Assembly (NCBI GenBank): GCA_938023035.1
Contig: CALIDI010000013.1
Coordinates: 1-64,000, forward strand
DNA: 64,000 nucleotides
DNA from: an uncultured Leptolyngbyaceae cyanobacterium
GTDB taxonomy: Bacteria > Cyanobacteriota > Cyanobacteriia > Leptolyngbyales > Leptolyngbyaceae
Direction of reading: 5' to 3'
Every line of letters begins with the position of its first letter. The first letter of the stretch is position 1. The position numbers and the translations under genes were made by a program. Of this stretch, positions 1-64,000 are shown piece after piece. The notes under the pieces were generated by a model, which saw only the letters and a list, made by a program, of their open reading frames with translations, searched no databases and was not told where the DNA came from.

Positions 1-279
1 ATGATTGGCATGGAAGTTTAAACCATGACTGGATGGTTGGTTCGCTGCATTGTTTGGTTAAACGGGTGCTAGTCTAACCCCCTCTCCCTCGTTGATTGAC
101 GAAACTTTTTCGCTGGCGGCTGGAAGCCGCGCCTACAGATGCAAAACCCGCGCAGGCGGGTTTTCGGTAAGGGTAGAGAGGCAGCGCCCGACTTTGTTGA
201 TGGCGCAGCGGTTTCAACCGCCCGGTGCCCAGGTTTTGTCAGTCAATCAGCCCCCTCTCCTTGCCCCCAGGTATTTGCT
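1..279. other. Intergenic start of window with interspersed repeat
   Basis: No gene is supported here. Positions about 91-250 carry one copy of interspersed repeat family A, listed separately. An open frame runs from the repeat into the DUF928 gene, but its translation before residue M at 280 is low-complexity repeat sequence and not protein-like. Confidence 0.6.
91..250 (+). repeat. Interspersed repeat family A, copy 1
   Basis: About 160 bases closely match 31657-31820 in the same orientation. Shared landmarks are a stretch reading CTGGAAGCCGC, then GGGTTTTCGGT, GCAGCGGTTTCAACCGCCCG and CCCAGGTTTTGTCAGTCAATC. The part GCGGTTTCAACCGC is itself an inverted repeat. Neither copy carries a convincing gene, so this is a non-coding dispersed element. 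Whether it is mobile cannot be told from two copies. Confidence 0.8.
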
Positions 280-1092
280 ATGAAACTCCGTCTGTTGCTT
301 TTATCCCTGATTGCAATTCTGACCTTGATCAGTATCGGCCCATTGCGCCACAGTCTGGCAATCGCCAAAGCTCCCAAAACTAGCTTCAAAATGCCCAATC
401 CTCCTAAGGGGCCACCGCCCAGAGGACGAGTCCGGGGGGGTGCCCAGCGAGGTACCTTCTGCCCTTTCACACAGCCCACTCTGACGGCTTTAACGCCCTA
501 CGTGGAGCATCGAGATCCTGAGTTTCCGCAACTGCCTCCGACGATGGATGTTTGGGGTTATACAACTCAGACCCATCCGACCTTTTGGTTCTACCTGCCC
601 TATCCCAAAGCAACCGGCTACCAAGCCGAGTTTATTCTGCAGGATGCGACCGAAACGGTGGTCTATCGGCAGGCGATCGCTTTACCAGAGCATCCGGGGG
701 TGATCGCTGTTTCCTTACCCAAAAGTCATCCCGGTTTAGCGTTGGCTCAACCCTACCGCTGGTATTTTGCCCTGCGATGCCAAACGGTTACCAAAATGGC
801 GGCCTACCCGATTGTGCCAGATCGGGTTGAAGGGGTGGTTCAACGCCTCCAGCCTTCGCTGAAGTTAATGCAACAACTGGCGATCGCCCCACCGCTGGAG
901 CAAGCCCGGCTTTATGCAGAAGCGGGAATCTGGTTTGATGCAATCACAACCCTGGCCACGTTGCATCAGGCCAAGCCGTCAGAGTCGATCTACTGGGAAG
1001 AATGGAACGCTCTGCTCCAATCAATCCACCTGGAAGAAGTCAGCCAGAAACCACTGGTTCCCTCAATCGATGAGGGATTCGTCACTCAATGA
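280..1092 (+). CDS. DUF928 domain secreted protein
   Basis: This 270-residue protein belongs to the cyanobacterial DUF928 family, whose function is not established. The first 28 or so residues are a hydrophobic signal sequence (MKLRLLLLSLIAILTL...), so it is probably exported. A short proline/arginine-rich linker follows, then the DUF928 core with GGAQRGTFCPF, LTALTPYVE, PTFWFYLPYP and EFILQD in the usual order, and a helical C-terminus. I chose ATG 280 because the open frame upstream lies in repeat A and the signal peptide starts exactly here. DUF928 genes often sit near CHASE2 or CHAT genes in other cyanobacteria (family knowledge), but none is seen here, so the gene looks like a solo member. 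Confidence 0.85.
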   Translation: MKLRLLLLSLIAILTLISIGPLRHSLAIAKAPKTSFKMPNPPKGPPPRGRVRGGAQRGTFCPFTQPTLTALTPYVEHRDPEFPQLPPTMDVWGYTTQTHPTFWFYLPYPKATGYQAEFILQDATETVVYRQAIALPEHPGVIAVSLPKSHPGLALAQPYRWYFALRCQTVTKMAAYPIVPDRVEGVVQRLQPSLKLMQQLAIAPPLEQARLYAEAGIWFDAITTLATLHQAKPSESIYWEEWNALLQSIHLEEVSQKPLVPSIDEGFVTQ

Positions 1093-1493
1093 CGTCCTTT
1101 CTTAATTACGTCATTACGTCCCTTCTGACAGGATGTGTCAGGCGATAGCCATAACGCATCACGGGCATTTTATTTTCGTGCAGTTCTCCTCGTAGACGAA
1201 GGCGTAAGTCTGGCTACCCTCTCACCTTTCTTGAATGCCTGTTAGGGCTATACCCCTCTCCTAGAACGGGCAAGGGCTGCACACTCAGATTCTCGGTTTG
1301 AAGTCCCTTTTCCCCAGTGGGAGAAGGAATTGAGGAATGCGGGAAGAAGGATTTGTTAGTCAACCAGCCTTATTTCTCCCCTGCCATGCAAATGTCCTAA
1401 CACACTTGCGTAACGCTATTACCTATTATTTGTTTCGGCAAACTGGTTAAAAAACTATCGCTGTTGTCCCCGTCAAATGCTAGAGTCCTAATC
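1093..1493. other. Intergenic region with repeat family D
   Basis: About 400 bases without a supported gene. Positions about 1214-1335 are a copy of repeat family D. The sequence just before 1494 is AT-richer and could hold the promoter of the asparaginase-like gene, but no clear -10/-35 pair stands out. Confidence 0.5.
1214..1335 (+). repeat. Interspersed repeat family D, copy 1
   Basis: This copy includes TTCTTGAATGCCTGTTAGGG, CCCCTCTCCTAGAACGGG and CAGATTCTCGGTTTGAAGTC. The reverse complement of 9207-9320 shows the same blocks in the same order. Partial copies occur near 26110-26163 and, inverted, near 44575-44650. It is non-coding and intergenic in every copy. Confidence 0.7.
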
Positions 1494-2447
1494 ATGACTA
1501 GGGGAAGACGTACACACACTGCAGAATTAGAGGTTCGGTTCCTGCGCGAGGGGATTACTGAATCAACGCATCATGTGCAAGCCGTTGTTTGTGATCATCG
1601 TGGGCGATCGCTACTTGTGGCGGGAAATCCTGAAACCGCTACCTTTGTGCGATCGGCATTAAAGCCATTCCAAGCCCTAGCTGTGACCACTACCGGTACT
1701 TTAGAGCGCTTTGGCTTAAACGACAAAGACTTGGCCATCATCTGTAGCTCTCACCAAGGAGGGATTGAGCAGATGCGGCAGGTATTCAAAATTCTTTGGC
1801 GTTGCGATATTGACCCCTCGGCCCTACAATGCCCGGTGCCCCCCGGCAAACGCAGCCCCCTAGAATATAACTGCTCTGGTAAGCATGCAGGGATGTTGGC
1901 AGTCTGTCAGCAACGCAACTGGATCACCAGTACCTACCTGCAACGCAGCCATCCGGTACAGCAACTCATCTTGCAAAAAATGGCAGAACTCCTGCACATG
2001 CCTGCCGAAGAATTTATCAGCGCCCGTGATGATTGTGGTGCCCCTACCTATTTTTTGCAGTTGGTTCAAATTGCCTGGCTCTATGCCCTACTGGCCGCTG
2101 GTGACAACCTGGATATGGAGCGAATTGCTCGGGCCATGACCCATCACCCCACAATGGTGGCAGGGCCTGGAGCCTTTGATACTGAGGTAATGCGGTTAAC
2201 CGAGGGAGAACTCGTCAGCAAATCTGGCGCTGAAGGAATTCAATGCATTGGCCGCATTGGCGAAGGGATGGGCTTAGCGATTAAAGTCGCTGATGGTGCG
2301 AAGCGAGCCAAGTATGCGGTGGCCGTGCATCTGCTAAAGCAAATGGGTTGGATCAGCCCCACCGTTGCAGAGACACTGGCGGAAGCATTTATGACGGTGA
2401 GTCCTGTGACCCGTTTAGAAGTAACGGGGGAGTTGTCAATGCTGTAG
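1494..2447 (+). CDS. Asparaginase II family protein
   Basis: This 317-residue protein matches the Asparaginase_II family (the type first described in rhizobia, separate from the E. coli AnsA/AnsB fold), which hydrolyses L-asparagine to aspartate and ammonia. Seen in the sequence: VRSALKPFQALA near the N-terminus, CSSHQGG, the YNCSGKHAGMLA block, RDDCGAPTYF and HPTMVAGPGAFDTEVM, all in family order. No signal peptide is visible, so it is probably cytoplasmic. The frame also has a TTG at 1464, but ATG 1494 gives the usual short N-terminus and is preferred. murQ follows 49 bases downstream on the same strand, so the two may be co-transcribed. Substrate specificity is inferred from the family only. 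Confidence 0.88.
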   Translation: MTRGRRTHTAELEVRFLREGITESTHHVQAVVCDHRGRSLLVAGNPETATFVRSALKPFQALAVTTTGTLERFGLNDKDLAIICSSHQGGIEQMRQVFKILWRCDIDPSALQCPVPPGKRSPLEYNCSGKHAGMLAVCQQRNWITSTYLQRSHPVQQLILQKMAELLHMPAEEFISARDDCGAPTYFLQLVQIAWLYALLAAGDNLDMERIARAMTHHPTMVAGPGAFDTEVMRLTEGELVSKSGAEGIQCIGRIGEGMGLAIKVADGAKRAKYAVAVHLLKQMGWISPTVAETLAEAFMTVSPVTRLEVTGELSML

Positions 2448-2496
2448 AGCCAAATTCAGGAAGGTTTCAGTGAAGGAATAATAGGGCCAGATTGTC

Positions 2497-3402
2497 ATGG
2501 GCATCAACCTGGATCCGTTAGCAACGGAGCAAAGAAACCCCAATACCGCAACTATCGATCAAGTTTCGACTTTGGAGATGGTGCGCCTGATTAACGAAGA
2601 AGATCAAAAGGTTGCAGTGGCGGTGGCAGCCGTGTTGCCTCAGGTGGCCCAAGCGATTGATCGGATTGCGGCCCAGTTGCATCAGGGGGGAAGGCTCATC
2701 TACATCGGCGCAGGAACCAGTGGCCGTTTAGGCATTTTAGATGCATCTGAATGCCCTCCCACTTTTCGAGCCGATCCAGGTCAGGTGATTGGGCTGATTG
2801 CGGGCGGTGACCAGGCTATTCGGCAGGCGGTTGAAGGAGCAGAGGATAGTCGTGAACAGGGGGCGGCGGATTTAGGGGCGATCGCCCTTAGCGCTCACGA
2901 TGCGGTTGTGGGGTTAGCAGCCAGTGGACGGACTCCCTACGTGTTGGGCGGGTTGGTCTATGCCAGGGATGTTGGAGCCACGACGATCGCGATCGCCTGC
3001 ACCACCGATTCCGAAATTGGAGCGATCGCCGATATCGCAATTGAAGTATTACCGGGACCAGAGGTGATCACGGGTTCAACGCGGATGAAGGCGGGGACGG
3101 CCCAAAAAATGATTCTCAACATGCTCTCAACTGGTGCCATGATCAAAATCGGTAAGGTCTACAGCAACCTGATGGTGGATGTGCAGGCCTCGAATCAAAA
3201 GCTGGTGGAGCGCTGTAAGCGCATTCTCCAGGCGGCCACTGGGTGCGATCGCCCTCAGGCAGAAGCCTTACTTGAAGTAACAGGGTACGATGTCAAACTG
3301 GCCATTGTGATGGCTAAAACAGGGGTGGATCTAGCGCAGGCAAAGCAACGCCTCCAAGAGGCGGAGGGCTACTTGCAACGGGCGATCGGGGTAATTGAAT
3401 AG
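2497..3402 (+). CDS. murQ: N-acetylmuramic acid 6-phosphate etherase
   Basis: MurQ cleaves the D-lactyl ether of N-acetylmuramic acid 6-phosphate to give GlcNAc-6-phosphate and D-lactate, a step in peptidoglycan recycling in the cytoplasm. The 301-residue length is normal. The N-terminal TEQRNP block, the SIS-domain signature [10 protein letters not shown] near residue 75, DASECPPTF, and the [19 protein letters not shown] block near 185-205 are all present, followed by the usual helical C-terminal domain. ATG 2497 gives the family-typical start. It converges on the Pilin_GH lipoprotein gene with only 14 bases between stops. No muramic-acid kinase (AnmK) or PTS gene is seen nearby. Confidence 0.96.
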
Positions 3403-3416
3403 CGGCAGAAAAGGTG

Positions 3417-4328
3417 TTATCGCACCTGGCGCGACCCGTCCGGGCATTGAAACTCAACCATTCGTGCAATTTCCCCGACAGGCGGTGGCGTCTGCGAGGG
3501 GGCTGCCGTTTCACAGATAAAGGCAAAGGTTCTTTCCGCCGGGGCATTTTCCGCCTTCTCGGCCAGCACTACGACTGTAAAGCTCTTTAAGTCACCGCTT
3601 TTTGCCTGGGCTGTCGCGACAACTTGGTGCGGCTTTAGGGGAGTTATCTGATAGCGGTAGCTGGCTGTCTCAGAGGGAATCCCCAGCTTTAAATCGGCTA
3701 AGTTAGCGGCAAATTTTGTCTGCTCCAGATAATGGGCCTGTTGCGCCCGACCGATGGCGCGAACATGGGTTCTTCCCTCAGCTTCCTGGGCTAGATTGCT
3801 CCCAGAGGGAACCTGGCTAGTATCGATGATAATTACATCCTTGGGCAGGGTTGCCTGGGTATACACGCGCTTGAGCTTAACGGCTTGGACACTAAAGTCG
3901 GTCGGTCGGGGGGCACCGGGTTGAGTTTGGGTTTCAAGCCGGAGGCTGCCATCGTTGCCTAATTCAAAGATGGTTTCAATGGCTTTGGCTTCTCCCGGCA
4001 GCAGTAAATTGAGCTGCATCGGCTTTTGGTTAGACTGAAGGCGATACTCAAAGGCAATCGCTTGTTTTTTTCCTTCTAGCTCATTAATAAAGTAGCCTTT
4101 GCCATTCTGGCTAAAGAAAATACTGGGCAGTTGCCCCCCCTCCTTTGGCTGGCCTTCAGCCTGCCATTCTCCTAAAAGACGTGGCTCAATGGGGTCGATC
4201 GGCGTCGTAACCGTCGGAGAGGGAGAGGATCCCGTTTCTCGATTGAACCGAATTTGTCCACAGGCGATCGCCCCCAGACTCAAGCCAATCAGGCATCCGT
4301 ACCGCAGCACCTTGAAAGTCATTTGCAT
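3417..4328 (-). CDS. Lipoprotein with Pilin_GH domain
   Basis: This 303-residue protein starts with a short hydrophobic segment ending in AIAC-G (Cys23), which looks like a lipoprotein signal, although the lipobox is not perfect. A Pro/Thr-rich linker is followed by a beta-rich region of about 120 residues and then, at about 180-260, by a block with RAIGRAQQAHYLEQTKFA, LKLGIPSET and YRYQI. That block is the hallmark of the cyanobacterial 'type IV pilin-like G and H' family (Pilin_GH). Unlike a true pilin it has no prepilin N-terminal helix, so it is unlikely to be assembled into a pilus. A role on the cell envelope is inferred. Two in-frame ATGs (4328 and 4322) are possible starts. Confidence 0.78.
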   Translation of the reverse strand: MQMTFKVLRYGCLIGLSLGAIACGQIRFNRETGSSPSPTVTTPIDPIEPRLLGEWQAEGQPKEGGQLPSIFFSQNGKGYFINELEGKKQAIAFEYRLQSNQKPMQLNLLLPGEAKAIETIFELGNDGSLRLETQTQPGAPRPTDFSVQAVKLKRVYTQATLPKDVIIIDTSQVPSGSNLAQEAEGRTHVRAIGRAQQAHYLEQTKFAANLADLKLGIPSETASYRYQITPLKPHQVVATAQAKSGDLKSFTVVVLAEKAENAPAERTFAFICETAAPSQTPPPVGEIARMVEFQCPDGSRQVR

Positions 4329-4446
4329 GGGTCATCTTCCCAGGAGCATTTTTACCCATCATGCCCTAAGACTTTGGTTCTGGAAACCGATTCAAAACCA
4401 GGGAAACCTCACCTTTGCTGCCCATCTTTCAGCCTAGAGGCTTAAG

Positions 4447-5004
4447 ATGAGAGATAGGACTAAACCAACACCCATGATCGAAGAAGAGGACATTTATCGC
4501 CCCCGCCCCTATGTGCAAGTGCCCATGGATCGGCGCGTAGAAGCCTTTATGATTGATTTTGCAGCCACGACGATCATTAGCCTTAGCGCTGGCTCTGCCT
4601 ACATTGTCATGTTTCTGCTAACTTGGCTGGCCTTGCGGGTAATTGTGGTTGCTGTCAACCGGGGGCAAAGTCTAGGGCGGTGGGCGGTAAATATTAAGGT
4701 GGTAGATCCGCGTCAGCGCCGAATTCCAGGGTTGATAGAACTTTTTCAACGCGAACTGATTACGGGCCTAGCGGGCTTACTAGTGGTGGTGGGTTTGGCT
4801 AATTTTAACCCTGCCAATGCGTGGGTGCTTTTTACACCGATTCCTTTGCTGGCTGACTGTAGCCTGGCCTTTGGTGATCCGGAATATCGCCGCGCTTTTC
4901 ATGATCGGCTGGTTGGTACAACCATGGTGCAAACTCGCCGTGGTGCCAGTTTCGATCTGCTTTTGAGAGATTTATTTGCCGAAGTGCGGCGACGTGTGAA
5001 ATAA
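4447..5004 (+). CDS. RDD family membrane protein
   Basis: This 185-residue protein has the RDD pattern: a charged N-terminus, VPMDRRVEAFMIDF near residue 25-40 (the R-x-x-AxxxD element), two or three hydrophobic segments, the GQSLGRWAVNIKVVD block in the middle and RRAFHDRLVGTTMV near residue 155. RDD proteins are small integral membrane proteins of poorly defined function, some linked to ion transport. It lies 48 bases upstream of rpmG on the same strand and may share its transcript. ATG 4447 is used; ATG 4474 would shorten the protein by nine residues and cannot be excluded. Confidence 0.85.
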   Translation: MRDRTKPTPMIEEEDIYRPRPYVQVPMDRRVEAFMIDFAATTIISLSAGSAYIVMFLLTWLALRVIVVAVNRGQSLGRWAVNIKVVDPRQRRIPGLIELFQRELITGLAGLLVVVGLANFNPANAWVLFTPIPLLADCSLAFGDPEYRRAFHDRLVGTTMVQTRRGASFDLLLRDLFAEVRRRVK

Positions 5005-5052
5005 TAAGAGACTGCATTCAAACTGCTGCTTGCTGCTTGAGTTACTAAAGAT

Positions 5053-5247
5053 ATGGCTAAAAATAAAGGGGTTCGAATTACAATTACCCTGGAGTGTACC
5101 GAGTGTCGCACTAATCTAGATAAGCGATCGCCGGGGGTTTCTCGATACACCACCAGCAAAAATCGTCGTAACACCACCGCTCGGTTGGAGTTAAAGAAGT
5201 TCTGCCCTCACTGCAATAAGCATACAATTCACAAAGAAATCAAGTAG
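5053..5247 (+). CDS. rpmG: 50S ribosomal protein L33
   Basis: This 64-residue basic protein is ribosomal protein L33 of the large subunit. [18 protein letters not shown] is the cyanobacterial/plastid L33 start. Cys15/Cys18 and Cys51/Cys54 form the two CxxC knuckles of a zinc-binding (C+) L33. It precedes rpsR by 221 bases; an rpmG-rpsR pair followed by an RNase II gene is a familiar order in cyanobacteria. A HIP1 site lies within the gene. Confidence 0.97.
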
Positions 5248-5326
5248 GGCTGTTTTCTAGGTATGTGGCTTGGCCTTAGGAGATTTGCCAAGGTGGGGGT
5301 ATCTCTGTCTTAGATAAACGTTTAGC

Positions 5327-5347
5327 CAGAGCTTTGCTAAAGCTCTG
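5327..5347 (+). other. Hairpin between rpmG and rpsR
   Basis: CAGAGCTTT and AAAGCTCTG form a perfect nine-base-pair stem with a three-base loop (GCT). There is no run of T after it, so a simple intrinsic terminator is unlikely. A role in mRNA processing, partial attenuation or autoregulation of rpsR is possible but is only inference. Confidence 0.5.
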
Positions 5348-5468
5348 CTTAATCTGGTTGGTTCCAGGGCTGACGTTGTTTGGCTCTGTCACCGGGAGCT
5401 AGTTTGTTTTCATTGATTACTGCTGTTATCGTTTTCCCAGTTTTTGTACTTTTCCATTGCGGTTGACT

Positions 5469-5684
5469 ATGAGCTATTTACGCCGTCGCGTTTCTCCAAT
5501 CAAACCTGATGAACCCATCGATTACAAGGATGTGGATTTGCTTCGTAAATTTATCACCGAACGGGGTAAAATCTTGCCTCGTCGGATTACGGGGTTAACG
5601 GCTAAGCAGCAACGGGATTTGACGATTGCAATTAAACGCGCTCGGATCGTTGCCCTGCTGCCCTTCATCAATCAGGAAGGTTAG
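5469..5684 (+). CDS. rpsR: 30S ribosomal protein S18
   Basis: This 71-residue protein is ribosomal protein S18 of the small subunit. The conserved elements [19 protein letters not shown] and [16 protein letters not shown], then [12 protein letters not shown] near the C-terminus, are unmistakable. ATG 5469 gives the standard [11 protein letters not shown] start; the TTG at 5457 would add four residues and is not needed. The RNase II gene lies downstream on the same strand, 625 bases away. Confidence 0.97.
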
Positions 5685-6309
5685 GGATTGATTGTCACTA
5701 GCTTTCTCCCTGAATCAATTTCCAGTCATTTAATCTTCATCTCCGTTCAACGCTCAAGGTTTTCTTGGGGGTGGTGATTTGTTGCAAGTGGAACGTCATG
5801 GGAAAGTGACACCCTTTGATTGAAGTGTTGGCTCTGTTGAGGGCATTGTCTCCTGAATGGCTTTGTTCTAGCGTTGGATACCACGATGATGTGGATAGAT
5901 AAAGGGCGAGCCATTTGCGCAAAATCTTGATTAGGATCCAGACCTTGAGACGATTCAGGCTTTATTAGACTGCCTAATTCCCTAAGTCTAATCCGTTAGA
6001 GGAAGCGAATTTGAAGGCTGTGCCCACAAAGATGGGAAAGCCGTCTATTTTTATTAGCATCTTTTTTATTCCATCTACCTGCTGGCATCGTTGCTGCTCA
6101 GGTGTAGGGTAGAGGTAGAGGCTAAGCAATACCTACTGATCTGTGCCGATTTGCCTTTGATTGGCTGAGGTTGCATTTCGGTCATGGATCGCAGCATAAA
6201 ATGAAGTTATCTCTGCAATGGGCTGCTGAGATTGACCGCTTTTATGGTGCTTGCTCGCTGCTCTGGGTCACATTGCTTCGCTGCCACCTTCGCATTTTTA
6301 CCAAACGGA
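5685..6309. other. Intergenic region upstream of RNase II
   Basis: About 625 bases separate rpsR from the RNase II gene. The open frames here do not read like protein, and no repeat family or RNA gene was recognised. The RNase II frame stays open upstream from 6232 to 6309, but those codons do not resemble the family. Confidence 0.5.
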
Positions 6310-8322
6310 ATGGATAAGGGAACGCTGGTTGAATTTCGTGTGAATGGCGATCGTCGTTTGGCCGTCATTGACCGCCCAGAGGGTAAAAAAAACTGGGTTG
6401 CCATTGATGAGCGGGGGCACGCCCATACGTTGCATTCGCGCGACATTACCTATCAGTTACCAGGCAGTTACAAGCCATCTGATATTCCTGCTTTTTTACA
6501 GCAGGTGCAGCCCTTGCTCGATCCTTCGAGTCTGGAGGTCGCCTGGGAGCTTTTGGTGGATGATGGCAGCACTGTTAACCCCTCAGAGATGGCTTTGTTA
6601 TTGTTCTCTGACCAGGAGCCACCCCTTTGCTATGCAGCTTATCATTTGCTTTCTGAGGATAAGCTATACTTTAAGCTTAAGGGCGATCGCTACGAACCAC
6701 GCCCGCACAGTCAGGTTGCTGAGATTAAGCATCAGCAAATGGTCGCTGCCCAAAAACAGCAAGAATGGCAGGGCTTCTTAGCAAAGTTGGAGCAGGCATT
6801 GGCAGGGGTTAAAGTCGAGTGGCAGCCCAGTGATCGCCTCCGCATTGACTCTCTTGAGCGATTTGCTACCCTGGGAGAAGAGGCGACTCATCGTACCCCA
6901 GCATTGGAGGTATTGGGTCACTTAAACCGCCCTGAAACTCCTCAGGGGGCGCTGCAACTGTTGGTTGATCTGGGGCTGTGGAGTCCGCACGAAAATCTCT
7001 TCTTGCGCCGCAGCCAAGTTCCGGTACAGTTTCCTGAAAAGGTGTTAGACGTGGTGCAAAAATCGTTGTCTGCTCCGCCCCCTGATACCCATCCTGATCG
7101 CCTTGATCTGACTCATCTCAAGGTCTATACGATCGATGATGAAAGCACCCGCGAAATTGACGATGGTCTAAGTCTGGAGTTTCTACCTGACGGGCGGCAG
7201 CGTCTGTGGATTCATATTGCTGACCCTAGTCGGTGGTTACAACCAGGGGACGAGTTAGACCTTGAAGCCCGCCGTCGCAGTACGACCCTCTATTTGCCGA
7301 CGGGGGTAATTCCTATGTTTCCGTCTGAGTTGGCAACTGGGCCAATGAGTTTGAGGCAAGGGGCAACCAGTTGCGCCCTCAGCTTTGGTGTAATTCTCGA
7401 TGATGATGGCGCGATCGCAACCTACGACATTTATGCTAGCCAGATTAAGGTGACCTATCGCCTCACCTATGAGGACGTAGATGAGATGCTGGATTTAGGT
7501 GTGCAGGCAGAGTCTGAGTTAGAGGCCTTAGCCCAATGGGCCGAAAAGCGCTATGACTGGCGTCACTCTCAGGGGGCTGTTAGTATCCAGATGCCGGAGG
7601 CATCGATTAAGGTAGAGGGCGACGATATTACCGTTGTGGTGCTGGATGACTCGCGCTCCCGTCAATTGGTAGCTGAGATGATGATTTTGGCTGGGGAAGT
7701 AGCGGCTCGTTATGCTCAGGCCCATCAACTACCGCTGCCCTTTCGCAACCAACCCCCACCTGAGTTGCCACCCCAGGAGGAGCTATTGCTTTTGCCAGCC
7801 GGGCCAGTGCGAGGCTGTGCGATTCGGCGCTGTATGCCCCGCAGTGAGCTAAGTCTGACTCCTTCGGGGCATGCCAGTTTAGGTTTGCAAACTTACACCC
7901 AGGTGACCTCACCGATTCGACGCTATAGCGATTTGCTGGCCCACTTTCAGATCAAGGCGCATTTGCGTGGAGAACCCTTACCCTTCTCAGTAGATGAAGT
8001 GCGCGAGTTGATGCTGAGTATTGCCAATACGGTACAGGAGGCGGTGTTGGTTGAACGCCAGACGAACCGTTATTGGAGCTTAGAGTATCTGCGGCGGAAT
8101 GGGGATGAAGTCTGGCAGGCGCTGATGCTGCGTTGGTTGCGAGAACACGAAAATCTAGGCTTGATTTTATTAGAAGATTTGGGAATGGAATTGCCTATGC
8201 GGTTTGAGCGGGCAATTGAGCCGGGCGATCGCCTCTGTGTCAAAGTGTCTTATGTGGATCCGCGCCAGGATATTTTGCAGTTCAAAGAGGTTGCACCGGC
8301 CACAACTGATGCGATCGCCTGA
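6310..8322 (+). CDS. RNase II/RNase R family exoribonuclease (zam type)
   Basis: This 670-residue 3'-5' exoribonuclease belongs to the RNB family and is closest in type to the cyanobacterial protein known as Zam/RNase II. It degrades single-stranded RNA one nucleotide at a time in the cytoplasm. The catalytic RNB centre is visible around residue 277: DDESTREIDDGLS, with the metal-binding aspartates, followed by LWIHIADPSRWL and YLPTGVIPMFP. The PIRRYSDLLAHFQIKAHL block near residue 535 and a C-terminal S1-like segment follow. I chose ATG 6310 because MDKGTLVEFRVNGDRRLAV is the usual start of this family; the 26 upstream codons look non-coding. It follows rpmG-rpsR as in other cyanobacteria. 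Confidence 0.93.
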   Translation: MDKGTLVEFRVNGDRRLAVIDRPEGKKNWVAIDERGHAHTLHSRDITYQLPGSYKPSDIPAFLQQVQPLLDPSSLEVAWELLVDDGSTVNPSEMALLLFSDQEPPLCYAAYHLLSEDKLYFKLKGDRYEPRPHSQVAEIKHQQMVAAQKQQEWQGFLAKLEQALAGVKVEWQPSDRLRIDSLERFATLGEEATHRTPALEVLGHLNRPETPQGALQLLVDLGLWSPHENLFLRRSQVPVQFPEKVLDVVQKSLSAPPPDTHPDRLDLTHLKVYTIDDESTREIDDGLSLEFLPDGRQRLWIHIADPSRWLQPGDELDLEARRRSTTLYLPTGVIPMFPSELATGPMSLRQGATSCALSFGVILDDDGAIATYDIYASQIKVTYRLTYEDVDEMLDLGVQAESELEALAQWAEKRYDWRHSQGAVSIQMPEASIKVEGDDITVVVLDDSRSRQLVAEMMILAGEVAARYAQAHQLPLPFRNQPPPELPPQEELLLLPAGPVRGCAIRRCMPRSELSLTPSGHASLGLQTYTQVTSPIRRYSDLLAHFQIKAHLRGEPLPFSVDEVRELMLSIANTVQEAVLVERQTNRYWSLEYLRRNGDEVWQALMLRWLREHENLGLILLEDLGMELPMRFERAIEPGDRLCVKVSYVDPRQDILQFKEVAPATTDAIA

Positions 8323-8515
8323 ATCTCAGGAAGGCTCCAAGAACGATTGCTGCCCTCGCATTGCTCTGCGATAACCCTCCAAACCTGCTCAGGGCAAAAG
8401 CTAGCTGAGCGGCATCGAAAGCCGTTGAGGCTAGCGGGCCGTTTGTTGGCTAAAAACCTGATTGCGGCAACTTGAGTGGTCACGGCGACTAGGCGATCAG
8501 CTTTTAAGGCATCCC

Positions 8516-8887
8516 CTACGGCTCAGGCTTGGGGGATGATAAGCGCTGGGGCATCACCCCATCCGTCAGCATCGTTAGCAATTCACTATCCGAAGCACTT
8601 ATATAATTTTTTAGCAGTGCCTGGAGCTTCATCCGAGGAATGTAGGGCCATCCGCCGTTAGCTTCAATATCCCGCAGCAGGTGATAGAGAGCCTGACGGT
8701 TGTTAGGCAGAGAATTTTGAAACAGGTTGTCGCGAATTTCTTGATGTAAGTTTTCTAGCAAACGCAGTAAATTCAGCAAATGCAAACATTCTCCACCCTG
8801 CTGGCTAGCAGTGGCCCGCACAAGTTGAGCGATCGCTTGCAGGTCTTTCTCAAGTGGATCAATTCGTTGAAAGCCGCTATCACTCAT
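8516..8887 (-). CDS. Conserved hypothetical protein
   Basis: I do not recognise a named family. The 123-residue product is mostly alpha-helical by composition, with leucine-rich stretches (LLNLLRLLENLHQEIRDNL) and a C-terminal segment containing GGWPYIPRMKLQALLKNY. There is no signal peptide or membrane segment, so it is probably cytoplasmic. The frame can be extended to a TTG at 8959, but ATG 8887 is preferred because the upstream part has no supporting features. It stands alone on the minus strand between RNase II and the surface operon. Coding is supported by a clean, well-composed frame on this strand and the absence of a competing gene. Confidence 0.65.
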   Translation of the reverse strand: MSDSGFQRIDPLEKDLQAIAQLVRATASQQGGECLHLLNLLRLLENLHQEIRDNLFQNSLPNNRQALYHLLRDIEANGGWPYIPRMKLQALLKNYISASDSELLTMLTDGVMPQRLSSPKPEP

Positions 8888-9677
8888 AAGCAATCGCGCG
8901 AATTCATTGCGCCCTCTCAACTCCTTCTCAAATTTATCGGAGTCTGAACCGACAGACAATCACGCTTGCCACCAGCTTCGGCAGATATTTACAAAATCGC
9001 CCCTCTTAAAGAAAACCTTGCCCCCTTACCCTGCATCCCTCAGGAAAGGCAGGCTATGACGCTGGTTCACAACAAGTTGCAGCAGTTTCTTCTTGCCCTG
9101 ACCGTTGAGTGCAATAGAGCCAGTGAGCAATCTGTACCCAATCCATACCAGTGGTTACCGGGTTGACTCTGCTTGACTGACAAATCTTTTTCCTTCATCC
9201 CTACATCCCTGCTTCCCCAGTGGGAGAAAGGACTTCAAACCGGGAATCTGGCTGCAAAGCCCCTAGCCCGTTTTGGGAGAGGGGCATCGCCCTGACAAGC
9301 ATTCAAGCAAGGGGTAAGAGAGTTCAAACTTTGTTTGTCAATCAGCAAGTCAGCCGAAAAATCATCCATAAAGTTCGTGTAAAGCACCCATTTGGAGGAT
9401 GTCTTTTCATAGGAATCTTGCAAACACAAGAAAACTTCAGTATTATGTGATACATCGGTTTTTGCGAAAACTCCCAGAACATCCAGCCATTTGCAACAAT
9501 ACTTAATATTTTTCGGCTGCAATTTTAGGTTTATTATTCTACTGGCTTTGAATTGCCCTAGTTTTTGTTTTTGGAGCTGGCGACGGTGTACGGCAGCTAG
9601 GGCCAATGTCTTTACTCAGGGTGTTTTACAGGCTCGGGGTCGCCAATTTCTGGTGTGATTGGTGTGGGAAAAGTTTG
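8888..9677. other. Long upstream region of the surface operon
   Basis: About 790 bases without a convincing gene. Positions 9207-9320 are an inverted copy of repeat family D. The 9330-9560 part is AT-rich compared with the flanks and is the likely location of the promoter of the four-gene surface operon, but no promoter boxes can be named with confidence. Confidence 0.5.
9207..9320 (-). repeat. Interspersed repeat family D, copy 2 (inverted)
   Basis: The reverse complement reads CTTGAATGCTTGTCAGGG, GCCCCTCTCCCAAAACGGG and CAGATTCCCGGTTTGAAGTC, matching 1214-1335 block by block. The ACTTCAAACCGGGAATCTGG part is the best preserved. Confidence 0.7.
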
Positions 9678-10646
9678 ATGCGCATGTTTATATCGTTGAG
9701 GCAATGGTTGCGTCGCGGGCTTTTTGTCCTGGTCGGTCTTCTGATCAGCTTGAGTCTGTGGGGCGTTGTGACTGCGGGGCAGGCACAGGAGATTACGATT
9801 ACGAATACGGCGACGGCTGGTTTTGCCGATGGGGCAGGGGTGCCTCAACCGGTTGTTACTTCCAATGCAACAACTGTTAGGGCAACTGTGAATCCCTCTG
9901 AGTTGGTGATTATAAAGACGGGCGATCGCGCCTCTGCGGAGCCGGGTGATTCGGTTGTTTATCGGATTTTGGTGCAGAACACTGGGCAGACCGTGATTAC
10001 CGATTTGCAGGTTGTGGATACGTTGCCCTTTGGGACAAAGTATTTAGCGAATTCCGGGCGGGCTGCCTTGGCAGGGGTACCGGTTAACTTTGCTTCGCCG
10101 CCTAGCCAAAATGGTCGCACTCTTACCTTCTCCCCTGTGACAACCCTGAATCCGGGTCAGACCCTGACCCTTACCTACGCTGTGGTGCTCACTCCCGATG
10201 CAATTCGGGGAAATGGGCGAAATTTGGCAGTGGCTAACGGCAATGCCGGTGGTTTACCAGTTGTAAGTAACCCCGCCACTTTTGTGCTGGCGATTCGCCC
10301 TGGGATTTTGGCCGACTGTGGCACCATCATTGGGCGTGTCTTTGTGGATAAGAATTTTGATGGTGAACAGCAACCCGGTGAGCCAGGGGTACCAAATGCC
10401 GTTATTTATTTTGACGACGGCAATCGGGTGACGACGGACTCAGAGGGTCTGTTTTCTCTCGCCTATGTGGTTGCCGGAACCCGTACAGCAACTCTGGATT
10501 TGACCAGCTTGCCAGGTTATACCGTCGCTCCTAACCTCTACCGAATTGAGCAAAACAGCACCGCTCGGATGGTGAAATTGTCTCCGGGGGGGCTAGCTCG
10601 AATGAACTTTGCAGTGACTCCGACGTTCCAAGAAGGGCAGCGATAG
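9678..10646 (+). CDS. Secreted DUF11 / SdrD_B-like domain protein
   Basis: This 322-residue exported protein opens with a signal sequence (about residues 1-37, ending near AGQAQ). A DUF11-type domain follows at about 60-200, with VIIKTGDRASAEPGDSVVYR, VVDTLPFGTKYL and LNPGQTLTLTY. The last third (about 215-320) is a carboxypeptidase-regulatory/SdrD_B-like fold with GRVFVDKNFDGEQQPGEPG, where the Asp/Asn residues form a likely calcium loop. I chose ATG 9678 (MRMFIS...) because it starts the signal peptide; ATG 9684 is equally possible. The next gene begins one base after the stop, so the four genes up to 20935 form an operon. A structural or adhesive role at the cell surface is inferred. Confidence 0.82.
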   Translation: MRMFISLRQWLRRGLFVLVGLLISLSLWGVVTAGQAQEITITNTATAGFADGAGVPQPVVTSNATTVRATVNPSELVIIKTGDRASAEPGDSVVYRILVQNTGQTVITDLQVVDTLPFGTKYLANSGRAALAGVPVNFASPPSQNGRTLTFSPVTTLNPGQTLTLTYAVVLTPDAIRGNGRNLAVANGNAGGLPVVSNPATFVLAIRPGILADCGTIIGRVFVDKNFDGEQQPGEPGVPNAVIYFDDGNRVTTDSEGLFSLAYVVAGTRTATLDLTSLPGYTVAPNLYRIEQNSTARMVKLSPGGLARMNFAVTPTFQEGQR

Positions 10647-10647
10647 T

Positions 10648-13600
10648 ATGCGAAACAGCTCTACGATTGGTCTAGCTTTGTTATCATCGCTAGTCGGCGC
10701 GATCGCGGTAATGCCTGCAAAATTGCAGGCAGCAACCGTGGCAGAGGCTGCCCCTGTCGCTGCCGCCAGTAGTTCCCACAAGGTGAACGCTGACAAGTTG
10801 GAACAGCGCGCTCCTGATCAGGCTTCTTTGCTAGCTCAAGGGGTGGCCCCCGTTCGGATTTTGGCTCCCACGGAGGCGGTGACCGGGGCACAAACCACAA
10901 ATCTAGTAGTTCAGTATGGGGCGGGAACCCAGGTGAGCGTGCAGGTGAACGGTCAACCCATTGACCCTGCAACCCCCACCCAAACCCAGGTGAATGATGA
11001 TGGCAGCGTTACCCAGGTATGGTACGCATTGCCCCTGCGCCGAGGCGAAAACACCCTGACGGTGCAACCAGAAGGGGGGGGCGCAGTAAGCGCGACCCTG
11101 CGGGTGCAGGAACTGGCGGCTCGGATTGTGTTTCTGCCGACGGGAGAACCCCGCATCCCGGCGGATGGCCGCTCGGCCTTGACGATCGAGGGGCAAGTTG
11201 TCGATGGAGACGGCAATGCATTGGAACAAGAGGTGGTGGTCACTCTAACGGCCAGTGCGGGCACGTTTATCGGTGCTGACCATGATAAGGATTTGCCTGG
11301 TTTTCAGGTGCTGGCACGCAATGGCAAGTTTTCTGCTCAGTTGCAATCGACGCTGCAAGCCCAGAAGGTGCGAGTGCGGGCAGCTGTAGAGTTGAAGGAT
11401 CGCCGTACCCAGCGAAGTGGCGATCGCCCCCTCCCCCCCCAGCAGGAACGGTTGAATGAATTGTCGGATCGGGCGGCGGTGAGTCAGCCGACACTGTTGA
11501 ATCCAAGCATTTCTCCGGTGGCTCCGTTAGAATCGCGATCGCCCGGAAGTCCCTTGGGAGAAGCGGTGCAGGTACTCGAAGCCTACACCCAAGTGGACTT
11601 CATCACGGATTTGCGCCAACCAATTGTTTCGGGTTCGGTCAACATTCGTCTGGGAGAGCGCGGTACCGACTTCTACGGCAGCTTCCGCGACTTTCTCAAC
11701 CCTGATTTGCTCAAGGATGGGTTTGGTGCTGAGTTTTCTACGGCTCTGTTTGCTCAAGGCCGGGTGGGCGGCTGGCTAATCACAGGAGCCTTTAACAATC
11801 AGCGCCCCCTTAACCAAATCTGCGATGGCACCACCCGCCTCTTCCGCGATCCGCAGTTTTGCGATCAGGTCTACCCGACCTATGGAGATAGCTCTACCAC
11901 AGATTATCTCACCCCCTCCATCGACAGTGTTTACTTCCGCATGGAGCGCACCTCTCCCGTGGCTGGGGCAGGCAGCGACTACTTTATGTGGGGCGACTAT
12001 ACCTCGGCGGAGCTTGCCAATCCTTCCCAATTCTATACGGCGACTAGCCGCCAGTTACACGGCTTTAAGGGGAATTACAATCTGGGGAATTTCCAGATTA
12101 CGGCGATGTATGCCAATAACCTGGAAGCTTACCAGCGAGACACAATCGCGCCCAATGGTACTAGCGGCTATTACTTTTTGTCGCGGCGGCTGGTGGTGGG
12201 TGGTAGCGAAGTTGTTCGGCTGGAGACGGAGGAAATCAACCGACCCGGAACCGTGGTGGAGAGTAAACAGCTTTACCGGGGAGCTGATTATGAGATTGAC
12301 TACGACCGTGGCACCCTCCTATTTCGCCGACCCGTTCTGCAAACCGAGTTTGATCTGTTTGGTCGCACCCTAGTGCGTCGGATTGTGGTGACTTACCAGC
12401 ATCGGGGGAATGGCACGGGGGGCGGTAACCTCTATGCAGGCCGGGTGCAGTTTAACTTCTCGCGGGAGTTTGGCTCAGAAAGCTGGGTAGGGGCCACCTA
12501 CCTGAATGAAAACCAGGGCGATCGCACCTTTGAACTGTACGGTTTCGATGCCTGGATTCCCCTGGGTAAGGAGGGCCGCTTCCTGGCAGAAATTGCCCGA
12601 TCAAGGAATGACTCGATTTTCCGTGGTAACGTCCAGGGCACAGCTCTGCGGTTCGAAGCCTATGCGCCCCTATTCAACGACAATCTGTTTGGGCGGGCTT
12701 ATTACCGCACGATTGACGAAAACTTCTCTAACAATGCCACCTTTAGCTTTACGCCAGGGCAAACCCGCTACGGTGCGGAACTCATCGCCAAATTAGGGAA
12801 AACCACGCGATTCCAGTTTCAGGTGGATCGGGAAGAAAACTTTGGCATTTCGACCCAGGTGCGAACCAATCCAGTCGATTTGTTTAACCCCTTGCCAGAG
12901 CCAGTTCCCGGTGCTAGGGTTGATAACAAAGTGACGACTTTGCGGGCAGGGGTGGTACAAAAGCTGGGAGCAGCAGATCTGAGCCTGGATTTTGTTAGTC
13001 GCTCTCGTAGCGATCGCGCCACGGGCTTATTGAATCAGGACAGCAACCAACTGGTCAGCCGCTTTACCTACCCAATTACCGATAGGATTACCTTTCGTGC
13101 TCAAAACGAGCTAAATCTGGGCAGCCGTAAAGATCCGATCTATCCTGATCGCACGACGGTGGGGGTCGATTGGAGTGTGATGCCGGGCTTGACGATGCGG
13201 TTAGCGCAGCAGTTTATTTCGTCAACGTCCCAGTTTCGCTCGAACTCTATTACCAGCTTAGACGTGATCATGGATCACAAGCTGGCGGAAGATACCACCA
13301 TGACCGGGCGTTACTCGGTACTGAATGGGGTGAACGGCTTCACCAGCCAGGGGGCGATCGGACTGAACCATCGGATTCGTCTGACTCCCGGGCTGAAGCT
13401 CAATCTAGCCTATGAGCGGATTTTTGGGAATATCTTTGCCTACAACTCTGCCGGACAACAGTTTGCTCAGCCCTATGCGTTTGGCCAAAGCTCTGCCTCG
13501 CTGGGGGTAACGGAGGGGGATAGCTACAGTGTGGGGCTGGAGTATACCGATGACCCTCTATTTAAAGCTAGTGCCCGGGTTGAATATCGAACCTCTGACT

Positions 13601-14409
13601 TTTCTAACAGTTTAGTGATTTCCGCAGGGGCGGTGGGCAAAATTTCCCCGTCACTAACGGCACTGGTGCGCTATCAGCAGGGTAACTTTGCCAACCAGTT
13701 GATTCGGGATCAGGGCTTAGGGGACACCATTAATCTAAAGGTGGGGCTGGCCTACCGTGACCCAAAGAATGATAAGTTCAACGCTTTGCTGCGCTACGAG
13801 TTTCGCCAAAACCCGGCGACATTGCCCGATAACCTCTTGAGCTTTAGCGGTACAGGGTCTACGGCGCACTTATTCGCTATAGAAGCCCTATATGCTCCTA
13901 GTTGGCGTTGGGAGTTTTACGCCAAGTACGCCCTGCGAGATACCAAGTCTTATCTAGCGCAGGATTTGATTGGAACTAACTCCATTTCTCTAACCCAGTT
14001 GCGAGCGGCCTATCGTTTTGCCTACCGCTGGGATGCGGCGATTGAAACTCGCTGGATTAGCCAATCCCTGATAGGCTTTGATGAATTTGGCATCGTGACA
14101 GAATTGGGCTATTACCTGACGCCCAATCTGCGGCTGGCTGCGGGGTATGCCTTTGGTAAAGCACGGGATGTCGATTTTGGCGATCGCAGCCGGGGTGGGC
14201 CTTACGTCACACTGACCCTGAAGCTGAGTGACTTATTTGGCTTTGGCTTACAACCGGTGGCGCCCCCGCAGCAACGAGAGTCTGAAGTCCCGCTCGCAAC
14301 GGATGCCCCCCCTCGCACCTCGGCCACTTCAATGCCGGTACTAACTCCTACTCCAGAAGCTACTTCCTCAGCACCGCAGGAACCTACGACCGGAGGGCAA
14401 GAACAATGA
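10648..14409 (+). CDS. Large outer-membrane protein: Ig-like domain plus beta-barrel
   Basis: This 1253-residue protein has a signal peptide (about 1-29) and then one or two Ig-like domains at about 67-245; the PADGRSALTIEGQVVDGDG part resembles Big_1/invasin-type folds. From about 305 to 1205 the sequence shows the alternating aromatic/polar pattern of transmembrane beta-strands, with EVVRLETEEINRPGTVV and GADYEIDYDRGTLLFRRP in the middle, a motif I associate with big surface barrel proteins of several phyla. The C-terminus (about 1210-1253) is Pro/Thr-rich and probably disordered. It is likely an outer-membrane barrel that displays or exports surface material. It overlaps the next gene by four bases (ATGA). 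TonB-box features were not seen, so a TonB receptor is not favoured. Confidence 0.75.
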   Translation: MRNSSTIGLALLSSLVGAIAVMPAKLQAATVAEAAPVAAASSSHKVNADKLEQRAPDQASLLAQGVAPVRILAPTEAVTGAQTTNLVVQYGAGTQVSVQVNGQPIDPATPTQTQVNDDGSVTQVWYALPLRRGENTLTVQPEGGGAVSATLRVQELAARIVFLPTGEPRIPADGRSALTIEGQVVDGDGNALEQEVVVTLTASAGTFIGADHDKDLPGFQVLARNGKFSAQLQSTLQAQKVRVRAAVELKDRRTQRSGDRPLPPQQERLNELSDRAAVSQPTLLNPSISPVAPLESRSPGSPLGEAVQVLEAYTQVDFITDLRQPIVSGSVNIRLGERGTDFYGSFRDFLNPDLLKDGFGAEFSTALFAQGRVGGWLITGAFNNQRPLNQICDGTTRLFRDPQFCDQVYPTYGDSSTTDYLTPSIDSVYFRMERTSPVAGAGSDYFMWGDYTSAELANPSQFYTATSRQLHGFKGNYNLGNFQITAMYANNLEAYQRDTIAPNGTSGYYFLSRRLVVGGSEVVRLETEEINRPGTVVESKQLYRGADYEIDYDRGTLLFRRPVLQTEFDLFGRTLVRRIVVTYQHRGNGTGGGNLYAGRVQFNFSREFGSESWVGATYLNENQGDRTFELYGFDAWIPLGKEGRFLAEIARSRNDSIFRGNVQGTALRFEAYAPLFNDNLFGRAYYRTIDENFSNNATFSFTPGQTRYGAELIAKLGKTTRFQFQVDREENFGISTQVRTNPVDLFNPLPEPVPGARVDNKVTTLRAGVVQKLGAADLSLDFVSRSRSDRATGLLNQDSNQLVSRFTYPITDRITFRAQNELNLGSRKDPIYPDRTTVGVDWSVMPGLTMRLAQQFISSTSQFRSNSITSLDVIMDHKLAEDTTMTGRYSVLNGVNGFTSQGAIGLNHRIRLTPGLKLNLAYERIFGNIFAYNSAGQQFAQPYAFGQSSASLGVTEGDSYSVGLEYTDDPLFKASARVEYRTSDFSNSLVISAGAVGKISPSLTALVRYQQGNFANQLIRDQGLGDTINLKVGLAYRDPKNDKFNALLRYEFRQNPATLPDNLLSFSGTGSTAHLFAIEALYAPSWRWEFYAKYALRDTKSYLAQDLIGTNSISLTQLRAAYRFAYRWDAAIETRWISQSLIGFDEFGIVTELGYYLTPNLRLAAGYAFGKARDVDFGDRSRGGPYVTLTLKLSDLFGFGLQPVAPPQQRESEVPLATDAPPRTSATSMPVLTPTPEATSSAPQEPTTGGQEQ

Positions 14410-16640
14410 GAACACTCAGCGCCTATCTAACTGCTGCTGCGCTGCTGCTGGCTTCGACAGGAACCTTTGTTCCGGTTCCTCTTGCCCAAGCCCAGGCACC
14501 GACGGCTTTACGAGTCATTGTGAATAGCCATCAGGATGGAGCGATCGCACCTGATGATCAGCTCACCCTGCGGGAGGCCATTTTGATTGTGAACGGTGTT
14601 TTATCCGTGGAGCAACTTAGCCTGACTGAGCAGAGTCAGGTGATGCCCATCAGTGGCGAAGTTTCACGCATTGAGTTTAACCTCCCCGCCGAGCAGACCA
14701 CTATTGAATTGATTAGTCTACTGCCCGACCTGATTCGGGATGGCATTGTGATTGATGGCACGACCCAGCCCGGTTATGGTCGCGACCCAGTGATTAACGA
14801 ATTGCCCACCCCAAAACCCGTAGTGGCCATTACCCCCCGGCCTGGAGTGGAGGTAAAGCGAGGGCTAACAATAACGGCTAATAATGTCACGATTCGGGGT
14901 TTGAGTCTCTACGGCTTCACAGGGGATTTAAGCGACCCCACCCGTGGAGAATTCTTTGATCTGCGCGGCTGGGAAACTCGTATGCTTAACCCCCGTGGAC
15001 TCCATCGCGCGACCGCAACGGTTCCTCCCGCCGATATCTTTATTGCTCACAAACAACCACCGCCGGATATTACAAAGCAACAACCTCCTGCCAACTTTGC
15101 GGTCTACTATCCCGATGATTTCCCGGCTCGCAATGTCGTGATCGAAGACAACTGGCTGGGCTTCCCCCCCGTTTTAGACGAGAATGTGCGACCTGTCACT
15201 CCGGCCACGCGATCTGCCTTTGGTGTTTCCGTATTTAACGGTACGGGCACGACCATTCGACGCAACTGGATCGCGAATCATGACGGTAGTGGCATTATTA
15301 CAGCGGTCAATGCCGAACAACTCTTGGTCACGGAGAATGTAATCACGGGGAATGGTGTGGCGGGGATGCCCGACGCCATTCGTCTAGAGGGGAAAGTGAA
15401 CCAGGCCAAGATTGCTGGAAACCTGGTCTGTGGCAATGATGGGAGTGGCGTTTATCTGTTTAAGCCAGAGGGGGCTGTCGCCATTGAAAATAACCTGCTA
15501 ACCCACAACAGTCGGCGTTTGCGACGGGCGGCTATTTATCTGATGGGGAGTCAGCACCAGGTAACGGGGAACCAGATTCGTAACCAAACCGGGCCAGGGG
15601 TGGTGATAATGGCAAGCCCGCGCAGTGTGGGCAACCGCATTCAAAACAATCAATTTTCGGCGCTGGAGGGGCTGAGCATTGACTTGGTGCAATTGCATCA
15701 AACCCAGGTCTATGACTATCAGCGGGGAGATGGCCCCAACCCGCCGCGAGATTCTCATAATCGTCGTAAAGATACGGCCAATGCTGGGGTGAATGCGCCC
15801 CGGTTTGTGTCGCGCGAGTTTTACGCTCTGGGTACCCAGGTTGGCTCGGCGGCAAATATGGCTCTGTTGGCAGGAGCCGAGCAGGCAACAGCAGTGGAAA
15901 TATTTGGTACAGCGGATCCTGGGACAGAGGTGGAGCTTTATCGCACCATTGGGGAAGATAGCTCTGGCTATGCTCCCCTGGCAGAATCTTTGGGAACTGT
16001 GCTAACCGATGCGCAGGGTAAGTTTAAGCGGGTGGTGACGGGCCTGCGGTTGGGCGATCGCATTAGCGCTACTGCCACTCACCCTAACGATGGCACCTCT
16101 GAGCCGGCTGCGACGGCTGTAATTCGTAGCCTGGATGCCCAACCAGAGCGGGCAACTTCGCCCTTGGCTTCGGTTCCGCGTTGTGTCACGGCCTATGTGC
16201 CCCCAGCGCCTCCTGCGGTTGAACCAGAGCCACCTGTAGAAGTACCGATTCGGATTCAAGTGCCCACCCGTATCCACTTTGCCCTTGACCAATCATTCAT
16301 TAGTCCATTGACAGCCAGAGTGCTTGATCGGGTAGCGGAGGTGATGCTCAAAAACCCAGCCCTGGTGGTAGATATTGAGGGGCATACGGATCCCCGTGCC
16401 AGCGATGCCTACAACCTGGAATTGGGTCAGCGGCGGGCACTTTCGGCGCGTAACTACCTGATTCGTAAGGGCATTGCCCCCGAACGCATGACCATTCGCT
16501 CTTTGGGTGAGCGGCAGCGGTTGACTCAGGGGTCGTCACGCCTCGATTATGCCCGCGATCGCCGGGTTGAGTTTAGATTCCGAGATGCCAGAGGGTTAGA
16601 GCTAATCGTCCAGGAAGAAGACTTACAAATTGAACGATAG
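14406..16640 (+). CDS. Beta-helix protein with C-terminal OmpA domain
   Basis: This 744-residue exported protein has a signal peptide (about 1-29), then a DQLTLREAI segment that resembles the CSLREA element found before beta-helix domains. Repeating NVTIRGLSL, NVVIEDNWLGF, TIRRNWI, LLVTENVITGNG and AIENNLLTHN motifs between about 150 and 430 indicate a right-handed parallel beta-helix. The last 120 residues are an OmpA-like peptidoglycan-binding domain: IHFALDQSFISP, then VDIEGHTDPRASDAYNLELG and RRALSARNYLIRKGI. This arrangement would tie a surface-facing helix to the cell wall in the periplasm. Translation is probably coupled to the upstream barrel gene through the ATGA overlap. Confidence 0.85.
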   Translation: MRTLSAYLTAAALLLASTGTFVPVPLAQAQAPTALRVIVNSHQDGAIAPDDQLTLREAILIVNGVLSVEQLSLTEQSQVMPISGEVSRIEFNLPAEQTTIELISLLPDLIRDGIVIDGTTQPGYGRDPVINELPTPKPVVAITPRPGVEVKRGLTITANNVTIRGLSLYGFTGDLSDPTRGEFFDLRGWETRMLNPRGLHRATATVPPADIFIAHKQPPPDITKQQPPANFAVYYPDDFPARNVVIEDNWLGFPPVLDENVRPVTPATRSAFGVSVFNGTGTTIRRNWIANHDGSGIITAVNAEQLLVTENVITGNGVAGMPDAIRLEGKVNQAKIAGNLVCGNDGSGVYLFKPEGAVAIENNLLTHNSRRLRRAAIYLMGSQHQVTGNQIRNQTGPGVVIMASPRSVGNRIQNNQFSALEGLSIDLVQLHQTQVYDYQRGDGPNPPRDSHNRRKDTANAGVNAPRFVSREFYALGTQVGSAANMALLAGAEQATAVEIFGTADPGTEVELYRTIGEDSSGYAPLAESLGTVLTDAQGKFKRVVTGLRLGDRISATATHPNDGTSEPAATAVIRSLDAQPERATSPLASVPRCVTAYVPPAPPAVEPEPPVEVPIRIQVPTRIHFALDQSFISPLTARVLDRVAEVMLKNPALVVDIEGHTDPRASDAYNLELGQRRALSARNYLIRKGIAPERMTIRSLGERQRLTQGSSRLDYARDRRVEFRFRDARGLELIVQEEDLQIER

Positions 16641-16648
16641 GGTAGCGA

Positions 16649-19600
16649 GTGAGTGTGAGTGACGTGAATAGACCAGTATCCGGAAACCACGACGGTGAAT
16701 CTCGTGGCGTTGATCGGTGGATTGATGCCAGTGCAGTTGTTTCTAACGCCCTGACGACGGCAACGGCTGCCGCCCAGGGAGACAGCCAGCCGCCACGACT
16801 CTGGCACTATGGCTCCTCTTTACTGGCTGGAAGCTTGGCAATCGCGGCCAGTTGGGCGATTGCCCCTGCATCTGCCCAGGCTCAGACCACTCAACTGCCC
16901 TCTACCCCTGGTTTAGTGTTTCAAACCAACGGGCCGGCCAGTTGCGCGGGCATTGGTGACTGGTACACAACCGCGGGCATTGCTGGTGGACCCAACTGTC
17001 CCACAGCGCCGGGGGATCCTTTTGCTGCCTATCCGATTGGTTCGGTCGTTGGTGCCGGCACTGATACGACCAACCCTGCCACCAATCGCTTGCACCGGTT
17101 CTTTATTAGTGTCACTCCTCAAGATCTAATAGATGCAGGGGGATCTGTGATTGTGCAAGTGCTCGATGCTGAGAGCAATGGCGATGGCCTACCAGCCGCA
17201 ACCACCCTGGATCGAGATCAGGTAAATGGGATCAACGTAGCAAACCCCAACTTTTCCCTGGCCTGCAATGCGGCAAATAACAACAACTGTGACCCGACCC
17301 GCTTTACCCTGCGAAATGTAACCACGAACACAGTGATCAGTACCGTGACAGTGCCCGGTGGCACACCGAGTGGCTTCACAATTACCTTTCCCAGCATTAC
17401 TACCCCCGGTATCTACGAAGTCACCAGTGAAACCGGTGCCCTGTTTATCAATGGTGACAACACCCCCCGACTCAATGACGACCAAAATAGCTTCTCGATT
17501 GTGGTGACAGGGGTTAGCAACCTGCTCATTGGCCAGTTTCAGGGCTCGGTTGAGTTTTTCAACTCTAACCTATCGAGTACTACTCCGACTAACTTAACGC
17601 TTTATTTTTTAGTGGGACCTGGTACGGGCAGCCTATTTTTGCGCAACTTTGATATGGATGGAACTGGAGGAGGCCAAGCGATTCAGTACGCTAGCCCCCC
17701 GGGTGGCCTTGGCACTTCACCTGGCACCGTTTCTGGGAATGCCAACTGGAATGGCGGAGGTACCCTCAACACGGGTGGCGATACAATTGCAGGTCTAAAC
17801 ACAATCAATGACGCCGGTACCTGGCAGTTTCGAGTAATCAACTTCCGTCCGAGCAACCAGGCCATTTTTGAAGCGAATACGGGAGATACTCCGGCTGCCC
17901 GACTGCCGTTGTTTGACTCGGAGCCACAGCGAGCTGGCAACTTTGTGATCACACCGGATACAACACTGACGACCACGATCGGTACCCCGGTGGATCATCC
18001 CTTTACAGTGACCAATAACTTCTTTACAACGGATATTGTTAACCTGGCCCTGACAGGTACCGATCCTAACTATACAGTGCAGTTGATTAACGCAGCCACA
18101 AACCTCCCCCTCACGGATACCGATGGGGATGGCGTGCCAGATACGGGAATTTTGCAAGTTGGCCAGACGATCAACCTAATCCTGCGGGTGACTCCAAATG
18201 CGGGGGCGGTCGGTGCAGATACGACGGTGATTAGCGCGACTTCCTTTATGGATCGGGAGGTGCGCCAGCAGGCAAGTAATGGCGCACCTGTGCCTCAAAC
18301 AGTAACCAAAATTACGAACATTCCTGGCACGATTGGGGATACGGTCTTTAACGACATCAATGGTAATGGCGTGCAGGAGGCGGGTGAGCTAGGGCAGGCA
18401 GGAGTGCTGGTGATGCTCACGGGCACGGATGTGAATGGCAACCCGGTCACCCTGACGACCACGACGGATGCTAATGGTAATTACCAGTTTGCCAATGTGC
18501 CGCCGGGAAACTATACGGTGATGCTGACGTTGCCCCCCGGGTTTGCGGCCACGACGGCCACGACGCAAACAGTAACCCTGGCCGCTGGACAATCGATCAC
18601 GACCGTCGATTTTGGCATTCGCCAATTGGCGTCGGTTGGGGATACGGTCTTTCTCGATGCCAACGGTAATGGTGTGCAGGATGGCGGTGAAGCCGGCATT
18701 GGCAGTGTCACCCTCACCTTGACGGGTACCGATATAAATGGCAACCCGGTCAGCCGCACGACGACTACCAACCCGGCAGGTAACTACCTATTTACGGATT
18801 TACCGCCAGGAACTTATACAGTTACTGCGACGCCCCCGGCTGGGTTTAATGCCACCACTCCCAACCCCCAAACGGTAACAGTGGCGGCAGGGCAAGCGAT
18901 TACGACTGTTGACTTTGGCTTTAGACAGGCTCCCGGCGTGATTGGGGATACGGTCTTTAACGACATCAATGGTAATGGCGCGCAGGAGGCGGGTGAGCCA
19001 GGGCTGGCAGGAGTGCTGGTGACGCTTATGGGCACGGATGTCAATGGCAACTTGGTCACCCTGACGACCACGACGGATGCCAATGGTAATTACCAGTTTG
19101 CTAATGTTCTGCCGGGGAACTATACGGTCACCATTACGCCGCCGGGTGGGTTCGCAGGAACCACCCCTACTACACTGCCTGTAACCCTGCTACCGAATCA
19201 GGTCATTAATACGATTGACTTTGGGCTTCGCCAGATTCCTGGAAATATTGGCGATACGGTCTTCAATGATGTGAATGGCAATGGGGTGCAAGACCTAGGT
19301 GAGGTGGGTGTAGGGGGAGTTACGGTGACGCTCACAGGGACAGATGCCAATGGCAACCCGGTCGCCCTGACGACCACGACGAATTCTAGTGGTAATTACC
19401 AGTTCACAAATGTTCCCCCTGGTAGCTACAGCGTGACGATTACGCCACCCCTAGGGCAAATTGTCACGAACTCCAACCCTCAGACCGTGAGTCTGTTACC
19501 TGGCCAGACCGTTAACGATATTGACTTTGGGCTGACGGTGACTACGGGTATTATTGGCGATCGCGTCTTTAACGACTTCAATGGCGATGGTGTGCAAACT

Positions 19601-20935
19601 GGGAGTGAACCCGGCATTGCTGGCGTCACTGTCAACCTGCTGGATGCCAGTAATAACGTGATTGCCACCACCACCACCGATGCCAATGGTTTCTATCAGT
19701 TTACGAGTTTGGCTCCAGGCAGCTATACCGTCAACATCGTCAACCCGCCGGGCTTCACAATCAACACCACCCCTGCGGCTCAACCCGTTACCCTGGCCAC
19801 CGGCCAGAGTATTGACACAGTTGATTTTGGCCTGCGACAAGCTCCGGCCACTATTGGTAACTTAGTCTTCCAGGATTCCAACGGCAACGGAGTGCAGGAT
19901 TCTGGCGAGCCAGGAATTCCCAATGTCACTGTGATTTTGCGCGATCCAATCGGCAACGTAATTGCCACCACGACCACTGATACCAATGGCAACTACCAGT
20001 TTGTTAACATTCCCCCCGGAATTAACTACACGGTGACCCTGGTACCCCCCACGGGTTTTGCGCCGACAACCCCCAGTCTGGTCACGGTAAACCCACCCAT
20101 TGGCGGGGCTGGTGTTGCTAACTTTGGCTTGCAACCGGCTCTGGGGGCGATTGGAGATACTGTGTTTAACGACATCAATGGCAATGGGGTGCAAGACCCT
20201 GGCGAAGTTGGGTTTGGTGGCGTGGTTGTGACCCTGCGGAATGCGGCAGGTACGGTGATTGCTACAGCCGTAACGGATACGAACGGAAGCTACCGGTTTA
20301 ACAACCTACCCGCAGGCACCTATACGGTTACCCTGACACCACCTTCAGGCTCCACCTTGACAACGCCAGGTCAGTTGAGCTTTAACCTGGCCTCTGGACA
20401 AATTATTGAGAACGCTGACTTTGGTTTGCAGGGCCTTAGTGGTGCAGGGTTACGCTTGGTCAAACGTATTACCAATGCCACCCGCAACAATATTCCAGTG
20501 ACCGGTTTGAACTTTGGGCAGTTTGTGGATGACCCTGCCGATATTAACGATAATGCTCCTGGCTGGACACAAAATAACTTCCTACCGGTTGGTGTGATTA
20601 ATATTGCCCCGCCCATCCGAGTGCGATCGGGGGATGAGTTGACCTACACGGTTTACTTTCTTTCAGATGGGCCAGGGTTAGCACGCAATGTTAATGTCTG
20701 CGATTTAGTGCCTCCTGGAACCACCTTTGTGCCAGGTAGTGCCCAGATTCAACGATTGAATAATGCACCTGTTGCTGGCGGTACGGTGTTCTCTCCCTTG
20801 GCTCCATTGCCACCGGGCAACCCCTGCGCGAGTCAAAATAACCCCAACGGGGCCATAATCTTTAATTTGGGAGATATCCCCAATACTACCGGGGCTAACT
20901 TTGGCTTTGTTCGATTCAGAGTGCGAATCAATTAG
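16649..20935 (+). CDS. Giant surface protein with seven SdrD_B-type repeats
   Basis: This 1428-residue protein has an unusually long N-terminus: about 50 mostly polar residues precede a hydrophobic core and an ASAQAQ cleavage-like site near residue 78. A region of about 480 residues follows, without a recognised domain. Seven repeats of about 100 residues then run from about 562 to 1260. Each begins IGDTVFNDINGNGVQ or close to it and contains GNYQF...PPG.YTV...DFGLRQ, the SdrD_B/Cna_B-like calcium-binding fold. The C-terminal 165 residues are DUF11-like (DELTYTVYFLSDGPG). No LPXTG or PEP-CTERM tail is seen. GTG 16649 is the start used; GTG 16655 is also possible. It is the last gene of the operon and is probably displayed on the cell surface as an adhesin or fibre. 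Confidence 0.88.
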   Translation: MSVSDVNRPVSGNHDGESRGVDRWIDASAVVSNALTTATAAAQGDSQPPRLWHYGSSLLAGSLAIAASWAIAPASAQAQTTQLPSTPGLVFQTNGPASCAGIGDWYTTAGIAGGPNCPTAPGDPFAAYPIGSVVGAGTDTTNPATNRLHRFFISVTPQDLIDAGGSVIVQVLDAESNGDGLPAATTLDRDQVNGINVANPNFSLACNAANNNNCDPTRFTLRNVTTNTVISTVTVPGGTPSGFTITFPSITTPGIYEVTSETGALFINGDNTPRLNDDQNSFSIVVTGVSNLLIGQFQGSVEFFNSNLSSTTPTNLTLYFLVGPGTGSLFLRNFDMDGTGGGQAIQYASPPGGLGTSPGTVSGNANWNGGGTLNTGGDTIAGLNTINDAGTWQFRVINFRPSNQAIFEANTGDTPAARLPLFDSEPQRAGNFVITPDTTLTTTIGTPVDHPFTVTNNFFTTDIVNLALTGTDPNYTVQLINAATNLPLTDTDGDGVPDTGILQVGQTINLILRVTPNAGAVGADTTVISATSFMDREVRQQASNGAPVPQTVTKITNIPGTIGDTVFNDINGNGVQEAGELGQAGVLVMLTGTDVNGNPVTLTTTTDANGNYQFANVPPGNYTVMLTLPPGFAATTATTQTVTLAAGQSITTVDFGIRQLASVGDTVFLDANGNGVQDGGEAGIGSVTLTLTGTDINGNPVSRTTTTNPAGNYLFTDLPPGTYTVTATPPAGFNATTPNPQTVTVAAGQAITTVDFGFRQAPGVIGDTVFNDINGNGAQEAGEPGLAGVLVTLMGTDVNGNLVTLTTTTDANGNYQFANVLPGNYTVTITPPGGFAGTTPTTLPVTLLPNQVINTIDFGLRQIPGNIGDTVFNDVNGNGVQDLGEVGVGGVTVTLTGTDANGNPVALTTTTNSSGNYQFTNVPPGSYSVTITPPLGQIVTNSNPQTVSLLPGQTVNDIDFGLTVTTGIIGDRVFNDFNGDGVQTGSEPGIAGVTVNLLDASNNVIATTTTDANGFYQFTSLAPGSYTVNIVNPPGFTINTTPAAQPVTLATGQSIDTVDFGLRQAPATIGNLVFQDSNGNGVQDSGEPGIPNVTVILRDPIGNVIATTTTDTNGNYQFVNIPPGINYTVTLVPPTGFAPTTPSLVTVNPPIGGAGVANFGLQPALGAIGDTVFNDINGNGVQDPGEVGFGGVVVTLRNAAGTVIATAVTDTNGSYRFNNLPAGTYTVTLTPPSGSTLTTPGQLSFNLASGQIIENADFGLQGLSGAGLRLVKRITNATRNNIPVTGLNFGQFVDDPADINDNAPGWTQNNFLPVGVINIAPPIRVRSGDELTYTVYFLSDGPGLARNVNVCDLVPPGTTFVPGSAQIQRLNNAPVAGGTVFSPLAPLPPGNPCASQNNPNGAIIFNLGDIPNTTGANFGFVRFRVRIN
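18332..20430 (+). repeat. Array of seven in-frame ~300-base repeats
   Basis: The seven SdrD_B units are visible at DNA level. Units 1 (from 18332) and 3 (from 18941) are about 90% identical by eye over their first 190 bases, whereas the others have diverged more. The period is about 290-305 bases. The unit 1/unit 3 similarity points to a recent duplication or gene conversion. Confidence 0.85.
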
Positions 20936-21490
20936 TACGGTTTGAACGGCTCCCATCTCAGAATGGATGGATTCCCGTTGGGTTGGCTCCTACCCAGTCA
21001 CTCCTGCCGAGCTTTCAGGAGATTTCTAGCCAATCAACGACCTGCTGGCTGTGACTGCTTTTGACTTCGCTCAAGACAATTGGCTCAAGATCGGCTGGCT
21101 GCGACTCTGCTGAGCTTGCTTGTTTCTTGAGTGTTGTCGAAAGGGGATGTGAGAGGGTTCAATCTTTTCTGGAAATCTCCTCAGCCTAGGGCTGACAAAA
21201 AATTGTTCCTACTGACTTCGGTCGGATCTTTTGAGCCACAGCATTCGCTCGTGCTAGGTGCAGGGCTGATTTGCCCTGTTTCAGGGGGTTCTCATGCTAG
21301 CCTTTGATCGACGAACCGCTCAAAGTTCGATAAAAATGAAAGTAAGCCTTGTCTGTGTCTAGAACGAGTGTTTTGTCTCGGGGAAAACGACCGACTTCAA
21401 TCTGAACTTGGTTTAGAAGAAGGAAGCTGCTTTTGACTCTTTGTCTCTACGTTGTCTCTACGTTGTGCCCTGCGTTCTTGCCCTTTGCCT
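20936..21490. other. Intergenic region after the surface operon
   Basis: About 555 bases. No convincing gene, RNA or recognised repeat is seen. The operon end is not followed by an obvious intrinsic terminator. The last part contains a doubled TCTCTACGTTG motif shortly before the regulator gene. Confidence 0.45.
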
Positions 21491-21991
21491 ATGAAAGGCT
21501 CTAGCAAGTACCAACCGCTGTTTGATTACCTGCGACAGTGCGATCGCCGGGAAGTAACCCTAACCTTTGCTGAAATTGAGCGGATTGTAGGACAGCCTCT
21601 GCCAGACTCTGCCCGCAGCCGCAAAGCTTGGTGGAGTAATCGTAAGCAGGGCGGAGTTCAAGCACGTGCCTGGATTGATGCTGATTTTTTGGCAGAAGTG
21701 GTTGATCTGGTGGCTGAACAGGTCACTTTCCGGAAACCGCCAGATACCTACACAGTGGAGCGTCAAGGGGATACGGTGCTGTGGAATGGCACCCTGATCA
21801 AAGCCTTTCGACGACACCTTAACCTCTCTCAAATTGAGTTCGCAGAATTGCTAGGGGTACATCAGGCAACCGTTAGCCAGTGGGAAAACCAGGTGTATGA
21901 ACCAACCCTGGCAACTTCTAAGTATCTGAGCATTGTGGCGGAGCAGGCTGGCTTCACCTATGGAACAAAGGAATCTGGTAAAGAGGAATAG
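21491..21991 (+). CDS. HTH (XRE/Cro) regulator with DUF7662-like N-terminus
   Basis: This 166-residue protein has two parts. Residues about 5-80 (SKYQPLFDYLRQCDRREVTLTF..., LPDSARSRKAWWSN, QARAWIDADF, VTFRK) match a small domain often seen beside DNA-binding or toxin-like modules, which I know as DUF7662. Residues about 100-160 are a helix-turn-helix of the XRE type (LNLSQIEFAELLGVHQATVS then QWENQVYEPT). It is therefore probably a transcription regulator, and the N-terminal domain may sense a ligand or mediate protein contact. ATG 21491 is used instead of the upstream frame because MKGSSKYQPL is the natural domain start. No partner gene lies close by. Confidence 0.8.
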   Translation: MKGSSKYQPLFDYLRQCDRREVTLTFAEIERIVGQPLPDSARSRKAWWSNRKQGGVQARAWIDADFLAEVVDLVAEQVTFRKPPDTYTVERQGDTVLWNGTLIKAFRRHLNLSQIEFAELLGVHQATVSQWENQVYEPTLATSKYLSIVAEQAGFTYGTKESGKEE

Positions 21992-22292
21992 GGAAGACCT
22001 AAGCGAGACAGCAGCCCTTGCCCAAGCAAAAAGTTAGGGTCTTTTGGCTTGACAATGAAACCTCCAGAAGGCTGAATAAGCCAGTAGCCTAAGGCATCAG
22101 TACTAACCGCCAGTTCTGGCTGGGCTTTCTAACCAAAGCGATACATTGGGCAACGGCCATGCCAGCAACTCACATGCCAGCAACTCACAAGACAGGAATC
22201 ATCAAAATCAAGATACACCATTGACAGAATATTATTTAGCCGTTAGATTGTCAGTATTCATTGAACTCCCAGGATAGTGGGTAGCATTAACC
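21992..22292. other. Intergenic region
   Basis: About 300 bases without a gene. A short tandem duplication, CATGCCAGCAACTCA repeated at about 22157 and 22172, is visible. Just before 22293 the sequence is AT-rich and may hold a promoter. Confidence 0.4.
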
Positions 22293-22832
22293 ATGAATAC
22301 GATGGAAACTGACACTGTGGCAAATTTAGGCTTGCTCAGTCCGCTAGGCCCCCAACAACAACCGTATCCCTGGCCCGTGTGGGCTGGGAATGATGGGTTT
22401 ATCACTGGCGGCAATTATGTCAACGCTGTCGGGTTGACACGGGTTGACAAACCTCTTGATGGAGTAACCTCTACGCAATTGGGCGATCGCGGTTATTTGA
22501 CTGCGCCAAACCAGATGCCTGGGGCAATGGCCGTGGATGCCTTAAACCCCTCACCAAACCCGACCTTTCAGGGCTTTTTAGGCGATGCTGAGACCCGCGA
22601 TCGCGAAAACCCATCAGAGGAGGCAACTCCTAGACCCACAAGCAACCCAGAACGCGAACCGATTCAGATTTTGGTAATCGGCTCCAGCCGGGGAATTGAC
22701 ACCATCATTCGGACATTGCATCAACTCCGCTTTGCCGAAGTCCGAGAATGGAGCCCGCTTTTACCCAGCCCCACACCCGGTAAATGGATGCGCACACTGA
22801 CACGCTACCTGATAAGCAACGACGGCAATTAA
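22293..22832 (+). CDS. Conserved cyanobacterial hypothetical protein
   Basis: The 179-residue product has a Pro/Gly/Asn-rich, probably disordered N-terminal part (about 1-120). Its compact C-terminal module (about 125-179) contains IQILVIGSSRGIDTIIRTLH, FAEVREWSPLLP and the Arg/Leu-rich end. That C-terminal module resembles a very common small cyanobacterial protein of unknown function, usually found without such an extension. No signal peptide or membrane segment is present. ATG 22293 is the first start in frame; a shorter product covering only the C-terminal module has no good start, so the full frame is kept. Function unknown. Confidence 0.65.
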   Translation: MNTMETDTVANLGLLSPLGPQQQPYPWPVWAGNDGFITGGNYVNAVGLTRVDKPLDGVTSTQLGDRGYLTAPNQMPGAMAVDALNPSPNPTFQGFLGDAETRDRENPSEEATPRPTSNPEREPIQILVIGSSRGIDTIIRTLHQLRFAEVREWSPLLPSPTPGKWMRTLTRYLISNDGN

Positions 22833-22964
22833 AGCATTCCGTTAGGAGACGTTAAAGCCCTATTTGCCAACGCAGGGCCGCCTCAATTCGAGCCATGCAT
22901 GGATCCCAAACATTGCTGGAATGGTCAGAATGCTATTGGAGCAGGCGATTAGATAGGATCCGTT

Positions 22965-23747
22965 CTAGGCTGATGCCGCGGCATCATTCACAGCATGCAA
23001 GCCACATTCCTTTTTGCCCGCATCCTCCCACCACCAGCGCCCTTCGCGCTCATGCTGATTCGGTAACACCGGACGGGTGCAGGGTTCACAGCCAATGCTG
23101 ATAAAGCCCTGCTCATGGAGAAGATTGTAAGGTACCGCATAGGTGCGAATATACATCCACACATCCGCAGAAGACCAGTTGGCCAAAGGATTGAACTTCA
23201 ACAAAGGGCGATCCTCTGTTGAAAAGGCGTGATCAATCTGAATAACGGGTATGCCAGCACGGGTAGAAGGATTTTGATCTTTCCGTTGGCCAGTAATCCA
23301 TCCATCCAGGGTTGCCAGCTTACGCCGTAGGGGTGCAACCTTGCGAATGCCGCAGCACTCATTGTGGCCATCTTCGAAGAAACTAAAGAGTCCTTTTTCT
23401 TTGACTAGAGCTTCGACGGCTGCCGCATCGGGGTACATCATTTCAATCGAGAGGTTGTAATGCTTTCTGACGCGCTCGATAAACCGATAGGTTTCGGCGT
23501 GTAAGCGCCCCGTATCCAGGCTAAAGACCTTGACCTCTGGATTGATACGATGGGCCATGTCAATTAAGACCACATCTTCGGCTCCACTAAAAGAAATAGC
23601 GATGGAATCAACCAAACTGAAGGCTCGTTCTAAAATCTTTTGGGGGCTTTGGTGGCGGAGTTCGGCTTCCAGACTATCAATATCCAGGGTGGTTAGGGAG
23701 GGATGCGTCAACGGCGTCATAGGGCGTTCTCCAGATTTTTTCGGCAT
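22965..23747 (-). CDS. cysH: Phosphoadenylyl/adenylyl-sulfate reductase
   Basis: This 260-residue enzyme reduces activated sulfate (PAPS or APS) to sulfite with thioredoxin as donor, in assimilatory sulfate reduction. The P-loop-like [14 protein letters not shown] lies at 52-65, [16 protein letters not shown] at 75-90 and the active-site tail KKECGLH at 246-251 (Cys248). It also has Cys131-Cys132 and Cys220/Cys223 (GCEPCTRP), the four cysteines that hold a [4Fe-4S] cluster in APS-type reductases. E. coli-type PAPS reductases lack them. Both ATG 23747 and ATG 23720 are possible starts. No other sulfur gene is adjacent; sixA lies divergently 82 bases away. Confidence 0.93.
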
Positions 23748-23829
23748 CCGCTTATTTTACCAAGGGGCAAAGCCCTTCATCGCCCACCTGCTTAAGAGCT
23801 GCGATAGAAACTAATTTGGGATAGACACA

Positions 23830-24318
23830 ATGGAGCTTTATCTGATTCGACATGGCTTAGCGGGGGAGTTTGGTCGCTACCCTGACGATCGCGATCGCCC
23901 GTTGACTGAGGCGGGTAAAAAGAAAACCCAGTTCGTTGCTGAGCGTTTAAAGACCTTGGGTATTCAGTTTGATCAGGTGCTTAGCAGTCCCTTTGTGCGA
24001 GCCTGGCAAACAGCAGAGATTTTGTTAGAAGTAGGCCTATCAGATCGGCTAGAAGTGGCGGGTTATCTGGCCCCATCCGGGGAGATGAGTGACTGGCTCA
24101 ACTGGCTGCCCACTTGGGAAACCGGCTCCCAGGGAACTCTTGCCTTAGTCGGCCATGAACCAAACTTGAGTCATTGGGCCGAAACGTTGCTGTGGGGCGA
24201 GTATAAAGGAGTGATCACCCTAAAGAAAGCGGGCGTGATTGGGTTGGCCGTACCCGATAGCGAACCGGTGGGAAACGCCAGTCTGTTTTGGCTGACGCCG
24301 CCGCGTTTGTTACTCTAA
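23830..24318 (+). CDS. sixA: Phosphohistidine phosphatase SixA
   Basis: This 162-residue member of the histidine phosphatase superfamily starts with LIRHG (Arg7-His8-Gly9), the phosphoacceptor motif. The DRPLTEAGKKKT, VLSSPFVRAWQTAEIL and LVGHEPNLSHWAETLL motifs follow in the SixA order. SixA removes phosphate from phosphohistidine on signalling or phosphotransfer proteins in the cytoplasm. The target in cyanobacteria is not settled. The gene converges on the CAP-domain gene with 20 bases between stops. Confidence 0.93.
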   Translation: MELYLIRHGLAGEFGRYPDDRDRPLTEAGKKKTQFVAERLKTLGIQFDQVLSSPFVRAWQTAEILLEVGLSDRLEVAGYLAPSGEMSDWLNWLPTWETGSQGTLALVGHEPNLSHWAETLLWGEYKGVITLKKAGVIGLAVPDSEPVGNASLFWLTPPRLLL

Positions 24319-24338
24319 CCCCACCTGATGCCACTGGT

Positions 24339-24971
24339 TCAGCGGGGCCGCACGTAAATCTGGGTGAAATACAGTGCGCCGCGATCGCCCAGGGCAACCC
24401 CCACCCCAGTCACACTGAAATTATCCTCAAGGGCGCGCCGATGGGCCGGGCTGCGTAACCAGCCGTCGAAGGCGCGCTTTGCCGGGTCATTATGACTGAA
24501 AATATAGGCCACATTCTCAGAGACCCGCCGACTGGCGATAATCCGGTTCACTCGCCGAATCCGCTGCGAAAAATCCGTATGGCCAAAGGGCACCTGCCGT
24601 TCAGCCATTGCTTGACTATGAGCACGAGCCTGGGCACTAATGCGAGGATCCATCCGCAGAGGGCGAAGCCCCCGGTGCAGGCGATACTGATTTACCTGCT
24701 CAAAAATCCTCTGTTCCAATTTGGGTAAGGTTTCTGCTGTGATAGATGAGGGCGGTGACGTTGGAGCCGTGGAAGGAGCAGGAAAAAGGGGGGCGGGGTG
24801 CTGATTGCCACGAGGTAACTGAGGAAACAGCGGTCTTGGGCGGGTCGAGGCAGGTGGGGACGTTTGGGGAAATAAAGGAGATTGGGCAAGCCCCGGTAAA
24901 ATCGCGGGAAAGCCAATGAGACTACTGCTGACACCAGCAAGAAAGACAATAGAAGACCAACGCACGGACAT
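24339..24971 (-). CDS. Secreted CAP (SCP-like) domain protein
   Basis: This 210-residue exported protein has a signal peptide (about 1-30), a Pro/Ser/Thr-rich linker (about 31-80) and a CAP domain (about 87-208). Typical CAP features are EQVNQYRLHRGLRPL, the helix with ARAHSQAMAERQ, FGHTDFSQRIRRV, SENVAYI and WLRSPAHRRALEDNFS. Bacterial CAP proteins (YkwD-like) act outside the cytoplasm; their biochemical role is not well defined. It is divergent from the ribokinase gene, with a shared upstream region of about 155 bases. Confidence 0.9.
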   Translation of the reverse strand: MSVRWSSIVFLAGVSSSLIGFPAILPGLAQSPLFPQTSPPASTRPRPLFPQLPRGNQHPAPLFPAPSTAPTSPPSSITAETLPKLEQRIFEQVNQYRLHRGLRPLRMDPRISAQARAHSQAMAERQVPFGHTDFSQRIRRVNRIIASRRVSENVAYIFSHNDPAKRAFDGWLRSPAHRRALEDNFSVTGVGVALGDRGALYFTQIYVRPR

Positions 24972-25127
24972 AGGATGTTACTTTTTTAACAACAGATGCC
25001 GTATTTTTAGATGGACTTTTTTTCCTTGATGTTCCTCAATTGACTTGCTTTGGCTCGCTTTTCTCTCCTTCAGCAACCTGACCAAAGCGATAAATTGAAA
25101 TCACAAACGATCGATTCCCTATTTCCC

Positions 25128-26048
25128 ATGGCAGTGATTGTTTTCGGTAGCTTAAACATGGATTTAGTGGCCCGCACGCCGCGACTGCCCCAAGCTGGTG
25201 AAACAATTTTGGGGTCTCAGTTTTTCACCACGCCAGGGGGCAAGGGGGCTAACCAGGCGGTGGCCTTGGCTAAGTTGGGGGTGCTGACCCAAATGGTGGG
25301 AAGAGTTGGGGGAGATAGCTTTGGACAAGAGCTATTGGCCGCTCTGCAAACCGTTGGTGTAGATACCCGTGCGATCGCGGTGGATACGAACACACACTCC
25401 GGAGTGGCGATCATTACCGTCGCCAACACTGGCGAAAATCAAATTATTGGTGTGTTTGGGGCCAATGGGCAGGTGAATCACACCGATGTAGAACGGTTGC
25501 TCCCCCTGTTGCCAGAAGCGGATGCCCTGCTGCTCCAGCTTGAGGTTCCTTTAGAGGCGGTACAAGCGGCAGCCATGGCTGCCAACAAGGCAGGTGTCCT
25601 GGTGATTGTTGATCCGGCCCCGGTGCCAACACAATCCCTGGAGAACCTCTATCCCATGGTGGATATTTTATTGCCAAATGAGGTTGAGGCTGGGCAGTTG
25701 GTCGGTTTTCCAGTCTATGACCCAACTACGGCGGAGCAGGCGGCGATCGCCCTGCAACGGCAAGGGGTCAGCACCGTGATTGTTAAGCTCGGTGCCCAGG
25801 GGGCCTTTTGTTTATCGGGCGCAGAGTCGTTTTTTACCCCTGGGTTTCGAGTGCAGGCGATTGATACGGTGGCTGCTGGAGATGCCTTCGCTGGTGGATT
25901 AACGGCGGCTTTGGTGGCTGGGCGATCGCTGCAAGAAGCCGTGATTTGGGGGAATGCCGCTGGTGCTCTGGCGACCACAAAGGTAGGTGCCCAGACAGCT
26001 ATGGGCGATCGGGCTAGCTTCGAGGCGTTTCTACAGCAGCAAGGATAA
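25128..26048 (+). CDS. rbsK: Ribokinase (PfkB family)
   Basis: This 306-residue sugar kinase phosphorylates ribose at O5 using ATP. The N-terminal VFGSLNMDLVARTPRLP, the sugar-binding TTPGGKGANQAVALAKLG and the C-terminal catalytic DTVAAGDAFAGGLTAAL block (the Asp is the catalytic base) are all present. PfkB kinases are similar, so another sugar is possible, but GGKGANQAVA strongly favours ribokinase. ATG 25128 was chosen because the 26 codons upstream have no family similarity. No ribose transporter genes are nearby. Confidence 0.92.
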   Translation: MAVIVFGSLNMDLVARTPRLPQAGETILGSQFFTTPGGKGANQAVALAKLGVLTQMVGRVGGDSFGQELLAALQTVGVDTRAIAVDTNTHSGVAIITVANTGENQIIGVFGANGQVNHTDVERLLPLLPEADALLLQLEVPLEAVQAAAMAANKAGVLVIVDPAPVPTQSLENLYPMVDILLPNEVEAGQLVGFPVYDPTTAEQAAIALQRQGVSTVIVKLGAQGAFCLSGAESFFTPGFRVQAIDTVAAGDAFAGGLTAALVAGRSLQEAVIWGNAAGALATTKVGAQTAMGDRASFEAFLQQQG

Positions 26049-26096
26049 TAGCATGCCATCAGGCTGGGTAGGGTTTATGAGGTAACTCCCTTAATT

Positions 26097-26163
26097 AGTA
26101 GACGAAGGCCCGCCTACCCTCACCCCTTTCTTGAATGCCCGCTAGGGCTATAGCCCTCTCCCG
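26097..26163 (+). repeat. Interspersed repeat family D, partial copy 3
   Basis: Contains GTAGACGAAGGC, then TTTCTTGAATGCCCGCTAGG and GGCTATAGCCCTCTCC, matching 1191-1262. The second half of the family D unit is missing. Confidence 0.65.
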
Positions 26164-26527
26164 CGTAACCGGGTGAGCACAGGTCATCGCGCTGTCTCGA
26201 TGACTCGCCAATCGGGCACCGCTACCCACCATTGGATGCGCCCACATGGATGCGCCCACAATCGACAGATGCTTCGGCGCTCACTGGCACGCTGAGGCCC
26301 TTGGGTCACGCTGACCGTGGGATGGTCTCCCAACACTGTCAGCACTGTTTGCGATCGCCAGGCACGCCGCCAGTCCTGAGAGTGAATGGGATCAACCTCT
26401 TCGCTGCCCCCATCTTGCATAAGGCTTTTGCTCTCACTGGTTGTATTCTCCTTGCCTCCTACAAGTTAGGGCCTTCAACCGCCACCTAGTCACCTTGCTA
26501 CAAACCTTTGCCTAGGGATAAAAAGCC

Positions 26528-26611
26528 TGGGAGAAGGGAAGTCGAGCCATCTCAAAGCCCCTCTCCTAGTTTGGGAAAGGGATTTAGGGTGAGGGCAAAA
26601 GTGGCATGCAC
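26528..26611 (-). repeat. Repeat family B (MITE-like), partial copy
   Basis: Ends in GAGGGCAAAAGTGGCATGCACCC, which is the reverse complement of the left end of the full copies at 38061 and 43285. The inner CCTCTCC...GGGAAAGGG stem is kept, but the opposite end is lost. Confidence 0.65.
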
Positions 26612-26700
26612 CCGTAGAGATGAAGGCGAATCTGCAACCATAGAGATGAAGGCGAATGCTGATAAAATCATGTTTGCTGTGGGGGCAAACTCGCAGGTTA

Positions 26701-29124
26701 TTAGTGGGTGTGCAAATGCTGCTCCAACAGTTTTTGCGCCCTAGGCTTATACAACAGGTAAAACAGTGACTCAATATAGCGCAAAATATCTTCCCGGTTT
26801 TCCTTAGAAGCATAGTTCCAAAAACCGTAGATTTTTGCCAGTGAAATTAGGCGAGTGGTGTGGATTTTCCACGTGTAGGTACTGTAAACCCGCTCAATGG
26901 CCTGGTTGGAGATTTCTTTCCAGTATTGGGGCGTACGCTCACATTTGGTGACAAACTCCAAGATGATATTCGCCATCTCTTCATGGTGAGTTGGGTTAAT
27001 CAAAAAACCATTGGCACGGTCTTGAATAATTTCCAGGGGGCCACCAAAGCGGGTTGCAAACGTGGGTAAGCCTGTGATCATTGACTCTAGAATTGTGAGA
27101 CCAAACGCTTCAAATAGAGCGGGTTGAACAAAAACCCCTTGGTGATCAGCAATGATGCGATAGATCTCGCCCGAATCTATCTTGGGCAGACGAACGCCTA
27201 ACCAGCGCACCTTACCATGCAAATCATACTGATCAATAATGGCGTAGAGCTTTTCAATCTCGCTGATTTCTTCGTGATCGGTGGACTCTTCTGTCCGCAG
27301 CTTACCGGCAATTAAGATGAGATTGCAATGTTTCTGTAGCTCTTTGCTCTTACCATAGCACTCGGCTAAACCCGTTAGATTTTTGATCCGATCCAAGCGA
27401 GCCATTGAGAAAATAGGGCGCTTATCGGGCTGATCAAGATAGCCATAGACATGGGTTGGATCATCCAGGGTGAAGAGGAGTTCTTCCAGGCGATCGCGCT
27501 CAGTAATCAGGCGATCAGCCTCACGGGTGTAAGGGAAAAATACATCCTCGTTCACACCGGGGGGAACGACATTAAACTTGGGGCTAAACAACTCAATGCC
27601 ATTGGGCACATGGTACAGGTCAGGCATCGTAAAACACTTATAAGACTCATACTGCCCAGTTGTTTCGGGGGTGCCCACAATCTCTTGATAGGTGCTGCTG
27701 ATGACAAAGTTCGCCGCATTCATCGCAATCAAATCGGCTGTAAATTGCAGCGAGAAGTGGTACTTATCTTCCAGGTCTTGCCAATAAAGGTTACTAAACA
27801 GATATTTTGACTTTTCCAAAGCGTGGGCAACATTACATTGAGTGACCTTTAACCGGCGAGACAGTAAGAAGGCGACCAAGTTGCCATCTGAATAGTTGCC
27901 AACAATTAAATCGGGTTTGCCACTAAACTCCGCCCGCAATTCTTTTTCGGCATCGATCGCAAAGGTTTCAAGATAGCCCCAAATCTCAAATCGCGAAATC
28001 CAGTTTTGGGTATAGGCAGGGTTAAATTCTCGGAAGGGCACCCGCAAAATCCAGCCATTTTCTGTACCGTGAATTTTTTCCAGGCGTTGGTTACAGGTTG
28101 TGCCGTCACTATTGGGAATCAGGCGCGTCAACACAATCACCTTAGGGCAAATGTCTAACACATCTAAACCGGCCAAGTGAACATCTTCCTGGAGTTGTTT
28201 TTCTAAACTTTTCACCTGATCCAAGATATAAACGACTTGGCCACCCGTATCAGGCCGACCCAGTACTCCCTCCTGTCCAAACCAGCCATGGGGTGAAATT
28301 AAGGCGATTCGAAATAGCATGGGAATGCGGGAGATGAAAGCATTTAAGACCTGGTGATCGGGTGAATCAATCAATTGATCCAGCATTTCCAGGGTTTCTT
28401 GTACTCGTCCCACGGTATTTCCCCAACCCGGTTCAAAGCCAAGGCTTTGCAAATCGAAGCGGAACGTTTCAAAGGGCTGATCCGCCGGGCGATTGCCTAG
28501 AAACTGTAGCGCCTGTTTGATACGTTCTGAGAGATCTTGCTGACTTTGAATGCGCTCGTTAATCAACAGTTGGGAACCATTGTGACGATGCAACCGCAGA
28601 AAATTAAACAGGGTTTCTTGCCACTGGCGAGGGTCTTGGAACAACTTACTGGAAAGATAACGATTTAAAAAATCGACCCCCTTACCAATATTTTTAGGAT
28701 CACGAATGACGGGGGAGTAATCATAAAACGGCCCAAAATCAATCTCAAAGGTGTCGCCCTCATGGGGATGGTAGCGATTAACAATGCGATCGCGCAGATC
28801 CAGCAACTCCTCTACCGTCAGTGGTTCAGCCGTCATATCTTCAAGCAGTCGGTAAGCCTCCTGTTTGGCAATTTGAGGGCGCGTAATCAAGCAAAGACTT
28901 TCATTTTCAATAATGACTTCTTGCAGATAATAGACGAGCTTACTCAGGCGAGAAGTATGGAAAAAATGCTCTGATTTCTCATAGTCATGACAATAGCTTG
29001 AAAATAAACTCAAAATATCGTTGCGCAGGAGGTAACGATTTTCAGAAGTGCGGAGCAATGCTGCGAATTGTCGCAGATTGGTCTTCTCCTCACTATTTAG
29101 AACAGCTTGAATTAAATTGGGCAT
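26701..29124 (-). CDS. susA: Sucrose synthase
   Basis: This 807-residue GT-B enzyme reversibly converts sucrose plus a nucleoside diphosphate to fructose and NDP-glucose, feeding sugar nucleotides into glycan and cellulose synthesis. The length matches cyanobacterial and plant SUS. The N-terminal regulatory region is followed, at about 265-800, by SPHGWFGQEGVLGRPDTGGQ, VARALEKSKY-like VAHALEKSKYLFS, VPPGVNEDVFFPY, FSMARLDRIKN and EAFGLTILESM (the E-x7-E motif that binds the nucleotide sugar). SUS differs from sucrose-phosphate synthase by this N-terminal domain and the absence of a phosphatase-like tail. The gene is single, with an 830-base upstream region. Confidence 0.96.
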   Translation of the reverse strand: MPNLIQAVLNSEEKTNLRQFAALLRTSENRYLLRNDILSLFSSYCHDYEKSEHFFHTSRLSKLVYYLQEVIIENESLCLITRPQIAKQEAYRLLEDMTAEPLTVEELLDLRDRIVNRYHPHEGDTFEIDFGPFYDYSPVIRDPKNIGKGVDFLNRYLSSKLFQDPRQWQETLFNFLRLHRHNGSQLLINERIQSQQDLSERIKQALQFLGNRPADQPFETFRFDLQSLGFEPGWGNTVGRVQETLEMLDQLIDSPDHQVLNAFISRIPMLFRIALISPHGWFGQEGVLGRPDTGGQVVYILDQVKSLEKQLQEDVHLAGLDVLDICPKVIVLTRLIPNSDGTTCNQRLEKIHGTENGWILRVPFREFNPAYTQNWISRFEIWGYLETFAIDAEKELRAEFSGKPDLIVGNYSDGNLVAFLLSRRLKVTQCNVAHALEKSKYLFSNLYWQDLEDKYHFSLQFTADLIAMNAANFVISSTYQEIVGTPETTGQYESYKCFTMPDLYHVPNGIELFSPKFNVVPPGVNEDVFFPYTREADRLITERDRLEELLFTLDDPTHVYGYLDQPDKRPIFSMARLDRIKNLTGLAECYGKSKELQKHCNLILIAGKLRTEESTDHEEISEIEKLYAIIDQYDLHGKVRWLGVRLPKIDSGEIYRIIADHQGVFVQPALFEAFGLTILESMITGLPTFATRFGGPLEIIQDRANGFLINPTHHEEMANIILEFVTKCERTPQYWKEISNQAIERVYSTYTWKIHTTRLISLAKIYGFWNYASKENREDILRYIESLFYLLYKPRAQKLLEQHLHTH

Positions 29125-29955
29125 GCTTTCCTCTTGAGTGAATCAACAATAGCCAAAGTGCTAGCACCCATTTGCATCGACTTAAAAGTAGGGTGATTCC
29201 AGAATGCCTTTAAAATTGCCACTTCATCATGACAATTCTTTAGCCTGCTGCTTTGATGAGCGACGTTTCCCGCTCCAAATCATGGAGAAACAGGTTCAAA
29301 GTAGCAGACTCAGCTAGCTCGCTAGCCTCTATTCCTTTATTCAGGATAAATCTATCCCCTGAGGGGACGCCTCTATCCTAAGTTAGTAACCAGACTTATT
29401 CTCAGACAGACAGAGCACTTTGCAGAGAAAACACGATCTGGCTTAGAAAAGAGTCCATGGCCCACCCAATCAACTTGGCTAACCACCTAAACGCTAGGGA
29501 ATGAAAGCTCAACCCTTCTGTTGCGTCTTTTAATGGCAGGTATGATCCGACGTTGATTGCAACTGGTTACAGCGATGGCCACCTGATTGAGAGAGCCTAT
29601 CACCTTTGCAGGCCCTCATCCCCCAGCCCCTTCTCCCAACGTAGGAGAAGGAGAACCGAACATCTCAAAGTCTCTCTTCTAAATTGGGAGATGGATTTAG
29701 AGTGAGGGCAAAAGTGACATGCACCCCCGGATTGAGGACGAGGTAGAGGGGTAGAACCTCTGGCTGGAGGCAGTGCCCCTACACTTCCTTAACCCTCAAT
29801 GGACTCAGCAACCTGGCAACAGTGATAAAAATCTTGAGCAGATAAAACCTTTACTTCTCTAACATAATCGGTTTCATGGTGATTCGTCAGTAAAGGCAAG
29901 GAGTTAACAAAAATTTTCAATAAAGATTGTGGCGAAACCCTGTAGATTTACGGAT
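29125..29955. other. Intergenic region upstream of sucrose synthase
   Basis: About 830 bases without a supported gene. It contains a full copy of repeat family B at 29590-29725. The sequence 29772-29826 (GGCAGTGCCCCTACACTTCC onward) resembles 37953-38005. The promoter of susA should lie in 29125-29300, but its boxes are not clear. Confidence 0.5.
29590..29725 (-). repeat. Repeat family B (MITE-like), copy
   Basis: One end reads CCTTTGCAGGCCCTCATCC and the other GAGGGCAAAAGTGACATGCA. They are imperfect inverted repeats of each other. Two internal stems (CTTCTCC...GGAGAAGG and CTCTTC...GGGAGAT) are present. It matches the reverse complement of 38061-38220 and 43285-43437. Confidence 0.75.
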
Positions 29956-31044
29956 TCAGCTCAGAGGTGACGTTGTAAGTAATTTGTAAGTAATTTGTAC
30001 CCCTGGCCCAAATACCACCACATCCCCTGCCACTAACTTCTTCTGAGATAGCTTTCGCCCATTGATTAAAAGCCCGTTGGTGCTGGGCTTTCCGGTTGGG
30101 CACCCATCCTTGATTTGATAGCTATCCTTGCCTTCTGGGGTGGTTATCCGCCGGAGTGTGGCGTGTTGACGCGAGGCAAACTGGGAATGAAGCTGAATAT
30201 CGCTCTTGGGGTCACGCCCCAGGACGTATTCATCCTTTTCGAGTAATACTTCTCGTCGGCCCCAGTCGTCTTCAATTACCAGGGATAGAACCCTAGGAAT
30301 GGAATCTCGATCAGCTTCAATAAGCGTGTCTCCCAGGGCGTAACTGACAAAGGTGTCACTCCCTACTTCAATAAAGGTGGATTTTTCAAATTCGGTATCG
30401 CAGGGCGCGCGCCGGGTTGTCGGTAGTTGGTAGATCAAACCAGCTCGCTCTGAGGCAAGAATGCGGGCATGCCAGGAGACATCGTCTTCAGGGTTGATTT
30501 CTAGGGCCTTGTCGTAGCTGGCGATCGCCTCATCATACCGGCGCAACTCTACCAAAGCATTGCCCTGATTACGCCAGGCCAAGTGGTTGTCTGGGTTAAT
30601 CTGCAACGTTTGCGCGTAGCACACCAGGGCGTCTTCTGCCCGACTAAGGCCGTACAGTAAAGCATTGCCCTGATTTTGCCAGGCTTGCTCATAATCAGGA
30701 AGGAGTTTTAACGCCTGGTTGTAGCAAACGACGGCTTCTGTGTAAGCACCTAAGCCATACTGTAGGGCATTGCCGCGTTCTTGCCAAATTTGGGCTGCAA
30801 TTTCCCTGGGCGGAAACTGACTCAAGGCGTGATCAAAACTGGCAACAGATTGGGTGTAGTATCCCCGGGACTCCAGCGCTAAACCCCGCTCAAACCAGGC
30901 CTCATAAAATTCTGGATGGATTTGAACAACCCGGTCAAAGGCCGCGATCGCCTGCTCAAACTGACCCTCTGATGTTGCAGAGAGACCTTCTCTAAACCAA
31001 TAGAGAGCTTCACCGATCAGGTTTGGGCTTCCTGTATCTAGCAT
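29956..31044 (-). CDS. TPR-FHA protein
   Basis: This 362-residue protein has about five tetratricopeptide repeats in residues 10-195 (for example EQAIAAFDRVVQIHPEFYEA and DEAIASYDKALEINPEDD) and a C-terminal FHA domain at about 255-350. The FHA core is recognisable in VLGRDPKSDIQLHSQFASRQ, H-A-T-L, and STNGLLINGRK; the Arg, Ser-Arg-x-His and Asn residues that bind phosphothreonine are kept. It is probably a cytoplasmic scaffold that docks onto phosphorylated proteins. The frame reaches a TTG at 31089, but ATG 31044 is preferred. Two other FHA or kinase-like genes lie within 10 kb, but no direct link is shown. Confidence 0.88.
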   Translation of the reverse strand: MLDTGSPNLIGEALYWFREGLSATSEGQFEQAIAAFDRVVQIHPEFYEAWFERGLALESRGYYTQSVASFDHALSQFPPREIAAQIWQERGNALQYGLGAYTEAVVCYNQALKLLPDYEQAWQNQGNALLYGLSRAEDALVCYAQTLQINPDNHLAWRNQGNALVELRRYDEAIASYDKALEINPEDDVSWHARILASERAGLIYQLPTTRRAPCDTEFEKSTFIEVGSDTFVSYALGDTLIEADRDSIPRVLSLVIEDDWGRREVLLEKDEYVLGRDPKSDIQLHSQFASRQHATLRRITTPEGKDSYQIKDGCPTGKPSTNGLLINGRKLSQKKLVAGDVVVFGPGVQITYKLLTTSPLS

Positions 31045-32107
31045 GACTAAGGCTTCAATTTCAGCACATCCACTGACTGCAAACTTCAAAAAAAACTTGT
31101 TAAAACATCCGGACGCGGTCTTCCGCTCAAATCCTATCTAGGGGGAAGAGAAGTCAACACCAAGTCCGAAATCTCTTCATAGTCTCTTTACAGAGGAAAC
31201 ATCCGGTGAGTTGTCTTGGCCATTCATTCCCAGACCCATTCACCGGTTGGTGGGTAAGCCACTTCTAAGACTCGATAAAAACGTGGCAGATGCATTCCTT
31301 AGAAAACACGAAGCAACGGTAGCTGTGCCATACGACCCCCTTGCGGTTATCAAAACCCATGCCCAAAACAGAGCGAACCTCTAACATCTTAAAACTGAGA
31401 AAAGAGAACACCTGATCAATCAAAAAGAGGCACCTTCGGTTAAGAGACACCTCCTCTACTAAAGGCTTAAACCCTCGTTAAATTGAATAGCACTTTTACC
31501 CCTCCCTCGACAGTTGGGTTCAACCTGTTTACTTAGTAGTCAGTAGCATCAACTCTAAAGTGCTAATCCTAACTTAATCCTAGCGTAATTCCAATTAGGA
31601 TTGATCGGTTCTGGGAGCAGTTTACTTTGTAGGAATCGGGTAAAGCGGATAAGCCCGTTGACTGACAACACTTTTTTCGCTGGTGGCTGGAAGCCGCACC
31701 TACAGAAGCAAAGCCTGCCTGCGTGGGTTTTCGGTCAGGGTAGAGAGGCGGCAGAAGCCGACTGCCTTAATGTCGCAGCGGTTTCAACCGCCCGCTGCCC
31801 AGGTTTTGTCAGTCAATCAATTCGCCACGAATGCCGTCAGTCGCCTAAACAGCACATCCCTATGACTGTCCCATGGCCTATGAGGGCTGCCTCTAAGAGG
31901 ATATTTTGAAGGCCTGGCTCCTAGTAGCCCCGACGACTCGAGTCGCGGCTATCTGGATCAAGTGTCGCCTCCGCAGGTTATGGAAGACTGCGGTTGGGTT
32001 AAGTCTACTTTAGCGGGCTTAGCCGATTACGTCGCAGGCTTAACTGCCGGATACGGTGCAAACGCACTCTAAGGTTGACCCCGTGTGCTGGTGGAGCATC
32101 AGGAGTA
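31045..32107. other. Intergenic region with repeat family A
   Basis: About 1060 bases with no convincing gene. Repeat A copy 2 occupies 31657-31820. A 61-residue minus-strand frame at 31265-31450 starts with MSLNRRCLFLIDQVF but has no support and is left out. No RNA gene was recognised. Confidence 0.5.
31657..31820 (+). repeat. Interspersed repeat family A, copy 2
   Basis: Matches 91-250 over about 160 bases, with a few substitutions and small indels. GCAGCGGTTTCAACCGCCCG and CCCAGGTTTTGTCAGTCAATC are identical or nearly identical in the two copies. Confidence 0.8.
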
Positions 32108-33202
32108 TCAATAGAGATCGGGGGGTGGGTTTGAGAGGGTAAAGGTTCGAATCTCATGACGGGTTGCCAAATTCCAGAGAGTGACTTTGCCATCCCAGCA
32201 GCCACTCGCCAACAATTTGCCATCGTTACTGAGGCTAATCGCTTCCACAACGCTACTCTGGCTTGGCAAGGTAGCAGTTTCCTGGCCTGTTTTTAGGTTC
32301 CACAGTCGAATTGTGTTGTCAAGGCCTGCACTGACGAGCAATTGTTCGTCTTGGCTGAGGGCCAGGCTGGTAACTCCATAACGATGGCCTGCTAAGGTCT
32401 GACGGAGTTTTCTCTGGTTTAAGTTCCACACCTTAATGGTTTGATCGCCACCCGCACTTACTAGGGTCTGCCCCTTGGGGCTAACGATTAACGTCCTGAC
32501 CCCTAAGGTATGTCCGCTCAACTGCTGCAACAAGGCACCCGATGTTAGATTCCAGACTTGAATCGTATTCCACCCTCCACTCAGGAGTTGTTGCCTATGC
32601 TCTTGGAAAAACAGCGGGTGCGCCGGGCTAAAAGCCAACGCCGAAATGGGATCCAGTCGGGGGGGGAGCGTGCGCATTAATTGGCCGCTGGCGGTTGCCC
32701 ATAGGCGAATGGTGCGATCGCCTCCTCCACTGGCCAGTATTTGATGATCGGGACTAAAGGCGATCGCCTCTACCCAGGCGGTATGCCCCACCAGGGTGTG
32801 TCGCCGTTGCCCTGTGGCTAAATCCCACAAAATGATTGTTTTGTCATGGCTGGCACTAGCCAGAAACCGCTCGTCCCTACTTATGCTGAGAGCCAGAATG
32901 GGTAGTTGGTGCCCTTCTAAGCGATGGCGGAGCCGACCCGTTTGCACATCCCAAAGAGTGATGGTGCGATCGCGGGCTGTGGCCAGCACAGTGCCACTCG
33001 GAGTCAGGGCAACGGCTGTACGCCCAGAGAGAATGCGGGCCATGGCTGAAGGTGGGGAGAATGGTGGAGAAACTGCCGATGACTGGGCAGGCTGCAATGT
33101 GATGGCGGCCCCGAAGAGAACTGGGCTAACCATGAACCCACTTGTCCCGTAGCAAAGCAAACCAAACCAAAGTGCTAACGGACGTTGGCATAACAGTTTC
33201 AT
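32108..33202 (-). CDS. Exported WD40-repeat protein
   Basis: This 364-residue protein has an N-terminal hydrophobic segment (about 1-34) that looks like a signal peptide, and then seven WD40 repeats filling residues 58-355. Each ends in a W-D/N-like pair such as ITLWD, IILWD, IRLWA, IQVWN, IKVWN, IRLWN and VTLWN. Seven repeats make exactly one closed beta-propeller. Repeat 4 is longer and less typical. No enzyme domain is attached, so the propeller probably mediates protein interaction, on the outer side of the membrane if the signal is real. The gene is alone on the minus strand. Confidence 0.9.
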   Translation of the reverse strand: MKLLCQRPLALWFGLLCYGTSGFMVSPVLFGAAITLQPAQSSAVSPPFSPPSAMARILSGRTAVALTPSGTVLATARDRTITLWDVQTGRLRHRLEGHQLPILALSISRDERFLASASHDKTIILWDLATGQRRHTLVGHTAWVEAIAFSPDHQILASGGGDRTIRLWATASGQLMRTLPPRLDPISALAFSPAHPLFFQEHRQQLLSGGWNTIQVWNLTSGALLQQLSGHTLGVRTLIVSPKGQTLVSAGGDQTIKVWNLNQRKLRQTLAGHRYGVTSLALSQDEQLLVSAGLDNTIRLWNLKTGQETATLPSQSSVVEAISLSNDGKLLASGCWDGKVTLWNLATRHEIRTFTLSNPPPDLY

Positions 33203-33238
33203 TGGCGATCGCCCTCAGGCATAGGGGTAGGTAGCAAA

Positions 33239-33439
33239 ATGAACACTGTCCTGCATTTGTTTCTTGCTACAGAGAGCGAAGAGCGCATTCCGGATTGGTT
33301 TCTAGGAGACAGTCAAACATTCGCCTACATTCCGCAAGTCGGCATAGAGATTGCAATTGTGCCGTATGAGGTCTTCCCCAGAGAAAGAAGCAGGCAGGAG
33401 ATCTTGATTGTGTTAGAAAGGTCTACCTTGCCAGAATAA
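33239..33439 (+). CDS. Possible small hypothetical protein
   Basis: A 66-residue frame lies between two minus-strand genes and is not a shadow of either. Its translation (MNTVLHLFLATESEERIPDW...) has a balanced amino-acid composition, but I recognise no family and no strong ribosome-binding site precedes the ATG. It may be real or chance. Confidence 0.28.
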   Translation: MNTVLHLFLATESEERIPDWFLGDSQTFAYIPQVGIEIAIVPYEVFPRERSRQEILIVLERSTLPE

Positions 33440-33472
33440 AAACCGATTTCTGTCGCTGAGTCCCCATAACGG

Positions 33473-34384
33473 CTAACCTTTGACTTTGGTGCGCTTACTT
33501 CTAAGAGGAGTAAGAACAACCTTAGCTGTAGGTGAAACAATGTCAAGGGAGTGACCTTCTCGTGCCAGTTGCCCCCCAGGAAACGCCTGAGCGACTTGGG
33601 CGGCCACGTCATCTAAAAAGTCGTCATCATGAAGCGGATCATGGTGAAAAATCACTAAGGTTTTGACTTTGGCCGCAATTGCAACTTTCACTGCCTCCTG
33701 CCAGGTTGAATGCCCCCAACCCTTCTTTCCACCGGGTTCTGCGTAATATTCGGCATCGGTGTAAGCCGAATCATAGATTAAAACATCGGCATTGCGGGCC
33801 AAAAACAAGACATTCTCATCTAAACGGTCAGGAAAATGCTCCGTATCAGTGACATAGGCCGCTGAGTGGCCCCGCCAGTTGACCCGATAACCCACCGCCT
33901 GTCCAGGATGATTAAGGAGGGCCGTTTCGACAACAACTTCACTGCCAATCTCAATCGCCTCGCCAATTTTCACATCATGAAACGCTAAATCTGCCCCCAT
34001 CACCTGTAAGGGGACTGGAAAGTTAGGATGGAGCATCTGGTCATGCAGGCGCTGTTGAATGGTTGCACCATTGGGTGCGATCGCCCCATAGATTTGAAAC
34101 CGGTTGCCTGGAACAAACGCTGGAGTAAAGAAAGGGAAGCCTTGGATGTGATCCCAGTGGGAGTGGGTGAAGAAAATATGCCCTTCCAATGGCATGTGAC
34201 TGAGAAGCGCTTGCCCCAAGACGCGAATGCCAGTACCGCCATCAAAGATCAGGCGCTCTCCTCCGACACACATTTCGACACAGGGGGTATTGCCCCCATA
34301 CTTCACTGTATGCATTCCCGGAGAGGCGATGCTGCCACGAACACCCCAGAAGTTAACAGTGAACTGGTCTCGCATGATTACCAT
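33473..34384 (-). CDS. MBL-fold metallo-hydrolase
   Basis: This 303-residue protein has the metallo-beta-lactamase fold. FWGVRGSIASPG at 12-23 and CVGGERLIFDGGTGIR near 39-54 lead to the metal-binding motif HSHWDH at 74-79. A later NHPGQAVGYR, VTDTEH and a C-terminal FHHDP complete the active site. This subgroup is often annotated as a cyclic-nucleotide phosphodiesterase or RNase Z-like protein; the true substrate is not known. An AAGGGA sequence about ten bases upstream supports ATG 34384, though ATG 34375 is also possible. No signal peptide. Confidence 0.88.
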   Translation of the reverse strand: MVIMRDQFTVNFWGVRGSIASPGMHTVKYGGNTPCVEMCVGGERLIFDGGTGIRVLGQALLSHMPLEGHIFFTHSHWDHIQGFPFFTPAFVPGNRFQIYGAIAPNGATIQQRLHDQMLHPNFPVPLQVMGADLAFHDVKIGEAIEIGSEVVVETALLNHPGQAVGYRVNWRGHSAAYVTDTEHFPDRLDENVLFLARNADVLIYDSAYTDAEYYAEPGGKKGWGHSTWQEAVKVAIAAKVKTLVIFHHDPLHDDDFLDDVAAQVAQAFPGGQLAREGHSLDIVSPTAKVVLTPLRSKRTKVKG

Positions 34385-34610
34385 GAGGTTTTTTCCCTTG
34401 AGAGGATTCAGCTAAATAGGCGGGCTTCATCTACTAAGTTGCCCATTTGCTGAGAGTTCTATCGTTCGACTCCGCTGTTTGCCGCTGTTCAGTCATCAGT
34501 CATGAGTAGGATGCCCCTACATAGCAGATTGAGCCAATTCATTCACTGGCTTAGTTACTAGAATCACTCCTTCAGGTGATTTTACGCACAAAATTCAAAT
34601 TTAATCCAGC

Positions 34611-37403
34611 TTACTTAGACACCTCTAATTTTGCCCCATGGGCTAAAGGGAGCACTAACCGACTAACCGTGCGGTTGTCATCTAGTAGATAAACGGTGAG
34701 TTCCCCGCCAATTAATTGCATCAAGGCCTGACAAACAGCAATGTGTAGGCCAGGGGGCTGCTCCAGGGTTGATTGACGCAATAAGTCTTGGGTTCTGCCA
34801 CGCTCTAAATCGGCTAATAAACGGTGATTGACCTGCCCACTGTCGGTAATGGAAAGCTCAAACCAGCGATTATCGATCTGGCGACACCAGAGGTCAATGC
34901 GCCCACCCGCGCTAGAACGTTGACAAGCAAAAACCAGTAACTCGTAAAGGACAAGCTCTATCTTGCTAATATCGCCGCTAATTGTCAGGTTGGTTTCGTC
35001 ATGAACCTGCGACCAGAGTTGCCGCTGCCGGATTAACCAATCAACCCGCTCAATCGCTTTTTTTAAGAGACTAATTAAGGAAATGGTCTGAGTTTGGGTT
35101 TGCAATTGCCATTGCTCTTCCTGTAGCAAGCGCTGAATTGGTGCGATCGCCTCATTCAACTGGCGAAAAATTTGTTGTTGGCGTGTCTGGTAGAGAGGGT
35201 CTTTGGGCTGCTCCAGCTCATTTAGGCGCTTCATACTATTCATCAAGGCCCGATAGACATCTTCTAAGCGACGGTGCTTATACCAGTTCAGTTGTTCTAG
35301 CTCTTTGCGCTGTCGGGCGAGGTGCTCCGTCAGACTCACATAGCGGCGCGACCAAGCCAGTTGATTTACGAACAAGCGAACGGTTTTGAGTTGAGTGTCG
35401 CTCCAGTAGCGGCTGGACACGTCGGCTATCAGGAGAATGCTCGTAGGCTCATGCTCGGGTGCTGTGCGCAGGGTTGTGATGAGCACCTGACCAATGCTAG
35501 TGCCCTTCAGCCATTGCCGCGACTGAGGGGGAATGTCACCCCCGGCGATCGCCAGAACTTCCTCACTTTCTAAGGCCCAGCGCAGCAACGGATCGGTTTG
35601 AACTGAAATGGCTCCATTTGGTGTGACCGAAAAATTATCATTTTCAGGCGTCGCCGTCTTGACTCGGGCAGTGCTATCACCAGGCTGCCAGCTAATCAGG
35701 CCGACAAGGGGCGCTTGCAACAGTTGGGTCAGGTATTGTAAGGCTGATTTTTCTAAATCCTCAAGCTGGTGGGCTTGTTGAATGGTCGTTAAACCCCATT
35801 GAATCGTCTGATTAATCTTTTGCTGTTGCTCATTATCCTGTTGTAAGCTCCACTGATGCAAAATCACACCAATTTGCTGATTCACCATTTGCACCAGACT
35901 ACACTCCGCCCGATTCCAGGTTCGGGGTGTTTCATGACAAACAATCACAACTCCTTCTAGAGGGCTACTGTTGCGAGTGCTGCCAACCAGAGCGGCTTTT
36001 ACTCCCAGCTCCAGTAGAGACTGCCGCCACTCTTGCAGGCGTTGATCGCTATCCAGATTCTCAAAGGTGAGGGGCACAGCGCTATTTTCTAATTCCTTCC
36101 AGATGGGGTCAGGTAAGCGGCCTATTGCCCCTAATAAAGGTCGGCGATTGTGGGGTTGAGTTTGATAGGCTAGTTCAAACTGGGCCAGCTCACGGTTGAA
36201 GACGAGAAGGAGAAATCGTTCTGCCCGCAGGCGATAGCAAATTTGCTCTGCCGCCATCTTGAGGGTGTTTTTCCAATCTTCTTCAGTCGTAATCGAGCGG
36301 GCAATCCCTGCGGTTAGCTGCTGGTCGGCCTTAACCTCACGAATGGTTTGCTCCATCTCGTGTAGGGGGGCGGTGAGTGCAATAATTTGGGCAGCCCCGC
36401 GAATGTAACTTTTCTCTTCTTCCTCCCAGATGCGGGGTTCATTGCCTTCGACGGCTAAAAACCCCAAGAGTTCTCCCTGTACCAAAATTGGGGCCGCCAA
36501 GAGCGATCGCGCCCGAATTTGTTGCATCAACCGGCTCGTTAAATCTGCCTTCAGAGAACTGTGGGCTTCCCCAATCGAGACGATTTGATCGGCCAATAGA
36601 GCCTGGTAAAAGCCACCGACTTCTTGCACCGTAATCCCTGATGCGGGCTGATTTGCCTCATTAAAGCCGGTTGTTCGCTGACGATTACTCACCCGTCGCC
36701 AGAAATAGCGACGCTCCCGTTCAAACCAGTAGACACTAGTGCGGCTAGGTTGAATAAAGTGGTGCGTTTCTTCTACGACAGCCTCTAAGCGTGCGCCTAA
36801 CCCAGAGAGTTCGCGCATCTTTGTCAGCAGGGTGAGCAGAGGTTGATGAGGGCGTTTTTCCTGTTGGCGCTTCCATTCACTCTCAATTTGATAAAGCGCT
36901 GTGCCCAGGCTGCCAAAAACCATCGAGAGCCGCGCTTTCTCATCAGATCGGGGAGACACGCCCCAATGGGGGGTGCCCAACAGCACGACGCCATAGCAGG
37001 CATCTCGATAGCGAATGGGAAAAATGACCGTGCCTTTGATATTAAGTGCTTGAGCTGCCTTGCGCCATTCTCCGGCCCGCAACTCTTCACCTAAATCGGG
37101 TATGGCCAGAGGCCGTTGTTGAATCACCACTTGCTCTAATAAGTCGCCAGGACTCAACATAAATCGCTGCCGCAGCAGGGGGATGTGGCCTTCTGACGTG
37201 ATTCCCCCTTTACCCACCAAGCGGTGTTCGATGCGATCATATAACCCAATCCAGATTAGGGAATAGCTAAACTCAGTGCTAAGGAACCCTAAAACCGTAT
37301 CGATCAGAACGTCTGTATTTTCTTCTTCTCGCAAGATTTGAAGTGTCCGTCCCAGGGATACCAGTTGCTTGTCGTATTCATTTGGTTCTTTCTGGGAGAC
37401 CAT
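34611..37403 (-). CDS. Multi-GAF protein with degenerate histidine-kinase ATPase
   Basis: This 930-residue cytoplasmic protein is built of several GAF-type sensor domains. One lies near residues 25-165 (TDVLIDTVLGFLSTEFSYSL), a second at about 180-340 and likely ones at about 360-500 and 540-690. The C-terminal 230 residues resemble a histidine-kinase core: a helical part with LEQLNWYKHRRLEDVYRALM, then an ATPase-like part near 810-925 with ELSITDSGQ (a G1-like box). The N-box position reads IELVLYELLVFACQ without the usual Asn, so ATP binding may be impaired. I chose ATG 37403; the frame continues to a TTG at 37493, but those residues are not conserved-looking. Regulatory role inferred. Confidence 0.78.
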   Translation of the reverse strand: MVSQKEPNEYDKQLVSLGRTLQILREEENTDVLIDTVLGFLSTEFSYSLIWIGLYDRIEHRLVGKGGITSEGHIPLLRQRFMLSPGDLLEQVVIQQRPLAIPDLGEELRAGEWRKAAQALNIKGTVIFPIRYRDACYGVVLLGTPHWGVSPRSDEKARLSMVFGSLGTALYQIESEWKRQQEKRPHQPLLTLLTKMRELSGLGARLEAVVEETHHFIQPSRTSVYWFERERRYFWRRVSNRQRTTGFNEANQPASGITVQEVGGFYQALLADQIVSIGEAHSSLKADLTSRLMQQIRARSLLAAPILVQGELLGFLAVEGNEPRIWEEEEKSYIRGAAQIIALTAPLHEMEQTIREVKADQQLTAGIARSITTEEDWKNTLKMAAEQICYRLRAERFLLLVFNRELAQFELAYQTQPHNRRPLLGAIGRLPDPIWKELENSAVPLTFENLDSDQRLQEWRQSLLELGVKAALVGSTRNSSPLEGVVIVCHETPRTWNRAECSLVQMVNQQIGVILHQWSLQQDNEQQQKINQTIQWGLTTIQQAHQLEDLEKSALQYLTQLLQAPLVGLISWQPGDSTARVKTATPENDNFSVTPNGAISVQTDPLLRWALESEEVLAIAGGDIPPQSRQWLKGTSIGQVLITTLRTAPEHEPTSILLIADVSSRYWSDTQLKTVRLFVNQLAWSRRYVSLTEHLARQRKELEQLNWYKHRRLEDVYRALMNSMKRLNELEQPKDPLYQTRQQQIFRQLNEAIAPIQRLLQEEQWQLQTQTQTISLISLLKKAIERVDWLIRQRQLWSQVHDETNLTISGDISKIELVLYELLVFACQRSSAGGRIDLWCRQIDNRWFELSITDSGQVNHRLLADLERGRTQDLLRQSTLEQPPGLHIAVCQALMQLIGGELTVYLLDDNRTVSRLVLPLAHGAKLEVSK

Positions 37404-38361
37404 AGGTGCGATCGCTAATCGAGAAACATTAAGGAAACTGGGAGGATCTGAGTGAAATTCTGAACAAAGTGCCAATGGGTAAGCATTGGCCAACCTGGAG
37501 AACGTTGAAACGTGAAGAAGGAGGAGAGATTAGCGGCTATGAACTTTAGCAGGAAAGCTTCTTTCTAAGCCCGAAATGTTCTGACGACTGGAACAACGCC
37601 TTTGGCGATGGCTGAAAGACGAAGCAATTGAACGCATCGGCGGGGCAGGGTGTTTTGTAATGTAGGTATTTTGCCAGAATATCAGTGATTTGACCTGTAT
37701 TTATCATGCCAAATCCGGCTCTGGCTTTGCGACCTTTGCGGATCGAAGAAAAATTACTCTGGCAAAAGAGAATAAGAAAGGTGGGGTACTCGTGTTCTTT
37801 TATACCGTTACGTCGTGAAATCTCTTCTTTCAGGAAAAATTGAGTCAACCTTGTCAACGTTCAATTTGTCGGGTTTGACAGGGGGAAGCTTTTAGGTAAA
37901 CCCTGGTGGTAAAGCTCAGTTATAGCCATCGCGACCTGATTTGGGCGGGGGGCGGTGCTTCTACACTCCCTCACCCCGATTGGACTCAGAAACTTGGCGA
38001 TCGCTATTATGGGTCGATTCAATATAGCGGCTGGCTCAAAGTTCAGGTAGGAGGTTTGATTGGGTGCATGGCACTTTTGCCCTCACCCTTTTCTGGTATG
38101 CCCGGATTGCTCTCATCCCGCTCCCAAATTGGGAGCGGGACTTTGAGATGGCTCGGCTCCCCTTCTCCCAACCTAGGAGAAGGGCTGGGGGATGAGGGCC
38201 TGCAAAGCTACCATGCTCTTAATTTGATCTGTGGGTTTAATCTGTGGGGGGCAGATGGAAGATGCTTGGTGCGCATTGCCGGGTTGTCTGCTGTCATACA
38301 ACTTTGCGATTAAACTTTTATTTATGATTTTCGGTTGCCCACGTTTTTTCTCCCTCACCCT
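37404..38361. other. Intergenic region with repeat family B
   Basis: About 960 bases without a convincing gene. Repeat family B occupies 38061-38220. Positions 37953-38005 resemble 29772-29826. A 103-residue minus-strand frame at 37546-37857 has no family resemblance and is left out. Confidence 0.5.
38061..38220 (+). repeat. Repeat family B (MITE-like), full copy
   Basis: Left end: GGGTGCATGGCACTTTTGCC. Right end: GATGAGGGCCTGCAAAG followed by ...CATGCTCT. The ends are imperfect inverted repeats. Internal palindromes are CTCCCAAATTGGGAG and CCTTCTCCCAACCTAGGAGAAGG. It has no coding capacity, so any mobility would depend on a transposase elsewhere. Confidence 0.78.
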
Positions 38362-39627
38362 ATGGTGATTTTGACGCTGCTTAATCCTGACACAAAGACC
38401 CCTGTGCAAACGTGGCAATTTGAGCAGTCGATGATTCGCGTTGGGCGATCGCCCGATAATGATGTTGTGCTCAGTGATGGGGTTGTTTCACGCTATCACT
38501 TGGAGTTACGTACTGTCGCACCGCGATCGTTAGGGAAAGGGATGCCTCAGCCGGGTTGGGAAGTGGTCAACCGCAGTAGTAACGGTACGTTTCTAGACGG
38601 TTATCTGATTACTCAGGCAGCACTCCCTCCTCAAGGAGAACTGCGACTGGCGCAAACAGGGCCACTGCTCCACTTTCAACTGCAATTGGCAGCCCCCCCC
38701 AAAAAATCTCCAGAATTACCCCCCTTGCCCTCCTCCATTTCTCTGGGCAAGGTGCTCTGTGACCATCAAGGTAGCCCCCCCGATAATTTATTTTGCATCC
38801 GCTGTGGGCAGCCCCTACAAGTTCTTAAAACAGTGCGTCAGTATCAGGTGTTAAGGCTGCTTGCACGGGGGGGCATGGGCACAACTTACCTGGTTTGGAG
38901 CAGTGATGGCCATCGTTTGCATCCCCAGCGAGGTCGCTTGCAAGTCTTAAAAGAAATGAATGCCGATGTGGCCCACCTGCCCAAAGCGCAGAAACTCTTT
39001 GAGCGCGAGGCGATCGCCCTCAAAGCTCTACGACATCCGAATATCCCCCGGTTCTATGATTTTTTTATTGACCAGGGCAAAAAATATCTGGTGATGGAAT
39101 TAATCCATGGTCAGGATTTAGAGTGCCGGGTGCGGCAGCAGGGGCCGGTGGCGCTTCCCCAGGCGCTTGCCTGGATGATTCAAGCCTGTTAGGTGCTGGC
39201 TTATTTGCATCAGCAGCCCCAACCTATGATTCATCGCGATATCAAGCCCAGCAATTTATTGGTACGCCAGCGCGATCAGCAGGTCGTGGTCCTAGATTTT
39301 GGTGCTATTAAAGCTGCGGGCCTACTACCAGGCACCCGTATTGGGGCTGAAGGGTACAGCGCCCCTGAGCAGATTCAGGGGCGGGCAGTGATTCAATCGG
39401 ATCTGTATGCCATTGGCACCACGCTCATCTTTTTGCTGACGGGCCGATCTCCCGGTAAACTCTACCGCAAACAAGGGGGGATCTATCGCTTTGTGTTGGA
39501 TGAAGACCTGGGTTTACCCTTGCGTTTGCAGCAGGTGATTGAATGTGTGACGGCACCCGTACCGGGCGATCGCTACCCTTCTGCGACAGAACTAGCCCAC
39601 GCTCTGGCTAGCGCAGTGCCGCTGTAA
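38362..39627 (+). pseudogene. FHA-Ser/Thr protein kinase interrupted by an in-frame TAG
   Basis: Read through, this would be a 421-codon protein: FHA domain (about 1-95: VGRSPDNDVVLSDGVVSRYH, NRSSNGTFLDG), a zinc-ribbon-like CDHQG...FCIRCGQ (about 133-153) and a eukaryotic-type kinase (about 160-415). Kinase motifs are intact: LLARGGMGTTYLVW (glycine loop), LQVLKEMN (Lys), MIHRDIKPSNLL (catalytic), VVLDFGAIK (DFG) and GYSAPEQ. Codon 277 (39190-39192) is TAG, directly before VLAYLHQQPQPMIHRD. Related kinases usually have Glu or Asp at this spot, and GAG or CAG would need one change. The halves are otherwise in the same frame. It may be a young pseudogene, an amber readthrough or a sequencing error. 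A GTG follows the TAG directly but has no clear ribosome-binding site. Confidence 0.85.
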
Positions 39628-39645
39628 ACCCAGTAAATTCAAAAT

Positions 39646-40545
39646 TCAACACGCAGTGGACGACTCTGCGCTGCTTGCAACCTCCGGCTGGATCCGAAGC
39701 TGGTAGCTTAGGTGCGATTGCACCCTCCCTGGTGTAATGGCCCCTGTGATGGGCGCGGCGTAGCGTGGAATAGCACTGGCCGCAAGGGCAACATGGCGAT
39801 CGCTGACTAACAACCCCAAGGTCGGGTCATACCCGCGCCACCCAGCGCCAGGTAGATAGACCTCTGCCCAGGCATGCAAATGGCGCTCTGGAGTGTCTGG
39901 GTCACCCTCGTGATAACCACTCACAAAGCGGGCTGCCAGCCCAACGGCGCGGCAGACCTCGATAAATAACACGGCATAGTCGCGGCAAGAACCCGCTTTG
40001 GTAGACCAGGTAATTCCTGGTAGCTGGGGTTCCCCAGTTTCGCGAATACTGTATTCACAACTTGCGTAAATGCGTTGGTTTAAGCCCGACAAAAATTGCA
40101 ACGGATGCCCTGGATGAATTTGCCAGATCTCCTGGGCGAGCTGGACGGCTGCTGGATCCAGACTTTGGGAATACCCCAGCGATCGCCCACTCAAATAGGG
40201 CTGGAGCTGCTGTAGAAGAGAAGCCGGATAGTCGTAAGGGAGACTCAGTGCCCAAGGTTCTAATAAGTAGTCAAAGGGGTTGGCCTTGTGGGTCTCCACC
40301 TGGGACAAAATTTGCACCTCCAGGGAAGACGTCGACACCCCTGGGTCAAACCAAAGCTTTACCAAATGGTTGCCATCTAAATCAGTGTAGTGGGATTGGT
40401 CAATCGGCATCGGAGCCACTAGCAGCGAAAATGATTGCAATGTCTGCCAACTGTCACTGCGAGGTAATAGCCGAATGATGTGCGGTTGCAACTGCACAAG
40501 CTCATCGTAACGATAGGTAGTGGTATGACTAATTTGATATTTCAA
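39646..40545 (-). CDS. Transglutaminase-like domain protein
   Basis: This 299-residue protein has the Bact_transglu_N plus transglutaminase-core architecture. It starts MKYQISHTTTYRYDELVQLQ, followed by PHIIRLLPRSDSWQ. The catalytic triad is visible as TKAGSCRDYAVLFIEVCRAV (Cys), RHLHAWAEVYLPGAG (His) and YDPT (Asp). It probably acts as a peptidase or amide-bond enzyme and not as a classical transglutaminase. The start codon is TTG at 40545, with AGGAG about 11 bases upstream; no ATG fits. It is the last of three co-oriented genes (ATP-grasp, alpha-E, this one), a well-known linked set thought to make or cut peptide-like tags. Confidence 0.9.
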   Translation of the reverse strand: MKYQISHTTTYRYDELVQLQPHIIRLLPRSDSWQTLQSFSLLVAPMPIDQSHYTDLDGNHLVKLWFDPGVSTSSLEVQILSQVETHKANPFDYLLEPWALSLPYDYPASLLQQLQPYLSGRSLGYSQSLDPAAVQLAQEIWQIHPGHPLQFLSGLNQRIYASCEYSIRETGEPQLPGITWSTKAGSCRDYAVLFIEVCRAVGLAARFVSGYHEGDPDTPERHLHAWAEVYLPGAGWRGYDPTLGLLVSDRHVALAASAIPRYAAPITGAITPGRVQSHLSYQLRIQPEVASSAESSTAC

Positions 40546-40562
40546 GACAATAACCGCTCCTG

Positions 40563-41537
40563 TTAACTCGCCATTTCTATCACTGACTCCAGTGCAAAAA
40601 AGGTTTCAAAAATCTTCTCACCCACATTGTTCATCCGCGTTTGTAAGTCATCTAGAAACTCATGCATGCCAAACTGGATGATTTCATCAATCGTGATGTA
40701 GTCTAAATCAGCGCGCAAACGTCCTAAAGTGCGCTCGACAGTAGCACGCCAAGAGCCTAGGGGTGTACCCGTAATCTTGTGCAGCGATCGCTCCGCTTCG
40801 ATAATACAAAACCGAATTGAACGCGGAAATTCTCCATCTAAGATTAAGAAATCTGCCACTGACTGGGGCGAAATTCGATGCATTCCTCGTTTGCGATACA
40901 TCTCATAAGCACTGGCCGACTTGAGCAGAGCAATCCACTGTAATTCATCTAGGGTTGTGCCGACATCCCGTACAGAGGGCAGCAGAATAAAGTATTTCAC
41001 ATCGAGAATGCGGGCTGTTTTGTCCGCTCGCTCTAGCAAGCGCCCAATCTGACCAAAGTGCCAGCCCTCATTGTGAGACATGGTCGCATCCATAATTCCT
41101 GCAAACAAATGACTGGCCTGTTTCACCTCCTCAAAGAAGTGAAACAACGCAGCGGTATCGGTGGCCCGCAGATGTTCCGCCGCTTCAGTCACCATCAGGT
41201 AAAAGGCATTTACTTGCTGCCACATTTCTGAAGAAATAATTTCGCGCACAGAGCGAGCATTTTCGCGGGCACGGCAGAGACAGGAAAAAATTGAGCTAGG
41301 GTACTCGGCATCAAAGGTGAGAAACCGCAAAACATTCTCGGCTGTGGCTTCACCATAGCGTTGTTGAAATAGAGGCAAGTCTCCTGTAGTCAAGACAATG
41401 GGCTGCCACTGCTGAGTCATTCCCTCAGGGGAATCGAGCAGCAGATTAAGATTAACCTCAACAAAACGAGAAACATTTTCGGCTCGCTCGACATAACGAT
41501 TTAACCAGTAGATTGAATCTGCAACACGACTCAGCAT
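40563..41537 (-). CDS. Alpha-E domain protein (DUF403)
   Basis: This 324-residue, almost wholly helical protein is of the alpha-E/DUF403 family. It begins MLSRVADSIYWLNRYVERAE, the family hallmark, and continues with REIISSEMWQQVNAFYLMV and GRLLERADKTARILDVKYF. No catalytic role is established; the family always occurs with circularly permuted ATP-grasp and transglutaminase-like proteins, and may provide a binding or dimer scaffold. It is 17 bases upstream of the transglutaminase gene, so co-transcription is very likely. Confidence 0.93.
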   Translation of the reverse strand: MLSRVADSIYWLNRYVERAENVSRFVEVNLNLLLDSPEGMTQQWQPIVLTTGDLPLFQQRYGEATAENVLRFLTFDAEYPSSIFSCLCRARENARSVREIISSEMWQQVNAFYLMVTEAAEHLRATDTAALFHFFEEVKQASHLFAGIMDATMSHNEGWHFGQIGRLLERADKTARILDVKYFILLPSVRDVGTTLDELQWIALLKSASAYEMYRKRGMHRISPQSVADFLILDGEFPRSIRFCIIEAERSLHKITGTPLGSWRATVERTLGRLRADLDYITIDEIIQFGMHEFLDDLQTRMNNVGEKIFETFFALESVIEMAS

Positions 41538-41630
41538 AGGTAAAGATAGGGAAGTGTAAAGTCTTCTAAGATCTAAACTTTAGAATCAATTAGAATCAGA
41601 AAGTGATTCTGACTGGTATCATCCAAACCT

Positions 41631-43064
41631 TTAAGAACTGACGACCCAGGTATCTTTGCTGCCCCCTCCTTGCGAAGAGTTGACTACTAGCGAACCCTTG
41701 CGTAGGGCTACACGGGTCAGGCCGCCAGGATTGACGTAAATATCTTTGCCATAAAGGATATAGGGCCGCAAATCGACATGGCGACCCTCAAAGTGATCAT
41801 CCACCAAGGTCGGAACCCGCGACAGGGAAAGGGTTGGCTGGGCGATGTATTGACGGGGATGAGTGCGGATGCGATCGCTAAAGTCATCTCGTTCTGCCTG
41901 AGTTGCCTTAGGCCCCACTAGCATGCCATAACCGCCTGATTCATCCGCTGATTTAACCACCAACTGATCCAGATGATCCAGCACATACTGCTGTTGCTCT
42001 GGCTCCCAGCACAAGTAGGTCGGTACATTATTGAGAATCGGCTCTTGATCGAGGTAGTAGCGGATCATCTGGGGCACGTAGGCATAGATCACCTTGTCAT
42101 CCGCAACACCCGTGCCTAGGGCATTGGCGATCGCCACCCGGCCTGCTCGGTAAACCTCCATCAAACCAGGGATACCAAGAAGCGAGTCGGGACGAAAGAC
42201 CAAAGGGTCAATGAAAGTATCATCAATGCGGCGATAGATCACATCTATCCGCTGTAACCCCTTCGTGGTGCGCATCTGTAAAAACCCATCAGCCACGACC
42301 AGATCGCGTCCTTCTACCAGTTCTACCCCCATCTGTTGCGCCAGAAAGGAATGTTCAAAATAGGCAGAATTAAAAATTCCAGGCGTGAGCACCACGACTG
42401 TAGGGTCCAGCATATTGGCCGGGGCAAGATTCAGAAGCGTTTCCAGCAGATGGCTGGGATACTCCTCCACTGGTTGAATTTTCATGTTGTTGAAAACCAG
42501 GGGAAAGGTGCTCTTCATCACGCGCCGATTTTCTAGCACATAGGAAACCCCAGAGGGGCAGCGCAGGTTATCTTCCAACACATACCAGCAGCCATCCTGA
42601 TCGCGCACTAGATCGGTACCTGTGATATGACACCAGATCCCCGCTGGGGGTTTCAGACCCAAGCACGGCTTTAAATAGCCACTGGCCGAAAAGACTAATT
42701 CAGCAGGAATCACCCCATCAGCAAGAATTTTTTGATCGCTATAAATATCGGATAAAAATAAATTGAGCGCACTGATCCGCTGTTTAAGCCCCTGCTCCAG
42801 GATAGCCCACTCCGAAGCTGCCACAATCCGCGGCATGATGTCGAAGGGTAAAATACGCTCCGTTCCCTGGTTGTCGCTGTAGACATTAAACGTAACGCCT
42901 AGTTTAAACAAGGCAATCTGAGCGGCTTTATGCCGACGCTGAATATCCTCCAAAGACAGCGAATTAAGCCGCTCAATCAGCGGGGCAGCCTCGGGGCGCG
43001 GTTCGCCCTTGGCGCTGAATAGTTCGTCATAAAATCCTTCGGTGTCATAGTCGTGGAATTGCAC
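41631..43064 (-). CDS. Circularly permuted ATP-grasp protein (DUF404/DUF407)
   Basis: This 477-residue protein is the CP-ATP-grasp type 2 family, predicted to join a carboxylate to an amine using ATP. The [18 protein letters not shown] start and [20 protein letters not shown] are hallmark sequences. [20 protein letters not shown] (metal/ATP binding), [35 protein letters not shown] and [10 protein letters not shown] follow. The start is GTG at 43064, matching family starts. It heads the three-gene set with the alpha-E and transglutaminase-like genes. The substrate is not known; a peptide-like tag or modification is the published prediction for this gene set. Confidence 0.93.
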
Positions 43065-43794
43065 TGGTGCTCCCCGAATCGATATTTCTCTTGATCAATA
43101 AGGGCGAAGACAACATTCAACTGTAACCAGAGTTACGATCGCCCGAGTCTAACAGAGCTGAGCTGCTAGAAATCTACATTTCAGTCTAAAGGGGAAACTC
43201 AGTTTCTGCGCTCAAACTTTGTAGACTTAAATTTGGTGAACGATTGCCGCTGCCCGCTGGCTGGTGTCATGCCAATAATCGGAAGGGTGCATGTCACTTT
43301 TGCCCTCACCCTAAATCTCTCTTGCCCCCATTTATGAGGAGTTGGGGAGAGGGACTTTGAAGTGGTTCAGCGCCCCTTCTCTCAGGTTGGGAGAAGGGCT
43401 AGGGGATGAAGGCCTGCTAAAGGTGACATGCTCTCAATCGGGATCTTCCTCAAGACAGGTGCAGGTGGCAACTTTTATCCGACATATAGAGTCTAAGAGA
43501 GTGTTTGAAAGGTGTCTGGCGGCTAAACCTGCGGCTCTATGAGTCACGTCAGCATAGGTGGCTTGAACCCACAGAAAACCGATAAAATCTGCGGAGGTAA
43601 ATTTTGCCTGTATCACCACGACTTAAGTCGTTAGGTCTATCGGGAAAACAGGCTTTTAGAGCATTCTCTAAGAACTCTATTTTGAAATAGATATCCTAAT
43701 TTTGATCCAGCCACAGATAAGGTGCGGCCTAGGCAACAGCAGGCAGTTGCCATCACAAAAACTGAATTTTTTTCCCTCTTTCCTGGTTATCGAG
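43065..43794. other. Intergenic region with repeat family B
   Basis: About 730 bases. Repeat family B occupies 43285-43437. The remainder shows no gene, and short open frames have no family resemblance. Promoters of the divergent ATP-grasp gene and the DUF1400 gene are expected at its two ends. Confidence 0.5.
43285..43437 (+). repeat. Repeat family B (MITE-like), full copy
   Basis: Left end GGGTGCATGTCACTTTTGCC and right end AAAGGTGACATGCTCTC are inverted repeats of about 20 bases. This is the copy with the cleanest ends. The internal stem CCTTCTCTCAGGTTGGGAGAAGG is present. Confidence 0.8.
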
Positions 43795-44355
43795 ATGTGG
43801 AAAATTTTGTTAAATCCTATTCGGGTTTGGCGGCGATCTCGGTTGCTCTTACTGAGCAGCAGCTTTACCCTGATCAGTTTTAGGGCGATCGCTGCCGAGC
43901 AAGTGGTGTTGCGCTACGGTGCCTTCAGAAGCTCTGTTCCCGTAGCTGACTTGGCAGAATTAGGCAGCAGTGGTCAGGCTCCAGCTTCGATTCAGCCTTA
44001 TCTGCGCCTGCTTAATCGCGAACCCGTGGAGGTACAACAGGCATTAACCAGCCAAGTCAGCATTAATCATCCCCTCATGGATCGGGTGCTCAACAGCCCT
44101 GTAGGAGAAGTTATGCTGGATCTCCTGGGGGATGTGATTCAAACTCCGACGGGGGCTGCCAACCAGCAAGCCTTGAGAGCGGCCTTGGTGCTGGCGGCTA
44201 GCGACGATGGCAAGGTATCGATTCTGGAGGTGATTCAACACTACCCCACCCAGGAGATTCATCTAGATGGCAAACGTCTGCTGGCCGCCTACCGAGAACT
44301 CAGCCAGCTCGAAAAGCAAGCCCGCCAAGTTGAGCGTCTGATCAGGCTCTTCTAA
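43795..44355 (+). CDS. DUF1400 domain exported protein
   Basis: This 186-residue protein has a signal-like N-terminus (about 1-35) and a DUF1400 module: EQVVLRYGAFRSSVPVADLA, then LRLLNREPVEVQQALTSQV, and GEVMLDLLGDVIQTPTGAAN. In cyanobacteria DUF1400 usually precedes an alpha/beta-hydrolase domain. Here the protein ends shortly after the module, so it is either a naturally short family member or a truncated hydrolase. ATG 43795 (MWKILLNP) is chosen because it begins the signal peptide. No hydrolase remnant is visible downstream. Confidence 0.82.
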   Translation: MWKILLNPIRVWRRSRLLLLSSSFTLISFRAIAAEQVVLRYGAFRSSVPVADLAELGSSGQAPASIQPYLRLLNREPVEVQQALTSQVSINHPLMDRVLNSPVGEVMLDLLGDVIQTPTGAANQQALRAALVLAASDDGKVSILEVIQHYPTQEIHLDGKRLLAAYRELSQLEKQARQVERLIRLF

Positions 44356-44574
44356 GCTAGGGCGAATACTAGTGCTCTGGAATGGCCTGAAAAGTCTTTC
44401 CTTTGCCATAGATTTTTGCGGCTCTACTCAAGGCGTTGTGACGCAGCGTAGCCAGAGCAAAGATTATTGCCAGGATTTGGAGAATGGATATACCCCTCAT
44501 GGCAGGTACGATCGCCTATGGCAACAAAAGCCCCCAAGTGTATCCCAGGTTCGTAACCCTCACCCTCAATCCCT

Positions 44575-44650
44575 CTCCTCTTCGTCCATCTTGGAGAAGG
44601 GGAATTGCCCTGATGGGCATTCCAGCAAAGGGGGAATGGAGAGCTTTGCT
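44575..44650 (-). repeat. Interspersed repeat family D, diverged copy 4
   Basis: The reverse complement reads TTTGCTGGAATGCCCATCAG, then GGGCAATTCCCCTTCTCC, comparable to the CTTGAATGCTTGTCAGGGCG block of copy 2. More diverged than the other copies. Confidence 0.5.
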
Positions 44651-44800
44651 CTTCCCGCAGGGTGCGGCAACTTGCAAAAGTAGGATGTACCCAGCCCTCC
44701 TAGCGCAGGTGAAGCTCTATTGCAAAACAGGTGCCAACGCATCCAGTCTCTGAGTGGTAAACCTGGGAAGACTCGGCATTGACCCAAAAGCGGTTTGATG

Positions 44801-45008
44801 CCATGTTGGATGTGCGATTTCGGCTTGCCAAAGCCCTATAACGTAGGGCATTCAATCGGGTATCTGCCCCATTTTGACGTTGCTGAATCTGAGTCACCCA
44901 ATTCGCCTTCTCCCTGGCCTTTCCTAAAGGGAGAGAAAACCGGATATCTCTCACCCTTCTTCCATTGGGATGAAGGTGGGGATGAGGGCAATTCATCTTT
45001 TCATTAAG
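44801..45008 (+). repeat. Direct repeat family C, copy 1 (upstream of MNT-HEPN pair)
   Basis: About 208 bases align with 46004-46214 in the same orientation. Shared blocks include TTCAATCGGG, GGGATGAAGGT and GGGGATGAGGGCAATTCATC and an internal AAAGGGAGAGA. The two copies flank the MNT-HEPN genes. Confidence 0.75.
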
Positions 45009-45080
45009 TAACGTCTGTATTCTTGGTTTAGGTCGGTATGCGGCAGCGAAACCTATAGGAGCCATTCGATACACTATAAG

Positions 45081-45464
45081 ATGGAGAGCGCAATGGTAAT
45101 GGCAATGGTAGAGCAAAAATACATTGACTACTGGCGCGATCGCCAAGCTCAAGAAAAACGACTACATCAGCAGCTGGCAACCCAGGCAAAACAAGAAGCA
45201 AAGCAGATCACTGAATTCTTGGTACGGCAATACAACGTCCAGCGGGTGATTTTGTTTGGGTCGCTAGCCCGCGATCGCTTTGTTGCCGAGTCAGACATTG
45301 ATCTAGTCGTGGAAGGATTGCCTGCTACCGATTATTTCGCCATTCTGGCTCAGGTGAATCGACTCGCCTTCCGCTGGGTAGACTTAAAGCTCTGGGAAGA
45401 TCTGAATCTACCCTTTAAGTCTCGCATTTTAGAAACAGGCGAGGTTTTGTATGAGAGAACTTAG
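45081..45464 (+). CDS. MNT-type nucleotidyltransferase (antitoxin-like)
   Basis: This 127-residue protein has a charged helical N-terminus and then the minimal nucleotidyltransferase core: VILFGSLARDRF (residues 57-67; GS motif) and ESDIDLVVEG (70-79; the DxD metal-binding pair), with WVDLKLWEDL later supplying the third acidic residue. MNT proteins of this class pair with HEPN proteins, and in known cases they AMPylate and silence the HEPN ribonuclease. The stop overlaps the next gene by 14 bases, so translation is probably coupled. ATG 45081 is used; internal ATGs at 45093, 45099 and 45105 are alternatives. Confidence 0.88.
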   Translation: MESAMVMAMVEQKYIDYWRDRQAQEKRLHQQLATQAKQEAKQITEFLVRQYNVQRVILFGSLARDRFVAESDIDLVVEGLPATDYFAILAQVNRLAFRWVDLKLWEDLNLPFKSRILETGEVLYERT

Positions 45465-45954
45465 CTCGCGACAAGTGCGGAGTATTGCCATTGACTTAGA
45501 GCTAGAACTGGGTCAAATGAAACGGCTAGAGCAGGATATCCAGGCAGTGCAGCAAGAGATTCAGCGTGATCCAGACCGGGCCAAGCTGTTTTACGAATTA
45601 CAGGCACTCAAGTTGCACAATTTTTATACCGGCTGCGAACGCATTTTTAGCTTGATTGTTTCAGAATTCAATGGAGGCAAGCCCTCTGGGTTTGATTGGC
45701 ATAAACGCCTGCTCCAACGCATGACCATTGCCCAACCGGAGTATCCATCTGTCATCTCCATGCAGACGGCCCAGCGCCTGGATGAATATTTAGGGTTTCG
45801 GCATGTCGTCAGAAATGTATATGCCTTTGACTTGGATACTGAGCGGATAGCTCGATTAGTCCAAAATTATCCACAAACGTGGCATCAATTTGAGCAGGAA
45901 ATCCAGATATTTGTTAACTGGCTCAGGGAAATCGCAGCGAATCTGGCTGATTAA
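45451..45954 (+). CDS. HEPN/HepT-like protein
   Basis: This 167-residue helical protein has the features of a HepT-like HEPN domain: EIQRDPDRAKLFYELQALKL, then LHNFYTGCERIFSLI, then LDEYLGFRHVVRNVYAFDLD. HEPN toxins use an R-x4-6-H motif for RNase activity. The matching position here reads Arg117-x4-Asn122-x-Tyr124, so the catalytic His seems to be replaced by Asn. It may therefore be inactive or use another residue (His118 is near). It is translationally coupled to the nucleotidyltransferase upstream. The pair lies between two direct copies of repeat C. Confidence 0.8.
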   Translation: MRELSSRQVRSIAIDLELELGQMKRLEQDIQAVQQEIQRDPDRAKLFYELQALKLHNFYTGCERIFSLIVSEFNGGKPSGFDWHKRLLQRMTIAQPEYPSVISMQTAQRLDEYLGFRHVVRNVYAFDLDTERIARLVQNYPQTWHQFEQEIQIFVNWLREIAANLAD

Positions 45955-46496
45955 GCGAGCGCTGATAAAATCGCAGTCAAATGCCTTTAGGGTCTATCTC
46001 ATCCCATTTTGGATACTAGATATGCGATTTTGCCTCGCAGAAGCCCCATAGTGCAAGGCGTTCAATCGGGCTCTGCCTCATTCTGACATTGTTAGCCTCA
46101 CCCAATTTCCCCTTTTCCTGGCCCTTTCTCAAAGGGAGAGAGAACCGGATCTCTTGCACCCTTTTCCCATTGGGATGAAGGTAGGGGATGAGGGCAATTC
46201 ATCCCTGCATTAAGCAAGGCTCTCCGACGACGGATACTACACCTAATCGTACAAATGTCCCGATTGATTTTTGGTGTTGGGGGTGTCCCCTGCTCAACCC
46301 CAGCAAGAATTACGTTTGAGTGATGTGCTCCGAACTGAGAACCTACCTCCTTTTCTAGTACTAGAACGAATCTTGCCTAGAACCATTCACAGAACTTGGC
46401 ATTGACCCAGACCAGGCACGAACGAGCGATCGCGGAAACCATGGCAAAATAGAAGCACCATTTAGTTGCCCTGCTGAATGCTGGAAACCCCTGGTT
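45955..46496. other. Intergenic region with repeat C copy 2 and a Uma2-like tail
   Basis: About 540 bases. Repeat C copy 2 is at 46004-46214. From about 46383 to 46415 the frame of the next gene reads ...FTELGIDPDQA, the same ending as the Uma2 protein at 46497-47276, which suggests a remnant of a lost upstream Uma2 gene. Confidence 0.55.
46004..46214 (+). repeat. Direct repeat family C, copy 2 (downstream of MNT-HEPN pair)
   Basis: See copy 1 at 44801-45008. Copy 2 keeps GGGGATGAGGGCAATTCATC and TGCATTAAGCAA near its end, and shares the order of all main blocks with copy 1. Confidence 0.75.
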
Positions 46497-47276
46497 ATGA
46501 GTGAAACACGTCTGGTATTTCCCCCAATCATCTACCCCGAAACTGATGGACAACCCATGACCGAAAGCGACGCAACCCGCGACTATCTAATCTATTGCGT
46601 GGAAGTATTGCGATTGTTTTTTCAAAGTCGGCGCAATATTTATGTGTCAGGTAATTTATTCATCTATTACGAGCAAGGCAACCCTAAGGCTGTGATTTCA
46701 CCGGATGTATTTGTGATTTTTGGGGTGAGTCCTCGTCAACGCCGTAGTTATAAAGCCTGGCAAGAGGGCGGCAAGCTGCCCGCCTTTGTGCTAGAAGTCA
46801 CCTCATTGACGACCAAAAGACAAGATGAGATAGAAAAACCACAGATTTATGCCCAATTGGGAATTCAGGAATATTTTCAATATGACCCCACGGCAGACTA
46901 TCTCAACCCCCAGTTGAAGGGTTATCAGTTAGTTGAGGGCGTCTATCAACCCTTGCCAATGGAAACGACGACAGCAGGAATCCCGTTGATTCACAGTTCT
47001 GTGTTGGGGCTAGATTTGCGCTTGCTACCACCGACGGGAACAGCGATCGCTGCTACCCCACATCCCCAAGTCTTGCGATTTTACGACCCCCAAACTGGAC
47101 TCAAACTGCTCAGTCGGGAAGAGGTAGAACAAGCACGAGAAACTGCCGAGCAAGAACGCAACCTAGCTCAACAGGAGCGAGACTTGGCCCAGCAAGAACG
47201 AGACTTGGCCCAGCAACGGGCAGAGCAATTGGCTGCCCGTCTGCGAGAACTCGGCATCGACCCAGATCAAGCATAG
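46497..47276 (+). CDS. Uma2 family (DUF820) nuclease-fold protein
   Basis: This 259-residue protein belongs to the Uma2 family (PD-(D/E)XK-like fold), which is very expanded in cyanobacteria. SPDVFVIFG, the later FVLEVTSLTTKRQDEIEKPQ (ExTS..T...K core) and YAQLGIQEYFQYDP are typical. The C-terminus (about 205-250) is a coiled coil made of repeated EQERNLAQQERDLAQQERDL heptads, ending in LGIDPDQA. No catalytic function has been firmly shown for the family; DNA cleavage is inferred from the fold. ATG 46497 starts the recognisable family sequence. Confidence 0.88.
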   Translation: MSETRLVFPPIIYPETDGQPMTESDATRDYLIYCVEVLRLFFQSRRNIYVSGNLFIYYEQGNPKAVISPDVFVIFGVSPRQRRSYKAWQEGGKLPAFVLEVTSLTTKRQDEIEKPQIYAQLGIQEYFQYDPTADYLNPQLKGYQLVEGVYQPLPMETTTAGIPLIHSSVLGLDLRLLPPTGTAIAATPHPQVLRFYDPQTGLKLLSREEVEQARETAEQERNLAQQERDLAQQERDLAQQRAEQLAARLRELGIDPDQA

Positions 47277-48347
47277 TAGGGCGATCGCAACTCCAATTTG
47301 CAACGACCATAAAGCTTAATAGCCAAGCGAGAGTTTATCCCCAGTGCGCCAATAGTCCACCCTTATTAATCCCTAGCCCACTGTTGCGCCTTACATCGTC
47401 TCACAGAGAACTACATAGGAAACCCGTGCGGCGTTAGTACAAGATTTGCACTCCCAACCAGGAAAACGCCGCACTAACATCGCAGCTTGCTTGAAATTTT
47501 TATGCCGTTTTCCCCTCACGAACGTTACCAGTCTTGGCGAGGACGATTAGTCAAAACTGTAACGGAGGAAATAGATGTAAAAATTTGTAGTCTAGGGTCT
47601 TTCACTCGGAGCCACAGGGAGTTGACCAACGGGGTAGAGGCAAACGAGTGCTAGTGCGATGACATCCAAGACACAGACATCCAAGGCAAACAATCCCCCT
47701 TCCCTAGCGGCGCAATTAAGTGCTTGAGGAAGTTTTTTGTGGAGGTTGAAACAGGCTGCCTGAAATAGCATCGTGGTGAGGAGTTATTAGGCGATCGCAA
47801 ACGATGACTCGACATAAAAGCATAGCTTTTGATCATCGTTCGCTTGCAAAACTGACACAGACATAACCGGGGAGTGCGATCGCGGTGTTAAGTTATTGGG
47901 CAATCAAGACTACCGAGTTTTTATAAGCTACATCGCCAGAACAATTTTAGCTCGATGAAGAAGCTGTAAAGTATTCATTCTTCGCTCAAGAATTTCCTGA
48001 TTCGTGAAGAAAACTTTGTAGAATAGTGTGGAATTAAAGGCCATAAATTTCAAAAATATTGTGTTTATCAACCTTACTATGATCCGCAAAGATAAACATC
48101 CCAAAGACAAATATATTCACGAACCCTCAAGTTTTCTAGATCATTAAATTCCCAAAAATGAATTCCTAAAAATGCTCACTGAAAAAATTAGCACGTGTGA
48201 ATCGATGGATTCAAAGCATTAATTTAAGCTTTTGAGACAAATGATCAACTTAGTTTTTCTACTCATAAAACACTAAATCTATGCACTAAATATACATAAA
48301 ACTGATACTACGAATGAGTTTTATAAGGTACTGAAAGGTGATTAACA
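47277..48347. other. Boundary region upstream of the polysaccharide island
   Basis: About 1070 bases without a convincing gene. From about 47900 the sequence turns AT-rich, as in the following genes. The last 15 bases before 48348 contain AAAGGTGA, a plausible ribosome-binding site. A hairpin lies at 47426-47474. Two HIP1 sites occur before 47890, then none until about 51815. Confidence 0.5.
47426..47474. other. Inverted repeat GTGCGGCGTT / AACGCCGCAC
   Basis: Ten-base perfect inverted repeat (47426-47435 and 47465-47474) separated by about 29 bases. No T-run follows. It could be a relic of a mobile element end or a structured RNA; function unknown. Confidence 0.45.
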
Positions 48348-49541
48348 ATGAAGATATGCTTGTTTTGGGCGACTGTTTATTCAGGCAATATGGGAGTCAA
48401 TGCTCTTACTTACTCAGCCTTATTATATTTGCAAGAAGCAGCTGAAAAAAATGGTTTTTTCAATCCAGAGTATGTGTTGATTGGAACAGCTTGTAGAGAA
48501 CAAAAAAATGACAATATCATAGTTGGAGATCGAAAGATAGACTTTAAATTTTACCCGATCAAGAATAGTTATAAGAAAACTTTTTTTGATCCTCAATCAA
48601 TGCCTTTTTATCAAGAAGTAAAAGATGCTGATTTAATTATTGATCTAGGTGAGGGTGACAGCTTTACAGACATATATGGTATTCAAAGGTTTCGTGAGCT
48701 ATTAGCTTCTAAGCTTTATTGCCTAAGACTGAGAAAAAAAATGATCCTATTCCCTCAAACAATTGGGCCTTTTAATAACTTCTGGGTTAAACAGTTTTCT
48801 AACTTTATTATAAATCAAAGCTTTAGAGTTTATGTTCGTGATAGTTTGAGCGGCGACTATATTTCAAAAAATACTAAAAAGCCACATAAAGAATTTACAG
48901 ATTTAGCATTTCTCCTTCCATATGCCCCAAATTATGAACTCAAAAATGATGACTATACAAATGTTGGTATCAACATCTCTGGTCTTTTATGGAACGGTGG
49001 TTATACTAAAAATAATATGTTTGGAATTTGCGCAGATTATCAAACAATTATCCGCGAATTAGTCTTATCTTTTCTCTCGCAGCATAGAGTTAAAGTCCAC
49101 TTGATTTCCCATGTTCTTGTTGATTCTATCCCCGTAGAAGATGATTATCAGGTTTGCAAAAAATTGCAGGAAGAATTTCGAGAAACTATTGTTGCGCCGT
49201 ATTTTCGTACCCCTGTTGAAGCGAAGAATTACATTAGTGGATTAGATTTTTTTGTTGGTTCACGTATGCACTCTTGTATTGCTGCTTTATCTGCTTCTGT
49301 CCCAGTTATACCTATTGCATATAGTAGAAAGTTCACCGGCCTTTTCAACCACACATTAGAATATCCTTTTGTTATTGACGCGACAAAGAGTAGCAAAGAC
49401 TATACTCTGGGGTTCATTCTTGAGCAATTCAAAAATATTGAGTACTTAAGGCAAAAGATTTCAAATTCCGGAAAAATAATTGACAAATATAACCAAGAAT
49501 TTCGATCTGAATTAGCTCAGATTTTTTCAGAATTAACTTGA
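48348..49541 (+). CDS. Polysaccharide pyruvyl transferase family protein
   Basis: This 397-residue cytoplasmic protein matches the polysaccharide pyruvyl transferase family (WcaK/CsaB-like). It transfers pyruvate from phosphoenolpyruvate to sugars as a ketal in known members. MKICLFWATVYSGNMGVNAL is a normal family start. DADLIIDLGEGDSFTDIYG, LFPQTIGPF, VYVRDSLSG, and FFVGSRMHSCIAALSASVP (the conserved R-x-H near the C-terminus) appear in order. The AAAGGTGA upstream of ATG 48348 is a good ribosome-binding site. It overlaps the FrhB-like gene's possible TTG start by four bases and heads the island, so it probably modifies the island's glycan. Confidence 0.85.
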   Translation: MKICLFWATVYSGNMGVNALTYSALLYLQEAAEKNGFFNPEYVLIGTACREQKNDNIIVGDRKIDFKFYPIKNSYKKTFFDPQSMPFYQEVKDADLIIDLGEGDSFTDIYGIQRFRELLASKLYCLRLRKKMILFPQTIGPFNNFWVKQFSNFIINQSFRVYVRDSLSGDYISKNTKKPHKEFTDLAFLLPYAPNYELKNDDYTNVGINISGLLWNGGYTKNNMFGICADYQTIIRELVLSFLSQHRVKVHLISHVLVDSIPVEDDYQVCKKLQEEFRETIVAPYFRTPVEAKNYISGLDFFVGSRMHSCIAALSASVPVIPIAYSRKFTGLFNHTLEYPFVIDATKSSKDYTLGFILEQFKNIEYLRQKISNSGKIIDKYNQEFRSELAQIFSELT

Positions 49542-49552
49542 TTGGATCTTCT

Positions 49553-50896
49553 ATGGGTTTTGCTTCCTCTATGAAAAGTGTGGCTGATGTAGACAAATCA
49601 CATTTGTGCATTGGTTGTGGAATTTGCACCTCGATTGCAAGTTCAGGTGCGGTTGATCTTAAACTTGGACAAGATGGATTTTATCACCCTGAAGTGCTTG
49701 ATGAAGTAGGACAAGAGTGGGAGAAAGTTAAGGCAATTTGCCCTGGAATCACTCTCAGGCAAACTATTGAAGTGCAAACCCATGAAGAAAAAATGTGGGG
49801 GCCAATCAAGGGAATCTGGACGGGCTATGCAACTGATGATGAAATCCGTTGGCACGCTTCATCTGGTGGTGGGATAACAGGAGTACTTCAGTATCTATTA
49901 GAAAAAAAGGTAGTAGATGGTGTAATTCATATTGGAGCAGAGCCGTCAAATCCATTAATGAACGCCACATTCATTAGTCGTAATCGCTCTGATATTTTGA
50001 GGCAATCGGGATCTAGGTACGCACCTGCAGCTCCACTAGTAAATATTAGGCAAATCTTAGACTCAAGCAATGAAAAATTTGCTTTTGTTGGTAAGCCCTG
50101 TGATGTTGCCGGACTAAGAGCCTTTTTAGAAGTCTACCCTCATTACAAAAGTAAAGTTATTAGTTTGATTACCTTTATGTGTGCGGGTACTCCTAGCATG
50201 CATGGTACTGAAGCTTTGATCGATGCACTTGGAATAAATAAGGAAGATGTTGAGCAGTTTTGGTATAGAGGACGTGGCTGGCCAGGAAGAGCGACAGTAA
50301 TTCGCTCAAACGGTGAACAAGTTTCAATGAGCTACAATGAATCCTGGGGAAAAATACTTAATAAGCATCTACATTTTAGATGCAAGATTTGCCCTGATGG
50401 GATTGGTAGTATTGGCGATATTACCTTTGGAGATGCTTGGGAAGAAGGAAGCGGCTACCCAAGCTTTGAAGAACGAGCGGGGCAAAGCTTAATTATTGCT
50501 AGAAACCAGCAGGGTAGAAAGCTGATTGAAGATGCTGTTTCAAATGGTTATCTATCAGTTCAAAAATATTCGGTTGGCATTCTTGATAAGATTCAGCCTT
50601 ACCAACGAGATCGCAGACGTTTAGTAGCAGCCCGTCTATTTGCATTAAAGTTATCTGGAACAAAGGTTTTACAATTTGATGGGTTTAATTTGCTATACAA
50701 CGCTATATTAATTAGCCCAAAAGCTAACTTAGAAAGTTTCCTGGGTACTGCAAAACGAATAGAGTCGCGCACAAAGTTTGGGTGCGCAATCTATTTGACT
50801 GCTCAGTTTTTGAATGAACTTTTGAATAAGTTAGGCCTCATGAAAAGATCCTTGAAGAAGATCTTGAACTTTGATAAGTCGAGTTCTCCTGCTTGA
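49553..50896 (+). CDS. FrhB-like Fe-S/flavin protein (F420 hydrogenase beta-subunit family)
   Basis: This 447-residue protein is of the coenzyme F420 hydrogenase/dehydrogenase beta-subunit family. An N-terminal ferredoxin-like motif, HLCIGCGICTSIA, is followed by the family core: IWTGYATDDEIRWHASSGGG, FVGKPCDVAGLRAF, then CKICPDGIGSIGDITFGDAW. In glycan gene clusters these proteins commonly sit next to polysaccharide pyruvyl transferases. F420 use is not implied, and their reaction is not known. The frame extends to TTG 49538; ATG 49553 is preferred, and ATG 49571 would also keep the Cys motif. Co-transcribed with its neighbours. Confidence 0.85.
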   Translation: MGFASSMKSVADVDKSHLCIGCGICTSIASSGAVDLKLGQDGFYHPEVLDEVGQEWEKVKAICPGITLRQTIEVQTHEEKMWGPIKGIWTGYATDDEIRWHASSGGGITGVLQYLLEKKVVDGVIHIGAEPSNPLMNATFISRNRSDILRQSGSRYAPAAPLVNIRQILDSSNEKFAFVGKPCDVAGLRAFLEVYPHYKSKVISLITFMCAGTPSMHGTEALIDALGINKEDVEQFWYRGRGWPGRATVIRSNGEQVSMSYNESWGKILNKHLHFRCKICPDGIGSIGDITFGDAWEEGSGYPSFEERAGQSLIIARNQQGRKLIEDAVSNGYLSVQKYSVGILDKIQPYQRDRRRLVAARLFALKLSGTKVLQFDGFNLLYNAILISPKANLESFLGTAKRIESRTKFGCAIYLTAQFLNELLNKLGLMKRSLKKILNFDKSSSPA

Positions 50897-50951
50897 AGAT
50901 TACTTTTGTGATTTTTCTAAAAATGCTCAATTTTCTAATGAACTAATCAAT

Positions 50952-51923
50952 ATGACATTCACATTTCCACCTATTTTAGAGGAAAAACTTAGACCTTTTT
51001 GGTCAGTAATGATTCCGACCTATAACGGTATACAGTATCTTGAGAAAACTCTTAAAAGTGTTCTGGTTCAAGATCCTGGCATTGAAGAAATGCAAATTGA
51101 GGTGGTTGATGACTGCTCAACGAAAGGTAATGTTGAGAAAATTGTGCGAGAGATTGGGCAAGGGCGTGTTTCATTCTACCGTAACCATCAAAATCTTGGT
51201 TTACTAGGAAATTGGGATAACTGCATCTGTCGCGCTAAAGGATACTGGGTTCATCTGCTCCACCAAGATGACTTTGTGCTTCCAGGCTTTTACCGGACTA
51301 TGAAAGCGGGACTTGAAAATAATCCGATGGTTGGTGCGGGGCTTTGTCGCCATGCCTTTATTGATGAAGATGGGCATTGGACTCATCTGTCTCCAATTGA
51401 ACGCCGTACCCCTGGAATTTTAGAGAATTGGATAACAAAAATTGCTGTTATCCAACGAGTTCAATTTCCTGCGATTGTTGTTAAGCGCGATGTTTATGAA
51501 AAGCTTGGTGGTTTTTGCTCAGAAGCTGCCTCCGCTGCCGATTGGGAAATGTGGAAACGAATTGCTGCTCATTATCCGATTTGGTATGAGCCACAAATTC
51601 TAGCGTGCTTTCGGCGACACTCTGATTCCACCTCATCAGGGCTGATTCAACGTGGAGAAAATATTGCTGATACTTATAAGGCGATTGATATTTCTAAAAA
51701 CTATTTGCCACCACCTTTAGCATCTAGATTGACGCAACAAGCCAGAAGAAACTATGCCAAATCAGCTTTAGGCATGGCCCATGAGTTATTGGCTCAAGGT
51801 GAATTAAATGCTGCGATCGCACAATTTAAGCAAGGAATTAAATTTCTTGATTCTCCCCAGAATCTGCTATCAGTAGCTTCTTTTTTAATTAAATTTTGGA
51901 AAACAATAGTTTCTAGAGTTTAG
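50952..51923 (+). CDS. Glycosyltransferase family 2
   Basis: This 323-residue GT-A enzyme has PFWSVMIPTYNGIQYLEKTL near residue 15-33, the nucleotide-sugar motif VHLLHQDDFVLPGF (DxD-like) near 98-111 and the acceptor-site ASAADWEMWKRIA around 195-207. There is no membrane segment until the slightly hydrophobic C-terminus. It adds a sugar to the growing glycan on the cytoplasmic face; which sugar cannot be told. ATG 50952 is used, because the upstream codons overlap the FrhB-like gene and are not conserved-looking. Two bases separate its stop from the next gene's ATG. Confidence 0.9.
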   Translation: MTFTFPPILEEKLRPFWSVMIPTYNGIQYLEKTLKSVLVQDPGIEEMQIEVVDDCSTKGNVEKIVREIGQGRVSFYRNHQNLGLLGNWDNCICRAKGYWVHLLHQDDFVLPGFYRTMKAGLENNPMVGAGLCRHAFIDEDGHWTHLSPIERRTPGILENWITKIAVIQRVQFPAIVVKRDVYEKLGGFCSEAASAADWEMWKRIAAHYPIWYEPQILACFRRHSDSTSSGLIQRGENIADTYKAIDISKNYLPPPLASRLTQQARRNYAKSALGMAHELLAQGELNAAIAQFKQGIKFLDSPQNLLSVASFLIKFWKTIVSRV

Positions 51924-51925
51924 TA

Positions 51926-53194
51926 ATGCGTATTCTTTTTGTCTCAAATAGCTTTCCAAATAACCTAAGCATCAGCACTAACCGTAGTGTTGGCGGTACG
52001 CAGAGACGATTGGATATGTTCATCGCAGCACTGCGTGAGATTGGTAGTTTAGACATTATGTTCTATGTTCCATCCCACGTTCCAACCGATGCAGCAACCG
52101 TCGCCCAAGTCGAGCAAGAGCTATCAGACTACTGGCAAACCAAGATTAATCTATTTCTTTGTCCACGATTTAGCCTACCTAAATGGCGACAACAACTTGA
52201 GGGCGTATTTGATTTTTCTAAGCAAGCAGCTTTTCACAACACAAGCGGAACCGAACAGCTATATGCTTTTGAGCAATGTCTTAACCGCAATCCTGATGCT
52301 ATTTTTATTCAACGTCTACAATCAATCAGACCTGTGCTAACGACGCAGCAACCACTACCACCCATCATCTACGATATTGATGACATTGAACATATAAAAC
52401 TGATTCGCCAGCTACAACAACCTCCCATAAAGCTAAGCAAATCTTTGTATTATGCTCATGTGCCTGCTTTGTGGTACGGGGAGTGTCGTGCTGTTTATCG
52501 GGCGCAATGTACCTTTGTTTGTTCACAGGGCGATCGCGATTACTTAACCTATCGATGGAATCTGCCCAATGTTGTCTCAGTCCCTAATGCAATCACGATT
52601 CCAGAGGCGTTGCCACTCACGCAAGAGCCAGTACTTTTGCTGGTTGGCTCTTATCAATATCCACCCAATGCCCAAGCGGCTAACTTTTTAATTGAAGACG
52701 TATTACCGGCTTTACGCCTACACTGCCCGAATGTCAAACTCATTGTTGCGGGTGTCAATCCCCAACATATCCGCAGTTATCAAACAAATGTACCTAATGT
52801 CGAATTTACTGGCTTTGTAGATGATTTAGAAGCTCTTTATCGACAAGCACGAGTGATCTGTTGTCCGATTTTTGCAGGGGGTGGTACTCGCATTAAAGTG
52901 ATTGAAGCTGCTGGTTATAGCAAACCGGTTATTTCAACGAAGATTGGTGTGGAAGGGTTGGATCTGAGACCGGGGCAAGACTTCCTTTTGGCAAATACCG
53001 CGCAAGATTTTGCTCAAGCCTGTCTAGAACTACTCAAAAGTGATGCTTTGTGTTCCGCGATAGGGCAATCTTCCCGTTTAGTTGTGGCAGAGCGGTTTGA
53101 TCTCGATCGCGTTAAGCAGCAAATTCAAAAACAAGTTTTACATACGGTAATGTCAGATTTAGCGACAATTCCTAAACAGCCGATTGGTTTGTAG
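51926..53194 (+). CDS. Glycosyltransferase family 4/1 (GT-B)
   Basis: This 422-residue GT-B protein has a Rossmann-like N-terminal half and a C-terminal Glycos_transf_1-type half. LLVGSYQYPPNAQAANFLIE opens the second half and FAGGGTRIKVIEAAGYSKPV carries the donor-binding E. The N-terminus starts MRILFVSNSFPNN. The first HIP1 site of the island lies just before, in the 50952 gene, and this gene has another. It overlaps the next gene's open frame, but that gene's real start is 53244. Sugar specificity unknown. Confidence 0.9.
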   Translation: MRILFVSNSFPNNLSISTNRSVGGTQRRLDMFIAALREIGSLDIMFYVPSHVPTDAATVAQVEQELSDYWQTKINLFLCPRFSLPKWRQQLEGVFDFSKQAAFHNTSGTEQLYAFEQCLNRNPDAIFIQRLQSIRPVLTTQQPLPPIIYDIDDIEHIKLIRQLQQPPIKLSKSLYYAHVPALWYGECRAVYRAQCTFVCSQGDRDYLTYRWNLPNVVSVPNAITIPEALPLTQEPVLLLVGSYQYPPNAQAANFLIEDVLPALRLHCPNVKLIVAGVNPQHIRSYQTNVPNVEFTGFVDDLEALYRQARVICCPIFAGGGTRIKVIEAAGYSKPVISTKIGVEGLDLRPGQDFLLANTAQDFAQACLELLKSDALCSAIGQSSRLVVAERFDLDRVKQQIQKQVLHTVMSDLATIPKQPIGL

Positions 53195-53243
53195 TTCTAA
53201 TCGGGATATTCATTGTCTATTTTACCCAACTATAGTAGCCCTT

Positions 53244-54566
53244 ATGAAAATTGCCTTTGTTGTCGAAGCTTTTCCCGTTGTGTCGCAAACCTTTGTGTTA
53301 AATCAGATCACAGGCTTGATCAATCTGGGACATGAAGTGGATATTTATGCTGAATTTTTAGGCGATACTCAAAAAGTTCATCCAGATGTGGTGGCATATC
53401 AATTGCTTGAGCGTACCTATTACCAACCGAAAGTACCCGTCAATAAACTTAAACGAGTGATTCAAGCGTTGTATCTGGTTATGCTCTATTTATTTCGTGA
53501 TCCAATTCTGGTTTTGCGATCAATCAACATTTTCAAGTATGGAAAACAAGCAGCATCTCTACGGATTTTCTACTCGGCAATTCCGTTTATGGGCAGTCGC
53601 CGCGCCTATGACATCATTCAATGCCACTTTGGTCTGTTAGGCATCAAAGGGATGCTCTTAAGGGATATTGGTGCAATTAGCGGAAAACTGATTACAGCCT
53701 TTCATGGTGTTGATATTAGCCAAAACCTACGACTTTTTGGAGAAAACATTTATGACGATCTGTTGCAAACAGGCGATCACTTCTTACCCATCAGTCATCA
53801 CTGGCAAAAGCGACTCATCGAGCTAGGCTGTGATCCAGCTAAAATTACTGTTCATCACATGGGAATTGATTGTCAGCGATTTACCTTTTTGCCGCGATCG
53901 CCGGCTCTTGGTGAAACGGTTCGCCTCATTTCTGTGGCGCGATTAACTGAGAAAAAAGGCATTGAATTTGGTATTCGAGCTGTAGCGATTGCACTCCAGT
54001 CCCATCCTAACCTGGAATACACGATTGTAGGAGATGGAGAACTGCGCACTGAGCTAACCCAATTAATTGACTGGTTGGGAATTGCTGACCAAGTAAAGCT
54101 TTTGGGTTGGCGCAATCAAACGGAAGTGGTGGATTTATTGAATCAATCCCACATTTTGCTGGCTCCCAGTGTAACGGCAACTGATGGCAACCAGGAAGGT
54201 ATTCCAGTGGCGCTGATGGAAGCGATGGCGATGGGGCTACCCGTGATTACCACCTATCACTCTGGCATTCCCGAATTAGTTGAAGACGGGGTTTCTGGGT
54301 TTCTGGTGCCAGAACGAGATGCAGAAGCACTGGCAAAAAAATTGATTTTTGTATTGCAACAGAGCGATTGCTGGGCAGTCATTGAGCAGGCTGGACGCCT
54401 GAAAGTAGAGCAGGAGTTTGCGATTAACTTGTTGAACGAGCACTTGGTGCAACTTTATCAATCCTTTATTTCATCCGGACAGGAGCATCCCTTGCCCGAA
54501 AAGAGCTGTGGCAAAGTTCGCGATCGCCGCTCCTCTGATACGCATCCCACGCTGATAAACTCATGA
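53244..54566 (+). CDS. Glycosyltransferase family 4 (WcaL-like)
   Basis: This 440-residue GT-B protein starts MKIAFVVEAFPVVSQTFVLN, a start seen in colanic-acid-type GT4 enzymes such as WcaL. ISVARLTEKKGIEFGIRA, the donor-side EGIPVALMEAMAMGLPVITT and GIPELVEDGVSGFLVPERD complete the family pattern. I chose ATG 53244, as the 20 upstream codons overlap the previous gene. It overlaps the next gene by four bases (ATGA). Probably forms a galactosyl or related linkage; that is inferred only from the general resemblance. Confidence 0.9.
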   Translation: MKIAFVVEAFPVVSQTFVLNQITGLINLGHEVDIYAEFLGDTQKVHPDVVAYQLLERTYYQPKVPVNKLKRVIQALYLVMLYLFRDPILVLRSINIFKYGKQAASLRIFYSAIPFMGSRRAYDIIQCHFGLLGIKGMLLRDIGAISGKLITAFHGVDISQNLRLFGENIYDDLLQTGDHFLPISHHWQKRLIELGCDPAKITVHHMGIDCQRFTFLPRSPALGETVRLISVARLTEKKGIEFGIRAVAIALQSHPNLEYTIVGDGELRTELTQLIDWLGIADQVKLLGWRNQTEVVDLLNQSHILLAPSVTATDGNQEGIPVALMEAMAMGLPVITTYHSGIPELVEDGVSGFLVPERDAEALAKKLIFVLQQSDCWAVIEQAGRLKVEQEFAINLLNEHLVQLYQSFISSGQEHPLPEKSCGKVRDRRSSDTHPTLINS

Positions 54567-55705
54567 ATATTTTATTGACGATTCATCACGATCTCGATCC
54601 AAATTCTGGGGCAGCGGGTAGCGTTCTCAAACTCGGGCAAACCTATCAGCAGCTTGGTCATGAGGTTATCTACTATGCCTTTGATAGCCTGCCGCGTTGG
54701 GTTCCTAACTGGGCAACCGGGCTAGTGTTTCCAGAATGTTTAGCTGGATATTTGGCACAGTCTTTGAAGCAGCGATCGCTGGATGTGATTGATGCTTCCA
54801 CTGGAGATGCCTGGATGTGGGGGATTTGGTTGCAACGGTTGAGCCGCAAGCCGCCTCTGCTGGTTACCCGCAGCCATGGCTTAGAACACGCTGTCCATTT
54901 GCAAAACCTAGAAGATGCTCGTCAGGGACGGCTAAAACTCAGTTGGAAATATCCCCTCTATCATGGCGGATTTCGCCTCTGGGAAGTGGCAACTTCGCTG
55001 CGATGTGCGGATTTGGTGTTTATGCTGAATCAGCAAGATTTAAAGTACGCCACCGAACAACTTGGCGTAGATTCAATCCATGCCCACGTTTGTCCTAACG
55101 GGATTCCCGATGCCTTTCTTGGTTTGCCGTTTCAGCCTATCTCGTCTGCTTCCTCCAGGCTTGGCATTGCCGTGATTGGCACCTACATTCAGCGTAAAGG
55201 CATTCAGTACAGCACACCCGCCTTAAATACGATTTTGCAGCGATATCCCCATGTTTTTGTCAGCTTTTTGGGGACGGGCTGCCCAGTAGAACAGGTTCAC
55301 ATTGATTTTGAACCTGCGGTGCGCGATCGCGTACACGTCGTTCCCAAGTTTGATCATGCTACCCTGCCATCCCGGTTGACCCATCATCACATTAAGCTAT
55401 TTGCCCCGCTAACTGAGGGCTTTGGCAAAGCCTTGATTGAAGCAATGGCGTGTGGACTTGCACCAGTGACTACCGCCGCCGCCGGCCCCTTAGAAGTTGT
55501 GCAGGATGGTCATGATGCGATCGTCGTACCGCTGCGGAGCCAAATAGCCATTGAACAAGCACTGGAACGGCTCATTATCAATCGCACCGAACTAGAGCAA
55601 CTGCGCCAGCGTGCGTATGCCACTGCGCAACAGTACAGTTGGGTAAATGCTGCTCAGCAACGACTTTCTCTCTACCAACAAGCGTTGGAAAGGAAGTATT
55701 CTTAA
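54563..55705 (+). CDS. Glycosyltransferase family 4
   Basis: This 380-residue GT-B protein starts MNILLTIHHDLDPNSGAAGS. Its C-terminal half holds GIAVIGTYIQRKGIQYSTPA and PLTEGFGKALIEAMACGLAP with the E-x7-E donor motif. A HIP1 site and higher GC than the island's first genes are seen. Its stop overlaps the next gene's ATG by one base (TAATG), so coupling is likely. Sugar specificity unknown. Confidence 0.9.
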   Translation: MNILLTIHHDLDPNSGAAGSVLKLGQTYQQLGHEVIYYAFDSLPRWVPNWATGLVFPECLAGYLAQSLKQRSLDVIDASTGDAWMWGIWLQRLSRKPPLLVTRSHGLEHAVHLQNLEDARQGRLKLSWKYPLYHGGFRLWEVATSLRCADLVFMLNQQDLKYATEQLGVDSIHAHVCPNGIPDAFLGLPFQPISSASSRLGIAVIGTYIQRKGIQYSTPALNTILQRYPHVFVSFLGTGCPVEQVHIDFEPAVRDRVHVVPKFDHATLPSRLTHHHIKLFAPLTEGFGKALIEAMACGLAPVTTAAAGPLEVVQDGHDAIVVPLRSQIAIEQALERLIINRTELEQLRQRAYATAQQYSWVNAAQQRLSLYQQALERKYS

Positions 55706-56670
55706 TGAACATTACCGTGATTGTGCCAACCTATCGGAGGTCGCGGGACTTAGCCCGGTGCTTACAAGCACTTCAGCAGCAACAGCGTCCTGCTGACGAA
55801 GTTATTGTGACGGTGCGTGACACTGACACAGAGACCTGGCATTTCCTCAACAGCTTTGATGTTGGTTTGTTACCGCTAAAATCTATAAAAATTACAATTC
55901 CCGGTGTGGTTGCAGCTATGAATCAGGGGCTAGAAGCAGCCTGTGGAGATATTTTAGTTTTCACCGATGATGATGCGGCTCCCCATCCTGATTGGCTGAA
56001 GCAGATTGAAGCGCACTTTTTGCAGGACGATCGCGTCGGGGGTGTCGGCGGGCGCGATATTTTGCAGTACCCCCAGCCCTGGGATACAGGTACGCGAGAA
56101 GTGGTTGGCAAACTGCAGTGGCATGGCAAGGTAGTGGGTGAGCATCATCGCGGTGTCGGTACAGCCAGAGCGGTGGATGTGCTCAAAGGGGTGAATATGA
56201 GCTTTCGTCGCACTGCGATCGCCGATTTGCGATTCGACACCCGCATGAAGGGCACTGGGGCACAGGTGCATTTTGAAGTAGCGTTTTGTTTAGCTTTGAA
56301 GCGTCAAGGCTGGACGCTGATTTATGACCCCGCCATTTTGGTCGATCACTACAGTGCCCCCCGGTTTGATGAAGATCAACGTTACCAGTTCAACGCGATC
56401 GCGTTTGCTAACGCTGTGCATAACGAAACTCTTGCATTGCTGGAGCATCTATCAGTTTGGCAACGGCTCGTGTTCGTACCGTGGGCACTCCTGATTGGAA
56501 CACGTCAATCTCTTGGTTGGATACAGTGGGTGCGGTCATTTCCCCGTGAAGGAAAAATCGCCACTCAAAAGTGGATGGCATCTATGCAAGGTCGTTTGCA
56601 GGGGTGGCAAACATGGCAACAGAATCAGGTAAACTCCGCAGATCTCCGGACAATTGATGAATCTGGATGA
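55705..56670 (+). CDS. Glycosyltransferase family 2
   Basis: This 321-residue GT-A enzyme begins MNITVIVPTYRRSRDLARCL. The metal-binding ILVFTDDDAAPHPDWLKQ lies near residue 85-102 and GGVGGRDILQYP near 112-123. VDVLKGVNMSFRR carries the acceptor-side residues. The C-terminus has a hydrophobic segment that may sit at the membrane. ATG 55705 was chosen because the upstream frame overlaps the previous gene's end. Confidence 0.9.
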   Translation: MNITVIVPTYRRSRDLARCLQALQQQQRPADEVIVTVRDTDTETWHFLNSFDVGLLPLKSIKITIPGVVAAMNQGLEAACGDILVFTDDDAAPHPDWLKQIEAHFLQDDRVGGVGGRDILQYPQPWDTGTREVVGKLQWHGKVVGEHHRGVGTARAVDVLKGVNMSFRRTAIADLRFDTRMKGTGAQVHFEVAFCLALKRQGWTLIYDPAILVDHYSAPRFDEDQRYQFNAIAFANAVHNETLALLEHLSVWQRLVFVPWALLIGTRQSLGWIQWVRSFPREGKIATQKWMASMQGRLQGWQTWQQNQVNSADLRTIDESG

Positions 56671-56739
56671 ATACAGAGTGAGTTAACGATTTATCCATTT
56701 AATCTATTCTTAAATTGTTTCATGGATTGATTCTTAATT

Positions 56740-58173
56740 GTGTTCCAAACATCAATCACTGATATTTCCCATACGAGTCAGCCAAGTGCTCTCAATACGA
56801 AAAGAGCCTGGATGATAATTGGAATTTGGGGTCTGTTTCTAGCGCTTTGCTTATTAATTCGGGGTGGACGATTTCTCATTCCGTTGTTTCCCCTTGGTTC
56901 CGTTGCTGTTGGCTTATTTCTTTATTTTCGCACACCCGTTCTGTATGTTGAATATACCTGGTGGTTCTACTTTGTCGGGTCTTTGATTCGGCGCATCATT
57001 GATCAACAAAGCGGTTATGTTACCCCCGGACGCTGGGGTACAACAGCCCTACTTGTTGCCAGTATTAGTTTGATTACGCTAATCAGACGCCTGCCTAAAG
57101 CCTATCACCAGGATGGCGTGCCTTTTATCCTATCCCTATTGGGGGTTACCTATGGCTGCCTAGTTGGCGTTGTTACCGGCAGATTAAGCCTGCAATTTGC
57201 TATAGGAGCAATGGGGTGGGTCATTCCTCCGGTTTTTGGTTTCCATCTGTTTGCCAATTGGCGTAATTATCCGCAATATCGCCGGACCATACAGCGGGTC
57301 TTTGTTTGGGGAGCATTGGTGATGGGGGGGTACGGCATTTTTCAGTATTGCGCTGCCCCAGAGTGGGATCGGTTTTATCTCAATAACCTGACTGCAACAT
57401 CCTTCGGTAATCCTTTTCCCTTTGAGATTCGTGTATTCAGTACCCAAAATTCACCCCAAGATTTCGGTGTAGTAATGATGGCTAGTCTGATTTTGCTTTT
57501 AGGTGGCCAAGGCATTGCGAGGTTTCCAGCTTCGGGTGCCGGATACGTTGCCTTTTTGCTATCTGCTGCACGCTCTGCTTGGTTAGGCTGGGCAGCAGCA
57601 TTCCTGGCTTTCTTACCCTCACTCAAGCTGAAGTTTCAGATACGTCTGGTTTTGACCATTGTGTTGATTGTTGTGATGGTCTTACCGTTGGCTAACATGG
57701 AACCATTTGCTGAGCCGATTCAACAACGACTTGAAAGTTTCTCAGAGGCAGAAAGTGATGTGAGTTTTCAAGACCGAAGCCAAGGCTACCAGGCTTTACT
57801 GGACATTGCTTTAACTGAATTTGTCGGGAGTGGTATTGGAGGCCGCTTGAGTAGGCGATTGCCGGTGACTACTATTGGCGGAGCCGATAGTGGCATTTTG
57901 CCGTTGCTGTTTACCCTGGGCTGGTTTGGGACACTGCCCTATGTGGCGGGTATTTTTCTCATGCTCTTCCGCCTGTGGATGACGAAAGAAAGTCGCCAGG
58001 ATTCGTTTAGCAGCGCTAGCCGGGCCATCGTCATGGGTTGTTTAGCTCAGGTTTGGCTCAACAACATTTTTGCCGGAGAAATGGCCATGGTGCTATGGGG
58101 CTTTTTAGGAATTGGCATGATGGCCAGTCAGTACTATGCTCACCAAAGGCAGTCAAGGGTGCTTGTTCAATAA
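56740..58173 (+). CDS. O-antigen ligase/polymerase family membrane protein
   Basis: This 477-residue protein has about ten to twelve hydrophobic segments and a large loop near residues 320-360, with RLESFSEAESDVSFQDRSQG and the later GSGIGGRLSRRLP, as in Wzy polymerases and O-antigen ligases. It probably joins glycan repeat units on the outer face of the inner membrane. The start is GTG 56740; ATG 56812 (MIIGIWG) would remove a polar N-terminus. It lies inside the glycan operon between glycosyltransferases. Confidence 0.85.
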   Translation: MFQTSITDISHTSQPSALNTKRAWMIIGIWGLFLALCLLIRGGRFLIPLFPLGSVAVGLFLYFRTPVLYVEYTWWFYFVGSLIRRIIDQQSGYVTPGRWGTTALLVASISLITLIRRLPKAYHQDGVPFILSLLGVTYGCLVGVVTGRLSLQFAIGAMGWVIPPVFGFHLFANWRNYPQYRRTIQRVFVWGALVMGGYGIFQYCAAPEWDRFYLNNLTATSFGNPFPFEIRVFSTQNSPQDFGVVMMASLILLLGGQGIARFPASGAGYVAFLLSAARSAWLGWAAAFLAFLPSLKLKFQIRLVLTIVLIVVMVLPLANMEPFAEPIQQRLESFSEAESDVSFQDRSQGYQALLDIALTEFVGSGIGGRLSRRLPVTTIGGADSGILPLLFTLGWFGTLPYVAGIFLMLFRLWMTKESRQDSFSSASRAIVMGCLAQVWLNNIFAGEMAMVLWGFLGIGMMASQYYAHQRQSRVLVQ

Positions 58174-58211
58174 TCACTGTATAGCTGTCAAGGCACTTTT
58201 CTAATTGCATT

Positions 58212-59336
58212 ATGAATCGTCAACTCTTGAGCCTATTCATCACCCCTATGACAGGTAACGGGGGCGATCGCGTTGTGATTAACTTGTCAAAAGCTTTTGT
58301 CAAACTAGGCTATACCGTTGACCTTGTAGTTCCAGAAGTGACTGACTATCATCAAGCTGTGATCGAGAAGCTTCCTTCCCAAATTCGTACAATTGATTTT
58401 GGGTTACCGATTCATCCTCTAATTTACTTTAAAAAACTATTTAAACTCAAACACTATCTTGAGCAAACAGAGCCATTAGTACTACTCGCAAATGGGGACT
58501 ATGTTGGTTTAGCAAATGCAGCCAAACAAATCTCTAGGAGCCAAACGAAAATTATTCAAGTTGTTCATGTGAATGTTTCTCATTACTTTGGTAAGGCATC
58601 CAACTTCAGAACGAAAGCAAAATACTTTTTCCTCAAGCATTTCTACCGTAATTCTGATGGCATTGTTGCTGTTTCTCAGGGGGTTGCCCACGACTTAGCG
58701 AAGTTAATTGATCTTCCTCTAGATCGAATTCAAACCATTTACAATCCAATCGTAACATTAGACTTACTTGAGAAAGCCCAAGTCCCCTTGCACCATCCCT
58801 GGTTTGCTCCCAATCAACCTCCCGTAATTTTAGGAGCAGGTAGACTTCATCCTCAAAAAGATTTTGCCACCTTGATCCGCGCTTTTGCTAAGCTGCGTCA
58901 ACAACGTCCTGCACGGTTGCTAATTATTGGAGGAGAACCTGCTCAAAAAGAGATGCTGCAAAGCTTAATCTATGAACTAAATCTAGAGCAGGATGCTCAA
59001 CTTTATGGTTTTACTGAAAATCCCTACGCGTTTATGGCTAAAGCTAAGGTATTTGTCTTGTCATCTCAGTATGAAGGGTTTGGTAATGTGCTGGTTGAGG
59101 CAATGGCGACCGGAACGCCTGTTGTTTCAACCAATTGTGAGAGTGGGCCGGCGGAGATTTTAGAATATGGCAAGTACGGTAAACTAACACCTGTTTCAAA
59201 TCCAGACAAACTTGCTGCGGCTATTTTGTCAACCCTTGATAACCCAATTGATCAAGATACTCTAAAGGCGCGTGCTCGTGAATTTACAGACTTTAAAAGT
59301 GCGCAAAAATATCTAAGTTTAATAAGTGATTTGTGA
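58212..59336 (+). CDS. Glycosyltransferase family 4
   Basis: This 374-residue GT-B protein begins MNRQLLSLFITPMTGNGGDR. GIVAVSQGVAHDLAKLI marks the end of the first half, and ILGAGRLHPQKDFATLIRAF plus SSQYEGFGNVLVEAMATGTP form the donor-binding half. A HIP1 site (GCGATCGC) lies near its start, at 58263. It is the last gene before the decayed acyltransferase region. Confidence 0.9.
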   Translation: MNRQLLSLFITPMTGNGGDRVVINLSKAFVKLGYTVDLVVPEVTDYHQAVIEKLPSQIRTIDFGLPIHPLIYFKKLFKLKHYLEQTEPLVLLANGDYVGLANAAKQISRSQTKIIQVVHVNVSHYFGKASNFRTKAKYFFLKHFYRNSDGIVAVSQGVAHDLAKLIDLPLDRIQTIYNPIVTLDLLEKAQVPLHHPWFAPNQPPVILGAGRLHPQKDFATLIRAFAKLRQQRPARLLIIGGEPAQKEMLQSLIYELNLEQDAQLYGFTENPYAFMAKAKVFVLSSQYEGFGNVLVEAMATGTPVVSTNCESGPAEILEYGKYGKLTPVSNPDKLAAAILSTLDNPIDQDTLKARAREFTDFKSAQKYLSLISDL

Positions 59337-59738
59337 AAAATACGCCTTCTTAGTATCTATTTTATAGGAATTTGAACTAGATTTGAGTTACTAAAATTTT
59401 AGATGTGATTGACGCTGAAGGTGATGAAAACAAATCCTTTTCTACTAAACTTAGATATGTCGACGAATAAATTATTACTACTGACAGCTTTTTTCTACCT
59501 CTGCTTTTAAGTTTTTATCGAAAATTAAAAGGTTGGAAAACTGGGTAAAACGTTCGGATCGGTTTGAGTTATATTGATACCGATGAGGTTGGTATTTGCA
59601 ATCATGTTTCAATTGAAAACCTCAATGGAGTTTGCTATGTTAAATGCTTGCAAATTGGTAAAAATTAACGCTTAGTTAACTTCAACGATTTTTTCGATTG
59701 GCGTGATGATACTTGTTGGCCAAGCCAACTAACTAATT
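59337..59738. other. Non-coding AT-rich gap in the island
   Basis: About 400 bases. No intact gene. Parts of the 59600-59690 segment read like the beginning of a beta-helical sugar acyltransferase when frames are allowed to shift, so it may belong to the decayed gene that follows. Confidence 0.45.
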
Positions 59739-60116
59739 GGTGAGAATGTGCAATTTATGAGCCAGCATTTTGTTGATGTCGGTTGAGTTTTCACAATTAG
59801 CGATCGCACCACTATTTGTGGTAGAGATACTCAAATCTGGAGCCACAGTTTGACCTATCAGACAGGTAAAGATGTCATGGGTCTATTGACTGTATCAATT
59901 GGTCAAGAAGTCTATGTTGGTGCACGCTCAGTCTTAGTTGGTTGTCATATTCCTGCCAAGGCTGTGATTAGGGTAGGTAGTGTGATCACGCCTGAAACTG
60001 CAGAGCTTGCCCACACTGGGGCAGCTGCCAAGGCTGTGATTGGGGTAGGTAGTGTGATCACAAAGACTTTCCTCAAGAAACAGAGCGTATTTGAATCACT
60101 GGCAACCCTGGGGTGA
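59739..60116 (+). pseudogene. Decayed hexapeptide-repeat acyltransferase
   Basis: One frame from 59739 reads GENVQFMSQHFVDVG, then TGA at 59784-59786, then VFTISDRTTICGRDTQIWSH and a left-handed beta-helix pattern (VYVGARSVLVGCHIPAKAVI...VGSVIT). This is the C-terminal part of a LbH-type acyltransferase, which in glycan clusters usually O-acetylates sugars. The in-frame stop, the missing N-terminus and an internal 37-base duplication (59953-59989 and 60025-60061) show that it is broken. The last 88 codons remain open from an ACC/ATG-poor start and are unlikely to work alone. Confidence 0.6.
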
Positions 60117-60332
60117 TTAAAAAGCGATATGCAACTACTACTGTTTCAACATCCGGTTAAAGCAATGTCAGTAAAAGTAGGAAAAATGGGCAATCGCGAA
60201 AAAGCTTAGTAATTGTTGTAGTTGAGTTTGATAAAGAAGCGATGAACTTACCGCTAATTTGCGGATTGGGGCATCTAAGCTTGTAAGGGTATTTGTCGCA
60301 TATCATCGTCTCAACCCCCTTTACTCTGCCCT

Positions 60333-61361
60333 ATGTTGACTTTTGGAACTGTTATCTGCACCTACAATCGTGCTCACCTTTTAGAACAATGCCTTGCTAG
60401 TTGGAGTCACTCTGCAGTTCTGCCTGATCAATTTATTATTGTTGATGCAACTCCAAATGCTGAGCATTACGCTGCAGGAATAGTTGAAAAATTTGCTCAA
60501 CTATTTAAAAAATCAGGTAGTGAATACATCATTACTGACAAACCAGGATTAACAAGACAACGTAATCTTGGTTTGAAAAAGATTAAAACAGATATTGTTT
60601 GTTTTGCAGACGATGATACCTTTATTACCTCAAACTATATATCTAAAATATTAGAAGTTTTTGAAACCGATTCGCAATCTATAGTAGGTGGTGTAAACGG
60701 CGTATCTACTGGGCAGTTTGATAATTGGCAGCAAAAAAACTTTCGCCTCATTAAAAACTATTTTCGACATCACTTTGGCCCCTTTGCTCAGCGTATTCAT
60801 ATTCCTAAAGAATATACGAAATTATTTGCCCCACTGCCTTGTGAATTGAGATCCTTCCCACTGATTCATATTGACCGTCTTTGGGGGGCGAATATGAATT
60901 ATCGAACCGAATTAATCTGGGATTCTGGTTTTGATGAAGCTTTTCAACGTTATGGCTTATACGAAGATGTGGATATGTCAGTACGCATCGGCAAAACCCA
61001 TAAGCTTGTTTGCCGATTAGATGCTGAGGTTGAACATGATGAGGTTCTTGGTAAGAGTACCCGTCCCAGTAATGCTCGGTATTTTCTGGCTTCATGGCTT
61101 AATTCTGCTTACATCATCGAAAAACTCTTTCCCTATGATGAAAGCCGTAATTCCCATTGGCGATTATTTCAATTGACAAAGTTTTTTTATCGAGTAAAAA
61201 CTGAAAAGTTATTGGAAAGCAAATCTGGATTGATTAGTAATGAATCATTGCTAAATCTAGCCCAGAAATATATTTATACTATTCAAAATTGCCAAAATGA
61301 AGCTTCATTGAAAGAAACTTTTATTAGACTTCAAAATGAAATTTATGAACTCAGTATCTAG
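60333..61361 (+). CDS. Glycosyltransferase family 2
   Basis: This 342-residue GT-A protein starts MLTFGTVICTYNRAHLLEQC. DIVCFADDDTFITSNYISKI (metal-binding DDD) lies near 88-107. LWGANMNYRTELIWDSGFDE and YGLYEDVDMSVRIGKT carry the acceptor and ED-x-D motifs. The gene is AT-rich and has no HIP1 site. It is separated from the main glycan operon by the decayed acyltransferase and may be transcribed on its own. Confidence 0.88.
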   Translation: MLTFGTVICTYNRAHLLEQCLASWSHSAVLPDQFIIVDATPNAEHYAAGIVEKFAQLFKKSGSEYIITDKPGLTRQRNLGLKKIKTDIVCFADDDTFITSNYISKILEVFETDSQSIVGGVNGVSTGQFDNWQQKNFRLIKNYFRHHFGPFAQRIHIPKEYTKLFAPLPCELRSFPLIHIDRLWGANMNYRTELIWDSGFDEAFQRYGLYEDVDMSVRIGKTHKLVCRLDAEVEHDEVLGKSTRPSNARYFLASWLNSAYIIEKLFPYDESRNSHWRLFQLTKFFYRVKTEKLLESKSGLISNESLLNLAQKYIYTIQNCQNEASLKETFIRLQNEIYELSI

Positions 61362-61459
61362 TTTTTACTGCTTTTAACTATAGAAGGATTTGAATACTGG
61401 TTAATTTTGTAAAAACTTTTTATTTGCTGTGATTTTTAATAATTTAAGAGGGGTTTAGT

Positions 61460-62416
61460 GTGTCTCAAATCAAGTTAGTATTTCAAATAAAAAACTTAAG
61501 TCGATTGGTCACCCAGCGATTTTGGATTCTTATTCAAACAGCTCTGAAGACAAACCATAACCGCATCATTACCTGCGGCATTCTGGTAATACTGTGCTTT
61601 TTGCCGACCTGGCTAGGTTTTATCTGGCGCGATACACTTAAGGGTTCCTCAGCAATCCTCTTAAATTTTGGTTTCCTATATCTGGGTTTAGATATCTTTT
61701 GGAAACAGCGCCGTGCTTTTGCCGCTGACCTTCCTCCCTATGAAGAGCGTATTCTCGGCTATTTCCTAATTTTAGGCAGTGCGGCTTGCTTTCCCTTTTT
61801 TATTGCTTCAAGCTCTCTACGAGCGATGCTCTGCATGATGATCCTGGTTGGTATTGCTGTTAGCAACGTGGGAATCAGCGCTATGCAACAGTTTCCTCTA
61901 GCAACTAGCCTCATCCTGATTAGCGTTTATCCTGACCTGACTTTTTTGGTTAATACTATCCGCAAAACTCTGACTGGTGATCAACTAGAACGTGCAATGG
62001 CTTGGCTTGTCAGCGTCGCCCTCGGAATTATTGGGCAACCAGTTTCAGTGCAAGGGGCATTACTTTCTCTTTCGCCCAATCTTGACCCCCAAAAAGCTGT
62101 CGAAGTAGCTTCTGGATGTAGTGGGTTTGATATGGCCTTTCCTATTGCTGGGTTTGCCTTCATGCTGGGTTTTTACCTAAAGCAGTCTTGGCAAAAAATC
62201 GGAGCTTTGATAGGGGTCGGAGTTGGCTTGGCGCTGGTCTTTAATGTGCCCCGCATTATGTTACTAGCCTTTGCCGTGGTGTATTGGGGCAAAGGCTCCT
62301 TTGAATTTTGGCATGGACCTATTGGTGGGCAGATCTTTGCAGCCGTTCTGTTTACTTTGTACTACTATGCGGCTATGGCAATTATTCATCACAAGCCGCG
62401 AAAGGTAAAATCCTGA
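61460..62416 (+). CDS. Cyanoexosortase (exosortase family peptidase)
   Basis: This 318-residue polytopic membrane protein has eight or so hydrophobic segments and the exosortase active site: VEVASGCSGFDMAF (Cys220), FNVPRIMLLA (Arg265) and FWHGPIGGQIF (His285). Exosortases cut and transfer surface proteins that carry C-terminal PEP-CTERM-type signals. The cyanobacterial forms are called cyanoexosortases and usually sit in exopolysaccharide clusters, as here. The start is GTG 61460, preceded by AAGAGGGG. I cannot tell type A, B or other. No PEP-CTERM substrate or system-associated partner gene was found in this window. Confidence 0.88.
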   Translation: MSQIKLVFQIKNLSRLVTQRFWILIQTALKTNHNRIITCGILVILCFLPTWLGFIWRDTLKGSSAILLNFGFLYLGLDIFWKQRRAFAADLPPYEERILGYFLILGSAACFPFFIASSSLRAMLCMMILVGIAVSNVGISAMQQFPLATSLILISVYPDLTFLVNTIRKTLTGDQLERAMAWLVSVALGIIGQPVSVQGALLSLSPNLDPQKAVEVASGCSGFDMAFPIAGFAFMLGFYLKQSWQKIGALIGVGVGLALVFNVPRIMLLAFAVVYWGKGSFEFWHGPIGGQIFAAVLFTLYYYAAMAIIHHKPRKVKS

Positions 62417-62489
62417 TAAATATTTGTTTTGTGCCTTGTGATGAATTGCATATAAATCAAAATAAAGTTATCAAAATCGGTAGCATGAG

Positions 62490-63475
62490 AGTAAGCCCGT
62501 TTAGGGAGCGAGCAATTACCAGACACGGCGGGGTGGTGAAATTGTCAACCCCGGTAGAGCAAATTGAGGTGTGCGATCGCATGGTATGCGATGTCATCAC
62601 CAGCGAAGGCAACATCTATCATGCTAAAAAAGCCCATGTTAGTGATCTTGACCCAAAACTCACAGTCAGTTTTGATGTCGAAAGGAGCCTTAACCCCTGA
62701 CAAATATGAGCGGTTGACCCGCTACGAATACTCTGCTAACGCCTTTAACGCTCTGCTAACGCCTTTAACAACGTTTACCTAGGACTCGATAGTCGCTTTC
62801 AACCAGAGCGCTACGGCATTGGCAACTGGAAAAATTGATCGAATCCATAATCACTCCTATAACTACCTTTTAACTACCTTTTAACCAGAGCGCTACGGCA
62901 TTGGCAACTGGAACATCTGGTACTGTCCTACAGGTAACTTAAATCAAGCCTATCAGCGGCAACTTCAGGGAGATCTTACCCATCCCTGCATTTTCGTCTC
63001 TTGCCCGACGATGAAATCTTCTGAACCGGGGATAGCCCCTACCGGGCATCATGTCTTGGAGATTGCCACCGTCTGCCCCTACGAGGCGTTTGCCCAACTC
63101 CACCAAACCGATCTCAAAGCTGACAAAGCTAAGAAACGGGAGGTTTACCAGCACATTATGACGAGTGTGGGCGTGTGATTCCTGATGTGGATGCCTACGT
63201 CCGCGTGAAGGTCTACGGGACTACTACCACAAGCGAATATTAGCTAGGACAACCTAAGGACAATATCTACGGAGCCAAACTGATTCCCAGTCAAGTGGGT
63301 TTAAATCGATTGGGTTACACAACCGAACTGTCTAATCTCTATGGTGGGGGCCAGTGCTGGCTACCCCAGTGTGCCCGGCGTGATTGGCAATGATATGGAT
63401 GTGGCCGAACTGCTCACAGGCCAGTCAGTTTGGAAACAGCCCAGCCTATCTAAGCAACTGGTGAAAGCGCGATGA
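62490..63475 (+). pseudogene. Decayed FAD-dependent oxidoreductase (phytoene-desaturase-like)
   Basis: Pieces in shifting frames read as one family. They are RERAITRHGGVVKLSTPVEQ (about 62498), YHAKKAHVSDLDPK, RFQPERYGIGNW, YQRQLQGDLTHP (about 62950), APTGHHVLEIATVCPYEAF, EVYQHIMTSVG, DVDAYVRVKVYG, YGAKLIPSQVGLNRLGYTTE and YPSVPGVIGNDMDVAELLTG, ending at TGA 63475. This is the C-terminal half of an FAD-dependent desaturase/isomerase of the carotenoid type. Several frameshifts, a stop and duplications (62801-62831 again at 62883-62913; a short one near 62737-62770) show it is dead. The N-terminal FAD-binding half is missing. Confidence 0.7.
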
Positions 63476-64000
63476 TAGTCAAAGTCGGGAAATTATTGCT
63501 TTAGTCAGAAGGCTTAGGCCGAAACCGAGTGATCAACCGCCAATACTGGGTAGGCTTTCTGAGGCGTTGCTAAACACAGGGATGAATTGCCCATCCCCAC
63601 GCCCTTGCATACGAACTAGCGGGCTTCTTCGCGAATTGTCTCCAAAGAATGCTGAACGCTTGGCACCATTGCGACTTCCGCGCTGGTCAGAGCCAAAACA
63701 GCCGAGCGATTAGGGCGATCGCCTATCTTCACACTAACCTCAAAAATTGAGGAAGCTGTGAGAAACAACTAGGCTTGCTACATCGTGAGATGCAGATGGC
63801 TCGGTCAACTAGTTGAAGGTGAGTCACTGGCGCACGTTTGCTCAAGCCGTCGGCCATTAGATTCAGCATCGGCAAAAACAACTGAAACTGGGATAGCATG
63901 CCCGTTCCACCGCACCTGTCAGTTAAAGATTCAGGGAAGGGGTTATAGGGTCAGCGATTCTGCTTTTTTCTCAATCAAGTCTGCCAGATCTTTCAAGAAG
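63476..64000. other. Non-coding end of window
   Basis: About 525 bases. Position 63570-63600 resembles the inverted end of repeat family C (GGGATGAATTGCCCATCCCC). A short minus-strand open frame is listed separately. No other gene is supported. Confidence 0.45.
63616..63768 (-). other. Short minus-strand open frame, possible gene fragment
   Basis: Fifty codons from TTG 63768 to a stop at 63616-63618 read VSVKIGDRPNRSAVLALTSA, then EVAMVPSVQHSLETIREEAR. The composition looks protein-like and includes a HIP1 site, but a stop precedes it directly and I recognise no family. It may be the tail of a broken gene. Confidence 0.25.

Follow-up and report, generated by a model that had tools for sequence, protein, structure and literature searches.

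The interrupted kinase gene and its surroundings

The DNA analysed here (hereafter the window) is a stretch of 64,000 nucleotides, positions 1 to 64,000 of contig CALIDI010000013.1 in the assembly GCA_938023035.1 of an uncultured Leptolyngbyaceae cyanobacterium, an assembly which measures 4.75 Mb in 62 contigs and is 95.9% complete. On its forward strand, a gene for an FHA-domain Ser/Thr kinase occupies positions 38362-39627, from an ATG at 38362 to a TAA at 39625-39627, and is interrupted by an in-frame TAG at 39190-39192, which is codon 277 counted from that ATG. The upstream part (38362-39189) comprises 276 codons for the FHA domain, a CxxC stretch and the first stretch of the kinase domain, which reaches to profile position 106, and the downstream part (39193-39627) continues in the same frame with 144 codons, the first of which is GTG, and the TAA, encoding the remainder of the kinase domain with its HRD, DFG and APE motifs. 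The triplets around the stop read TGT TAG GTG (39187-39195). Past the TAG, the frame stays open until the TAA with no second stop and the kinase family PF00069 is matched on both sides, confirming the starting point of a sequence-only reading of the window, namely that a lone in-frame TAG splits an FHA-Ser/Thr kinase.

The kinase gene is flanked by a GAF-domain gene (34611-37493) and by a transglutaminase-like gene (39646-40545), both on the reverse strand. The intergenic DNA upstream of it contains an inverted repeat of 12 nt at 38116-38140, with perfectly matching arms and a loop of 1 nt. A scan for promoters and terminators gave no result above chance. Genes for the transglutaminase-like protein, an Alpha-E protein and a circularly permuted ATP-grasp protein lie side by side at 39646-43064. 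The first two are adjacent in three of the four relatives having both (G001, G011 and G012) and lie apart in G015. A search of the flanks of kinase orthologues for seven neighbours from the window, which took in 31 loci with flanks of mostly only about 1.5 kb, found none of them at the nine loci shown (two of which are the same G001 locus), and the transglutaminase-like/Alpha-E pair was not found beside the kinase at these loci.

Domain architecture on both sides of the stop

The FHA domain matches PF00498 over residues 25-95 (E 2.9e-11, 44.1 bits against a cut-off of 20.7). PF00069, a profile of 263 positions, is matched consecutively at positions 1-106 before the TAG and 111-198 after it; the TAG splits this match and neither open chain contains a complete kinase domain. 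A check of positions found the catalytic residues all in place, distributed over both sides of the TAG: Lys197, Glu216, HRD at 291-293, DFG at 312-314 and APE at 334-336, which, together with the G-loop, we take to be the kinase motifs of those names. The stop falls 14 residues ahead of the HRD. The earlier statement that all kinase motifs are intact therefore holds for the Lys, Glu, HRD, DFG and APE but not for the G-loop (38863-38880), which reads ARGGMG and has its first glycine replaced by Ala168, in a column occupied by Gly in 27 of 28 relatives and by Ala in the remaining one. The upstream part moreover carries the CxxC stretch FCIRCG, starting at residue 144, which on our reading, and not by a database match, is zinc-ribbon-like. 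A chain ending at the TAG lacks the catalytic loop, the DFG and the activation segment, and in a chain starting after it the G-loop and the ATP-binding lysine are missing.

Among kinases with solved structures, the bacterial Ser/Thr kinases of the StkP/PknB type are related, StkP aligning to residues 135-418 (E = 1.2e-25). Unlike that type, the present protein has an N-terminal FHA domain, the PASTA family was not found in either half and the score with the NCBIfam model PknB_PASTA_kin (141.7 bits) is far under the cut-off of 450 bits. By domain make-up, the protein can be likened to the cyanobacterial FHA kinases (cbSTKII with FHA) in the available part of the survey PMC2176072, which likewise combine FHA and Ser/Thr kinase in one chain and for which its table gives Thermosynechococcus, Trichodesmium, Anabaena and, by locus prefix, Nostoc; unlike these, the present copy is interrupted by a stop. 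The same part of that survey reports that 17 of 303 proteins were left out because an important catalytic domain was wholly or partly missing.

The stop is private to this genome

Codon 277 is a sense codon in all 28 aligned relatives, encoding Glu in 15, Asp in 12 and Lys in one, as had been expected from the sequence of the window, where Glu or Asp was predicted at this place. The 28 sequences of the alignment include 24 distinct ones (in four cases one protein had been fetched by two routes), and L031 was omitted, being the same locus as L040. At E<=1e-90, 21 of the 42 genomes of the family match the kinase, and apart from the window's own genome none (0 of 20) has a stop inside the match; a search at the level of the order gave the same 42 genomes. 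The stop is private to one lineage with its relatives open, the pattern of a recent nonsense pseudogene, and a stop conserved at the same position, as in recoding, was seen in 0 of the 20 genomes and 0 of the 28 aligned sequences. The absence of the stop from the aligned relatives also agrees with the main rival explanation, in which the cell possesses an intact kinase and the TAG is a wrong consensus base, due to a sequencing error or to a less abundant strain in a mixed sample. A single base suffices for this, since the frame is otherwise unbroken, and we give it a minor though appreciable weight.

The sequence TAGGTG puts a possible start directly past the stop, which raised the option of termination at the TAG followed by reinitiation at the GTG next to it, giving two chains that reassemble as a split kinase. 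The GTG noted earlier is indeed there, but in the codon after 277, 15 of the 28 relatives have GTG, 6 have another Val codon and 7 have ATT (Ile), and because GTG is present in 15 relatives with no stop before it, this codon is the inherited Val codon and not a new start. Reinitiation is weakened by this inheritance, by a sequence before the GTG in which no Shine-Dalgarno-like stretch is seen by eye and by the loss of the ATP-binding N-lobe from a chain starting there; with no aligned relative having a stop here either, we regard it as highly improbable.

The gene looks dispensable, because half of the family (21 of 42 genomes) is without a match at E<=1e-90, a threshold which divergent copies may escape. 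In its own genome, the kinase protein has a full-length match in one place, the query's, and a search with 301 bases of DNA returned only the query site itself, so neither the protein nor the DNA search found a second, intact copy in the assembly. Neither relatives nor the same stretch were found in viral contigs.

Coding constraint persists beyond the stop

For a relative-rate test, the closest of the genomes compared (G001) was taken as sister and changes were counted at sites on which the outgroups are unanimous. In residues 1-276, this branch has 9 changes and the G001 branch 6 (p 0.61), and in residues 278-421 the two have 5 and 6 (p 1), so the relaxed constraint after the lesion that would be expected only of an old one is not seen. 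The corresponding counts for control genes are 8:12 (Alpha-E), 6:15 (transglutaminase-like) and 24:20 (GAF), G003 being missing as an outgroup for the first two. Single-outgroup counts after the stop range from 8:16 to 14:8, and the counts are therefore to be taken as small. Taken whole, the kinase (14:12) leans toward faster change on this branch than the controls, a difference that is not significant either against Alpha-E and transglutaminase-like pooled (14:27, Fisher p 0.13) or against the three controls pooled (38:47, p 0.50). In columns conserved to at least 95%, departures of the kinase number 6 in 87 before the stop and 2 in 43 after it, compared to 4 in 88 and 1 in 43 for the sister, and there are hints of a slight relaxation of constraint on this branch. 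Differences to the sister at codon positions 1, 2 and 3 amount to 0.34, 0.18 and 0.62 before the stop and 0.25, 0.18 and 0.65 after it, a third-position excess which indicates that the downstream part is under protein-coding constraint.

These figures largely refute an old, decaying pseudogene, an explanation to which one might assign the in-frame stop itself, the change of the first G-loop Gly to Ala and the somewhat more numerous departures at conserved columns than in the sister. The relative rates and the codon-position differences, with no significant acceleration on either side and the third-position excess kept, led us to reject it; moreover, no further stop is present, the in-frame match with relatives spans the whole length and the gene contrasts with a truly decayed ABC gene in the same genome (see below), leaving old decay with next to no probability. 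Protein-coding constraint acted on the kinase gene during most, if not all, of the period since it diverged from the sister. As neither half is significantly accelerated, it has not long been dead, and the lesion would be young or else a base error, the latter being equally in line with a coding constraint that is kept on both sides. Put generally, the stop would be young, or not real, or read through.

Stops inside conserved domains are few in the assembly

Whether the assembly abounds in such interruptions bears on a consensus error. Single, unclustered frame breaks validated by BLASTP are, in the available part of PMC3711429, expected to reflect errors of sequencing and not genuine indels, but that work concerns frameshifts and hence bears on substitutions by analogy only. 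A sample of 393,001 bases of the genome, the window included, holds 15 in-frame junctions between coding segments, the kinase among them; 11 of the other 14 join unlike Pfam families and in three no Pfam family is found on one side or on both, so that the kinase junction is the only one in the sample with a single domain running across the stop. An excess of stop-split genes was rejected, since 11 of those 14 junctions are neighbouring genes of unlike families. Internal stops were likewise few in conserved domains: none in 89 response-regulator matches, one in 68 ABC matches, in a decayed gene, and, among 31 matches to the kinase protein in its own genome, one at the query's own place only. 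The ABC search scored 150 of 161 first-look candidates, and these counts are of internal stops, frameshift errors falling outside them. With so few stops inside conserved domains, the assembly does not look error-ridden, which speaks against a wrong consensus base at codon 277.

The one stop-containing ABC match belongs to a remnant of an ABC transporter ATPase gene (G000:C18:178741-179499, L103:4742-5500), flanked by a hydantoinase-like gene and an ORF of 347 aa. It consists of a 101-codon ORF with a Walker-A-like stretch followed by two further in-frame stops with recognisable sequence between them; two TAGs are present, the match covers profile positions 1-96 of 137 and the 3' part of the domain is gone. 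TAG recoding was rejected for these stops, the loss of the 3' part marking a decayed gene, and the remnant looks to be an older pseudogene of this genome.

TAG is an ordinary stop in this genome

A further option is a real stop with readthrough frequent enough to give a working full-length kinase. The frame and the constraint that persist past the stop fit this, as does the argument in the available text of PMC7918605 that many in-frame stops in otherwise undecayed bacterial genes are read through; the sequence directly 3' of the TAG is GTGCTGG. The cases of PMC7918605, as far as its available part describes them, likewise have one in-frame TAG, no other decay and constraint on both sides. They differ in that its focus is on stops common to at least two species, whereas the kinase TAG occurs in one genome of the 21 matched, the other 20 being without it. 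Among the sources of in-frame stops, the same part lists annotation artefacts, sequencing errors and pseudogenes next to premature stops in functional genes.

The decoding machinery speaks against readthrough. The gene for RF1 is intact, and ARAGORN, which read all 40 tRNA matches of the genome, found a CTA anticodon in none; with 150 of 220 first-look candidates scored in an assembly 95.9% complete, a tRNA may have been missed. Neither a suppressor tRNA nor a loss of RF1, either of which would point to recoding, was thus found. The 306 coding-like segments of the 393-kb sample end in TAG in 117 cases (the kinase's own counted), TAA in 96 and TGA in 84, with nine at an end, and TAG, being the commonest stop in the sample, is therefore an ordinary stop in this genome. 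On these grounds, a reassigned TAG or a suppressor tRNA was rejected. RNA folding near the stop is unremarkable (z = -0.92, with 37 of 200 shuffles equal or better), and a readthrough-promoting structure was rejected as well. In E. coli, TAG reporters gave on average 0.01-0.80 percent of wild type, a range that covers the temperatures and media listed in the available part of PMC11126739. Altogether, nothing we found appears to point to programmed decoding of the TAG. Support for readthrough beyond the sequence constraint is absent, and a young lesion explains that constraint equally well, just as a read-through gene would equally be expected to show it downstream. Readthrough sufficient for a working kinase is accordingly improbable. 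A variant, in which useful readthrough gives mostly an FHA-N-lobe adaptor and a small share of active kinase, seems more doubtful still; if true, one gene would yield both a phosphopeptide reader and a rare kinase.

Interpretation and significance

The reading we favour, with a probability of roughly 0.66, is a nonsense allele of recent origin, leading to an FHA/N-lobe fragment with no kinase activity. One recent substitution in an FHA-Ser/Thr kinase gene of single copy would have made the TAG midway along it, and RF1 would end translation there. The product would be a chain of 276 residues and about 31 kDa with the phosphothreonine-binding FHA domain and the kinase N-lobe, presumably inactive as a kinase because the catalytic loop, the DFG and the activation segment are missing. 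The event would be so young relative to the sister split that neither other lesions nor a significant acceleration have appeared yet. The data show a stop that is present in this assembly and absent from relatives, with continuing constraint around it and neither a second copy nor recoding machinery found in the assembly; we infer its presence in the DNA of the cell, its recent origin and the inactivity of its product. Of the four options raised in the sequence-only reading, a fresh nonsense mutation and a read error fit all of the evidence, but readthrough is unsupported beyond the constraint and reinitiation has lost ground. The sequence expected from a young lesion is identical to that expected from a base error and does not by itself separate the two; the weighting in favour of a mutation is our judgement, the assembly looking clean where sampled.

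Single nonsense alleles in dispensable genes are ordinary in bacterial genomes, and the kinase gene looks like such an ordinary case of recent mutation, or like a base error, rather than a special decoding trick. By itself, a single nonsense allele in a dispensable gene would therefore have little significance. For annotation, the consequence would be that the locus is listed as two short proteins or as a pseudogene. Moreover, the gene is a clean candidate for probing readthrough in a cyanobacterium, at a single amber stop within a gene under constraint.
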